Of a stretch of DNA of 48,925 nucleotides, positions 1 through 48,925 are shown in pieces. The stretch spans positions 1 through 48,925 of the forward strand of contig CASXBC010000002.1 in assembly GCA_949474265.1 (NCBI GenBank), in the 5' to 3' direction. Position 1 is the stretch's first letter, and every line of letters starts with the position of its first letter. The notes under the pieces are model-generated. The model was not told the DNA's origin and searched no databases. It saw only the letters and a list, made by a program, of their open reading frames with translations. The position numbers and the translations under genes were made by a program. Source of the DNA: an uncultured bacterium. GTDB lineage: Bacteria > Bacillota > Clostridia > Christensenellales > UBA1242.

Positions 1-651
1 CACTTCTCTTGTACCTCTTGCCATGAGTCCGCCTTTCATAGTTTCAAAATTTGCACCGTCGAGAAGTCCGGCAGCAATGCCCATAACATTTTTTGCTGCA
101 GCACCAATTTCAGAGCCTATTATATCTTGACCTTGATAAAATCTTATTAAATCAGATTTTAGGTTTCTAGCCAAAAATTCAGAAAACTCTTGATTGTAGG
201 CATCAATAACCATAAGACTTGGAATCCCATTAACAAAGGATTGAATATGACCAGGCCCAACCCAAACAGCAATGTTATCTTTTGGAATGCCTTCTTCAAT
301 CAAAATGCTTGATAGACGTTTTCCTGTTTTATCTTCAATACCTTTCATGCAGAGGATATACTTTTTGTTTTGAAAACCATCAACTTTTTTTATGCTTTGC
401 ATAAGACTTCTTACGGCTTGTGCACTGATTGATATTACAATATAGTCGCTATTTGAAAAAGCTTCATTCAAATCTTTAGTTAAAACTATGCTATCAGGAA
501 ATGCCACATATTCATTTTTTCTTGTAGCAAAAAGGTTTTCAACAATTGGGTCTCCGTCAAGTCCCCAGACTGTCACCTTGTTGCCAATCTTATCTAAATA
601 CCATGCTATGAAAGAACCCCATCTTCCACAACCGAGTAAACTAAAATTCAT
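1..651 (-). CDS. gpsA: NAD(P)-dependent glycerol-3-phosphate dehydrogenase (partial, C-terminus beyond window edge)
   Basis: Reverse-strand translation from ATG at 651: MNFSLLGCGRWGSFIAWYLDKIGNKVTVWG...CMKGIEDKTGKRLS...GPGHIQSFVNGIPSLMVI...SEIGAAAKNVMGIAAGLLDGANFETMKGGLMARGTRE; GpsA Rossmann and AAKNV-type motifs. Absent from ORF track because it is open at the edge. Confidence 0.9.
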   Translation of the reverse strand, partial: MNFSLLGCGRWGSFIAWYLDKIGNKVTVWGLDGDPIVENLFATRKNEYVAFPDSIVLTKDLNEAFSNSDYIVISISAQAVRSLMQSIKKVDGFQNKKYILCMKGIEDKTGKRLSSILIEEGIPKDNIAVWVGPGHIQSFVNGIPSLMVIDAYNQEFSEFLARNLKSDLIRFYQGQDIIGSEIGAAAKNVMGIAAGLLDGANFETMKGGLMARGTREV

Positions 652-770
652 AAAAATCTCCTTTATTGTTACAGTTTATATCTTAACATATTTTGTTGCA
701 AAAAGTAAAACGCTGACAGAAACAAATCAAAACATTTGAGCAAAATTTTGATATTTATCATTGCTCGCTT

Positions 771-800
771 AAAACTCTACGGAGAGTAGTTTTAATTTTT
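771..800 (+). terminator. Hairpin AAAACTCTAC-GGAGA-GTAGTTTT followed by T-rich tail
   Basis: Inverted repeat with T-run in the divergent gpsA/XRE intergenic region. Confidence 0.4.
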
Positions 801-859
801 ATATTTTTGATGAAATTTGCAGTCAAATATTGTATAATACTTGTATGTGGAGGAGCAAT

Positions 860-1465
860 ATGAATCTAGAAAAGACAGGTTGTTTCATTGCAAAATGCAG
901 AAAAGAAAAAGCACTTACTCAAGAGAAGTTGGCAAAAAAACTTTTTATAAGTGAAAAGACTGTTTCAAAATGGGAGTGTGGAAAAGGCTTTCCAGATTCT
1001 GCTTTGATTTTGCCACTTTGTGAAATCCTTGAGATAAATGCAAACGAACTTTTGTCAGGAGAAAAGTTGACAGACGAGGGGTATAAAAAATGTGCAGAAG
1101 AAAATCTCATTGCTCTCAAAGACGCAAATGAAAAAAATATAAAGCATTTGCTTTTTTTGGAATGGGTAATAGGCTTTGTTGGAATAGTAGCCTTTCTGCT
1201 TTTAATTTTTTCTGCAGGTTTTTTTGTTGAAAGTTTGGCATGGAGATTGGTTTTAATTATTGTAAGCTTTGTTGTTATTTTTGCTGTCTGTGGTTTTTGC
1301 TTGCATATTGAACGCAATGCTGGCTTTTATGAATGTAGCCATTGTCACAACAAATATATTCCTTCTTACAGTGCTGTTTTGTGGTCAATGCACATGGGAA
1401 GAACAAGATATTTAAAATGTCCAAAATGCAAAAAGCGTAGTTGGAATAAGAAAACAATAAATTAA
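860..1465 (+). CDS. XRE-family HTH regulator with C-terminal TM segments and Cys-rich tail
   Basis: KCRKEKALTQEKLAKKLFISEKTVSKWECGKGFPDSALILPLCEILEINANELLSGE is a canonical XRE HTH; SD GGAGG upstream of ATG 860; CxxC pairs near C-terminus. Confidence 0.85.
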   Translation: MNLEKTGCFIAKCRKEKALTQEKLAKKLFISEKTVSKWECGKGFPDSALILPLCEILEINANELLSGEKLTDEGYKKCAEENLIALKDANEKNIKHLLFLEWVIGFVGIVAFLLLIFSAGFFVESLAWRLVLIIVSFVVIFAVCGFCLHIERNAGFYECSHCHNKYIPSYSAVLWSMHMGRTRYLKCPKCKKRSWNKKTIN

Positions 1466-1477
1466 ATAAGGAAAAAT

Positions 1478-1501
1478 CCGACCAAAATGTCGGTTTTTTT
1501 A
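1478..1501 (+). terminator. Intrinsic terminator CCGAC-caaaat-GTCGG-T8
   Basis: Stem-loop plus T-run directly after the XRE stop. Confidence 0.85.
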
Positions 1502-1547
1502 TTGAGATTTGTAGATACTAATTTAACAATTAAAAGCTCAAAAAAGC

Positions 1548-1579
1548 TTGACTTTGCACGGGGGGGGGTATTGTATAAT
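1548..1579 (+). promoter_or_regulatory. Promoter TTGACT - 20 bp spacer containing G9 - TATAAT
   Basis: TTGACT 1548-1553, G9 1560-1568, TATAAT 1574-1579, about 20 bp upstream of the ATG at 1601. Confidence 0.75.
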
Positions 1580-1600
1580 TGACTGATGAGGTATTAAATT

Positions 1601-3223
1601 ATGTATTTAACTAAAGATAAAGGAAAAAGATATTGGACCGTGATGTCATTTATTTTTTTAATGATTTTAGGGGTGATAACTTATTATTTGGTAGATTCTT
1701 TTATTGATATATCTTATTTGGCAAAAGCTTGCACTTGGAAGTTTGTTTTGGTTACTATTTTGCTTTTGATTGATTCAGTTGCTTTAATAAGTGGGATTTT
1801 GTGTGGAGCAAGGGAATCTTTTTTTCAACTTGCATTTTTTATTGTAAGGAAAAGAGTTTATAAAGAACATAAAAAAATTGCTGGCACACCACTTAAAAAT
1901 CATCCAAAAGTTGTAATGCTTTATTGTACATGCAATGATTTTGTAGAAAGTGCCTTGGCAAAGTCAATTAGACAAAATTATGACAATTTTGAGACAATAA
2001 TTTTGGATGACAGCACCAAACCTGAATATATAAGAAGAGTTGATAAGTTTGCAAAGCTGTATAACTTGCGAGTTGTAAGAAGGGAAGAACACGTTTTCTT
2101 TAAGGCTGGAAATTTAAACCATTATCTCAAAAATCATCAAGATGAATATGATTATGTGGCAGTGCTTGACAGTGATGAGCGAGTTCCAAATGATTTTATT
2201 GAGAGCATGTTGAAATATTTTGAGTATGACAGTTCAATTGGAGCTGTTCAAGCTGGGCACAAAGCCACAGAGGGAAAAAACATCTTTCAAGCACTTATGA
2301 GTATGAGTGTGAAAAGTTCTTATATTTACGCTTGGGCAGCCAAGAATCAATTTGGATTTATGACACTTGCAGGACATGGAATGATGTTGAGCAAACAAGC
2401 GATTGTTGATGCGGGATTTTTTCCAGAAATCATTATTGAAGATTTGGGCATCACTATGAAGCTTTATGAAAATGGATATAAAGTGGTTTGTGCAGCAAGT
2501 GTGGTTTGTGAAGAGGAATATCCGTCCAATTATATCATCACAAAAAAGAGACATCTAAAATGGCAAGAAGGCGGAGTCGAACTGCGGAAGAAGATGAAAA
2601 AAGATTTAAAAAGCAAAGAAATCCCTGCTTTCTTGAGATTTGATATTAGACTGCATTTGTGGTCATTGTGTGACAACACCATTTTTGCATTTCTACATAT
2701 TTTTATTTTGCTTCTTTTTCCATTTTTGGATTTTGCGTTGAGTGGGACAATAATTTATATCACAATCTTCTCATATATAGTTAAGTTACTTCCAAATATA
2801 AAAGACCTTGTAACATGGCTTTTCACGAAAGACTTTTGGAAACTTCCATTCTATCTTTTACTTCATGCTGTGGTTTACACTTCTTATATGCCAAGCATGA
2901 TTATCAGAATCTTTTGGGCATATCTAGGAAAGAAGCCATTTTTTTGGGTTACAACCAAAGGGAAACAAAGGGTGGTTGCTTTGCAAATTTTAAAACACTC
3001 AATAACTCCATTTGTTTTTGTTTCAATAATTTCTGTTTTGACATATTTTGCTTTTAATTCTCTTGCACCGTCAAGGTCAACAATTTTGGCTGGGGTGCTT
3101 GTGCCAATTTTTATTATTCTTGCCAATATTGAATTTAAGAGAAAAAAGAAAAACAATTTAAAATGTGAGAAGATGCTTAAATTGTCACAGGCTCCAAATT
3201 CAGTACTCTTCCATTTAAGTTAG
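1601..3223 (+). CDS. Membrane family-2 glycosyltransferase (cellulose/hyaluronan synthase-like)
   Basis: YDYVAVLDSDERVPNDF (DxD), IIEDLGITMKLYENGYK, KRHLKWQEGG (Q/RxxRW-like), multiple TM segments. Confidence 0.85.
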   Translation: MYLTKDKGKRYWTVMSFIFLMILGVITYYLVDSFIDISYLAKACTWKFVLVTILLLIDSVALISGILCGARESFFQLAFFIVRKRVYKEHKKIAGTPLKNHPKVVMLYCTCNDFVESALAKSIRQNYDNFETIILDDSTKPEYIRRVDKFAKLYNLRVVRREEHVFFKAGNLNHYLKNHQDEYDYVAVLDSDERVPNDFIESMLKYFEYDSSIGAVQAGHKATEGKNIFQALMSMSVKSSYIYAWAAKNQFGFMTLAGHGMMLSKQAIVDAGFFPEIIIEDLGITMKLYENGYKVVCAASVVCEEEYPSNYIITKKRHLKWQEGGVELRKKMKKDLKSKEIPAFLRFDIRLHLWSLCDNTIFAFLHIFILLLFPFLDFALSGTIIYITIFSYIVKLLPNIKDLVTWLFTKDFWKLPFYLLLHAVVYTSYMPSMIIRIFWAYLGKKPFFWVTTKGKQRVVALQILKHSITPFVFVSIISVLTYFAFNSLAPSRSTILAGVLVPIFIILANIEFKRKKKNNLKCEKMLKLSQAPNSVLFHLS

Positions 3224-3259
3224 ATACGTGATAAATTTATTTATTGTGTGAGTTATGCT

Positions 3260-3287
3260 TTGAAATTCCCGGCTGGTGTGATAAAAT
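3260..3287 (+). promoter_or_regulatory. Promoter TTGAAA-16-TAAAAT upstream of SDR gene
   Basis: Boxes at 3260-3265 and 3282-3287, SD AAAGGGAG then ATG 3308. Confidence 0.5.
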
Positions 3288-3307
3288 CTCTGTAAAGGGA
3301 GAAGTTT

Positions 3308-4030
3308 ATGAAAAACATTACAGTTATCACAGGTGGTCGGGGAGGGGTAGGCAAACAACTTGCCAAAGAGTTTTTACTCAGAGGTGAAAATGTTTGTCTT
3401 ATCTCAAGAAATGAAAAAGGACTTGAAAAAGCTAAAAAGGAACTTGAAAAGTTTTCAAACAAAGACATTCTCATTTATGCTGGAGATGTCAGTGACGAAA
3501 CTTTTGTAAAAGCCTTTTACGCCGATATAACAAAAAAATATCGTGTTACTTGTCTTGTTAACAATGCAGGTGTTGGTAGATTTGGCACAATTTTTGACAA
3601 CAATAAAGAGATGTTGGAAGCGGTTTTTCCTGCCATTGTTTACGGAACAATTTTGATGACAACTTATGCTTTGCCACAGATGAAAGAAAGCAAGGATATT
3701 GTGAAGATTGTAAATATAATATCTATTTCAGGGCTTAGAGGTTTTAAGTTTGAAAGTCTTTATTGTGCGGCGAAAGCTGCTCAGGAGGGATATTCTCAAG
3801 TTTTGCGTAGCGAACTTTTTGGCACAAACGTAAAAGTGATAAATGTTTATCCAGGAGGCATTGATACAGATTTCTGGAAAGAAAATAGAAACTATGTAAG
3901 CGAAGAAGTGCAAAAGACTTTTGCAAAGCCTTCAGAAGTTGCAAAAACTATTGTTGATACGCTTTATGACAAGAAGAGTTTGATTTTGAAAGATTTGGTT
4001 TTTGAGCAAATTCACATGAATTTGGAATAA
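3308..4030 (+). CDS. SDR family NAD(P)-dependent oxidoreductase
   Basis: TGGRGGVG cofactor motif, NNAG, Y-x3-K (LYCAAKAA), PGGIDTDFW. Confidence 0.88.
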   Translation: MKNITVITGGRGGVGKQLAKEFLLRGENVCLISRNEKGLEKAKKELEKFSNKDILIYAGDVSDETFVKAFYADITKKYRVTCLVNNAGVGRFGTIFDNNKEMLEAVFPAIVYGTILMTTYALPQMKESKDIVKIVNIISISGLRGFKFESLYCAAKAAQEGYSQVLRSELFGTNVKVINVYPGGIDTDFWKENRNYVSEEVQKTFAKPSEVAKTIVDTLYDKKSLILKDLVFEQIHMNLE

Positions 4031-4057
4031 AAAGACCTATTTTTAGGCCTTTTTTTT
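4031..4057 (+). terminator. Intrinsic terminator
   Basis: AAGACCTATTTTTAGGCCTTTTTTTT after SDR stop. Confidence 0.75.
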
Positions 4058-4246
4058 ATTAATTTTTGTAATAAATGGCTGTCGCAAGGACAAATTATTA
4101 TTCAATAGATGAAATAAGTTTTAGTATATATTAAAAAATATCAACAATTTATGATAAATACTTGACAGAAAAAACAGTTTCGGTTATAATAAACTCGCAT
4201 TCAAAAATATAGGCATATCCCCGCTTGTATTTAGGAATGTCAATAA

Positions 4247-4323
4247 TGGCTTGTAGCTCAGTCGGTTAGAGCACCACCCTGATAAGGTGGGGGTCGGTGG
4301 TTCGAGTCCACTCAAGCCAACCA
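4247..4323 (+). tRNA. tRNA-Ile (anticodon GAT), CCA encoded
   Basis: TGGCTTG/CAAGCCA acceptor, GCTC/GAGC D-arm, CCACC-CTGATAA-GGTGG anticodon arm, TTCGAGT T-loop, A + CCA end. Confidence 0.95.
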
Positions 4324-4327
4324 GATA

Positions 4328-4358
4328 AACTAAGTCAGAGATGGCTTAGTTTTTTTGT
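4328..4358 (+). terminator. Terminator after tRNA-Ile
   Basis: AACTAAG ... CTTAGTTTTTTT. Confidence 0.6.
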
Positions 4359-4361
4359 TTT

Positions 4362-4422
4362 CCCCACCTTATACAAAGCTTTGCTTTGTCAAATGCTTTG
4401 CATTTGCAGGGTGGAGCCACCC
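4362..4422. repeat. Cluster of adjacent palindromes: CCCACC / ACAAAGC-TTT-GCTTTGT / CAAATGC-TTT-GCATTTG / GGGTGG-AG-CCACCC
   Basis: Perfect inverted repeats read directly; GGGTGG (4409-4414) can pair with CCCACC upstream or CCACCC downstream. Confidence 0.8.
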
Positions 4423-4467
4423 TTAATGCTCTTCGTAAGTAATTTATATGTCTTGTTCTCAAAGATA

Positions 4468-4476
4468 GGGGGGGGG
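4468..4476 (+). repeat. Poly-G tract (G9), intergenic
   Basis: AAAGATA-GGGGGGGGG-AGTCC. Confidence 0.95.
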
Positions 4477-4748
4477 AGTCCACTCAAACTCATTAATAGT
4501 TTTTAAGTCATATAGCGGAATTATTAGTTTATTTATTTTAAAAACTAAATAAAAGCGAGATTGTTAAATTACATAAGCTAAATGCAAAGTGTTTGCTACT
4601 TAAAACTTAAATTTTTATCTATATTCAATAGAATGATAATTAAACTAATGTTCCCTTGGGGATTTTATTCAAGTTTGTTAGTGATTAAAAAATTTTGAGC
4701 AGATGATATTTGAGCTATTTCATTGATTATTAAAAAAAGGCTGAGATT

Positions 4749-5510
4749 TTACTCACCCTTTTTATCATCGCTTTTAATAGTTTTAGGTTTTGCCTGTGTT
4801 GTTTTTTGTGTATTAGCTTTAGGTTTGTTTGATGTTGTAGGCTTTGCCAAAGATGTTGTTTTAGTATTCGTGGTTTTTGCTGCAGGCTTTGTAGTTGCTT
4901 TTGGCTTTTCAGCATCTGAAACATTTGCTGATTTGTTTTCTTCAGTCTTTTCAACATCTTTAACTTCTGTTTTATTGTTTGTGTTTTCGCTGTTGTTTTC
5001 AGCAACATTTTTGTTTTGACTTTCATTAGTTTGTTTTTTTCTTACAAGTTTTTCTGCTCTAAATTCATAGAACCAATAGAAGAGAATTCCAAGCAGGGTA
5101 AACACTGCTGTCAAAACGCCATCTTTTACAACTGCTGCTCTTATGTCTGAACGGTCATTGATGAGAGTAAAAAGTTGTTTAAATGCTGCACCAAAGCTCA
5201 TTCCAAATTCTTTTGCAACATAGATTGTAAGAGTAAGAAACATTGTGATTAAGAGTCCAACAATAGAAACGATAGAGATAGTAAGATAACCTTTCCAATC
5301 CATTTTTTTGTAAAAATATCTATATCCCCAACTTGAAGCTAGTACGACGACAAGGGATGCAATCCAAGCTACATAGCCAACATAATAAAGCACGCCATAA
5401 AGCACACATCCAACAAGTCCGAGACCGATAGCTGTCAAAATTGCAAATAAAAGATTTGGTTGTTTTTCTGCAGGCTTTGTTTCTGCAGGTTTGATTTCAT
5501 TTTCTGCCAT
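4749..5510 (-). CDS. Hypothetical membrane protein with Lys/Thr-rich C-terminal tail
   Basis: Several TM segments then low-complexity K/T/N/A tail; SD-like GGAGAAATTT before ATG. Confidence 0.75.
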   Translation of the reverse strand: MAENEIKPAETKPAEKQPNLLFAILTAIGLGLVGCVLYGVLYYVGYVAWIASLVVVLASSWGYRYFYKKMDWKGYLTISIVSIVGLLITMFLTLTIYVAKEFGMSFGAAFKQLFTLINDRSDIRAAVVKDGVLTAVFTLLGILFYWFYEFRAEKLVRKKQTNESQNKNVAENNSENTNNKTEVKDVEKTEENKSANVSDAEKPKATTKPAAKTTNTKTTSLAKPTTSNKPKANTQKTTQAKPKTIKSDDKKGE

Positions 5511-5644
5511 AAATTTCTCCTAAAATATCTTATGTAAGTATATTAACAAAAAAGAAGGTATTTGTCAAATAAATAAGGAGTGTGCAAAATATTTTTGACT
5601 AAGTTTTTAGATTGGTTTTTATTGTAGGTTGGTTTTAAGAAAAT

Positions 5645-5682
5645 AAAAAAAGATGGCAATTTTGAGCTATCTTTTTTTGTTT
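5645..5682 (-). terminator. Terminator for glmU-like gene
   Basis: AGATaGC ... GCcATCT stem flanked by A/T runs. Confidence 0.45.
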
Positions 5683-6248
5683 TCTTGTCTGACTCTTCCG
5701 ATTACGAAATCTCCCTCTTCAGTGTCTTTTGTTACGGTGGTGCCTGCACATATGTAGGTACGACTTGCTATCTTTACAGGTGCCACAATATTTACATTGC
5801 AACCGATAAAGACTTCGTCGCCCACAATGGATTTTTGTTTGATTTGTCCGTTGTAATTTGCAAAAACTACTCCACAACCAATATTGACTTTTTTTCCAAT
5901 CTCAGCATCTCCAACATAAGACAAGTGAGGCACTTTGCTTCCATCACCAATACGGCTGTTTTTGATTTCAACAAAAGAGCCGACTTTCACATTGTCTCCA
6001 AGAAAACAATTTGGGCGAAGGTGACTGTAAGGACCTATATGACAATTTTTGCCGAGGGTGCTTTCTTCAATTGTGCTGTTTTCAATTACACAGCCCTCTT
6101 CAATATAACAGTCTCTCAAAACTGTACCATTTTTAATTACGCAATTTTCACCTATTACGCATTTGCCCAAAAGAGAGACGTTTTTATCTATCTTTACACC
6201 TTTTGCTATAAATAAATCTTTTTGATTTTCGAGTTCGCTTTTTTTCAT
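5667..6248 (-). CDS. Left-handed beta-helix acyltransferase resembling the isolated C-terminal domain of GlmU
   Basis: Hexapeptide repeats; IGPYSHLRPNCFLGDNVKVGSFVEIKNSRIGDGSKVPHLSYVGDAEIGKKVNIGCGVVFANYNG...APVKIASRTYICAGTTVTKD. ATG at 6248 preferred over TTG at 6305. Confidence 0.8.
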   Translation of the reverse strand: MKKSELENQKDLFIAKGVKIDKNVSLLGKCVIGENCVIKNGTVLRDCYIEEGCVIENSTIEESTLGKNCHIGPYSHLRPNCFLGDNVKVGSFVEIKNSRIGDGSKVPHLSYVGDAEIGKKVNIGCGVVFANYNGQIKQKSIVGDEVFIGCNVNIVAPVKIASRTYICAGTTVTKDTEEGDFVIGRVRQENKKR

Positions 6249-6283
6249 AGCAATATATATGTTTTGCAATCTTAAAGCGTGAA

Positions 6284-6589
6284 TCACATGCAATATTTCC
6301 CACAAACAGCTGTGTCGAGTTTGCTTCTTAAGTTGTTGTATTTGTCGAGAGTGTCAAGCAAATATTTCTCACGTTGGTTTTCTGCCATATTGTTTAGGAT
6401 TTTGTCATCTATCAAAAAGTGAACAGGGTTTGATACAACGCTTTCTTGAGAAAGCAAAAATTCAACCTTGCTTTTAAAATCTTCATCTTCATTTGAGATA
6501 ACTTTAATCTTTGCGTTGGAAACTGCCTCTTTGCCAATCAATCTTCTTTTTGCCTTTTGAGCGATAATTTTTAATACATCATTTTTCAT
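6284..6589 (-). CDS. Hypothetical small protein (101 aa)
   Basis: ORF with SD AGGAG upstream; directly upstream of glmU-like gene. Confidence 0.65.
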   Translation of the reverse strand: MKNDVLKIIAQKAKRRLIGKEAVSNAKIKVISNEDEDFKSKVEFLLSQESVVSNPVHFLIDDKILNNMAENQREKYLLDTLDKYNNLRSKLDTAVCGKYCM

Positions 6590-6746
6590 ATTTGTCTCCT
6601 TTTAAAACAAAAGCGATTATATAACAGTCTGCCAGCATTTCAAAATGTTATTTTTTGGTATTTTCTCCTATTCTGTCGAAAGATGTTTTATTTTTTCCGA
6701 ATTGATATTTTTTTAATTTAGAACGAAAAAATTTTTGATTTTCAAC

Positions 6747-6777
6747 AAAAAAAGACAAGCAAGTCTTGTCTCTTTTT
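6747..6777 (-). terminator. Bidirectional-looking terminator AGACAAG-caag-TCTTGTCT
   Basis: Stem-loop with A/T runs on both sides. Confidence 0.6.
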
Positions 6778-6778
6778 G

Positions 6779-7942
6779 TCAATCTAAAACCTTTGATTTA
6801 TTTCTTTTTTTATCATATTCATCAAGAAAATGATGAATCTTATTTTCTTTATCTTTGTAGGCAATGACAGTGGACAAATTAACATTTTCCATGCTTTTAA
6901 AGATATTGCCTTCAATTTGTGGGTCATCTGTCTTTATGGCTTTGATTATTTCTTTAACTTTTGCTCTTTTTGAACTTAGATTTGACAAATCTTCTTTTTC
7001 AAGAGCAAGCTCTTCTGTAAATTTGCAGGCACATTGAATAAAGTATAAGTCATTGTAATCTCTCCAATGTTTTATGTCTTCTTCACGTAGAAGATACATT
7101 GGACGAATGAGTTGCATGCCTTCAAAATTTGTGCTGTGAAGCTTTGGCATCATAGTTTGCACTTGTCCGCTATAAAGCATGCCCATGAGGACAGTCTCTA
7201 TTACATCATCATAGTGATGACCTAGAGCAATTTTGTTGCAACCAAGTTCTCTTGCTTTGTTGTAAAGATGTCCACGTCTCATTCTTGCACAGATATAGCA
7301 AGGAGATTTTTCTATATTTAAAACATTTTCAAAAATGTCTGTATCAAATATCTTGATTGGAATGTTCAACATTTTGCAATTTCTCTCAATGACCTGTCGG
7401 TTTTCTTTGCTATAGCCTGGGTCCATGACCAGAAAGACAAGTTCAAAAGGAAATTTGTTGTGCCTTTTGAGTTCTTGAAAGAGCTTTGCCATAAGCATAG
7501 AATCTTTGCCACCTGAAATGCAAACTGCTATTTTGTCATTTGGTTCTACCAAATTATACTCGTTGATTCCCTTTGCAAACCTGCTGAAAAGAGTCTTATG
7601 AAATTTTTTACGAAGGGACAATTCTACTTTTTCACAAATGCCATCTTCAACAAGTTGTTTTGAATGTTCTTTAATGTAACCAAAATAGCCATCTTTAAAG
7701 ACCAAAACATTCACGCCTTTTGCCTTTAGTTCTTTTGCCAACGCTTCGCTTTTCTTTCCATTCATGCAATACAAAACAGTTGTTGTTTTTGAGGTCTTGA
7801 CAAAAGCCTCAACTTCAGCTGGTTTTAAATTTATTGCATTTGGGATATGTCCATAGGAAAAAGCTGTCGAGTCTCTTAAATCGACAATGATAAGCTCTTT
7901 TGCATCTTCTTTAAGCATGTTGTAAGTTGCATATTTGTTCAT
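6779..7942 (-). CDS. Rhodanese-like domain fused to a TtcA-like PP-loop ATPase (tRNA thiolation-type)
   Basis: N-term VDLRDSTAFSYGHIPNAINL...VLYCMNGKKSEALA (rhodanese); then CISGGKDSMLMAKLF, CYICARMRRGHLY, GHHYDDVIETVLM. Confidence 0.85.
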   Translation of the reverse strand: MNKYATYNMLKEDAKELIIVDLRDSTAFSYGHIPNAINLKPAEVEAFVKTSKTTTVLYCMNGKKSEALAKELKAKGVNVLVFKDGYFGYIKEHSKQLVEDGICEKVELSLRKKFHKTLFSRFAKGINEYNLVEPNDKIAVCISGGKDSMLMAKLFQELKRHNKFPFELVFLVMDPGYSKENRQVIERNCKMLNIPIKIFDTDIFENVLNIEKSPCYICARMRRGHLYNKARELGCNKIALGHHYDDVIETVLMGMLYSGQVQTMMPKLHSTNFEGMQLIRPMYLLREEDIKHWRDYNDLYFIQCACKFTEELALEKEDLSNLSSKRAKVKEIIKAIKTDDPQIEGNIFKSMENVNLSTVIAYKDKENKIHHFLDEYDKKRNKSKVLD

Positions 7943-8037
7943 AGCAAAAGTATATCATAAATTTTATCTTTTTAGGAAGCAATTATCAACAATGTTTTTG
8001 TTTGGAAATCAAGTTTGTTTTTCTCGAGATTTTTGTT

Positions 8038-8065
8038 TTGACATAATTGAGACTTGTGTTAAAAT
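8038..8065 (+). promoter_or_regulatory. Promoter TTGACA-16-TAAAAT
   Basis: Boxes upstream of SD GTGGAG and ATG 8083. Confidence 0.6.
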
Positions 8066-8082
8066 ATATAGTGGAGAAATAT

Positions 8083-8652
8083 ATGAACGGATACGACTTT
8101 GATAAGACTATATATGACGGAGATAGCTCTACAGATTTTTTTCTTTATATGATTGGCACACGCACTTATCTGCTGTTCTTTTTTCCATGGTTTTTGCTCG
8201 TTGTTTCACTTTATGGGCTAAAGCTTTTAAGCAAGAAAAAGACAAAGCAGTTTTTGTTTTTCTTTATCCCTTGGTACAAAAAGAATATAAACGCAATAGT
8301 TGAAAAGTTTTGGGATAAGAGAATAAACAAGGTGTTTGATTGGTACAAAAATCAACAAAAAGATGAGGATATTATTATTTCTGCTTCACTTGATTTTGTT
8401 CTTATGCCAGCAATAAGAAGGTTGGGCATAAAAAATTGTCTATGCACACTTTACAATGTTCAAACAGGCAAAATTGTTGGAGAAAACTGCTATGGCAAGC
8501 AAAAATATGTTCGGTTTCAAGCCAAATATAACAAAGAAAAATTGGAAAGTTTTTATTCAGATTCTATGAGTGATTATCCTATGATGCGGGTTGCTGAGAA
8601 AGCATTTTTGGTGAAAAATAAGGAGCCAATGGAGATTGTTGTTCCAAAATAG
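8083..8652 (+). CDS. HAD-superfamily hydrolase (HAD-IB-like)
   Basis: YDFDKTIYDGDSSTDF motif I; IISASLDFVLMPAIRRLGI motif II-like. Confidence 0.8.
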   Translation: MNGYDFDKTIYDGDSSTDFFLYMIGTRTYLLFFFPWFLLVVSLYGLKLLSKKKTKQFLFFFIPWYKKNINAIVEKFWDKRINKVFDWYKNQQKDEDIIISASLDFVLMPAIRRLGIKNCLCTLYNVQTGKIVGENCYGKQKYVRFQAKYNKEKLESFYSDSMSDYPMMRVAEKAFLVKNKEPMEIVVPK

Positions 8653-8655
8653 AGG

Positions 8656-8692
8656 GGATTTGTCAAAAAAAGTCGACAAATCTTCTTTTTTA
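8656..8692 (+). terminator. Terminator GATTTGTC...GACAAATC + T-run
   Basis: Perfect 8-bp stem. Confidence 0.8.
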
Positions 8693-8751
8693 AATATTTT
8701 GTGCCAAAGCATTACTTTACTTTTTTGTCATAAAATGATAATATATATATT

Positions 8752-9651
8752 ATGAAATGTCTTTATGTGTACAACCCTACAAGTGGCAAACAAAACAGCC
8801 ACAAGAAGATAGACTATATCTTGAGGGAACTTAAAAAAAAGTTTGAGGTAGTTGACTGCAAACCCACACAAAAACGTGGAGATGCAGGAGTTTTTGCACG
8901 TGAGGCATGCGGAGTTTATGATGTTTTTGTTGTTTCTGGCGGAGATGGCACAATGAATGAGGTTGTAAATGCAATCTCAGAAGTTGAAAACAGACCTCAA
9001 ATTGGCTATATCCCAGCTGGAACAACAAATGACCTTGCTCATTCGCTTGGTATTTCAAAAAAGATTAAAAAAGCTGTAAGAAATATTTTAAATGGATACA
9101 CAATAAAACATGATGTTTTTAAAGTTAATGACCGCTATGGTATTTATGTTTGTTGTTTTGGCATTTTTACAAAATCAAGCTATGCCACATCTCAAACAAA
9201 GAAAAAACATCTTGGAAGAATTGCTTACTTTACTTCTGGCGTCAGAGAAATGTTTAGCTCAAAAGCCTTTCCTATGACAATTGAATATGACGGAAAAAAG
9301 AAAAAAGGAAAGTATGCACTTGGAATCATTGCAAACAGCAAGTATGTCGCTGGCTATAAGATAAACAACATGGCAAGTTTTGATGATGGTTATGTCAATG
9401 TCATTTTGGTAAGCGAGAGAAAGAAAAAGAAAGTTGCAATATCAACAATTTTGCGAATTTTCAGACTGTTCCTTTTTGGAATGAAAAGTCTTAAGGATGG
9501 AAAAAAGTGCCGAATAATAAAAGTTCAAAAATTGCATGTCGATTTGCCGGCAGAAGAGATTGTGAATCTTGATGGCGAAAGTGGATTTGGTGGGTCTTTT
9601 GACCTTGAAGTTTTGAAACAACATATAGATATTTTTGTAAAGGAAAAATAA
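8752..9651 (+). CDS. Diacylglycerol kinase family lipid kinase (DgkB/YegS-like)
   Basis: YNPTSGKQN, VSGGDGTMNEVVNAI, GYIPAGTTNDLAHSLGI. Confidence 0.9.
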   Translation: MKCLYVYNPTSGKQNSHKKIDYILRELKKKFEVVDCKPTQKRGDAGVFAREACGVYDVFVVSGGDGTMNEVVNAISEVENRPQIGYIPAGTTNDLAHSLGISKKIKKAVRNILNGYTIKHDVFKVNDRYGIYVCCFGIFTKSSYATSQTKKKHLGRIAYFTSGVREMFSSKAFPMTIEYDGKKKKGKYALGIIANSKYVAGYKINNMASFDDGYVNVILVSERKKKKVAISTILRIFRLFLFGMKSLKDGKKCRIIKVQKLHVDLPAEEIVNLDGESGFGGSFDLEVLKQHIDIFVKEK

Positions 9652-9652
9652 A

Positions 9653-11692
9653 ATGAGAGCGTTTGGAAAAGTCGGAAAAAAGTTTTCAACTGAGAAAACA
9701 GAAAAGAGAAAAGTAAAGAAAGAGAGAAATGATTATATATATGGAGTTCTCTTTGTTATTTTTGCTATCTTGCTTGAAATAGTCAATTTTGTCACTTTGG
9801 GTATTGGTGTTTTGCCAACAAACTTTGGAATTGAATTTGCAATAATTTTGATAATAGCTGGATTTATCTTCATTTTGCCAACTGAATGGTTGAAAGTTAC
9901 TGTCACAACTATATTCTTGGCATTCCAAGGTATTATCAACATCATAAATTCGTGTGTATTTAAAAATCTTTTCAATTTTACAACTGTGGACATGCTTTTT
10001 GCTAGAGGTGGTGAGACAGGGGCAGTTTTTGAATTTGACTTTATCAATTGGGGATGTCTTTTGGCAAGTCTTGCAGTGCTTGGAGTTTATATAGCAGCGG
10101 TGGTGCTTGGAAGTAAATATATGCCAAGGATAAAATCAAAATTTAGATTTTCTTCAGTTTGCTATATGATTGCTGTTGCGGTTGTTATTGAGTGTTGCGG
10201 ACTTGTTACTTACAATTTCTTAGATAAAGCTTATGCGGCAGATGCTGATTCAGAATATATTTATGAAAATGGTGAATACCTTTATGGCTCAACAGATTTG
10301 AAATTCGCAAATATGAAAAAATATGGTTTTTGGGCTTATTATTTAAAAAGTATAGAGAAGTTTGCAAACTATGAAGAGTTGCTTTCAGAAGAAGAACAGC
10401 AAGAACTTAAAGCATTTCTTGAAGAAGGTAAAGGCTTTAAGTATAGTGACTCTGAATTTGAAGCTGAGCAAATGTCTGGACTTTTGAAAGATGACAATCT
10501 TCTTATGATAATGATGGAGAGCATTGAATGGTTTGCAATTGACCCTTTTAATACTCCAAACCTTTATGATTTGATTTATAACAATTCAATGTACTTTACT
10601 GAATACTATTCAAGAAATGCAACAAACTTCAGTGAAGATATTTCAATTTTGGGAAATGTTCCAAACGAATATGCTTTTTCAAACATCTTGAAAAAGGTGG
10701 GAGTTGAAACTCCAGAAAGTTTGCCAAACTACTTTAAAAACAATGGCTATGAGAGTGTAAACTTCTTCCATGATTATTTGGGTGAGTTTTATGATAGATA
10801 CACTCTCAATACCGCAATTGGCTTTGACAAAGTGTATGCTTTGTCTGAAAGCCCAATGGAAAACAAGCCAACAAAATTTGGTCAATTTGTTGATGATGGC
10901 GATTATGTTCAGAGTTTGATTGAACAGATGTTGCCAAAAGATAAAAAGTTTTTCAGTTTCTTTACTACTGTTTCCACTCACGGACCTTATACCGAGTCAA
11001 ATGACCGCTTCAACACTTATTACAGAATTTTTGATGAAAACTATACAAAGTTTTGCAATTACAACGAAGAGCATGAACTTGGGTATGTTTTGCCAGAGAT
11101 GGGAACAAAAAATTACAAAATTTTAAAAGAGTATAAATCTAAGGCTATGGCACTTGACAATGCAATAGGCATTATTGTGGATTATCTAGAAAACAACACA
11201 GGCTCCGACGGAAGAAAACTCTCTGATTCCACTGCAATAGTTTTGTTTGCAGACCACAATGCTTATTATCAAAATTTGTCATACAAAATCAAAAATGTTG
11301 GCAAATATGCAGACGAAAAAACAGCATATCGTGTGCCATTTTCAATTTCAAGTTCAAAACTGAAAACAGGTGAAAACAAGACTTTCTGCAACACTTATGA
11401 CATCTTCCCTACTCTTTGTGATTTGTATGGCTTTGATTTCAACAGCAGTCTTACTCATGGTTATTCAGTGTTTTCAAAGGATATTGAAAAAAGTATGTTT
11501 TTGTCATCACTTTCAACTATCTTTGACGAAAATGTTTACTCACTTGATATGGATAAATATTATAAGGGCGGCAAGCAAGTAGAACTTGATGAAGATGTGC
11601 TTTCCTTTAAAGCAAAAGTCAACACTTATGTGCTTAAGCAAATCATGATTGAAAAATATTACAGAGTCAATTATGCCAAAAACTATGCTTAA
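9653..11692 (+). CDS. LTA synthase family protein (sulfatase-fold phosphoglycerol transferase)
   Basis: N-terminal TM segments, MMESIEWFAIDPFNTPNLYDL, TTVSTHGPYTESNDRF, VLFADHNAYYQN. Confidence 0.85.
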   Translation: MRAFGKVGKKFSTEKTEKRKVKKERNDYIYGVLFVIFAILLEIVNFVTLGIGVLPTNFGIEFAIILIIAGFIFILPTEWLKVTVTTIFLAFQGIINIINSCVFKNLFNFTTVDMLFARGGETGAVFEFDFINWGCLLASLAVLGVYIAAVVLGSKYMPRIKSKFRFSSVCYMIAVAVVIECCGLVTYNFLDKAYAADADSEYIYENGEYLYGSTDLKFANMKKYGFWAYYLKSIEKFANYEELLSEEEQQELKAFLEEGKGFKYSDSEFEAEQMSGLLKDDNLLMIMMESIEWFAIDPFNTPNLYDLIYNNSMYFTEYYSRNATNFSEDISILGNVPNEYAFSNILKKVGVETPESLPNYFKNNGYESVNFFHDYLGEFYDRYTLNTAIGFDKVYALSESPMENKPTKFGQFVDDGDYVQSLIEQMLPKDKKFFSFFTTVSTHGPYTESNDRFNTYYRIFDENYTKFCNYNEEHELGYVLPEMGTKNYKILKEYKSKAMALDNAIGIIVDYLENNTGSDGRKLSDSTAIVLFADHNAYYQNLSYKIKNVGKYADEKTAYRVPFSISSSKLKTGENKTFCNTYDIFPTLCDLYGFDFNSSLTHGYSVFSKDIEKSMFLSSLSTIFDENVYSLDMDKYYKGGKQVELDEDVLSFKAKVNTYVLKQIMIEKYYRVNYAKNYA

Positions 11693-11730
11693 GAGCAAAC
11701 CGAAAGCTTACACTCAGAATATAAAAATAC

Positions 11731-11758
11731 AAAAGGGTCATTGACCCTTTTCTTTTTG
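11731..11758 (+). terminator. Terminator AAAAGGGTCA-TTGACCCTTTTCTTTTT
   Basis: Perfect stem with T-rich tail. Confidence 0.85.
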
Positions 11759-11802
11759 CAAAATTTTGTTGTTGTGCTATAATTTACAAATAAGGAGATT
11801 AT

Positions 11803-12291
11803 ATGGCGATAAGAAAAAAGGCATCAAAGACCTCATCAAGAGCAAAGAGTAATCTTGATATTGATGGTGTAAAAATCAGCAAAAAATCTCAACGAAATGC
11901 CGAAAAAGCACTAAAAAACACAAGTGTAAAGGTGTTGTTGATGGGACTTATTTTTTTGCTTGTTGGACTGCTTTTGGGTGGTGGAACATGCTGGGTTGTT
12001 TGCCGAAATGATTGCTTTGATATTATTGGAAATGATGAGATAGAGCTTACCCTTGATGAAAAATATGACGACTTTGGAGTAAAAGTTGTGGCTTTTGGAA
12101 AAAGATTAGATGCTGAAGCTATACAAATAGAAACAAACTTAAAAATTGATGCAGATGGAAGATTTTATTCTGATGAAATAGGAACCTTTTATATAAAATA
12201 TTCAACCTCAGATTTTAAGTATGGAAAGCTTTTTAAAGTGCAAAAAGTGAGGCTTGTCACCTTTGTAGAAGCAAGCGAAGGAGGCGATTAG
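11803..12291 (+). CDS. Hypothetical membrane-anchored protein
   Basis: SD AAGGAG, one TM (VLLMGLIFLLVGLLLGGGTCWVV), extracytoplasmic tail; one base from next ORF. Confidence 0.75.
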   Translation: MAIRKKASKTSSRAKSNLDIDGVKISKKSQRNAEKALKNTSVKVLLMGLIFLLVGLLLGGGTCWVVCRNDCFDIIGNDEIELTLDEKYDDFGVKVVAFGKRLDAEAIQIETNLKIDADGRFYSDEIGTFYIKYSTSDFKYGKLFKVQKVRLVTFVEASEGGD

Positions 12292-12292
12292 A

Positions 12293-13462
12293 ATGAAAAA
12301 ACAAAAGGGCATTGGAAAAGTTTTTATAGTTTTTATGGCTTTGATAATTGGTGCAGTTGGTGGTTTTTATGGCTTGACATGGTTGACTCTTCCAAAGACT
12401 GAAGATGTGCAAGTCGGTGAAGAAATATTTTTCTCAAAGGGAGATGAAAATCTTGATGCAACAATTGATGTCTCAAATGCAGATATATCAATCCACTTTT
12501 TGGAGCTGGGAAACAAATACACAGGCGATTGCACTTATATAAAAGCTGGGGATGTTGATATTTTGATTGACTGTGGCTCAAAATCCAACAGTGTCTCAAC
12601 CATTTCTGCTTATCTAGAAAACTATGTAACAGACGGTATTTTGGAATATGTTATTGTCACTCATGCTCACCAAGACCATTATGCAGGCTTTGCCACATCA
12701 GAGAAAATAGATGGAATTTTTGATTTGTTTGAGTGCGAGACAATCATTGATTTTGCTGGTACTGCAAACGGAAAAACTGAGACCGCACTTTACAAAAATT
12801 ATCAAACAAAGCTGAATAAGGCTGTTGAAAATGGTGCGACCCATTTCACAGCACTTGATTGTGTTGAAGAGAAAAATGGAGCATCGAGCAGTTTTGACCT
12901 TGGAGCAAATATAACTCTCAACATTTTGGATAGCTATTATTACAAAAATCCTGATAAATCAAATGAAAACAACAACTCAGTTTGTTGTATGTTTACGCAA
13001 AAAGTTTCTGAAACTGAAAGCAACAACTTTTTGTTTACAGGGGATTTGGAAAGAGAAGGGGAAGAGTATCTTTGCTCAATGAACGAACTTCCAAAAGTTG
13101 ACCTTTACAAAGCAGGGCATCATGGCTCAAGGACATCTTCTTCAAAACAATTTATTGATGTGATTCAGCCAAAAACTGTTTGCGTTTGTTGTTGTGCTGG
13201 AAGCAGTGAATACACAAGTGTCCCAGAAAATCAGTTTCCAACACAAGAGTTTATCACAAATGTGGGAGTTTGGACGGATGAAGTTTATGTCACAACATTA
13301 TGTGTGGATTACAAAAATAATGAGTTTACTTCTTTCAATGGAAACATTGTTTATCTTTCAAATAAAGAAAGTTATAATGTAGTTTGCTCAAACAATAACA
13401 CAAAACTGAAAGACAGTCAGTGGTTTGCTGACAGTGGTAGAGTTTGGCCTACGGCGACTTAG
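12293..13462 (+). CDS. Membrane-anchored MBL-fold hydrolase (ComEC C-terminal-like)
   Basis: VTHAHQDHYAGF, DLYKAGHHGSRTSSSKQFI, N-terminal TM/signal. Confidence 0.85.
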   Translation: MKKQKGIGKVFIVFMALIIGAVGGFYGLTWLTLPKTEDVQVGEEIFFSKGDENLDATIDVSNADISIHFLELGNKYTGDCTYIKAGDVDILIDCGSKSNSVSTISAYLENYVTDGILEYVIVTHAHQDHYAGFATSEKIDGIFDLFECETIIDFAGTANGKTETALYKNYQTKLNKAVENGATHFTALDCVEEKNGASSSFDLGANITLNILDSYYYKNPDKSNENNNSVCCMFTQKVSETESNNFLFTGDLEREGEEYLCSMNELPKVDLYKAGHHGSRTSSSKQFIDVIQPKTVCVCCCAGSSEYTSVPENQFPTQEFITNVGVWTDEVYVTTLCVDYKNNEFTSFNGNIVYLSNKESYNVVCSNNNTKLKDSQWFADSGRVWPTAT

Positions 13463-13549
13463 ATGTTTAGTTGTAAAAAAGCTTTGTAATATTATGGAAA
13501 GTATTTTAGATGTGTTACAATAATTGTATAAAAAGATATGGAGAAGATT

Positions 13550-14032
13550 ATGACAGATAGAGAATATATGCAGATTGCAATAGATATTTCAAAAAATGCA
13601 ATGTTTCCTTATGGGGCTGTTATTGTCAAGGATGACAAAATAGTTGGCAGAAGTGATGCTGTCATAAAAAGCTCAGGAGACAAATTGTATAATCACTCTG
13701 AATATAGAGCCATACAAAATGCTAGTGAAAATGGTTTTGCTGGGGATAGAATTGGTGAACTCTATGGCGGACTTGAAGGTGCGACCATTTATACAAGTTG
13801 TCAGCCATGTATGATTTGCATGGGAGTGATTTTATATAAAAAAATAAAAAGAATTGTGTATGGTGCAAGACTTGAGGACTCCAGCAAGTATGTTGTCAAA
13901 GAGATAGAGGCAAGTGTTGGTCAACTTGCAAATTTGGCAAATGAAAAAGTTGAAGTTGTTGAGGATTTGTTGCGTGTAGAGGCTGTTGAGGTGCTCAAAA
14001 GTTGGAGCAAAGAGAACAAAGATAAATATTAA
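13550..14032 (+). CDS. Nucleoside/guanine deaminase family protein (CDA fold)
   Basis: HSEYRAI ... CQPCMICMGVI zinc motifs; MFPYGAVIVKDDKIVG. Start at ATG 13550 by SD spacing. Confidence 0.85.
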   Translation: MTDREYMQIAIDISKNAMFPYGAVIVKDDKIVGRSDAVIKSSGDKLYNHSEYRAIQNASENGFAGDRIGELYGGLEGATIYTSCQPCMICMGVILYKKIKRIVYGARLEDSSKYVVKEIEASVGQLANLANEKVEVVEDLLRVEAVEVLKSWSKENKDKY

Positions 14033-14044
14033 GAGGTGTTTAAA

Positions 14045-14474
14045 ATGATTTCAGAAGATAGAAAGAAACATATTTGGGGTGTTGCCAAATTTTTGAAAAG
14101 ATATGCTCAAGAAGAGAATATGAGTCAAGATGATATTCATTCATTATATCTACTTGGACTTTTGCATGATATAGGTTATGAGTTTCTGGATGAGAAAGAC
14201 TATATCACTCACAATGTTGTGGGGGGGGGGATTTTTAAAGTCTCAAGGCTTTAAGTATTGGAAAGAGGTTTATTATCATGGAGTTGCTGGTTGTGAATAT
14301 CAAAGCAAGTTTTTAGACCTTTTGAATTGGGCTGATATGAGAATTGATAGTGCAGGAAAAGAGGTTTCTCTTGATGGCAGGCTGGAAGAACTTTCCAAAA
14401 GATACAATGTGCCTTTAAAAGAATTGGATTCGTATCCTATTGTATGTGAGCTTAAAGCCAAGGGATTTAAATAA
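14045..14474 (+). pseudogene. HD-domain protein interrupted by a +1 frame disruption at a G10 tract (possible phase-off allele)
   Basis: Track ORFs 14036-14254 and 14178-14474 are N- and C-terminal halves of one HD protein (LLHDIGYEF ... HNVVGGG | FLKSQGFKYWKEVYYHG ... LNWADMRID); junction is exactly G10 14221-14230. Confidence 0.85.
14221..14230 (+). repeat. Poly-G tract (G10) inside HD-domain ORF
   Basis: TTGT-GGGGGGGGGG-ATTTTT. Confidence 0.95.
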
Positions 14475-14540
14475 AGTTTTTGAAATACGCTAAGTCCAAA
14501 GCATTTAAAATTGATTTTAATATAAAAAATAAAAATTCTA

Positions 14541-14569
14541 TTGACAAAAATTTTTGGCAGTGTTATATT
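14541..14569 (+). promoter_or_regulatory. Promoter TTGACA-17-TATATT for T-box transcript
   Basis: Consensus -35, 17-bp spacer, good -10. Confidence 0.8.
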
Positions 14570-14575
14570 GTTAAC

Positions 14576-14800
14576 AGAGATGATGACGAAGAAAGAGTAA
14601 CCTTTGACCACTTGTTTTCAGAGAGATATGGTAGGTGTGAGCATATCAACAAGAAGAAGGCGAAGACAGCTTAACAGTCTTGTGCTTTGGCTGAGCAATA
14701 TCAGCTTTAATAAGAGGTTGTTAAATCAACAAGTTAGGTGGCACCGCGGACCATAAAAGTTCGTCCTAATGCAGTTTTGCATTAGGGCTTTTTGTTTTTA
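14576..14800 (+). ncRNA. T-box leader (Asp-type, putative GAC specifier at 14665-14667) with terminator
   Basis: AGAGAGATATGG..GTGAGCATATC distal stem I; GTTAGGTGGCACCGCGGACC T-box; CGTCCTAATGCAGTTTTGCATTAGGGCTTTTTG terminator. Confidence 0.92.
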
Positions 14801-14868
14801 AGAGGTTACAGCTTAAAAAAGTTGCTTCTAATAAAAACTGCAAATTCAAACAAAAGGAGTATGAAAAA

Positions 14869-16155
14869 ATGACAACACAAATTTCAAAATTGGAAGTTGG
14901 AAAAGTTAGATTTCAAGGAATGATTGAAACTGTAAGAGACAAAAAAAGCATGCAGTTTATTGTTTTGAAAGACTTTTCTGGCAAAATTCAGGTGACAGTT
15001 GACAAAACTGCACACCCTGAAGTGGGCGAAGTCTTTTCACATCTTCTTCCTGGTTCAACAGTGGTCATTGAGGGAGAACTTGTAAAAAGCGAATATGTAA
15101 AAATGGGAGGTCAAGAAGTTTTGGCTGAGGCAGTAACTGTCACAAGTGATGCAAAAGAGCCTTATCCAATCACTCCAGAGAGCAATATTGACCAAAGAAT
15201 TGACTATCGTTGGATTGACCTTCGTCAAGAGAAAAACCTGCTTATGTTTAAAGTGCAAACAGCTTTTACAGATGCACTAAGACAGTTTTTGTTGGAGAGA
15301 GACTTTACTGAGTTTCACTCACCAAAATTGATTGCAACGGCATCTGAAAGTGGTTCGGAAGTTTTTGAAGTGAAGTATTTTGACCGTAAGGCATACCTTG
15401 CTCAAAGTCCACAGTTTTACAAACAGCTTGCAATTTCTGCAGGCTTTGGCAGAGTTTTTGAGTGTGGTCCTGTTTTTAGAGCAGAAAAATCTCACTCTAG
15501 AAAGCATGCAACAGAGTTTACAGGTTTTGACTTGGAATTTTCTGGGATTGAAAGCTATGAAGATGTTATAAAACTTGAAGAAGAACTTTTAGCTTATGCT
15601 CTTAAAAGAGTTAAAGAAGCTTATGGAGAAAAAGTTAAAGAGTTATTTGGCGTTGAAATTGTTGTGCCAACAATTCCTTTCCCAAGAATGAAACTTTCTG
15701 AGCTTTATGCCGAACTTGAAAAAAGATATGGCTATGTTTGCCCAGAAGAAGAGCAAGGAGACCTCTCAACAGAGGCAGAGAAACTTTGTGCAAAGTTTAC
15801 TAAGGAAGCATTTGGTCATGAATTTATCTTTGTGACTGACTACAGTGCTAAAAAGCGTGCTTTCTATCACTTTAGAAAAGATGGAGTTCCTCAAGGTTAT
15901 GACCTTATTTGGAAGGGAGTAGAAATCACAACAGGTGCTCAAAGAGAGCATAGATTTGATGTGCTTAAGGCTCAAGCAGAAGAAAAAGGTTTGGCAAAAG
16001 ACGTTGAGTTTTATTTGCAATTTTTCAAGTATGGATGTATGCCTCATGGCGGATTTGGTCTTGGACTTGACAGAATCCTTATGAATATGCTTGAAGTTGC
16101 TAGCATTAAAGAAGCTATGTTTATCTTCCGTGGACCAGATAAACTTACACCATAA
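14869..16155 (+). CDS. aspS: Aspartyl-tRNA synthetase, short archaeal-type (aspartate-tRNA(Asp/Asn) ligase)
   Basis: 428 aa class II aaRS: FTEFHSPKLIATASESGSEVFEVKYFDRKAYLAQSPQFYKQ, VFRAEKSHSRKHATEFTGFDLE, GGFGLGLDRILM. Confidence 0.9.
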   Translation: MTTQISKLEVGKVRFQGMIETVRDKKSMQFIVLKDFSGKIQVTVDKTAHPEVGEVFSHLLPGSTVVIEGELVKSEYVKMGGQEVLAEAVTVTSDAKEPYPITPESNIDQRIDYRWIDLRQEKNLLMFKVQTAFTDALRQFLLERDFTEFHSPKLIATASESGSEVFEVKYFDRKAYLAQSPQFYKQLAISAGFGRVFECGPVFRAEKSHSRKHATEFTGFDLEFSGIESYEDVIKLEEELLAYALKRVKEAYGEKVKELFGVEIVVPTIPFPRMKLSELYAELEKRYGYVCPEEEQGDLSTEAEKLCAKFTKEAFGHEFIFVTDYSAKKRAFYHFRKDGVPQGYDLIWKGVEITTGAQREHRFDVLKAQAEEKGLAKDVEFYLQFFKYGCMPHGGFGLGLDRILMNMLEVASIKEAMFIFRGPDKLTP

Positions 16156-16172
16156 AGTTTTTAGGAGAAAAT

Positions 16173-17561
16173 ATGAAAAGAGTTGAAATAAGAGATTTAT
16201 ATAAGGCTTATCAAAGTTATGAAGGAAAAGAAATTACACTTTGCGGTTGGGCAAGGACAATTCGTGACAGCAAAAATATTGCCTTTGTAGAGCTTAATGA
16301 TGGAGCTTTTAAAAGTGTTCAGATAGTTGTGGAAAGAGAAAAGGTTTCAAACTATGATGAAATTGTCAAAGAGAATGTTGGTACTGCATTTTGCGTAAGA
16401 GGGAAAGTATTGCTTACTCCAAATGCTCAACAGGCATTTGAAATCAATGCAAGTGAAGTGGCAATTTTGGGCTCTTGTGCATTAGATTATCCTCTTCAAA
16501 AGAAAAGACACACAATTGAATTTTTGAGGACAATACCTACAATCAGAGCAAGGGGAAATTTGTTTAATGCAGTATTTAGGATTCGCTCAGTTGCATCCTT
16601 TGCAATACACAAGTTTTTTAACGAGCGAAACTTTGTTTACATTCACACTCCAATCATCACAGCAAACGATTGTGAAGGGGCAGGCGAAATGTTTCAAGTG
16701 ACAACTCTTGACCTTGACAATCTTCCTCTCAAAGATGGTAAGGTTGACTATAGCCAAGATTTCTTTGGCAAAAAAGTTGCTTTGACAGTTTCAGGTCAAA
16801 TCCATGAAGAAACACTTACGCATGCTTTTGGAAAGACATATACTTTTGGTCCAACTTTTAGAGCAGAAAATTCAAACACATCAAGACATGCTGCTGAGTT
16901 TTGGATGATGGAGCCAGAGATTTGTTTCTGTGACCTTGAAGAACTTATGGACAATGAAGAAGAACTTATCAAATATGTAATAAAAGAAGTTAAGCAAAAT
17001 TGTCACGATGAACTTGAGTTTTTGAATAAATTTATTGACAATGGACTTTTGGAGAGACTTGACAATGTTGTCTCAAACGACTTTGTAAGACTTGATTACA
17101 CTGATGCAATCAAACTGCTTGAAAAGGCTGAAAAGAAATTTGTTTTCCCTGTTAAATGGGGCATTGATTTGCAATCAGAGCATGAAAGATATTTAACTGA
17201 AGAAGTTTATAAAAAACCTGTATTCCTTAAAAACTATCCAAAAGATATAAAGGCTTTCTATATGAGACAGAATGATGATGGCAAGACTGTTGCGGCAGTT
17301 GACCTGCTTGTTCCAGGGATTGGAGAACTTATTGGTGGAAGCCAAAGAGAAGAGCGTCTTGAAAAATTGCTTGCAAGAATGGAAGAACTTGGACTTAGAC
17401 AAGAGGATTATGCTTGGTATCTTGATACAAGAAGATACGGCACTAATGTTCATGCTGGCTATGGCGTTGGATTTGAAAGACTTGTTATGTATTTGACAGG
17501 CGTTTCAAATATCAGAGATGTTGAAATCTTCCCAAGAACTGTTGGCTCAATCATGGGCTAA
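16173..17561 (+). CDS. asnS: Asparaginyl-tRNA synthetase
   Basis: CGWARTIRDSKNIAFVELNDG, FGPTFRAENSNTSRHAAEFWMMEPE, GYGVGFERLVMYLTGVSNIRDVEIFPRT. Confidence 0.93.
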   Translation: MKRVEIRDLYKAYQSYEGKEITLCGWARTIRDSKNIAFVELNDGAFKSVQIVVEREKVSNYDEIVKENVGTAFCVRGKVLLTPNAQQAFEINASEVAILGSCALDYPLQKKRHTIEFLRTIPTIRARGNLFNAVFRIRSVASFAIHKFFNERNFVYIHTPIITANDCEGAGEMFQVTTLDLDNLPLKDGKVDYSQDFFGKKVALTVSGQIHEETLTHAFGKTYTFGPTFRAENSNTSRHAAEFWMMEPEICFCDLEELMDNEEELIKYVIKEVKQNCHDELEFLNKFIDNGLLERLDNVVSNDFVRLDYTDAIKLLEKAEKKFVFPVKWGIDLQSEHERYLTEEVYKKPVFLKNYPKDIKAFYMRQNDDGKTVAAVDLLVPGIGELIGGSQREERLEKLLARMEELGLRQEDYAWYLDTRRYGTNVHAGYGVGFERLVMYLTGVSNIRDVEIFPRTVGSIMG

Positions 17562-17589
17562 AAAAGAAGCTTTTTTGAAGAGACTTTTT

Positions 17590-17626
17590 AAAAGACATTG
17601 CAAAATTTTTGTGATGTCTTTTTTTG
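17590..17626 (+). terminator. Terminator after asnS
   Basis: AAAAGACAT...ATGTCTTTTTTT. Confidence 0.65.
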
Positions 17627-17655
17627 TTTGGATTGCACACATGCTTTCAATGCTC

Positions 17656-17687
17656 CATACAATGTAAATAGATAGAGTTTTCTATCT
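17656..17687 (+). promoter_or_regulatory. Candidate mother-cell sporulation sigma -10 (CATACAAT) followed by 5' hairpin AGATAGA-GTTT-TCTATCT abutting SD
   Basis: CATACAAT 17656-17663 matches SigE-type -10; hairpin 17670-17687; SD AGGAG directly after; ATG 17699. Confidence 0.5.
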
Positions 17688-17698
17688 AGGAGAAAAAT

Positions 17699-18181
17699 AT
17701 GTTCAACAATTGTAGATGCAATCACCCATGTCCAATATTCTGCTATAGACTTCGTAGTTGCACAAATGATATTGTCAACCCAATCATCACAAGAGACTTT
17801 GGCTATTTCAACAACACTGCGACACAGACTATTGCATCTTCAGCAATAATACCTGTATATTTTGTGCTTGGCGAAGGTACATCTGTTGTGCCAAGCGTAA
17901 GCACAAGTGGTGCTGTCACTCTTGCACAGGGCACTTATGAAATAAGTTATTTTGCAAACGTGACAATTCCAGAAGGAGGAAGTGCAGAGATTGCACTTAG
18001 ACTCAATGGAGCGGTTGTGCCAGGCTCAAGTGTTATTGCAACAGGAACTGCTGGGCAGGTTGTCCCTGTTTCTCAGACAGTTATGCTTTCAGTTGCTCAA
18101 TCAAGCACACTAGAGCTTGTAAATGTTTCAGCAAATTCAATTGTGACCAATTTGGCAAGTATGTCTATAAAAAAATTGTGA
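17699..18181 (+). CDS. BclA C-terminal-domain-like (exosporium/spore-surface) protein
   Basis: TIASSAIIPVYFVLGEGTSVVPSVSTSGAVTLAQGTYEISYFANVTIPEGGSAEIALRLNGAVVPGSS... trimeric jelly-roll-type pattern; Cys-rich N-terminus. Confidence 0.7.
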   Translation: MFNNCRCNHPCPIFCYRLRSCTNDIVNPIITRDFGYFNNTATQTIASSAIIPVYFVLGEGTSVVPSVSTSGAVTLAQGTYEISYFANVTIPEGGSAEIALRLNGAVVPGSSVIATGTAGQVVPVSQTVMLSVAQSSTLELVNVSANSIVTNLASMSIKKL

Positions 18182-18182
18182 T

Positions 18183-18214
18183 AAATGTGCCTTTTTTGGC
18201 ACATTACATATTTT
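18183..18214 (+). terminator. Hairpin ATGTGCCTTTTTTGGCACAT
   Basis: Perfect stem after BclA-like stop. Confidence 0.6.
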
Positions 18215-18303
18215 TCTAGAAATTTGTTTGATTTTATTGCGTGGATAATTTAAAATAAGAATAAGAGACAGCGTTTGGCACATCCTAAAAATAGGAGGCG
18301 ATT

Positions 18304-18459
18304 ATGAACAATTTTTCAAAACCAGATGGCTTTTTGGATATTGACGAAGAATTGTCTTGGTACTTTTTTAGGGAAAACGGAAATCCTTATGTAATGGAGG
18401 ATATTATCAACAAACGCTATCCATCAAAAGAAGAATCCTTAGGTTTAGGAAGAAGATGA
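18304..18459 (+). CDS. Small protein (51 aa), YqzL-like
   Basis: MNNFSKPDGFLDIDEELSWYFFRENGNPYVMEDIINKRYPSKEESLGLGRR; SD AGGAGGCG; directly upstream of recO. Below the track's length cut-off. Confidence 0.65.
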   Translation: MNNFSKPDGFLDIDEELSWYFFRENGNPYVMEDIINKRYPSKEESLGLGRR

Positions 18460-18463
18460 TTTT

Positions 18464-19192
18464 ATGACTGAAAAAATCCAAGCAATCGTAATAAAGTCAA
18501 CAGACAGAAAGGAGAAGGATAAAAATATTCTTCTTTTTTCTATTGAAAAAGGTAAGTGCTGGGCTACACTTAAAGGAGTAAAGGGTAGTGGAGCAAAAAT
18601 GAAAATTGCTCAAAATCCTTTTTGTTTTGGAGAGTTTTTGCTTGAGAATGGCAAATTTGGACAAATAGTCACCAGCTTCTCATCAATTGAGACCTTTCAT
18701 GAGCTTTCAGAAGATGTTGAAAAATATTTTGAAGCCACATCTTTGCTTGAGATTGTCAATGTTGTAGAGTTTTCTTCTATGCCAGAGCAAAAAGCTGTTT
18801 TTGTTTTGTTGCTTCAGGCTCTCAAAACACTTTGTTTTAAGAAAGTGTCACAAAATTATGTTTTAAACAAGTTTTTGCTTGAATTATTTAAAATTTACGG
18901 TTTTCCTATTGAATATGAAAAATGTTCTTGTTGTAATGCAAGAGCAATTGAAAGAATTTTCTTTGACTATAGAAATGGAGAACTTGTTTGCGTAAATTGC
19001 AAAAATTTTCATAGTGAGGAGCTTTCAAAGATTACTTTTTCAGCACTAAAAATCTTGTCTGATTGCACTTTTGACAAATTGTCAACAGTTCGCTTGGCAG
19101 AGGGGAGTGAACTTGGACTTTTGCGTGTTTTGGTAAGAAATTTTGAGGCACGCTTTGAAAAAAATCTTAAGCTTATTGGTGTTTTATCATAA
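18464..19192 (+). CDS. recO: DNA repair protein RecO
   Basis: N-terminal OB-like AIVIKSTDRKEKDKNILLFSIEKGKCWATLKGVK; CSCC ... CVNC zinc ligands; position after YqzL-like gene. Confidence 0.88.
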   Translation: MTEKIQAIVIKSTDRKEKDKNILLFSIEKGKCWATLKGVKGSGAKMKIAQNPFCFGEFLLENGKFGQIVTSFSSIETFHELSEDVEKYFEATSLLEIVNVVEFSSMPEQKAVFVLLLQALKTLCFKKVSQNYVLNKFLLELFKIYGFPIEYEKCSCCNARAIERIFFDYRNGELVCVNCKNFHSEELSKITFSALKILSDCTFDKLSTVRLAEGSELGLLRVLVRNFEARFEKNLKLIGVLS

Positions 19193-19222
19193 AAACCATT
19201 TGCCTAAGATTTTTCTTTTATA

Positions 19223-20095
19223 TTAAAGCTCGTCAATTGATATGTCACATATCTTGCCATTTTGAAGGTCAAAGGTGACATATTTTTTTTGAGCCCCAGA
19301 GATTGCAATAAATTCATTCGTTGAAAGTGGAAGAAAGTCTGATAAAAATCCAAAAAAGCTTTTTATTTGTTCTTGACCAATCTTGCTTGATAGATTGTCT
19401 GAAAGATATTGCTCAGAGGTCTGATAGTCGCTAGCTCTTACGCTTTCGAGAAATTTGTAAGAGATAAGATTTTCTTCTTCAAACGTCTTTTTTTGTGATT
19501 TGATAATTTGTTGATTTTTTAAGGTTATTTCATCTCCAATTTCATATTGACAAACTTTTTCTCTTAAATCACTATCAGAATATTTTTTTGTTGTGGTAAG
19601 TGTGTTTTTGTCCAAACTTATGAAATCAGCATGAAGATGAGTTAATCTTTCATTTTGCATAGAGTAAGCGAAAAAATCTCGTTCAAACAGCACACATGCA
19701 AAATTTTTTTGCTTAAACACTTTTGGGGAGATTTTGCTTTTGTCTGTTAGACAATTTATTTTTTGCTTGTCAGTTTCAAAAGAGACTTTGTTTTTGCTGA
19801 TGTTGATGTGGCAATGTTTGCCTGAAATGATTATGTCCTCTTTTTGATAAATATCAAATTTTTCTGGCTTTTCAAGATAGATGATGTTTTGACCATTGTG
19901 TTTCAAAAAAGAAAACTTGTCATTGTCAGTTTTGCTTGCAAGATTTATGCAGAAAGGGATTTGCTCGCTGGTCAGCGGATAAATATAGAGGATTTGCTCC
20001 TCTTCACATTCCAATGTGTCATTTATGTCAAGTTCAATTGAGTCCGTTTGTGATTTAACCAAACATTGATATGGGGTTTTCAATAAATATTTCAT
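19223..20095 (-). CDS. Hypothetical protein (290 aa)
   Basis: Long ORF convergent with recO; no recognised motif. Confidence 0.65.
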   Translation of the reverse strand: MKYLLKTPYQCLVKSQTDSIELDINDTLECEEEQILYIYPLTSEQIPFCINLASKTDNDKFSFLKHNGQNIIYLEKPEKFDIYQKEDIIISGKHCHINISKNKVSFETDKQKINCLTDKSKISPKVFKQKNFACVLFERDFFAYSMQNERLTHLHADFISLDKNTLTTTKKYSDSDLREKVCQYEIGDEITLKNQQIIKSQKKTFEEENLISYKFLESVRASDYQTSEQYLSDNLSSKIGQEQIKSFFGFLSDFLPLSTNEFIAISGAQKKYVTFDLQNGKICDISIDEL

Positions 20096-20188
20096 ACTTA
20101 AATATATGACAAAAAACTTTTGTTTATACTCTTTGCAGTTTGATTAAAAATCTTTTTGTTGTCAAAAATCAACAAAGGAGATGATAGT

Positions 20189-20935
20189 ATGAAAATTTGG
20201 AATGATGATGAAGTTAGAAACTTATTTGCTGTTGTTGAGGAATTTAAGTCTGACAATCAACCTCTTCGCAGTGCTTTTGCGTTGCATGCAAAAAAATATA
20301 AAAGAAAAGCAAACAGCGTGAGAAATTATTATTATAAAGAGGTTGAAAATCTTAAAGCTGACAAAAAAAGATGCAAAGCTTTGCAGATTGCTCTTGAAAA
20401 GCATGTGAAAAATCATTTTGTGCCATTCAGTGATTCTGAAGTTGATAAATTGCTTTCTGACATTGACAGACTTGTTTGCAATGGGATGTCAGTGAGAAAT
20501 GCTTGTCAAAAATTGAGTGGCGGTGATTTGACTCTTATGACAAGGCTTCAAAACAAATATCAAAATATGAAGAAGAAAAAAGTGGCAGATAATGTCATAG
20601 TCTTTAAGCAGAGGCAAAAACAACTTACAGAGAGTGATATAAACAGTCTTTTTATGGGACTTGTTAAGCTTATAAAAAAGACTGCGGTTGATGAGTTTAT
20701 GGAAAAGACACGATTGGAAAAAGAATCATCCGCTTATCTTCTTAAAAAAGCCTTTGTAGACTTGTCAAGAAAAGATAAACAAATCAGCGAACTTAGAGAT
20801 GAGTTTGTTGCTCTTAAAAGCGAAAACAAAGCTTTGCAAGCGAAACTTGAAAGTATGTCAACCGATAAAAATGAACTTCTTGGGAGACATTTGCAAAAAA
20901 GAAGAAAGGGTATGCTTGAGGAAAAACTAAAATAG
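20189..20935 (+). CDS. Hypothetical protein with two Myb/SANT-like or RsfA-like repeats and C-terminal coiled coil
   Basis: WNDDEVRNLFAVVEEFKS...ARKANSVRNYYYKEV-like and FSDSEVDKLLSDIDRLV... segments; SD AAAGGAG; start ATG 20189. Confidence 0.65.
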   Translation: MKIWNDDEVRNLFAVVEEFKSDNQPLRSAFALHAKKYKRKANSVRNYYYKEVENLKADKKRCKALQIALEKHVKNHFVPFSDSEVDKLLSDIDRLVCNGMSVRNACQKLSGGDLTLMTRLQNKYQNMKKKKVADNVIVFKQRQKQLTESDINSLFMGLVKLIKKTAVDEFMEKTRLEKESSAYLLKKAFVDLSRKDKQISELRDEFVALKSENKALQAKLESMSTDKNELLGRHLQKRRKGMLEEKLK

Positions 20936-20972
20936 ATTGATTTGTGAGTCGGTGATGTGATAAAATCAAATT

Positions 20973-23900
20973 ATGAAGATAAGACTTGTCACTTCACCAA
21001 CGACTTATGAAGCGGCGATAAACACCATAAAGCAGATTGATGTCACAAAAAAAGATGAATATAATCTTCTTGTTGTGCCAGATGCTTTTTCTATGCAAGC
21101 AGAAAATTTGCTTTTTGATGTGCTAAATTTAAAGTCGGTTTTTAATATTGAGGTTGTTGGCATTTCAAAACTTGCAAGCTATTTTTTAAAGAGCCAAAAT
21201 GTTCAATACGAAAGAGTTGGCGGACTTGAAGAGGTTTTTAATGTTTACAAGGCAACAAAGGCTTGTGAGAGGGATTTTAAATATTTTGGGAAGTGTGATG
21301 TCGATTTTTGCAACAAAATCCTTCAAGTTATCAAACAATTTAAGGGCTCAAAAGTGAGCCCAGAGCATATAAAATCTGTTCCAGACACAGTTTTGGACAG
21401 AAAAATACATGATATAAAAATTATTTATGAAAAATATGAAGAACTTTTGGGCGAAAAGCTTGACCTGTCTAAGATGTTGGAATTTGCCGTTGAAAACGCA
21501 AATTACTCGGAAGATTTTTCACATATAAACCTCTTCTTTGCAAACTTTGATAGTTTTTCTTTGGAAATTAATGATTTTATTTGTAAGCTGGCAAAAATAG
21601 TTGGAAGCGTTTGTATTGGTATGAGCAAGGCTGCTTCTTCAAATAATGAATATATCTTTGAAGATGACATAATGAAAAAGACAACCGCTCTTGCTAAAGA
21701 AAATTCTATTCTTGTCGAAACTGTGCATTATCCAACTTTGCTTGATGAGAGAAGAAAAAAGATTTCTGAGAACCTTTTTGGCTTTAAGGTTGAAGAGGGA
21801 AAGGCAGATAATTATTTTTTGAATGTTTTGGCAAACAACAAAGAACAAGAAGTGGAGTTTGTTGCAAAGTACATAAAAAAGGCGACATATTTGGGGGCAA
21901 ACTATAGTTCCTTTGCTGTTGCGGTATCAGATGATTCATATTTTGACAAGATTGAAAATGTTTTTAAAAGATATAACATCACTTATTATAGTGATAAAGC
22001 AACAAGCTTGTCTAACACAATTATTTGTAGATTTTTGCTTAAAATGCTTGAGTTTGCAAAACTTGGTTTAAATAAAGAGAGACTTAAGTTTTTGGTAAAT
22101 AGTCCACTTATTGAGGTGGAGGGAAGAGAAGAGATTTTAAGGGACATTGAATATTTTAATGTTCAGACGAAAGAGGAGTTTTTGGAGAGATTTCCACAGT
22201 TTGAAAACTTGGTTCTAAAAATCGACCAACTTTCAATGTGTCAAACAATCTCTCAGTATTTAAGAGTTTTGAAAACTGTTTTAGAGTTGTGTCAAAGCGG
22301 ATTTTTGGCTTTGCTGAAAAAAATAACTGAACATGTGATGTTTAAGGAAGAGAGTCAAAACTCACAAGCAATGATACTTACTTTGCAATTGATTGAAAAA
22401 CTTGAAGTTTTGGGTGGAGATGAAAAAATTGAGATTCAAGACTTTGAGAGTCTTTTTACGCTGGCACTTGAAAGTGTGAAGGTTGAGACAATACCATCTT
22501 TTATTGACGCAGTGTATGTTGCTGGTGCCAGCAAGAGCTATTTTGAAGATGTGCATACATTGTTTGTGTTGGGAGCGACAGCAAATGCTCTTCCACAGAC
22601 CAAAAATGATACTGCCATTATTGATGATTCAGATATTGAAAAACTGAGACTTCAGTTTATCTTGGAGCCACAGATAAAAGTGTTGAATAGAAGAAGTAGG
22701 CTTAAACTTTTTGAATGTTTGCTTCACGCCAAAGAAAGACTTGTGGTTTGCCTTCCTATGGTTGAAGAAGGACGTCTTTCCACAGCTTCAGATTTTGTTA
22801 AAGATTTAAAAAAGCTTTTCGGAGAGAATGTTTTGCATCTTGAGTCTCTTGAAGATATAAAAACAGCAGGGGCTTCCCAGCAGGAAGTTCTTGAAAACTT
22901 GAAATTTTTTATAGGGGCTAAAGAAAATTTGTCCTCAGCGATAGCACTTCTCAAAAGTAAAAATAAATTGCCATTGCATTTTGAAGGAGCAGTTGATTCA
23001 ATTGCTGACAATCAGATTTTCAAACAGACCAAACAAAGTTTGCTTTCTGATGCGACAAAGGATGTATTGTTGAGAAGAAACCGTTTGTCTGCCTCTGCAC
23101 TTGAAACTTATTTTTCTTGTCCGTTTAAACATTTTGTTGCCTATGGCTTGAAATTAAAGCAAAAAGAAAACATTGAGCCAAAGCCAAGGACATTTGGTGT
23201 GTTTGAGCATGCTATTTTGGAAAAGTTTGTCAAGGACAACAAAACACTTGGAAACTTGACTTTAAAGGATGTTGACGAATATTTGGACAAAAATGTTTTG
23301 GAAATTGCAAAAGAGGTTTATGATAAAAAGATTCTTAAGCGAAAATCTTTTCTTTCTTATCTTAAAAATGAATCTCGCATCATTTTGCAAAATGTTGTTT
23401 ATGAGCAAAAATACAGCAAATATAAGCCATTGTTGCTTGAAGAAAAGATAGTGGATGCTTTTGATGAGGGAGAAAAACTTGTTGGTTTTGTGGATAGGGT
23501 TGACACCTTTGAAAACTATTTTAGAATAATAGACTACAAAACAGGGAAAACACAGGCTATAAAGAAAGACCTCTTTTATGGAAAAAAATTGCAGTTGTTT
23601 TTGTATGCTGATGCAATGCAGAAAAAACTTGCTATGCTTTGCGGAGGCTTGTATTATTTTGATTGCAGAACAAAATATTCAAAGACAGGAAAAGTCAACA
23701 GGCTAAATGGAATAACCTTGGCAGAAGATAAAGCTGTGTCTGCAACAGATAAAAGACTTGAAGATGAAAACTTTAAAAGTGATATTGCCGGCTTTGCAGT
23801 CAAAAAGTCAGCTCAGCAAGGCGAACTTTCTTACAAGGGTGGCTCGGCGGTTTGTGACCTTGAAAAACTTTTTTCTTACGCTCGCAATGTTTCAAAGAAA

Positions 23901-24050
23901 GCACTTAATGAACTTCGTGAGGGTTATATTTTGGATAAGCCATTTTTGGGAGAGTGTGACAGATGTCCTTATCTTTCTGTTTGTTTGCATAGAGAGGGTG
24001 ATGGCTATAGGATTATGCAGAGTGTTAGAGATGAAGATTTAAAAGGATAA
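20973..24050 (+). CDS. addB: AddB-like helicase-exonuclease subunit B
   Basis: LSASALETYFSCPFKHFVAYGLKLK, RIIDYKTGK, CDRCPYLSVC cluster; immediately precedes addA. Confidence 0.88.
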   Translation: MKIRLVTSPTTYEAAINTIKQIDVTKKDEYNLLVVPDAFSMQAENLLFDVLNLKSVFNIEVVGISKLASYFLKSQNVQYERVGGLEEVFNVYKATKACERDFKYFGKCDVDFCNKILQVIKQFKGSKVSPEHIKSVPDTVLDRKIHDIKIIYEKYEELLGEKLDLSKMLEFAVENANYSEDFSHINLFFANFDSFSLEINDFICKLAKIVGSVCIGMSKAASSNNEYIFEDDIMKKTTALAKENSILVETVHYPTLLDERRKKISENLFGFKVEEGKADNYFLNVLANNKEQEVEFVAKYIKKATYLGANYSSFAVAVSDDSYFDKIENVFKRYNITYYSDKATSLSNTIICRFLLKMLEFAKLGLNKERLKFLVNSPLIEVEGREEILRDIEYFNVQTKEEFLERFPQFENLVLKIDQLSMCQTISQYLRVLKTVLELCQSGFLALLKKITEHVMFKEESQNSQAMILTLQLIEKLEVLGGDEKIEIQDFESLFTLALESVKVETIPSFIDAVYVAGASKSYFEDVHTLFVLGATANALPQTKNDTAIIDDSDIEKLRLQFILEPQIKVLNRRSRLKLFECLLHAKERLVVCLPMVEEGRLSTASDFVKDLKKLFGENVLHLESLEDIKTAGASQQEVLENLKFFIGAKENLSSAIALLKSKNKLPLHFEGAVDSIADNQIFKQTKQSLLSDATKDVLLRRNRLSASALETYFSCPFKHFVAYGLKLKQKENIEPKPRTFGVFEHAILEKFVKDNKTLGNLTLKDVDEYLDKNVLEIAKEVYDKKILKRKSFLSYLKNESRIILQNVVYEQKYSKYKPLLLEEKIVDAFDEGEKLVGFVDRVDTFENYFRIIDYKTGKTQAIKKDLFYGKKLQLFLYADAMQKKLAMLCGGLYYFDCRTKYSKTGKVNRLNGITLAEDKAVSATDKRLEDENFKSDIAGFAVKKSAQQGELSYKGGSAVCDLEKLFSYARNVSKKALNELREGYILDKPFLGECDRCPYLSVCLHREGDGYRIMQSVRDEDLKG

Positions 24051-24054
24051 AATA

Positions 24055-27000
24055 GTGATAATAGAAGAACAAGAGAAAGTTTATGAAAATGACAAAAAAA
24101 ACATGTTGGTTAGTGCCTCAGCAGGCAGTGGCAAGACTTATGTCGTCATAAATTACATCACTAAACTTATATGTGAGAAGAAAGTGCCTATCAAAGATTT
24201 TGTTATTTTGACTTTTACAAAGGCTGCGGCATCTGAGATGAAAGAGAGGCTTTCAAAAACTCTTAAGGCACTTGGAGATGACCCATTCATTGTCGAACAG
24301 TTGGATGCACTTTCTATATCAAACATTTCAACAATTCACGCTTTTTGTGAAAAATGCTTAAAAAAATATGCAAATTTGATAGATTTAAACAGCAATTTTG
24401 AAGTTGCTGACGAAAACCAAACCAAAAAAATTTTGCAAGAAGCTTTTGAAAATTCTGTTACAAGGTTTGAAAAAGAACAATCAGAAGAATTTTTCGAACT
24501 GATGAGATTTTATAAAAATGACAAAAATCAAATAAGAGAGATTCTTTTTGAGTTGGAAAACCTTGTCAGTGCAGTTGCAAATCGTGAAGAGTTTTTGCAA
24601 AGCAATATAAAAAATCCTGAAGTTTACTTTAAAAAAGCTCTTAAGTTTTTGTTTGATGATGTAAGACAATCACTTGAAGAATTGATGCTTGAAGTGCAAA
24701 AACTTCATGTGGATGAGTTTGAGATTTCTTTAAAAAAAGCACTTGCAGATATTGTTTCATCAAAAGACATTTTTGATTTGGCGAAGAGTGTGCAAAACTT
24801 TAAATTTCCTTTCTTGCCAAAGAGAAAAGAAGTGGGAGATGATATTGTTGACGCATTAAACAAAATCAAGAAAAACATAAACAAATTAATTTCAGGCATC
24901 ATAGAGCTTTCATTGGATGATGAAGAGAATGTTGTCAGTCAAAGCCGTGCTAGCCTTGAGAGTTTGCTATTGAAACTTTATTTAATTTTTTCTAAAGAGT
25001 CAGAAAGATTGAAAAAACTTCAAAATGTATTAAGCTTTTCTGACCTCGAAAAGTATATGGAAATATTGTCAGAGAAAGAAAACTTGTTTGATGACATAAA
25101 GTATGTCTTTATTGATGAATATCAGGATACAAACAAAATCCAAGAAAAGATAGTTAAAAACATTGCTCAAAATTGCAATTTTGTTGCTGTGGGAGATGTT
25201 AAACAAGGGATTTATGGCTTTAGACTTGCTAGTTGCGAAATCTTTTTAAAGGACATGGAAGATTTTGAAAAGGATGAAAATTCAACCTTAAATTGCCTTA
25301 AATCAAACTTTAGAAGCAGTCAGAAGGTGCTTGATTTTGTCAATGATATTTTTAAAGTTTGTATGACAAATGCTTCAGCAGGAATAGATTATGCTTCGAC
25401 TTCAATGCTTGATGGTGTGGGTGAATTTAAAGAAGAAAAAGCTCATGCTGTCAATATTGATGTTGTGTTGGAGGACAAAAATGAAGAAGAGCAACTTCCA
25501 AAGCTATATAGCGTTATGGAGGCTGAACCAAAATTTTTGAAGACAAATCAAAAACAACTTTATGCTGTTAAAAACAGGATATTGGAAGTCATGAGGTCAG
25601 AGATTTACGAAAATGGGCAATATCGCAAATGTAGATTTAGTGACATCGCAATTCTTTTGAGAAATCGAAGTGGTGGTCTTTTTGACGAACTTGAGGAGTT
25701 TTTGCTTGAAAACAACATTCCTGTTTTGTCAAACTCAAGAAACAAACTCTTTGACGAGGTTGAAATGCAAGTTTTGCTCAATTGGCTCAAACTTGCCTTA
25801 AATTTTGATGATGAAATTGCAATGCTTTCAGTTTTAAAATCTCCGTTTGGCTGTTTCTCGCTTGAAAATATTGTGGAGATAATGAAGAGCGAAGAGAGAC
25901 CTCTTTGTCAAGTTGTCAAAGAGGAAGGGGTATTTGAGTGTATTAATGCTCTGATGGAAGAGTTTAGATTTGATTGTCAGGTTTTGGGAATTAGGCTTGC
26001 TTTTTGCAATCTTTTTGACAAAACCAATTATAGAGCTTACTTAAATAGCTTCAAAAATCAGCAGTCTCTGAATAATTTTGTTGATACATTTTTAAATTCT
26101 ATTTCGCAAAGTGGTTTTGAATTTGATATTGCTGGGCTTATAAACTTTTTTGAAACAGTTGAAATAACTGTGGTTTCTCAGTTGTCTGCTGATGAAGATG
26201 CAGTTGTGTTGACAACCATTCACAACAGCAAGGGGCTTGAATTTCCTATTGTTTTTCTTTGTGGGTGCGACAAGAGTTTGAAAGCAGGTGCCAATTTGGG
26301 CTTGGTTGAAGTGAATGAAGAGTTTGGTTTTTCGGTCAAAAAGTATGACACTGAGAAAAATCAAGAAATGATTTCAGTTAGGATGAAAGCGACAAGGTTG
26401 AGTGAAAAAAGAAAAGACTTTGTTGAAGAACTTATGATTTTTTATGTTGCACTTACACGTGCCAAAAACAGATTATATTTGTTTGGGAAATTTAATGAAA
26501 ATATTTTGAAAAGATATTCTGTTTTTGATTGTGATAGCTATTTTGATTTGATTTTCTTTGCTTTGCCAAAATTAAAAACTGCTTTTCTTGAAGGGGACCA
26601 TTTTGTCTCTGAAAACATTGAAGCGAATCTGATAGAAAACATTGAGGAACTTTCGCTTGAAAAAAATGAGGCTTCTGAAAATTTTGGATATGATGAAAAT
26701 GTTGTAAGCGAGCTTAAGAAGTATTTGGATTTTGAATATAGATTTGATAATAATCATAATTTCAAGCTTAAAGAAAGTGTGACCAATTTAAATAAAAGAC
26801 AACTTGAAGATATTTCTCAGCATTATTCAAACGAAAACTTTTCTTTTGGAGGAAGCTCTGTTGAAGAAGGAAACGCTTATCACTTGGCACTCAAGGTTTT
26901 GAATTTTGATAAAATTGAAAATGCACTAGATTTGGAGTCGGAACTTAAAGCAAATGAAAATGCTTTAGGAAAAAATATGGAATTAATTGACAAAAATATT

Positions 27001-27348
27001 CTTTTAAAAAATATTTTATTGTTGAAAGAATTTTCAAAACAAGGACAAGTGTTTAAAGAAAAACAATTTATATTAAAAGAAAAATTATGCAATTTAATAG
27101 AAAAAACTGCATGCAGTGATAAAATTTTGGTGCAAGGAATAATTGATTTTTATGTTTTAAATGAAAATAAAATAATATTAATTGATTATAAATATTCACA
27201 AATTATTAATGAAGAGAAATTAATTAATAAATATAAAAATCAATTAAAATTATATAAAATTGCACTTGAAAATGCTTTTAATTTACCTGTTGAAAAGTCA
27301 TATTTATTGTCCTTAAAATATGGAAAATTAATTGAAATAAATATTTAA
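24055..27348 (+). CDS. addA: Helicase-exonuclease AddA (UvrD/RecB-like, C-terminal PD-(D/E)XK nuclease)
   Basis: SASAGSGKTYVV Walker A, FIDEYQDTNKIQ, VALTRAKNRLYLFG, C-terminal LIDYKYS; GTG start. Confidence 0.92.
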   Translation: MIIEEQEKVYENDKKNMLVSASAGSGKTYVVINYITKLICEKKVPIKDFVILTFTKAAASEMKERLSKTLKALGDDPFIVEQLDALSISNISTIHAFCEKCLKKYANLIDLNSNFEVADENQTKKILQEAFENSVTRFEKEQSEEFFELMRFYKNDKNQIREILFELENLVSAVANREEFLQSNIKNPEVYFKKALKFLFDDVRQSLEELMLEVQKLHVDEFEISLKKALADIVSSKDIFDLAKSVQNFKFPFLPKRKEVGDDIVDALNKIKKNINKLISGIIELSLDDEENVVSQSRASLESLLLKLYLIFSKESERLKKLQNVLSFSDLEKYMEILSEKENLFDDIKYVFIDEYQDTNKIQEKIVKNIAQNCNFVAVGDVKQGIYGFRLASCEIFLKDMEDFEKDENSTLNCLKSNFRSSQKVLDFVNDIFKVCMTNASAGIDYASTSMLDGVGEFKEEKAHAVNIDVVLEDKNEEEQLPKLYSVMEAEPKFLKTNQKQLYAVKNRILEVMRSEIYENGQYRKCRFSDIAILLRNRSGGLFDELEEFLLENNIPVLSNSRNKLFDEVEMQVLLNWLKLALNFDDEIAMLSVLKSPFGCFSLENIVEIMKSEERPLCQVVKEEGVFECINALMEEFRFDCQVLGIRLAFCNLFDKTNYRAYLNSFKNQQSLNNFVDTFLNSISQSGFEFDIAGLINFFETVEITVVSQLSADEDAVVLTTIHNSKGLEFPIVFLCGCDKSLKAGANLGLVEVNEEFGFSVKKYDTEKNQEMISVRMKATRLSEKRKDFVEELMIFYVALTRAKNRLYLFGKFNENILKRYSVFDCDSYFDLIFFALPKLKTAFLEGDHFVSENIEANLIENIEELSLEKNEASENFGYDENVVSELKKYLDFEYRFDNNHNFKLKESVTNLNKRQLEDISQHYSNENFSFGGSSVEEGNAYHLALKVLNFDKIENALDLESELKANENALGKNMELIDKNILLKNILLLKEFSKQGQVFKEKQFILKEKLCNLIEKTACSDKILVQGIIDFYVLNENKIILIDYKYSQIINEEKLINKYKNQLKLYKIALENAFNLPVEKSYLLSLKYGKLIEINI

Positions 27349-27357
27349 AATAATTGT

Positions 27358-27395
27358 GGAGAAAGATTATTAAAATAGTTTTTCTCCTTTATTTT
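27358..27395 (+). terminator. Terminator GGAGAAA...TTTCTCC
   Basis: Stem-loop with T-rich tail. Confidence 0.65.
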
Positions 27396-27485
27396 AGGGC
27401 TAAAAAAATATTTTAAAAATTATTCAAAAATATTAGTAATTATTTTTTTACTTGTGATATACTACTAACGTACATAGGAGGTATT

Positions 27486-29915
27486 ATGTTTTCAACACTT
27501 GGTAGCATTGTAAATAGCATTGTTGATTTCTTTTCTAAAGTGTCAGGTCAAGTTGGACTTGATTTGATGTTTATTATTGGTTTGGCTGTGGAAGCATTGC
27601 TTGTTATTTTCTTTGTAGTCAAATCCGCAGTGTCTTATGAAGCGTCACTCAATCGCTGTTTGGATAAAATAAATTATTGGCTTTTTGAGAAGAAAAATGT
27701 CACAGAAGATAATATTCGTGATTTGAACCAGCTTTTCAAAAGTAAAGCCCCAAAGAGAGTTTGTTATTATTGGCAACAATATATACTTTTTAGAGAAGGT
27801 TCTCCTTCAGAATATTTGTCAGTAGAAAACTTGATTGAAAAGCCTCTTAAAACCAGCTCATATAATGCAAACATAAAAAACCTCACACTCTTCACAATTT
27901 TCTGGGCTGTGCTTTCATCAGTGTTTGTTGTAGCTCAAGCACTTGCAGTCAATGTGCTTACCACAACTGCAGTTGTGACAGCTTTGCTACTTGCACTTTT
28001 TGTTTGCCTTATTGGACTTGTGTTTATTGTTTTTCTTAGAGCAAGAAAAAATGCCATTCTCAATACCCTTTATCAAAATGTAGGTCTCTTTGGAAGATTT
28101 ATGGATAATGCTTGTGTTGATTTGCCTTCTTATATAGATTATCAAATTTTGTTTACTCCACAAGAAATTGAAAAGGGACAACCTGTTCTTCGTGAATTCT
28201 TGGATTATAAAGCAAGAAAAGAAAAAGAAGAATTTAACAAAGCCAAAGAAGAACATATTGAATATGTTTCGTATGACTTCTCTGAAACGGGAGTTGATGG
28301 CTCAATTGTTCTTGATAGAGCAATGAGAGAAAGTGAAAAATTCCTCAACAAGAGAGAAAAGATTTTGGTTCAAGTTTCTCAGCTTGAAGCAGAACTCGAA
28401 TCAAGAAGAAAAAACTTTGATAATGTTCAAAAAGATTCTCAAACAAAGATTCAAGCATCAAAGGAAAATATACTTAGACTTCGTCAGATGCAAGAAGAGA
28501 CTACAAACAGAATTGAAAGCAACTATTATCGTAAACAACAAACTCAAGAAGCTGCAAAGCAAGAACAACTTGAGCAAGAATTTGAACAACAAAGAGCAAA
28601 ATATCTCCTTGAAAAAGGTGAGTGCGAAGAAGAAATCAAAAAACTTAATGATGAGCTTGAACAATACCGTGTTGGTGTTGAAGAAGCTATGATTGGAGAA
28701 TATAAGACTTTCTTTGATAAATTCTGTCACAGTGCAGAGCTTGTCGTTGAGAAAGCTTTTGGAAATAAAATCCAAGCACTTAAAAATGAAAATGCAAAAG
28801 CACAAGAAACAATTACAGAACTTGAAATAAAACTAAAAAATATGCCAGAAGGTGGATATCAAGAGCAAACTACAGAAGTTGCAAGTGCACCAACTATCAA
28901 TTCAGACATTCCAGCTGAGGGAATGTATGATGACAAAGGCAACTATGTTTATCCAAATGGCACTTATTATGATGCTAATGGAAATTTCCATGATGAAAAA
29001 GGAAATATATATTCTCAAGATGGTCAGTTGATTTCTCAAGCACAAGCTGAGCCTGCAGTTGAAGAAAATCAAGCAGCGGCTAAGGATGAAAAACAAGTAG
29101 TTGATTTTGATTCCTTTGACACTTTTGATTTTATGACAGATGTTTCACAAAAGGATGACATCTATGGTATAGCAGAAAAAGTTGTAAACAATCTTGACGA
29201 AAACAATGAAATTGAAGTTGTAAATGCAAGACCAGAACAAGAGGCTCCAGCGACTGTTGAGCAGGAGGTTGAAGAAGAGCCAGAAGATGTTGAACCACAA
29301 AATTCCGATTTTGAGAACTATTCACTTGAAATAGAAGATAAAGATGAACATGAAGAGGTTGAGATTGCTCCAAAGAAAAAAGCTGGCAGACCAAGAAAAC
29401 TTGAAACAACTCCATTGCCTCCAAAAGCTCCTGGCAAACGTGGCAGACCAAGAAAGGAACCAAGTGAAAATCAAGTTCCTGCTGAGAAGAAGAGTGTTGG
29501 TAGACCAAAAAAATTGGTGATTAACCCTGTTGTTGCTTCAGCATCTGCTACAAAGAAAGCTGGCAGACCTAAGAAAATTGTTAAAGATGTCCCTATTGAT
29601 GAAGAAAAAAGGGGAAGAGGCAGACCAAGAAAGCAAATTGAGTCTATTGATGAAATCAATAAACAATTGACAGAGGAAGAGGCAAGACTTGCACGCATGA
29701 ATGGAGAACTCAATCAACAACTTGAAGCTGCAATGAGTGGAATGGGCTCAAACAGTGAAGCTCAGGCAAAGAGAGATTTGCTTGTGAGAGAGATTGACAA
29801 ACTTCAAGCAGAGGCACAAAGGGCAATTGCAACAAATGACTCCCCAGCAAATATTGAAGCAATAAACGCAAGACTTGAAGAATTGCTTAGTCAAATCAAA
29901 CAACTTAATTCATAA
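27486..29915 (+). CDS. Membrane protein with long coiled coil and five AT-hook-like (GRPxK) motifs
   Basis: N-terminal TM segments; coiled coil; KKAGRPRK, GKRGRPRK, KSVGRPKK, KKAGRPKK, RGRGRPRK between 29370 and 29640. Confidence 0.85.
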   Translation: MFSTLGSIVNSIVDFFSKVSGQVGLDLMFIIGLAVEALLVIFFVVKSAVSYEASLNRCLDKINYWLFEKKNVTEDNIRDLNQLFKSKAPKRVCYYWQQYILFREGSPSEYLSVENLIEKPLKTSSYNANIKNLTLFTIFWAVLSSVFVVAQALAVNVLTTTAVVTALLLALFVCLIGLVFIVFLRARKNAILNTLYQNVGLFGRFMDNACVDLPSYIDYQILFTPQEIEKGQPVLREFLDYKARKEKEEFNKAKEEHIEYVSYDFSETGVDGSIVLDRAMRESEKFLNKREKILVQVSQLEAELESRRKNFDNVQKDSQTKIQASKENILRLRQMQEETTNRIESNYYRKQQTQEAAKQEQLEQEFEQQRAKYLLEKGECEEEIKKLNDELEQYRVGVEEAMIGEYKTFFDKFCHSAELVVEKAFGNKIQALKNENAKAQETITELEIKLKNMPEGGYQEQTTEVASAPTINSDIPAEGMYDDKGNYVYPNGTYYDANGNFHDEKGNIYSQDGQLISQAQAEPAVEENQAAAKDEKQVVDFDSFDTFDFMTDVSQKDDIYGIAEKVVNNLDENNEIEVVNARPEQEAPATVEQEVEEEPEDVEPQNSDFENYSLEIEDKDEHEEVEIAPKKKAGRPRKLETTPLPPKAPGKRGRPRKEPSENQVPAEKKSVGRPKKLVINPVVASASATKKAGRPKKIVKDVPIDEEKRGRGRPRKQIESIDEINKQLTEEEARLARMNGELNQQLEAAMSGMGSNSEAQAKRDLLVREIDKLQAEAQRAIATNDSPANIEAINARLEELLSQIKQLNS

Positions 29916-29922
29916 AAAAGCA

Positions 29923-29951
29923 AAAGACTGATTTCTATCAGTCTTTTTTAT
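29923..29951 (+). terminator. Terminator AAAGACTGAT-TTCT-ATCAGTCTTTTTT
   Basis: Perfect stem + T-run. Confidence 0.9.
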
Positions 29952-29993
29952 TACACAAAAAGCTTGATTTAATTAGATTTTAGCTCAAATGCC

Positions 29994-30024
29994 TTGACTT
30001 TTTCGGGGGGGGGTATGTTATTAT
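29994..30024 (+). promoter_or_regulatory. Promoter TTGACT - 19 bp spacer containing G9 - TATTAT
   Basis: TTGACT 29994-29999, G9 30005-30013, TATTAT 30019-30024; homologous to the promoter at 1548-1579. Confidence 0.75.
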
Positions 30025-30048
30025 ACACTTTGAAAAGGGGAACTAGAT

Positions 30049-30714
30049 ATGAAAAAAGAGTGTGTGGTAATTACCGGTGGAAATTGTGGATTGGGAGCAG
30101 AATTGGTAAAACTTTTCAAAGAAACCTATCAAGTAATTTCAATTTCTAGAACAAAGAGAAAAGAGCTAGCTGGTGTGAAATACTTTTATGGCAGTGTTGC
30201 TGATGAAAAATTTTTAAAAGATGTTTACAAACAGCTTTCAAAAAGTTATGATGTTAAGTATCTTGTAAACAATGCTGGAGTGGGGAAATTTGGTCCTCCT
30301 ACAGAAAACAATTTAAAGAAGATAGAGACGGTGCTTGAAGCTGTGCTTGTTGGAACGATTTTGAATACGACCTATGCCATACCACTCATGCAAGAGCAAG
30401 GTGGAAAGATTGTAAATGTCATGTCTACGGCGGCATTGAAAGGAAATCCAAATGAGACGCTTTACTGTGCAAGCAAGTGGGGTGCAAGAGGATTTACCGA
30501 AAGTTTGAAAGCCTATTTTAAGGGAACAAATATCAAAGTTATGGGTGTTTTTCCAGGAGGCATAAATACTCCATTTTGGAATAAGAATAGAGACTGTTGG
30601 TCAAAAGAAGTTACAGACAAATTTATGGATGCTGAAAAACTTGCAAAAACAATTTATGATGCAATCACTAGTGATGGCGTGGCGGTTTCTGACATAACTA
30701 TTGATAGAGTTTAA
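30049..30714 (+). CDS. SDR family NAD(P)-dependent oxidoreductase (paralog of 3308-4030)
   Basis: TGGNCGLG, LVNNAGVGKFG, LYCASKWG, PGGINTPFWNKNRD. Confidence 0.88.
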   Translation: MKKECVVITGGNCGLGAELVKLFKETYQVISISRTKRKELAGVKYFYGSVADEKFLKDVYKQLSKSYDVKYLVNNAGVGKFGPPTENNLKKIETVLEAVLVGTILNTTYAIPLMQEQGGKIVNVMSTAALKGNPNETLYCASKWGARGFTESLKAYFKGTNIKVMGVFPGGINTPFWNKNRDCWSKEVTDKFMDAEKLAKTIYDAITSDGVAVSDITIDRV

Positions 30715-30726
30715 AACGAATTATGA

Positions 30727-30757
30727 AAAAGGACAATAATTTTTATTGTCCTTTAAT
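30727..30757 (+). terminator. Terminator AAAGGACAATA...TATTGTCCTTT
   Basis: Perfect stem-loop after SDR. Confidence 0.8.
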
Positions 30758-30764
30758 TTTCATA

Positions 30765-31061
30765 TTATAAGAAGAGTGTGATTTCACCTGTGCAAAGTCC
30801 ATAAATAAGTGAGACTACGGCGACCAAAATCAATATTATGCTAGAAACCAAGCAAACATACATTGAGGTATATTTTTCATTTCTTTTGTGATAAGTGCTT
30901 AAATACATTAAAGCCAGACCCAAGAAATATGACATGTAGGTCATTGCAAGATAAGAGTTGAGATTTTTGATAATGCCCACAACATTTAAGATTGCAAACA
31001 CAATTGCAAAACTGCTGAAAAGTATGACCATAATCATGGTGTTGCGTGATTTCTTTTCCAT
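30765..31061 (-). CDS. Small membrane protein
   Basis: 98 aa with three hydrophobic segments; SD AAGGAG upstream. Confidence 0.7.
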   Translation of the reverse strand: MEKKSRNTMIMVILFSSFAIVFAILNVVGIIKNLNSYLAMTYMSYFLGLALMYLSTYHKRNEKYTSMYVCLVSSIILILVAVVSLIYGLCTGEITLFL

Positions 31062-31132
31062 AAAGACAATCTCCTTTACAATTAATATGATAAGATTTTT
31101 GAGGTATTATGTCAAATAAAATGGATGCTTTA

Positions 31133-31996
31133 TTAAAACTTTGGCACATAACACTCGCTGGCACTGTCAAAATCCTGAATATATCCATTTGAAATCTCAA
31201 GATTTTCAAGATGAGTGACAACTGCTTTGTATTCTATTGGGCGGAGTTTTCTGTTTAATTGGCTTTTTCCATTTGGTGTAAACTGACTCATTATGCTCAC
31301 CTTTCTTTTTGGAAAGTTGTCGTTGATGACGTTTAAAACTTGAATGGAGTTTTTTATGTGGTCTGGAAGCACAAGATGTCTTATGACAACACCTTGCTTC
31401 ATAAAATTTCCATCCATGACATCTGTTTTCAGTTTGCACATAAGTTTGAGTGCAGACAGTGCTTTTGAAAAATAGTCGTTACATTTTGAAAACTCTTTGC
31501 CAAGCTTGTCGTCACAATATTTTAAGTCTGCTAAAAAAACATCAACAAAATTGCTTATAAAAGCTATGTTCTCTTCTGTTTCGTAACTATTCGTATTCCA
31601 AACAACAGGAATTTTTTTGTTTATTTTTTCAAAAGCAAGAGCGAGCTCTTTTGAGAAATGAGTTGGGGTGACTAAATCTATACAGGAATGGTTGTTTTGA
31701 TTTTCTTCAATAAGTCTGCAAAAATCATCAATAGTGTAGGCTTGACCAACGCCACCTCTGGATATTTCATAGTTTTGGCAATAGTCGCATCTTAAATTGC
31801 AACCAGAAAAAAATATTGCAAGGGCACCCTTGTCTCCAGAGATGCAAGGCTCTTCCCATTTAAAATTCTTTATTACTTTTGCAATTTTGATGTTTTGAGT
31901 TTCTCCGCAAAACCCTTTGACATTCAAACGGTCTATTTTGCACTGTCTGGGGCAAATAGAACATAAATTTGTTGATAAATTTTCATTTTGCTTCAT
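31133..31996 (-). CDS. Radical SAM protein, PflA-activase-like
   Basis: FFSGCNLRCDYCQNYEIS (CxxxCxxC) plus N-terminal CSICPRQCKIDR cysteines. Confidence 0.85.
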   Translation of the reverse strand: MKQNENLSTNLCSICPRQCKIDRLNVKGFCGETQNIKIAKVIKNFKWEEPCISGDKGALAIFFSGCNLRCDYCQNYEISRGGVGQAYTIDDFCRLIEENQNNHSCIDLVTPTHFSKELALAFEKINKKIPVVWNTNSYETEENIAFISNFVDVFLADLKYCDDKLGKEFSKCNDYFSKALSALKLMCKLKTDVMDGNFMKQGVVIRHLVLPDHIKNSIQVLNVINDNFPKRKVSIMSQFTPNGKSQLNRKLRPIEYKAVVTHLENLEISNGYIQDFDSASECYVPKF

Positions 31997-32131
31997 AAAT
32001 TTATATTATCACAATCTACATTTTTTTCAAAGTGATTAAAGGAAGGCTTTTTGCATTTCCTTTTAAAGACTAGACAAAAATTGTTGAATATGCTATAATA
32101 CGCACATCTATAAAAATTAAGGAGAAAAAAA

Positions 32132-33544
32132 GTGAGTCACCCGAGCATGCTTTTAGCGGCACAATTTACATCAGTTCATGCAGTATTAATTGCTGCAATT
32201 TTTGTTTTACTTCTTTGTTCTTCATTCTTTTCAGCAAGTGAAACAGCATTTTCATTTATGAATGTGATAAGAATAAGAAGCATGGCAGAAAACAAGGTTA
32301 AGGGAGCTAGAAAAGCTCTTTATATCTCAGAACACTCTGACCGTGTGCTTACAACTATCCTAGTTGGAAACAATATAGTAAACATTTTGTCAACCACCAT
32401 TTGTGCATATTTACTTTCACAATTTATTGACAATGCAACATTGCTCAATGTTATGAACACCGTTGTTATGACAATCATTATTTTGATTACCGGCGAAATT
32501 TTGCCAAAAAGCATTGCAAAAGCACAACCAGAAAAGTTTGCTGTCAAAATTGCAGGGGTTATGTATTTCTTGATGAAAGTGCTTTTCCCAATAGTAATTT
32601 GCTTCTATGGACTTCAAAAACTCTTTACAAAGAAAAAGACATTGGAAAATGAATCCAATATCACTGTTACAGAAGATGAACTTGAATCAATCATTGACAC
32701 TATGCAAGAAGAAGGTGTTTTGGAAGATGGGGAAAGTGATATAATTCAAGGAGCCATCAAAATCAAAGAAGTTACTGCGCATGACATAATGACACACAGA
32801 GTGGATGTAGTCTTTTTAGATGTAAAAACCTCTTTGGAAGAGGTGGAGAAAAAATTTGTTGAAAACCAATATAGCAGAATGCCTGTTTACAGCGAAAGCA
32901 CTGATAACGTTGTTGGTGTGTTAAATATAAAAGACTATTTCACTGCAAAAATAAAAGGCAAGCAATTTCAACTTAAGGATTTGATGCACAAACCTCTTTT
33001 CACTGCAGAAAACACCAATGTTGACACGCTGATTCAAGAAATGCAAAAGGCAAAAAAGCATCTGGCTGTTGTGCTTGATGAAAATGGCGGGGTTTCTGGA
33101 ATTGTTACTATGGAAGATTGCACAGAAACTGTTTTTGGTGAGATTTATGATGAAACTGACCAAGATGAAAAAGAACCTGTTTTTGAAAAAATTGGTGAGA
33201 ACGAATATGTGATTGACCCAGATATTTCAATTGAAGACTTGTTTGAAAAACTTGAAGTTGAAAATTTGCCAGAAAATCCATATCAAACATTAAACTCATT
33301 TTTGTTTGGACTCTCAGAAGATGTGCCAGAAAATGGAACAGTATATGAGCATTTTACAATAGACGAGATAATAGATGATGAAGGAAATTTGACAGAGCAT
33401 AAGATTAATATGGTTTTTACGGTTACAAAACTTGTAGACCACAAAATTGAAATGGTCAATTTGAAAATTGTTTATCTTGATGAAGAAGGACAAGGGAAAT
33501 CTGAGCCGTCTGAAAACGAGGAATCATCTGAATCAAAAAAATAA
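32132..33544 (+). CDS. CNNM/CBS-domain hemolysin family protein (CorC/HlyC-type)
   Basis: FFSASETAFSFMNVIRIRSMAE, LVGNNIVNILSTT, CBS pair, C-terminal CorC_HlyC-like domain; GTG start. Confidence 0.88.
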   Translation: MSHPSMLLAAQFTSVHAVLIAAIFVLLLCSSFFSASETAFSFMNVIRIRSMAENKVKGARKALYISEHSDRVLTTILVGNNIVNILSTTICAYLLSQFIDNATLLNVMNTVVMTIIILITGEILPKSIAKAQPEKFAVKIAGVMYFLMKVLFPIVICFYGLQKLFTKKKTLENESNITVTEDELESIIDTMQEEGVLEDGESDIIQGAIKIKEVTAHDIMTHRVDVVFLDVKTSLEEVEKKFVENQYSRMPVYSESTDNVVGVLNIKDYFTAKIKGKQFQLKDLMHKPLFTAENTNVDTLIQEMQKAKKHLAVVLDENGGVSGIVTMEDCTETVFGEIYDETDQDEKEPVFEKIGENEYVIDPDISIEDLFEKLEVENLPENPYQTLNSFLFGLSEDVPENGTVYEHFTIDEIIDDEGNLTEHKINMVFTVTKLVDHKIEMVNLKIVYLDEEGQGKSEPSENEESSESKK

Positions 33545-33553
33545 TTGTAACTT

Positions 33554-33583
33554 AAAAAAACGGTCAATTTGACCGTTTTTTAT
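33554..33583. terminator. Bidirectional terminator AAAAAACGGTCAATTTGACCGTTTTTT
   Basis: Symmetric stem between convergent genes. Confidence 0.85.
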
Positions 33584-34305
33584 TTTGTTTTTATAGCTGA
33601 AGTTTTGTCATTTGATATTGAAGCTTTGTGTTTGAGATAGGAAACCACAGCATGCAGACCTTTTCCAACGCCGAAGCATTGCGAAGAGGTGCGGATAAAC
33701 AATTTCTTTCCACCGTTGATTTCTGCATGAAGTTCTTTTCCAACATCCAAACCATATTTTTGTGGATTCATAGAAAGCTTGTATCTAGGCACTGTTGAGT
33801 TATATTCTTTTAGAAGATTCTTTTTGGCATATATAAAAAGCTTTTCTCTATCGCCAATGTTTGCTTCAAGCATCATTGCATCAGTTTTCATATCTCCAGC
33901 GAAAACACATGTGTCAATTTCGCCTTTTTTGTCAATCATTCTTACAAGCCTTTCTACGCCATCTTTCTTTTCGCCTCTTGGAAATGGAATGGGATTTAAA
34001 AGCTTGAAATGTAAGCCGGCTCTGTGGTCAATCGCAGATATGTTTTCACAGTTGTTTTCAATCAGAAAGGTAAACCTTTCACGGATATTTTTTGGCAGCT
34101 GAAAAAGTGAAGAGATAAGGTCACTTGATATTGAAATTTCTGGATTGACTGAATGCCATGCAGATGTAATGACGCAAATATCTACATTTTCGTTGTAAAA
34201 ACTTACAAATTCTGATAAGCCGTCAATAAAAATGGTGCTTTTCAAACCGGAAACATCATCAAAAGTTCCATTGTAATCCAAAAATAAAAGTCCTCTTTTT
34301 TCCAT
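33580..34305 (-). CDS. HAD-like hydrolase
   Basis: LLFLDYNGTFDDVSG motif I, VITSAWHS, CVFAGDMKTDAMML motif. Confidence 0.65.
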   Translation of the reverse strand: MEKRGLLFLDYNGTFDDVSGLKSTIFIDGLSEFVSFYNENVDICVITSAWHSVNPEISISSDLISSLFQLPKNIRERFTFLIENNCENISAIDHRAGLHFKLLNPIPFPRGEKKDGVERLVRMIDKKGEIDTCVFAGDMKTDAMMLEANIGDREKLFIYAKKNLLKEYNSTVPRYKLSMNPQKYGLDVGKELHAEINGGKKLFIRTSSQCFGVGKGLHAVVSYLKHKASISNDKTSAIKTK

Positions 34306-34419
34306 ATTTAAATAATACAACAAGATGCTTTTTCTGTCAATAAAGAAATTTGAAATTAGTTTAAAATTATTGTGTTTTTTGGCTTAAATATGATAAAATA
34401 AATTTATTAAGGAGAAGTT

Positions 34420-34812
34420 ATGCAAGAAAATATTATTAAACCACATTTGGTTAAGCCAATCTTAGAAAAAGTTGTTTATGAAAAAAATCAGTTGCCACAG
34501 CCAAATGCTGTGATAAACATCAAACCTCAAGATGAGATTGATGTCAGAAAAGTGTCAGAAGAGGTTGTGAAGGTTACACTTACAAGAACTCTTTTGATTT
34601 CGCCAGCAAATCTTATGAAAACAGCAGTGACAATGAGCATTGATATTCCTGTTGATTCAATTGAATTTGCAAAGCTTGATGACCCAAAAGAATATATTAA
34701 AAACAGTCAACCTGTGAGAATTTTGATTTCTTATGTTTCAAATGTTTTGACAAATCTTACAATAAACACTATTTTGGGACCTATTGTAACACCACCAAAC
34801 ATTCAAGAATAA
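34420..34812 (+). CDS. Hypothetical protein (130 aa)
   Basis: SD AAGGAG, good ORF, no recognised motif. Confidence 0.7.
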   Translation: MQENIIKPHLVKPILEKVVYEKNQLPQPNAVINIKPQDEIDVRKVSEEVVKVTLTRTLLISPANLMKTAVTMSIDIPVDSIEFAKLDDPKEYIKNSQPVRILISYVSNVLTNLTINTILGPIVTPPNIQE

Positions 34813-34885
34813 GTTTGTTTTTAAACAAACATTTATTAAGTTTTTAAGTGCTTAATTATATTTTTGCTTCATTTTTGAAGCAGAT

Positions 34886-34959
34886 GCGGGTGTAGTATAT
34901 CGGTAATATATGGGCTTCCCAAGCCCGAGAGGTGGGTTCGACTCCCATCATCCGCTCCA
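34886..34959 (+). tRNA. tRNA-Gly (anticodon CCC), CCA encoded
   Basis: GCGGGTG/CATCCGC acceptor, TGGGC-TTCCCAA-GCCCG anticodon arm, GGTGG-GTTCGAC T-arm region, TCCA end. Confidence 0.92.
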
Positions 34960-34996
34960 ACTATATTGTATAAAAAGTCTTTTTAGGAGGGTTGTT

Positions 34997-35332
34997 ATGA
35001 AAGTTATAAAAAAATCAGCAGAAAGTGTAAAATTAGAGCCTGCACATGATGGTGCTGGTAGCAGAAAATTGTTTGTATCAAACGATGAAATTAAGAACAT
35101 TCAAGGGATAACTCATGGTTGGTTGAGAGCGGGCGGAGTTTTTGAATGGCATAAGCATGATGACTGTAATGAGTTTATGTATGTCCTAAAAGGCAGTGGA
35201 GTTGTTAGAGATGAGGATGGAGAGTATTCATTTAATGTTGGAGATTTTTTTATATTTCCACTCGGAACATATCATGAACAAAGGAATACAGGCAAAGAAA
35301 CTTTTGAAGCTGTTTTTATAAGAACTAAATAA
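34997..35332 (+). CDS. Cupin-domain protein
   Basis: WLRAGGVFEWHKHDDCNEFMYVLKGSGVVRDEDGEYSFNVGDFFIFPLGTYHE. SD GGAGGG; the track start at 34910 overlaps the tRNA. Confidence 0.88.
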   Translation: MKVIKKSAESVKLEPAHDGAGSRKLFVSNDEIKNIQGITHGWLRAGGVFEWHKHDDCNEFMYVLKGSGVVRDEDGEYSFNVGDFFIFPLGTYHEQRNTGKETFEAVFIRTK

Positions 35333-35343
35333 TTTTTGATTAC

Positions 35344-35466
35344 CGCAAAATCAAAATTCTGTCGCAAAATCAAAATTGATTTAATTTTTGATTTATTTTG
35401 ATTATTTTTGATTTTTATGCTAAAATTTAGCCGTCGCGAAATCAAAACTGAAAAATCAAAAAAAAG
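35344..35466. repeat. Cluster of (T/C)CG(C/CG)AAAATCAAAA direct repeats and TTTTTGAT inverted copies
   Basis: CGCAAAATCAAAATT at 35344-35358 and 35363-35377, CGCGAAATCAAAA near 35435-35447, plus several ATTTTTGATT copies. Confidence 0.75.
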
Positions 35467-35519
35467 ACTTTGCTGTTAGTTGACACAAATAAACTAAAAA
35501 GGCTTTAGGAGAATTGAGC

Positions 35520-35942
35520 GTGACCAAAGAAAAATTGTTTAAATTTATCAAAAGGCAAAAGACTGCATTTATTTCTTCAGTTGATGAAGAAGGTTATCCT
35601 ATGACAAGGGCAATGCTTTCTCCAAGAGAAATTGATGGCAATGACATTTATTTTTCAACCAATACTTCTAGCAAGAAAGTTGAGCAATATAAAAAGAATA
35701 ATAAGGCATGCGTTTATTTTTATAAGCGTGGCATATTTAAGTATCAAGGTGTGAGTATCAGGGGCACAATGCAAGTTTGCACTGACCAATCAACAAAAGA
35801 TAAAATTTGGAGGTTTGGAGACAAGTTGTTTTACAAACAAGGTGTAACCGACCCAGACTATTGCGTTTTGAAATTTACAGCACAAGATGCTGAGTTTTAT
35901 TGCGATTTCAAGATTGAAAATATTAAGTTTAATGGTAAATAA
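35520..35942 (+). CDS. Pyridoxamine 5'-phosphate oxidase family (flavin-split-barrel) protein
   Basis: KRQKTAFISSVDEEGYPMTRAM...IYFSTNTSSKKVEQYKKNNKACVYFY; GTG 35520 best spaced from AGGAG. Confidence 0.82.
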   Translation: MTKEKLFKFIKRQKTAFISSVDEEGYPMTRAMLSPREIDGNDIYFSTNTSSKKVEQYKKNNKACVYFYKRGIFKYQGVSIRGTMQVCTDQSTKDKIWRFGDKLFYKQGVTDPDYCVLKFTAQDAEFYCDFKIENIKFNGK

Positions 35943-35970
35943 TCACGAGTGAAATTCGTGATTTTTTCAA
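35941..35970 (+). terminator. Terminator AATCACGA-GTGAAAT-TCGTGATTTTTT
   Basis: Perfect stem + T-run. Confidence 0.85.
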
Positions 35971-36593
35971 GGTTGATATAGCATGCAAGGAGTTGTGTCT
36001 TATTCGTAAAATTAAGTGAAGACATTTTAAAAACATAAATAGCGTTTACGCATTCACTCTTACTAAAATATTGCAGTTTGTTCTTTTACTTGTTTAAAAT
36101 AATGTCCTTTGCCATGTGTTGACGTTTAAGCTTATTTGAAAATCTATAGCCAAAAATAAAAGTTTGGGCTATGGATATTTTTATTTCAAAATATACATGT
36201 AGATAATAAAATTCAATTGAATGTTTTAACTGACTATTACTTGTGCGGAAAGTTTGTGGGTAATGTTAAATTATTTGTGTCGCACTGAAAATGATTTAAG
36301 ATTGTTTAAATTTATAGTATAAATGTAGCTGTTTTTAACTATAGTTTTGCTGTTTGAATGGAGAATGTAAAATTGTAAAACATGTCAAAAAAGCAATAAC
36401 GGTGCTGGAAAATTTGTCAAATTTACTTATTTTAACATAAATTTCTGCTTTTTTATTTGGTAATTGCAAAACTTTATAGTAAAATAAATTGAAAAGCTTA
36501 TATATTTTTCTATTTATCTAATACTAAAAGAAAAAAGGTTGGTCTATCTTTTTCTTTTATAATTTGTTTTATAAGCAAAAAATGAGGTAGAAT

Positions 36594-39500
36594 ATGAGAA
36601 TATTTAAAAACATAAAAAAATACATGTTTGCAATAGTTTGTAGTATTTTTGCTCTTTCGACAGGGTTTGTTTTTATCGCAAATTCTATGGGAAGCAATTT
36701 TTCTAGTGCTACTATAAATCCTAGTGACAGCAATGCAAATATCAATCTTGGAGATATCTTGCTTGATGGATATCAAACAGGAAGTAAAAAGTTTGACAGG
36801 GATGTTGTAAATGCGTTGTATGAAAAACTTACAGGAAAGGTAAATGCAACTCTTGCTGATGTTAAGGCCATGATTGATGAAATCCCTGAAAGTGACTATT
36901 ATGCAAAGTTTAACAACACAGCATCTTATGTCCCAACCTTTGATGAAGAATTTAAAAAAGGAAGTCCAATTGTTCGTTCTGATACTTTAAGAGCAAACGC
37001 TGGCGGAAAAGATATTGTTTTCAGTTTCGGTGGTTATGAAAATCAAGTTGGTAAACGCATTAATTATGAATGGACAGTTACATCCCTTACAAAGGCAGGA
37101 AAGCAATATGTGACTTCTGGTGATGCAGATGAATCTAAGAAAGACCACGTTATTGCAACAATCTGGTTGGCAAACACAAACAACAACAAAGTAAAGACTG
37201 CACAATTTCAAAATTTTTCTTCTTCCTCTGTGATAAGCGGTTATCTTTCAAATATTTATGGTACAAGTAAAATTCGTGTTCAAACCTTGAATGCTGGCGG
37301 TTATAAATTAAATAGCAATGGTATTTCTCCTACATATTATTCAAAAAGACTTGACAACGAATGGGCTCAGTTTACAATGCCTGAGGCAACAGGTAGTTTG
37401 ACAGACTTTATCGTTACACCTGCTTATATAAATTATCAGGGCACAGGGAGTTACAAAGAGTCCTCAGATTCTGAGAGATTGGAGGTTAACACATCTTATA
37501 TCGCTCCAAATTTACATGGAAATGATTATGATTCAGCAAAAACAAATCTTTTCAAAAGTACTACTTCAACTCATTGGCAAGATTGGAAAGATGACTATTT
37601 GTGGCTTCCATGTAATACTGAAGTTGGAAGTTATGGAAACTTTAATGGAGAAAGGTCTTATTGGCGTTTAGGATTAAACCAAGGGCTTAATGGAAGTGCA
37701 TCTCAAGCAGCTTGGCTTCGTTCTGACGTTGCTGCGGCTTCTACTCAAACTCAAGGAAGAAGTCAGGCACTTGCTTATGGAAATGATGCAAGCAAAAACT
37801 CATATTTGTTGTCAAATGTCAATGCAACATATTATGTTCGTCCTGCACTGCACTTGGATTTGACTGCTTTGGAAGCGGCTGTTGGAGAAAAAATACCAAC
37901 AGAAATTGAAACAGTTTACAGTGGAGAAATTCAAGACCTTGACAGTTTGTTTGCAAGCGGTGTGATTGATTGGTACAACGAAGATGTAATTTCAGTTGAT
38001 GCAGTTAAAGGGAATTTAACTGATGCAGGCAGTCATACCTTAACAATAACTTTAAAAGATGACTATTACGAATTTGATGGTGAAGAACATTCAGTTCGAA
38101 CTAAAGATATTGCAATCAAAATTTTACCAAAAGAAGTAAACATCAACACTCTAAATATTGACAAGTATGGTAGGTTGATGGAAGGCAAAGAAATAGAGAT
38201 AATTGAAGCTATTGCCAAGAGAGACATTGGCACAGATAGGGCTCCAATTTTTGCACTTCAATATCGCTCTGCATCTAGCAGTATCTGGACAACTAATATT
38301 CCAAGCACTCCAGGGAATTACTTTGCTAGAGCCTATATAACAAATCCAAATACAAGCAATTACACTTTGAAAGACCCTGGAGAGACTTCCTTCTCTAGAC
38401 CAAAAGACCCTACTACAACACCATGGTTTGCTTTTGATGGCATGGATGGAGATGCAGTAACATCAATCACAACAGGCTGGTTGACAACAGTGAAATACAA
38501 TGGACAGCAACAAAGCTTTAAATTGACAAACAATGCAAGCGGTTCGGGACTTAGTGGAATTATTGTTGGCAAGCGTAGTGCAGGGTTAAGTTACAATCAA
38601 GCTACCGGAGAATTTTTAGCTAAGGAAGTTGGCACTTATACCGTTGTTGTATCACTTAGTGATGGTGGAGCAAATCATCAATGGGATGACAGCTTGGGTG
38701 CTGGGACCACGAGAACAGTTACCTTAAAAATCGTTGAAACTGAGCTTAATGTCACTATAGTAAATGCTGATGACTTCAAAGAGAACTTTGCTATTGGCAC
38801 TGTGGAAAATGCAGTGCTGTCTGTGACAGGTATTTGCAATGAAGAAGCTGTTAAGCTTAATGTTTATTATAAAAAAGTTTCTGATGGAATCATTATTGAC
38901 AGGGCGGAGCCAGGTGATATAGTTCAAGTTGGAAATGAGATAACAATCACGTTGTCGCTTGAAAAATTGGTTGACCCAGATGCTCAGTATGCTTTGTGTG
39001 TTGAACTTGCTACGGATAGTTCTGCTCCTTCAACAAACAAAAATTATGTTATTTCGTCAACAGACTCAGAGATTGATTTCTTTGTTGTGACAGCAACCAT
39101 ATCTTCTGTTGACCTCAATTGGCAATATGAAAATGAGTTGTTGGGAATTAATGCAATTGGACTTGATACAACGGGCAATTATTCAGCAACTGTAGTTTAC
39201 AATGGCAAGGCTTTTGTTGTTGGCTTTGATAAAACAACTCTTCCAAGGGGACTTGTTGTTGATTATAAGATAACTTATACAGATGTCTCTGGAAATATAA
39301 AACCAGAAACACAATGTCTCAATGCTGATACTTACACTATTACTGCAACTTTATCAACTCTTAGAGGTTATGAACTTGACAGCAGTATTCAAACAGTTCA
39401 CATTGCAACTTTATATCTTCAATCCGCATACATTGATGTAAACGATATAGTTTACACTGCAAATCCGGTTTATACAGGCAGACCTCAACAAATCAAGCCT

Positions 39501-41927
39501 TTGGATTTGCCAGATGCAATCAGTTATGCTTCTTCATCAAGTGCTGGCTATACTGATAAAGAATATGAGTCCTGTGGAGATGGAGAACATTACACTGCAA
39601 AATTTACTTATACAGTCAAAGCAGAAAATGGTAGATACAACTACTCATTTAGTTCTGATTTGAACAATCCTGTTTACTCTATTGATGTTGAACATGAATG
39701 GAGAATTGAAAAAGATAAAATAGTTCTCTCTAATGACCCTAGTCTTTGGGATGAGCATGTTCATCCATTTAATAATGATGAATATCGTATACCTTTCCCA
39801 ATTGTTCAAAACACCTATTCAAAACAACTTTTAGTTAAGTATTATAGTGATGCGGCTTGCACTCAAGAGATTGATGTTCATGCACCTCACACAACTGAAG
39901 AGTTTGAAGCAACTGATGAAGATGGAAATCCACTTTATACAGGCAATGGAATTAGAGTTGACCTTGGTACACCTTATACATATTATGCAAAGGTAACCAT
40001 TCATCCAGACTTTGCAAACAATTATGCTCTTTACAATCCTTTGACAGGTGGCAATGAAGTTGTTTATGAGTTTACAGTTGGTGACAAGAGGGTTGTTCTT
40101 GATTTAGACCTTGGACTTGATAAAGAAAACTTTTACAATGGACAATTTCAAGGTATAAATCCTGTTGACCCTAAAGACCTTGTGACTGAATTTAAAATCA
40201 GATACTTTAAAGATGATGGCTCTGGAGCTTATGCAGAAGAGCTTGTTGATGCAGAGGGAAACCCAATTGAGCCAAAAGAAGTGGGCAAATATAAAGCAAC
40301 AATTGAGTTGACTGAAACGGATTCAATTGATTATGTTGTTCGCAACAAGGTGTTCTATTTTGAAATCAAACCTTTGGTGGTTTTTGTAGATAAATGGAAT
40401 GGAGCATCTGTAAGTGATGCACCTTATGCGGACTTGGTTGATGAAAATGGAAACAAAATTGCAGATGGGCTTGTCAATCGCAAGATTTACACTGACCCAT
40501 TTGACCCAGCCAATCCAGATGATAGTTTGGTAGATTATCCTAATGAAGCATTGGTTCCAGGAAAAGATTATTGGGTTGTGCTTGAAACAGTTGATGGCAA
40601 CGTTCAATTTGCTAGCGGTGCAACTACACAAATAAAATTTACTGCAATTGACCCAAATGGACCAAAGGAATTGGTTGATGACCCAAGTTTTGTTTTTGAC
40701 AAACTTGAATGGACAGGCAGTCAAATTACTTTCCAACTTAAAGATTGGGAAAAATGGAAAGATTATATTGATATTGCTGAAGGTGAAATTTATTTAACTC
40801 AAACTGACATTGGAGTTTATACTGTTACTCTTTCAATTAATGTTGGAAAGCATGCAGAATGGGCTACTTCTATCACAGGTGAAGATGGCAATGAAGTGTT
40901 GACCAGAACTTTGACTTTTGAGATTATTAAGGGCAGAATTGAGGGCGAATGGAAAAATGACAAGGGTTATCCAGAGTTTGTTTTGAGTGACCCAAATGAT
41001 GCTGATAAATTTGAAATCAAATATTTTGACAGTGAAGGCAATGAGGTTTTGCCAGAAAACTTTGTTAAGGGGCAAAACTACAGGGCAGAACTTATCTTAA
41101 AGGATGAAAATTTTGAGTTTATCTCAGAAGACCCAAATTTTGCTCCAATACAAGAATTTAATTATCAACCACCAGAAAATTTCTTTGCTAAAGCTTGGAA
41201 GTTTATCAAAGCAAATTGGTTGTGGTTTGTTATTGGCTTAAGTGTACTCTTATTCTTGCTTTTGTTGTGGTTGATTATATTCCTTATCAAACGCAGAAAA
41301 GAAAAAGAAGAAATTGTTGAAGAAGAAAAGAAAGAAGAGACAAAAACTGAAGAGCCTAAACAAGAAGAAAACACTGAAGTGAAGGCTGAAAAGGTGGAAG
41401 AAAAGCCTGTTGAGAAGCCTAAGGAAGAAAACAATGTAAATGGTGCAACCAACATTTACTTTGGCGGTATGCCTCAACAAAATCAACAGCCACAATATCA
41501 ACAATATCCTCCTCAACAACAAATCCCACCTCAACCAATGGGGTATGGCTACAACAATTGGATTCCAAACGGTGTTCAAAATGCTGGACCAAATGATGTT
41601 GAAAAATATATGATGATGTTGGAAATGGCTTACAATCAACAAAGACAGAGAATGTTGGAAGAATTTAACATGATTCAAGCTTTGCAAGGCAGACTTGGAG
41701 AATTCAGCCAAAATGCTGCTCATAAGAAAGAAAAAAATATCATCAGTGAGTATGAACAAGAGATGCGAAAACTTGAGGAAATTCGTGAAAAACGTAAACA
41801 ACTTGAGTTGAGCAGAGATAAGCAAAAACTTGAAGAATTGAAAGACAAACGAAAAATTTTGGAAGTAAATCAAGAAATTATCAAAAGAAAAATAGCAAAG
41901 AAACTTGAAGATAAGAAGGATAAATAA
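36594..41927 (+). CDS. Giant single-pass surface protein: DUF6273-like region, repeated Ig-like/MBG-type modules, C-terminal TM and cytoplasmic Q/P-rich coiled coil
   Basis: N-terminal signal/TM; WLRSDVAAASTQTQGRSQALAYGNDASKNSYLLSNVNATYYVRPALHLD; many beta-rich repeats; WKFIKANWLWFVIGLSVLLFLLLLWLIIFLIKRRKEKEE; QQNQQPQYQQYPPQQQ; coiled coil. Confidence 0.85.
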   Translation: MRIFKNIKKYMFAIVCSIFALSTGFVFIANSMGSNFSSATINPSDSNANINLGDILLDGYQTGSKKFDRDVVNALYEKLTGKVNATLADVKAMIDEIPESDYYAKFNNTASYVPTFDEEFKKGSPIVRSDTLRANAGGKDIVFSFGGYENQVGKRINYEWTVTSLTKAGKQYVTSGDADESKKDHVIATIWLANTNNNKVKTAQFQNFSSSSVISGYLSNIYGTSKIRVQTLNAGGYKLNSNGISPTYYSKRLDNEWAQFTMPEATGSLTDFIVTPAYINYQGTGSYKESSDSERLEVNTSYIAPNLHGNDYDSAKTNLFKSTTSTHWQDWKDDYLWLPCNTEVGSYGNFNGERSYWRLGLNQGLNGSASQAAWLRSDVAAASTQTQGRSQALAYGNDASKNSYLLSNVNATYYVRPALHLDLTALEAAVGEKIPTEIETVYSGEIQDLDSLFASGVIDWYNEDVISVDAVKGNLTDAGSHTLTITLKDDYYEFDGEEHSVRTKDIAIKILPKEVNINTLNIDKYGRLMEGKEIEIIEAIAKRDIGTDRAPIFALQYRSASSSIWTTNIPSTPGNYFARAYITNPNTSNYTLKDPGETSFSRPKDPTTTPWFAFDGMDGDAVTSITTGWLTTVKYNGQQQSFKLTNNASGSGLSGIIVGKRSAGLSYNQATGEFLAKEVGTYTVVVSLSDGGANHQWDDSLGAGTTRTVTLKIVETELNVTIVNADDFKENFAIGTVENAVLSVTGICNEEAVKLNVYYKKVSDGIIIDRAEPGDIVQVGNEITITLSLEKLVDPDAQYALCVELATDSSAPSTNKNYVISSTDSEIDFFVVTATISSVDLNWQYENELLGINAIGLDTTGNYSATVVYNGKAFVVGFDKTTLPRGLVVDYKITYTDVSGNIKPETQCLNADTYTITATLSTLRGYELDSSIQTVHIATLYLQSAYIDVNDIVYTANPVYTGRPQQIKPLDLPDAISYASSSSAGYTDKEYESCGDGEHYTAKFTYTVKAENGRYNYSFSSDLNNPVYSIDVEHEWRIEKDKIVLSNDPSLWDEHVHPFNNDEYRIPFPIVQNTYSKQLLVKYYSDAACTQEIDVHAPHTTEEFEATDEDGNPLYTGNGIRVDLGTPYTYYAKVTIHPDFANNYALYNPLTGGNEVVYEFTVGDKRVVLDLDLGLDKENFYNGQFQGINPVDPKDLVTEFKIRYFKDDGSGAYAEELVDAEGNPIEPKEVGKYKATIELTETDSIDYVVRNKVFYFEIKPLVVFVDKWNGASVSDAPYADLVDENGNKIADGLVNRKIYTDPFDPANPDDSLVDYPNEALVPGKDYWVVLETVDGNVQFASGATTQIKFTAIDPNGPKELVDDPSFVFDKLEWTGSQITFQLKDWEKWKDYIDIAEGEIYLTQTDIGVYTVTLSINVGKHAEWATSITGEDGNEVLTRTLTFEIIKGRIEGEWKNDKGYPEFVLSDPNDADKFEIKYFDSEGNEVLPENFVKGQNYRAELILKDENFEFISEDPNFAPIQEFNYQPPENFFAKAWKFIKANWLWFVIGLSVLLFLLLLWLIIFLIKRRKEKEEIVEEEKKEETKTEEPKQEENTEVKAEKVEEKPVEKPKEENNVNGATNIYFGGMPQQNQQPQYQQYPPQQQIPPQPMGYGYNNWIPNGVQNAGPNDVEKYMMMLEMAYNQQRQRMLEEFNMIQALQGRLGEFSQNAAHKKEKNIISEYEQEMRKLEEIREKRKQLELSRDKQKLEELKDKRKILEVNQEIIKRKIAKKLEDKKDK

Positions 41928-43307
41928 ATGAAAAAATCTAACATTACAAAAGCTATAATTCAAAGCCTGTGCGGAGTGTTTATGCTCTGCATGGGTATTT
42001 GTCTTTCGTGCTTAGATGCAAACAGCTCTTCAAGTTTAGAAACTACTGCTTATTCAAAGCATTCACTTATGGCTAGTGCTTCTACAAAAAATGTATGGCA
42101 TTTTGTAAAAACCAATTGGCTTTGGTTTGCAATAGGTGGGGGCGTTTTAGTCTTGCTTATTGTGATAATTGTTTGTATTTCTGTGGCAAAACATAAAAAG
42201 AAAGTAAAAAAGCTCAAAGAAGAGAAAAATGCACTTAATGCAGATTTAGCTAAAGAAGTTGAAAAACAAGAAGTGGCTGCCGAACCTGTTGAAAAGATTG
42301 AGAAACAAGATGAAAATCTTGATAAGAAGGCAGAAGAACAAAGTTTGCAAGCAGGTATTTCTGATTATGAAAACTTGTATAACCAAACTTCCTATTCAAA
42401 TTCTTCTAGCAACACTTTTCCTGATATGATGGATTATATCAAATTGAAAATGGATTTGGAAAAGCAAAAATCTACATACAACACTCCAATAAGCGTAATG
42501 CCAGAAAATATTGATGTGCTTGTAGAAAATGACGGCAATGATGAAAGAGTTCGTCAAATCAAAAAAGAATATCAAGAAGAGTTGCATAGGATTGATGAAA
42601 TCTTGCATGAGCAAGAAAAGGCAAAACTTAGAGAAGAGATACAAAAACAAAAGGATATCATTGACAAATTGCAAGAAGAGTATGAGATTGCAGATAATTT
42701 GTTGGACGAGTTGTATAAAAAAGACGAAACTGAGAGTTTGGACGAAAATGTGCAACTCAAGAAAGAACCTGTTGCTGAAGAAAAACCTGAAGACAAGCCT
42801 TTAAAAATTGTTGAAGTGGTTGAAGAAGATGACATCGAAGAAATGCCTGAGCAGGAGCCAAAACAAAAAATCTCAAGCGGAGATATTGTTATTACGCCAA
42901 ACAAAAAATTGACATTGCAAGAGGCGTACAAGCTTTTGTCTTCAAAACAAAAATCATACTTTAAAAGTCTTCGTGATTATGCAGACAAAAAGCCAAACTC
43001 AAGAGCAAAAGAGACAAAAAATTATGTTGTTGTTGGCTGTGGAAACAAGCATTACATCCGCCTTTCTATAAAGAGAGGAGTGACTATTGCGGCTTTCCCT
43101 TCTGAAAATGAAGAGATGATGAAACTTAGATTGAGTGGGCTTGCACCTGTAAAGGCTGAAGAAACTCAGATAAAAATTGTTGATGACAATGCTTTTGCAA
43201 TGGCTAAACAAATGATAGATATTCGAGTAGAACAAGTTGCAAAGGAAAAACAAGTTCTTAAAGAAATTAGGAAAAATAATAGTGCAAAACCTAAAAAGAA
43301 AAAATAA
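41928..43307 (+). CDS. Membrane protein with long cytoplasmic coiled coil; partner of 36594-41927
   Basis: Starts immediately after upstream TAA; second TM preceded by VWHFVKTNWLWFAIGGGVLVLL, matching the upstream anchor; C-terminal globular segment. Confidence 0.8.
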   Translation: MKKSNITKAIIQSLCGVFMLCMGICLSCLDANSSSSLETTAYSKHSLMASASTKNVWHFVKTNWLWFAIGGGVLVLLIVIIVCISVAKHKKKVKKLKEEKNALNADLAKEVEKQEVAAEPVEKIEKQDENLDKKAEEQSLQAGISDYENLYNQTSYSNSSSNTFPDMMDYIKLKMDLEKQKSTYNTPISVMPENIDVLVENDGNDERVRQIKKEYQEELHRIDEILHEQEKAKLREEIQKQKDIIDKLQEEYEIADNLLDELYKKDETESLDENVQLKKEPVAEEKPEDKPLKIVEVVEEDDIEEMPEQEPKQKISSGDIVITPNKKLTLQEAYKLLSSKQKSYFKSLRDYADKKPNSRAKETKNYVVVGCGNKHYIRLSIKRGVTIAAFPSENEEMMKLRLSGLAPVKAEETQIKIVDDNAFAMAKQMIDIRVEQVAKEKQVLKEIRKNNSAKPKKKK

Positions 43308-43363
43308 TCTAAAGTTTTAAAATGGTTTTTGCTAAAAAGCTAAATTTTCTTATCTTTTTACTA

Positions 43364-43397
43364 AAACACTCCTCAAATTTTGAGGGGTGTTTTTTGT
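43364..43397 (+). terminator. Terminator AACACTCCTCAAATTTTGAGGGGTGTTTTTT
   Basis: Strong stem-loop + T-run. Confidence 0.9.
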
Positions 43398-43449
43398 CAA
43401 GCTATAAACTTTTCAAAATCAAAAATAATGCAAAAGAGAAGTTTTCGGC

Positions 43450-43478
43450 TTGACTTTTTTTTGCTATGTCAATATAAT
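43450..43478 (+). promoter_or_regulatory. Promoter TTGACT-17-TATAAT
   Basis: Near-consensus boxes, 17-bp spacer, no G-tract. Confidence 0.8.
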
Positions 43479-43506
43479 TTTTTTAATAAAGAGTGAGGAA
43501 GTTTGC

Positions 43507-44190
43507 GTGGTTGATAAAAATAATGGAGTGCTTAAAAGCATCAATGAGCTGATTGAAAAATGCAGAATGGGTTGTGCTGTTACGGAGTTTGAACGAGAGA
43601 TAAAATTTCTGATTTTAGATTTGGTAGGAGAGGACTCAAAAGAGTTTTGTGAGTTTAAGCAAATAAGCAATTTTTACCTCTTCGGAAAACGCAATGCGTA
43701 TATTGGCTTGTTAAATTCATTAAAAAATCATGTTTTGATTTTTGGTCTGCCAAAACCAAAGGAGGAAAATATACAGATACCTTTGCTTCATCCAAGGCTA
43801 GCAAAGGTTTGCATGGAATTGTTTGAGCATGAGCATTATGTTCAGGCAGTGGAAGTGGGAATAAAAGAAATTTGTTCTAGACTAAAAAATATTTACAAAA
43901 AGCATAGAGGGGTTGACCTTGATGAAGTGAATTTGTTTTCTATGGTTTTCAACTCTGATGAAAATAAGACTCTTTTTGTCGCTGGCGAAAGCTTAAAAAG
44001 TATTTCTGGCAAAGACGAGCAAGATGGCTTTCGGATGCTGTTTTTGGGCATGTGGAAAGCCTTAAGAAATCCCAATGCTCACAACAACAGAGTATTGACC
44101 ATAAACGAAGCAAGAGACCAACTGTATTTTTTGAGCATGTTGATGTACAAAATAGATGTCTGTTTGATAAAATCAAATCTATCAGAGTGA
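43507..44190 (+). CDS. TIGR02391/Ymh-like family protein
   Basis: GFRMLFLGMWKALRNPNAHNNRVLTINEARDQLYFLSMLMYKID; start moved to GTG 43507 because 43450 overlaps the promoter. Confidence 0.6.
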   Translation: MVDKNNGVLKSINELIEKCRMGCAVTEFEREIKFLILDLVGEDSKEFCEFKQISNFYLFGKRNAYIGLLNSLKNHVLIFGLPKPKEENIQIPLLHPRLAKVCMELFEHEHYVQAVEVGIKEICSRLKNIYKKHRGVDLDEVNLFSMVFNSDENKTLFVAGESLKSISGKDEQDGFRMLFLGMWKALRNPNAHNNRVLTINEARDQLYFLSMLMYKIDVCLIKSNLSE

Positions 44191-44277
44191 ATTAATAAAG
44201 TTGTTTTTAAGGACTTTGAATTGGTTTTGCAAAATGAGTTTTAGTGTGATATAATATTTACATAAAAGGTAATATAT

Positions 44278-45471
44278 ATGTTTGAAAATTTTTTTAAAAT
44301 TGATGTGCCAATGAGCAGTGGTGAGTCGGCACTTATAAGATGCCTAAGATTTAGTGGGGCGGGGTATAAGTGTAGACAACTATTTGAAAGTTGGGTGGCA
44401 AAAGAGATGCACTTGCCTCTTCAAGATGAAAAGGTGAAAGAAAGAGTTGAGTTTGTTTTGCAACAAAAAGAAAAACTGAATCAAATTGAATCTGAAGCAG
44501 ACAGAAATTTGCTTTTAAACTTTTTGGCTAGATTGCTCTCCGCAAAATTCTCCCTTTGTAAACAGGCAGATGTTGCAATTTCTCTTGCATTGGATAAGTT
44601 GGTTTATTGCTTTTTGAATAAAGCTCCCATAATTTTTATTTTTGGATTTGGGGGTTATAAAAATCATAATTCACCTTCTTTTCCAGAAGTAGATTGGGCT
44701 GAGCTTTTTCACATGAAAAGAATGATTACTTATCTTTTTCCAATTATTGCCGCTTATAAATATGGTGTTAAGTTTGAGTATGAGAGTGAAGAAATTGCTA
44801 TTCAGTTTAACAATGTTCCTCAAGAAACGACAGATAAATATGGCGTATCATTTGATAAACTTTTACGTTACTTTTGTAAAAATATTAAAGATAAAAATGG
44901 CTTAGAGGTTGACTTTAAGCAAGTGAGAGCCAGGGATTTTTATAATTTTGATGATTTAATGTCAAAGATGAAAATATATTATCCTGACATGAAGAAGGTT
45001 TTTGAAGATTTATCAGAGGATGAAAAGCAAGTTTGGAAAGAAAGAGCAAAAAGAAATTTTGTAGTAAAAGGTATAAAAGATTATTCTAGGTTGTCTGATG
45101 TTGAAATGGAAAATGTTGTTGTTGAAGCTCGAATTATAAATGAATGTTTCTTGGCTGCTGATTATGATTTGAGATTAGATTTTTGGGAAAGACCAAATGC
45201 AATTTCACTTTTTGGCACATGGGGTAAAAAGCCTTGTGCATCTCCAACAGATGGTGGCTTGAGATTGAAATCAACTTCTTGTAGTGATACTGACTTTTGG
45301 ATTGGAACAGGCGTGATTAAACTTGATGAAAATAATAATATTTTGCAAGAGATGATTTTGTCTCACAGTCAATATGAAACTGTCAAAGACAAAATTCAAT
45401 TTATGAAAAATGAAGATGAGGAACTTGTCAAAGTGTCAAAAAATTTTGAAACAATAAAGTATTTAAGATAA
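44278..45471 (+). CDS. Hypothetical protein; possible distant PvcA/Dit1 (isonitrile synthase) relative
   Basis: LNKAPIIFIFGFGGYKNHNSPSFPEVDWAELFHMKRMITYLFPIIAAYKYGVKFEYESEE recalls the PvcA K..N..(P)D..E pattern; later LSEDEKQVWKERAKRNFVVKGI. Confidence 0.35.
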   Translation: MFENFFKIDVPMSSGESALIRCLRFSGAGYKCRQLFESWVAKEMHLPLQDEKVKERVEFVLQQKEKLNQIESEADRNLLLNFLARLLSAKFSLCKQADVAISLALDKLVYCFLNKAPIIFIFGFGGYKNHNSPSFPEVDWAELFHMKRMITYLFPIIAAYKYGVKFEYESEEIAIQFNNVPQETTDKYGVSFDKLLRYFCKNIKDKNGLEVDFKQVRARDFYNFDDLMSKMKIYYPDMKKVFEDLSEDEKQVWKERAKRNFVVKGIKDYSRLSDVEMENVVVEARIINECFLAADYDLRLDFWERPNAISLFGTWGKKPCASPTDGGLRLKSTSCSDTDFWIGTGVIKLDENNNILQEMILSHSQYETVKDKIQFMKNEDEELVKVSKNFETIKYLR

Positions 45472-45488
45472 AATATTAAAGGGAATAT

Positions 45489-46127
45489 ATGAAAGAAATT
45501 TTAAATCCGACTTTAAGAGCTCCAAAAACCGTTGGCATAACACCTGTTTGGGATGAAAACTGCAAGATTTTGATTCTTGGGTCTATTACAGCTGTGGATG
45601 GCATGCGAAAGGGATTTTATTATGCAAGTGCAAGAAATCAGCTTTGGGAGCTTTTGGATTGCTGTCTTGGAAACGAAGTCAATGAAGAAGGTTCTTTTAC
45701 TTTTCTGAAAAATGTTTTAAGATACAACTTTGAAAAGTATGATTCAAAAGAGATTGAAAAAGCTGAGTTTGAAAGAAATAAAGCTTTGACAAGAGAGAAA
45801 TTTGCAGATAAACTTTTGCAGAATAAAATAGCAATTTGTGATGTTTTTGAAGAGTGCTATTTTAATAATAATAGTTCTTTGGATATGGATATAATATTGA
45901 ATAATGAAAAGTATCCTTACAAAACAAATAGAGAGGTAATTTCTCATATATTGAGTCATTCAAAAATAGATAAAGTGATTGTAAACAGCAGGTTTGTTGA
46001 AGACCAATTTAAGAAGATGAACATTGAGGGTGACTTTGAGCTTAAATATGCGGTCAGTCCATCACCAAGAAAAGGAAAACTTGACAAAAAAATCTCACAG
46101 TGGAAAGGTGTGTTTGGTGAGAAGTGA
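45489..46127 (+). CDS. Uracil-DNA glycosylase superfamily protein (hypoxanthine-DNA glycosylase-like)
   Basis: CKILILGSITAVDGMRKGFYYASARNQLWELLD resembles the family's ILG-(T/S)-P...-FYY-xx-RN-xFW motif; C-term YAVSPSPRKGK. Confidence 0.7.
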   Translation: MKEILNPTLRAPKTVGITPVWDENCKILILGSITAVDGMRKGFYYASARNQLWELLDCCLGNEVNEEGSFTFLKNVLRYNFEKYDSKEIEKAEFERNKALTREKFADKLLQNKIAICDVFEECYFNNNSSLDMDIILNNEKYPYKTNREVISHILSHSKIDKVIVNSRFVEDQFKKMNIEGDFELKYAVSPSPRKGKLDKKISQWKGVFGEK

Positions 46128-46179
46128 AATTGTTTAAATAAACAAATATTAAGATAAGAAAGGACAATTTAGATATAGT

Positions 46180-47067
46180 ATGTTTAATAAAATTGTAGTT
46201 GTTGAGCCTGTTTATATAAAAAAAGAAGGTTTAATAGAGTTAAAGAAATATTGCAAAGAGTTGAAGGGTTTTAAAACCGAAGCCAAAACAAACGAAGAGA
46301 AAATCAAAAGAATTAATGATGCTGATTGCATATTAATTTCTCATAATACAATTCTTGATAAAGATGTTTTAGACAATTGTCCAAACTTAAAGTTTATACA
46401 TCTTTGTTGTTCTTACTATGGTACTCAATTTTGCAAAACTGATATTGAACATGTTATCAAAAAAGGTATCAACTTTGCATACTTGAAAGAGTATGGAGAC
46501 AATGGTGTTGTGGAATATACTGTTGCTTCCGTTATAAATTTGCAACATGGTATATGTGGCAAAAAATGGAGAAAAGAAGTTAATGACTTGACAGCAATAA
46601 AAGTTGGGATTTTAGGTTTGGGTGATTTGGGAACCAAAATTGCAAAGGCTTTTAACTTTTTTGGAACGAAAGTTTACTATTTCAGCAAAACGAGAAAAAT
46701 AGAACTTGAGAGTGATAATTTGATTTATAAACCACTTGACGATTTATTAAAAAGCGTTGATGTGCTGTCTATAAATTTAAACAGAGATGTTTGTCTGATT
46801 GGTGGAGATAAACTGAAGATTTTTGGAAACAACAAAATCATAGTCAATACTTCAATTGGTCAATGCTATGAGTTGAGCAGTTTGAAAAAGTGGTTAAAAT
46901 GCAAAGATAATTTTTATGTCTGTGACAGTACAAATATTAATAACAGCCAAGAATTGTTGAATTTTGAAAATGTTGTTTGTCTTAATCATGAAAGTGGAGT
47001 GACACAAGAAACATTGGATAGAGCGACAGAACAAATAATTGAGAATATTAAAACTTATTCTAAATAG
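46180..47067 (+). CDS. D-isomer-specific 2-hydroxyacid dehydrogenase
   Basis: KVGILGLGDLGTKIAKAFNFFGTKVYYFSK; KIIVNTSIGQCYEL; NHESGVTQET. Confidence 0.82.
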   Translation: MFNKIVVVEPVYIKKEGLIELKKYCKELKGFKTEAKTNEEKIKRINDADCILISHNTILDKDVLDNCPNLKFIHLCCSYYGTQFCKTDIEHVIKKGINFAYLKEYGDNGVVEYTVASVINLQHGICGKKWRKEVNDLTAIKVGILGLGDLGTKIAKAFNFFGTKVYYFSKTRKIELESDNLIYKPLDDLLKSVDVLSINLNRDVCLIGGDKLKIFGNNKIIVNTSIGQCYELSSLKKWLKCKDNFYVCDSTNINNSQELLNFENVVCLNHESGVTQETLDRATEQIIENIKTYSK

Positions 47068-47077
47068 GAGATAATAT

Positions 47078-47476
47078 ATGTTTAAGTTTGACCACGTGGC
47101 ATTGAGTGTATCAAATATAGAGCAAAGTTTAAATTTTTATAGAAAACTTGGCTTTTCGTTTTATAAAGAATATAATGACCCGACAGGAGCACTTTCAATA
47201 GTTTTACTGCAAAACGAAAATATGATTCTTGAACTTTTTTCTTATAAAAATTTCAAGCCTTTGCCAGAGTACAGAATTCACAATTCAAAAGACCTTGAAG
47301 TTGTTGGAACAAAGCATCTTGGATTGTGTGTGGATGATATAAAACAAATGGCAAAGATTGTTGTTGAAAAAGGAGTGGTTGGTGATGTGCCTGTTATTAA
47401 AACAGGAAGGCTTGGCAGAGATTATTTCTTTATCAAAGACCCAGATGGCATAAATATTGAAATAATACAAAAATAA
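47078..47476 (+). CDS. VOC/glyoxalase family protein
   Basis: FDHVALSVSNIEQSLNFYRKLGFSF ... HLGLCVDDI ... YFFIKDPDGINIEIIQ. Confidence 0.88.
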   Translation: MFKFDHVALSVSNIEQSLNFYRKLGFSFYKEYNDPTGALSIVLLQNENMILELFSYKNFKPLPEYRIHNSKDLEVVGTKHLGLCVDDIKQMAKIVVEKGVVGDVPVIKTGRLGRDYFFIKDPDGINIEIIQK

Positions 47477-47508
47477 AAATCGCTGAGGCGATTTTGGAGA
47501 ATATGTAG

Positions 47509-47541
47509 GTGGTAGCCATATTTTTGGCTACCATTTTTTTA
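47509..47541. terminator. Terminator GGTAGCCATATTTTTGGCTACCATTTTTTT
   Basis: Perfect stem between convergent genes. Confidence 0.85.
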
Positions 47542-47548
47542 TGAGAGT

Positions 47549-47842
47549 TTAGCACCATCTAAAAAAGTTGAAACAACAGCATCTTCTTTTTGGTCTTTGT
47601 TCTTCCTCTTTGTGACAGTTACATTTGCAACATTGATTGTGATGTGGTTTTCTTTCAAAGTGGTTGTCGTTCCAATCGAAGTAGTTGTTTGAGTTTTGAT
47701 AGTATGAGTTTTGCCAATTGTCATCATAAAATCTTTCGTTGTTTTCAAAACGGATTTCTTGTGGATAAGAACAATGTTCCTCTCTTCTTTGACATGGACG
47801 TTTGATGATTACAAAACATTCTTCATTTGGTTTGTTATACAT
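47549..47842 (-). CDS. Small Cys/His/Asn-rich protein (possible spore-coat or metal-binding)
   Basis: MYNKPNEECFVIIKRPCQRREEHC...NNYFDWNDNHFERKPHHNQCCKCNCHKEEEQRPKRRCCCFNFFRWC; SD GGAGAAATT before ATG. Confidence 0.6.
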   Translation of the reverse strand: MYNKPNEECFVIIKRPCQRREEHCSYPQEIRFENNERFYDDNWQNSYYQNSNNYFDWNDNHFERKPHHNQCCKCNCHKEEEQRPKRRCCCFNFFRWC

Positions 47843-47957
47843 AATTTCTCCTTTGTGAAACACTGTTTGTGTTTACATAATCAGTCTATTCATAAGCCCT
47901 TTCAGGCGTGAAAGTTTGAATTGTGGAGATTTTTATTTGTCAATCATATTTAAAACT

Positions 47958-48791
47958 ATGAAAGCTATTAAAATTTGTGATACCCACAATGATTTCTTGA
48001 CAGAACTTAAGGCAGATGAACTTGAAGAATATATTATCAATTGCAAAAGTCAAGGAGTAAAAAGGATTTGTTCTTCTTTCTGGAGCACAAGAAGAGTGAA
48101 TCCAAAAGCAGAACTGTTTGAAAAAAGCAAACTTTTAAAGATGGTAAGTAAAGATTTTTTGTTACATGTTGAAGATTTGTGTTGGGTCAAAACTGATGAG
48201 GACTTGGAGTTTTTAATTGAAACACGACCTTTTTCTTGCTCGCTTACTTGGAATGGTGAAAATACTTTGGCTGGAGGATGTGGAAGCAATGTTGGACTAA
48301 GTAAGTGGGGAAGAGCTTGTCTTGATAGGCTTTTGGTTGAAAAAATAGTTGTTGATGTTGCACATTTAAACCGAAAGAGTTTTTGGCAAGTTGTAAATGT
48401 TTTAAAAACAAACATTCTTTGCTCGCACACAGGATTTTTTGGTGTGAGAAGAGAGGAAAGAAATTTGACAGATAAGCAAATTGATTTTATTGTCAAGTCC
48501 AATGGCTTTGTGGGATTGTTTTTCTTTGATAGATGTTTAAAGAAGTTTGATGGAAGAAAATTTGATGCTCAAGATATTGTGAGAAGTTTAAGCTATTTCA
48601 CAGATAGGTGGGGTTATGACAACATTGGCATAGGCAGTGACTTTTATGGCATAGAAAATTATCCCAAGGGGCTTAAAACTTATTCTGACTTTAAGAATTT
48701 GCACTCTGCAATGAAGTTGGCTGGATTTTCAGATAATCAGATAGACAAAATTTTTTATCAAAATTTTGAAGATTTTTTAAATAGACAATGA
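47958..48791 (+). CDS. Membrane dipeptidase family (peptidase M19)
   Basis: CDTHNDFLTEL, LTWNGENTLAGGC, VDVAHLNRKSFWQV, CSHTGFFGVRREERNLTDKQI, IGIGSDFYG. Confidence 0.88.
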   Translation: MKAIKICDTHNDFLTELKADELEEYIINCKSQGVKRICSSFWSTRRVNPKAELFEKSKLLKMVSKDFLLHVEDLCWVKTDEDLEFLIETRPFSCSLTWNGENTLAGGCGSNVGLSKWGRACLDRLLVEKIVVDVAHLNRKSFWQVVNVLKTNILCSHTGFFGVRREERNLTDKQIDFIVKSNGFVGLFFFDRCLKKFDGRKFDAQDIVRSLSYFTDRWGYDNIGIGSDFYGIENYPKGLKTYSDFKNLHSAMKLAGFSDNQIDKIFYQNFEDFLNRQ

Positions 48792-48847
48792 TTAATTTGT
48801 TGCATGCTTTATAACTATGTTATAATTTTGTTATTGAGGTGTGAAAT

Positions 48848-48925
48848 ATGAGTGATAGTGCTAATAAAATGTTTTCAAATAAAGTTGCTTTGGTTACGGG
48901 AGGGACAAGCGGTATTGGTTATGGA
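48848..48925 (+). CDS. SDR family oxidoreductase (N-terminus only, runs off window)
   Basis: MSDSANKMFSNKVALVTGGTSGIGYG; SD GAGGTG. Confidence 0.85.
   Translation, partial: MSDSANKMFSNKVALVTGGTSGIGYG

Follow-up and report, generated by a model that had tools for sequence, protein, structure and literature searches.

The window, that is, the whole 48,925-nucleotide stretch of DNA analysed here, carries a gene for a membrane family-2 glycosyltransferase (GT2) whose promoter holds a run of nine guanines between its −35 and −10 hexamers. The features of this locus are the following:

1478..1500, + strand: intrinsic terminator (CCGACCAAAATGTCGG plus T-run), between the upstream HTH gene and the GT2 promoter
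1548..1553, + strand: −35 hexamer TTGACT, read from the sequence
1560..1568, + strand: G9 homopolymer in the promoter spacer, the proposed slippage switch (from the sequence and from enrichment over shuffles)
1569..1574, + strand: weak alternative −10 hexamer TATTGT, with a 15-bp spacer at G9, read from the sequence
1574..1579, + strand: −10 hexamer TATAAT, with a 20-bp spacer at G9 (from the sequence; the genus optimum is 17 bp)
1601..3223, + strand: membrane GT2 of 540 amino acids, the putatively controlled gene (Pfam PF13632/PF13641/PF00535)

The layout is AAAGC TTGACT TTGCAC GGGGGGGGG TATTG TATAAT TGACTGATGAGGTATTAAATT ATG, with the start codon at 1601 and GAGG at 1588–1591 as a possible ribosome-binding site. 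The spacer from TTGACT to TATAAT (1554–1573) is 20 bp long and is made up of 6 bp, the G9 run and 5 bp; as in porA-type promoters, a G/C homopolymer of at least 8 lies between sigma-70-type −35 and −10 hexamers. An earlier note on this DNA had placed TTGACT at 1548, TATAAT at 1574 and G9 in a 20-bp spacer between them, and had pointed to the weaker TATTGT with its 15-bp spacer; direct reading finds all of these exactly where they were said to be. With the HTH gene upstream closed off by the terminator at 1478–1500, GT2 has no evident promoter other than the one with G9. Our promoter scan accepts spacers of 16–18 bp only, and this 20-bp promoter is therefore absent from its list. Two other modes of control were considered and dropped. 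Flanking inverted repeats, as expected of an invertible promoter, were sought around the GT2 promoter and gave imperfect AT-rich pairs only, and an Rfam search of the whole window returned two tRNAs only, with no riboswitch or other cis-RNA family in the GT2 leader. The best NCBIfam match of the GT2 product is the poly-N-acetylglucosamine synthase PgaC/IcaA, far below the cut-off, and its PDB matches, to chondroitin synthase and cellulose synthase, are weak.

The G9 run has company in the window, where 9 matches to G8 (four tracts of 9–10 G) are found against 0.08 expected from dinucleotide shuffles. The placement of the G9 run and the abundance of G tracts are not due to chance. The other three tracts, and the gene behind one of them, are these:

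4468-4476: G9 tract, intergenic, without a clear promoter, downstream of tRNA-Ile
14221..14230, + strand: G10 tract in the coding sequence of an HD-domain-like gene; the reading frame is open with G9 or G12 but not with G10
29994..30024, + strand: second promoter built like that of GT2, TTGACT-TTTTC-G9-TATGT-TATTAT, with a 19-bp spacer and the tract at 30005-30013
30049..30714, + strand: short-chain dehydrogenase (SDR), downstream of the second G9 promoter (Pfam PF00106)

Judged from its reading frames, the HD-domain-like gene is likely a translational phase-variable gene that is now OFF. The sequence that follows the tract at 4468-4476 (AGTCCACTCAA) duplicates the 3′ end of the tRNA gene and is perhaps the remnant of a tRNA-targeted insertion. 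Separately, a T-box-like leader (AGGTGGCACCGCGG plus a terminator) lies at 14560-14790, ahead of the gene at 14869, and has no Rfam match at the gathering threshold. The SDR has orthologues in two sister species (G034 and G035) that are 64–65% identical to it, and their promoters, TTGACA-ACTA-C8-GTGT-TATTCT and TTGACA-AGCA-C8-GTGT-TATTCT, carry C8 in the spacer where the window has G9.

The pattern extends through the genome from which the window comes (1.11 Mb in 52 contigs), with about 34 tracts of at least 8 G (71 matches to G8) in an assembly that is fragmented and in which tract lengths may be wrong by one or two bases. At least 14 of these tracts are placed between −35 and −10 hexamers, and a loose promoter pattern gives 11 matches versus 0 with the reversed pattern. 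Eight of the tract promoters are repeats of a single design, TTGATA-N9-G8..11-TATACT (or TTTACT, TATAGT); wherever the −10 can be read, the spacer measures 17 to 20 bp. Behind them, counting only genes that are not cut by a contig end, lie signal-peptide proteins, most of them large and with InlB/Listeria-Bacteroides repeats. Two members of this family share an identical 19 bp before the tract and 29 bp after it, yet one has G10 and the other G8. Promoters with poly-C tracts occur in the same genome as well (L028, L034 and L040), and some of the remaining tracts are within coding sequences. An in-frame G9 is also present within a thymidylate kinase gene at L008:1242-1892; thymidylate kinase is normally essential, which makes it an odd host for a slippery tract. 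Six of the approximately 34 tracts are within about 65 bp of a contig end, compared with 0.19 expected; this excess could come from mixtures of tract lengths, or else from flanks that are repeated.

Related genomes show the same arrangement. Within the genus, the loose pattern matches 71 of 112 genomes and gives 446 matches versus 71 with the reversed pattern (nested matches counted), and poly-C promoters are found in 62 of the 112, with 1 match for the reversed control. Across the order, a stricter promoter pattern with at least eight G matches 87 of 347 genomes, with 0 for the reversed control. In a class-wide sample outside the order, the loose pattern mostly gives zero to two matches per genome, with exceptions such as G471 and G363. 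Several of the tract promoters in relatives belong to paralogous families and are hence not independent of one another. In two genomes, an inverted repeat (TAGGGTATC...GATACCCTA or similar) follows the −10 box of G-tract promoters; it sits at the expected transcription start and is repeated at many loci (L097, L098 and L076 in G031, L066 and L106 in G064).

Could the poly-G runs be artefacts of assembly or sequencing? Short reads are prone to errors in homopolymer length, and two-colour chemistry creates spurious poly-G. Against this, unique sequence flanks the tract on either side, G as well as C tracts occur on the coding strand, and the tracts recur at promoter spacing in dozens of genomes while the reversed controls are nearly empty. 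We give the artefact explanation almost no credence.

What the tract promoters hold constant is informative. Among the tract-free TTGACA/TATAAT pairs listed for the genus, the spacer is exactly 17 bp in 69 of 147 and 19 or 20 bp in only 5, which upholds the 17-bp optimum assumed in the earlier note and places the 20-bp GT2 spacer off it. In tract promoters the homopolymer may adjoin the −35, be central or adjoin the −10, and the total spacing is mostly 15–20 bp. The lengths of the 5′ and 3′ flanks compensate for each other (Spearman −0.78 for G tracts and −0.50 for C tracts), and the spacer variance is 5.0 versus 21 for shuffled flanks, with none of 5000 shuffles as low. Flank compensation and low variance together indicate that the conserved quantity is promoter spacing and not a tract-containing motif; as expected of a porA-type switch, spacing rather than tract position is conserved. 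Tract length and total flank length show no anticorrelation in the loose genus set (r 0.01): the position of the tract shifts, with no adjustment of its length to the flanks.

Tract length itself differs between sites with the same flanks. Such differences (e.g. G7/G8/G9) are seen in 11 promoter groups from 9 genomes, and the G10/G8 pair described above shows the same in the genome of the window, all at sites other than the GT2 locus. These differences are the expected footprint of slippage. The comparison set holds one genome per species, and a search of viral contigs for same-species variants in tract length gave no match.

These observations bear on whether the tract could instead be an element with a fixed role in the promoter, either structural or as a binding site for a protein. 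Many copies per genome do share a common flank and mostly one length (15 copies of G8 and 3 of G7 in G031), as a fixed element would. But the tract moves from beside the −35 to beside the −10 with the total spacing held, orthologous promoters carry G in one species and C in another, tract length varies among sites whose flanks are identical, and in homologous genes the tracts lie in coding sequence, where a role as a binding site would make no sense. We consider a fixed element improbable.

The genes behind tract promoters have a common theme. An N-terminal hydrophobic segment is present in 37 of the 49 genes that follow tract promoters versus 10 of 38 open reading frames of the window, a difference whose p of about 1e-5 is generous because the 49-gene sample includes paralogues. 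The products include BspA-type leucine-rich-repeat proteins, InlB-repeat proteins, lipoproteins and another GT2. Secreted and surface proteins make up most of what tract promoters drive, and surface-exposed or surface-modifying products, among them the GT2 of the window, would be under their control, as in porA-type systems.

Homologues of GT2 itself are patchy, being found in 13 of 309 genomes of the family, and none of the 12 in other genomes has a promoter tract. The homologue in G040 has an in-frame coding G9 just before the catalytic DSD motif, and that in G899 has a G8 at a different site, exactly at its frame break; the chance of at least two such coding tracts among 12 homologues is P ~7e-4. 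Independent gain of tracts, of different base and at different positions, in homologous genes is the strongest sign of selection for switching itself. In two further homologues of the family (L134 and L136), the frames are broken at short C5 or G5 runs, away from tracts of G8 or longer, perhaps through decay, assembly error or short contingency tracts. The patchy distribution and these two frameshifted homologues would fit the view that the homopolymer arose by chance, in a weak promoter of the ordinary kind or at a gene that has decayed. The GT2 frame in the window is, however, intact over its full length, the four tracts of the window far exceed the shuffled expectation, and the genome-wide pattern already contradicts chance; we regard this explanation as very improbable.

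Loss of mismatch repair as the origin of the tracts can be rejected, as 111 of the 112 genomes in the genus carry mutS. In the genome of the window (G000), the gene is split over two contig ends (L088 and L089, on contigs C37 and C16), with no homopolymer at the break. With MutS present, a mutator background is neither needed nor implied, and slippage need not be unusually fast.

Phase variation of the porA type, by slippage, very probably best accounts for a G9 run in the GT2 promoter. We propose that the run is a contingency tract within a sigma-A (sigma-70-type) promoter, at which slipped-strand mispairing would gain or lose guanines, change the spacing between −35 and −10 and so alter GT2 transcription reversibly and at random. 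If TATAAT is in use, the promoter would be weak at G9 (20 bp) and strong once two or three guanines are lost, at G6–G7 (17–18 bp); if TATTGT is in use, it would be strong at G10–G12. We infer slippage at the GT2 locus itself, the direction of its effect and its benefit; GT2 is probably OFF at G9, and the likely role of the switch would be heterogeneity of the cell surface within the population.

The same switch could also work with opposite polarity. If TATTGT is used too, a gain of one to three guanines would turn GT2 ON, and in a biphasic version, with TATAAT used at G6–G7 as well, the response would be ON-OFF-ON. TATTGT adjoins the tract, like TATACT in the TTGATA family; the start predicted from it (~1581) would keep the whole ribosome-binding site, whereas that from TATAAT (~1586) would give a very short leader; and two −10-like boxes 5 bp apart (TATGTT/TATTAT) are present in the SDR promoter too. 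TATAAT, on the other hand, is a perfect hexamer and TATTGT matches at 4 of 6 positions, and AT-rich DNA easily yields overlapping TANNNT boxes. Opposite or biphasic polarity is possible but, on balance, rather unlikely.

Textbook examples of phase variation through spacer length come from Neisseria and from a small number of other host-adapted bacteria. In Neisseria meningitidis porA, according to a review that cites van der Ende et al., one-base changes in the poly-G of the spacer alter spacing and transcription (PMC3899988), and tract lengths in isolates are around 7–11 (PMC6735796). The GT2 promoter likewise has a G tract between −35 and −10, but the gene, phylum and cell envelope are unrelated, and here 14 or more loci per genome share the design. 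Neisseria opc varies through the length of a promoter C tract (PMC3960869) and fetA also has one (PMC7371114), which resembles the C8–C9 spacers of the genus studied here, where, unlike in opc and fetA, C and G tracts interchange at orthologous promoters of sister species. Every member of the vlp surface-protein family of Mycoplasma hyorhinis has its own homopolymer promoter switch (PMC10502178), just as the TTGATA-N9-Gn-TATACT family has one tract promoter per member; the vlp tracts are, however, poly-A rather than poly-G/C and control lipoproteins of Mollicutes. In Haemophilus influenzae hifA/hifB, a repeat between −35 and −10 also alters the critical spacing (PMC3899988), but it is a TA dinucleotide repeat in a bidirectional fimbrial promoter. 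The length of a promoter C-stretch sets transcription of Bordetella fim2/fim3/fimX (PMC1891110), as homopolymer length is proposed to do here; in the Bordetella model the relevant distance is that from the activator-binding region to the −10, not the −35/−10 spacer.

The porA-like reading put forward in the earlier note is essentially right. It is backed by tract promoters across the genome and the order, by constant spacing, by recurrence in homologues and by tract lengths that differ between identical flanks, and the note understated the scale of the phenomenon. In the openly accessible literature we found no earlier account of spacer-tract switching in this group of Clostridia, although subscription papers may differ, and the work on phase variation in gut bacteria that we found concerns invertible DNA (e.g. 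PMC5903667, PMC11892184). The mechanism is known; its scale, the taxon, and the interchange of G with C and of promoter with coding tracts are the new part and appear undescribed.

Overall, these genomes may well share an order-wide phasome of promoter spacers, in which G/C spacer homopolymers would be the standard means of diversifying surface proteins and glycosyltransferases in many small-genome uncultivated Clostridia, with dozens of promoters in some genomes. Tracts would arise repeatedly, swap G for C and trade places with coding tracts, so that the switch, and not its sequence, would be what is selected. That the same genes have gained tracts again and again, as G or C and in promoter or coding sequence, provides a natural test of selection for switchability. 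If each 1-Mb genome does rely on slippage promoters at tens of loci, inversion-based surveys would miss much of the surface variation of these bacteria, and the tract lengths in metagenomic reads already available could give a direct measure of it.
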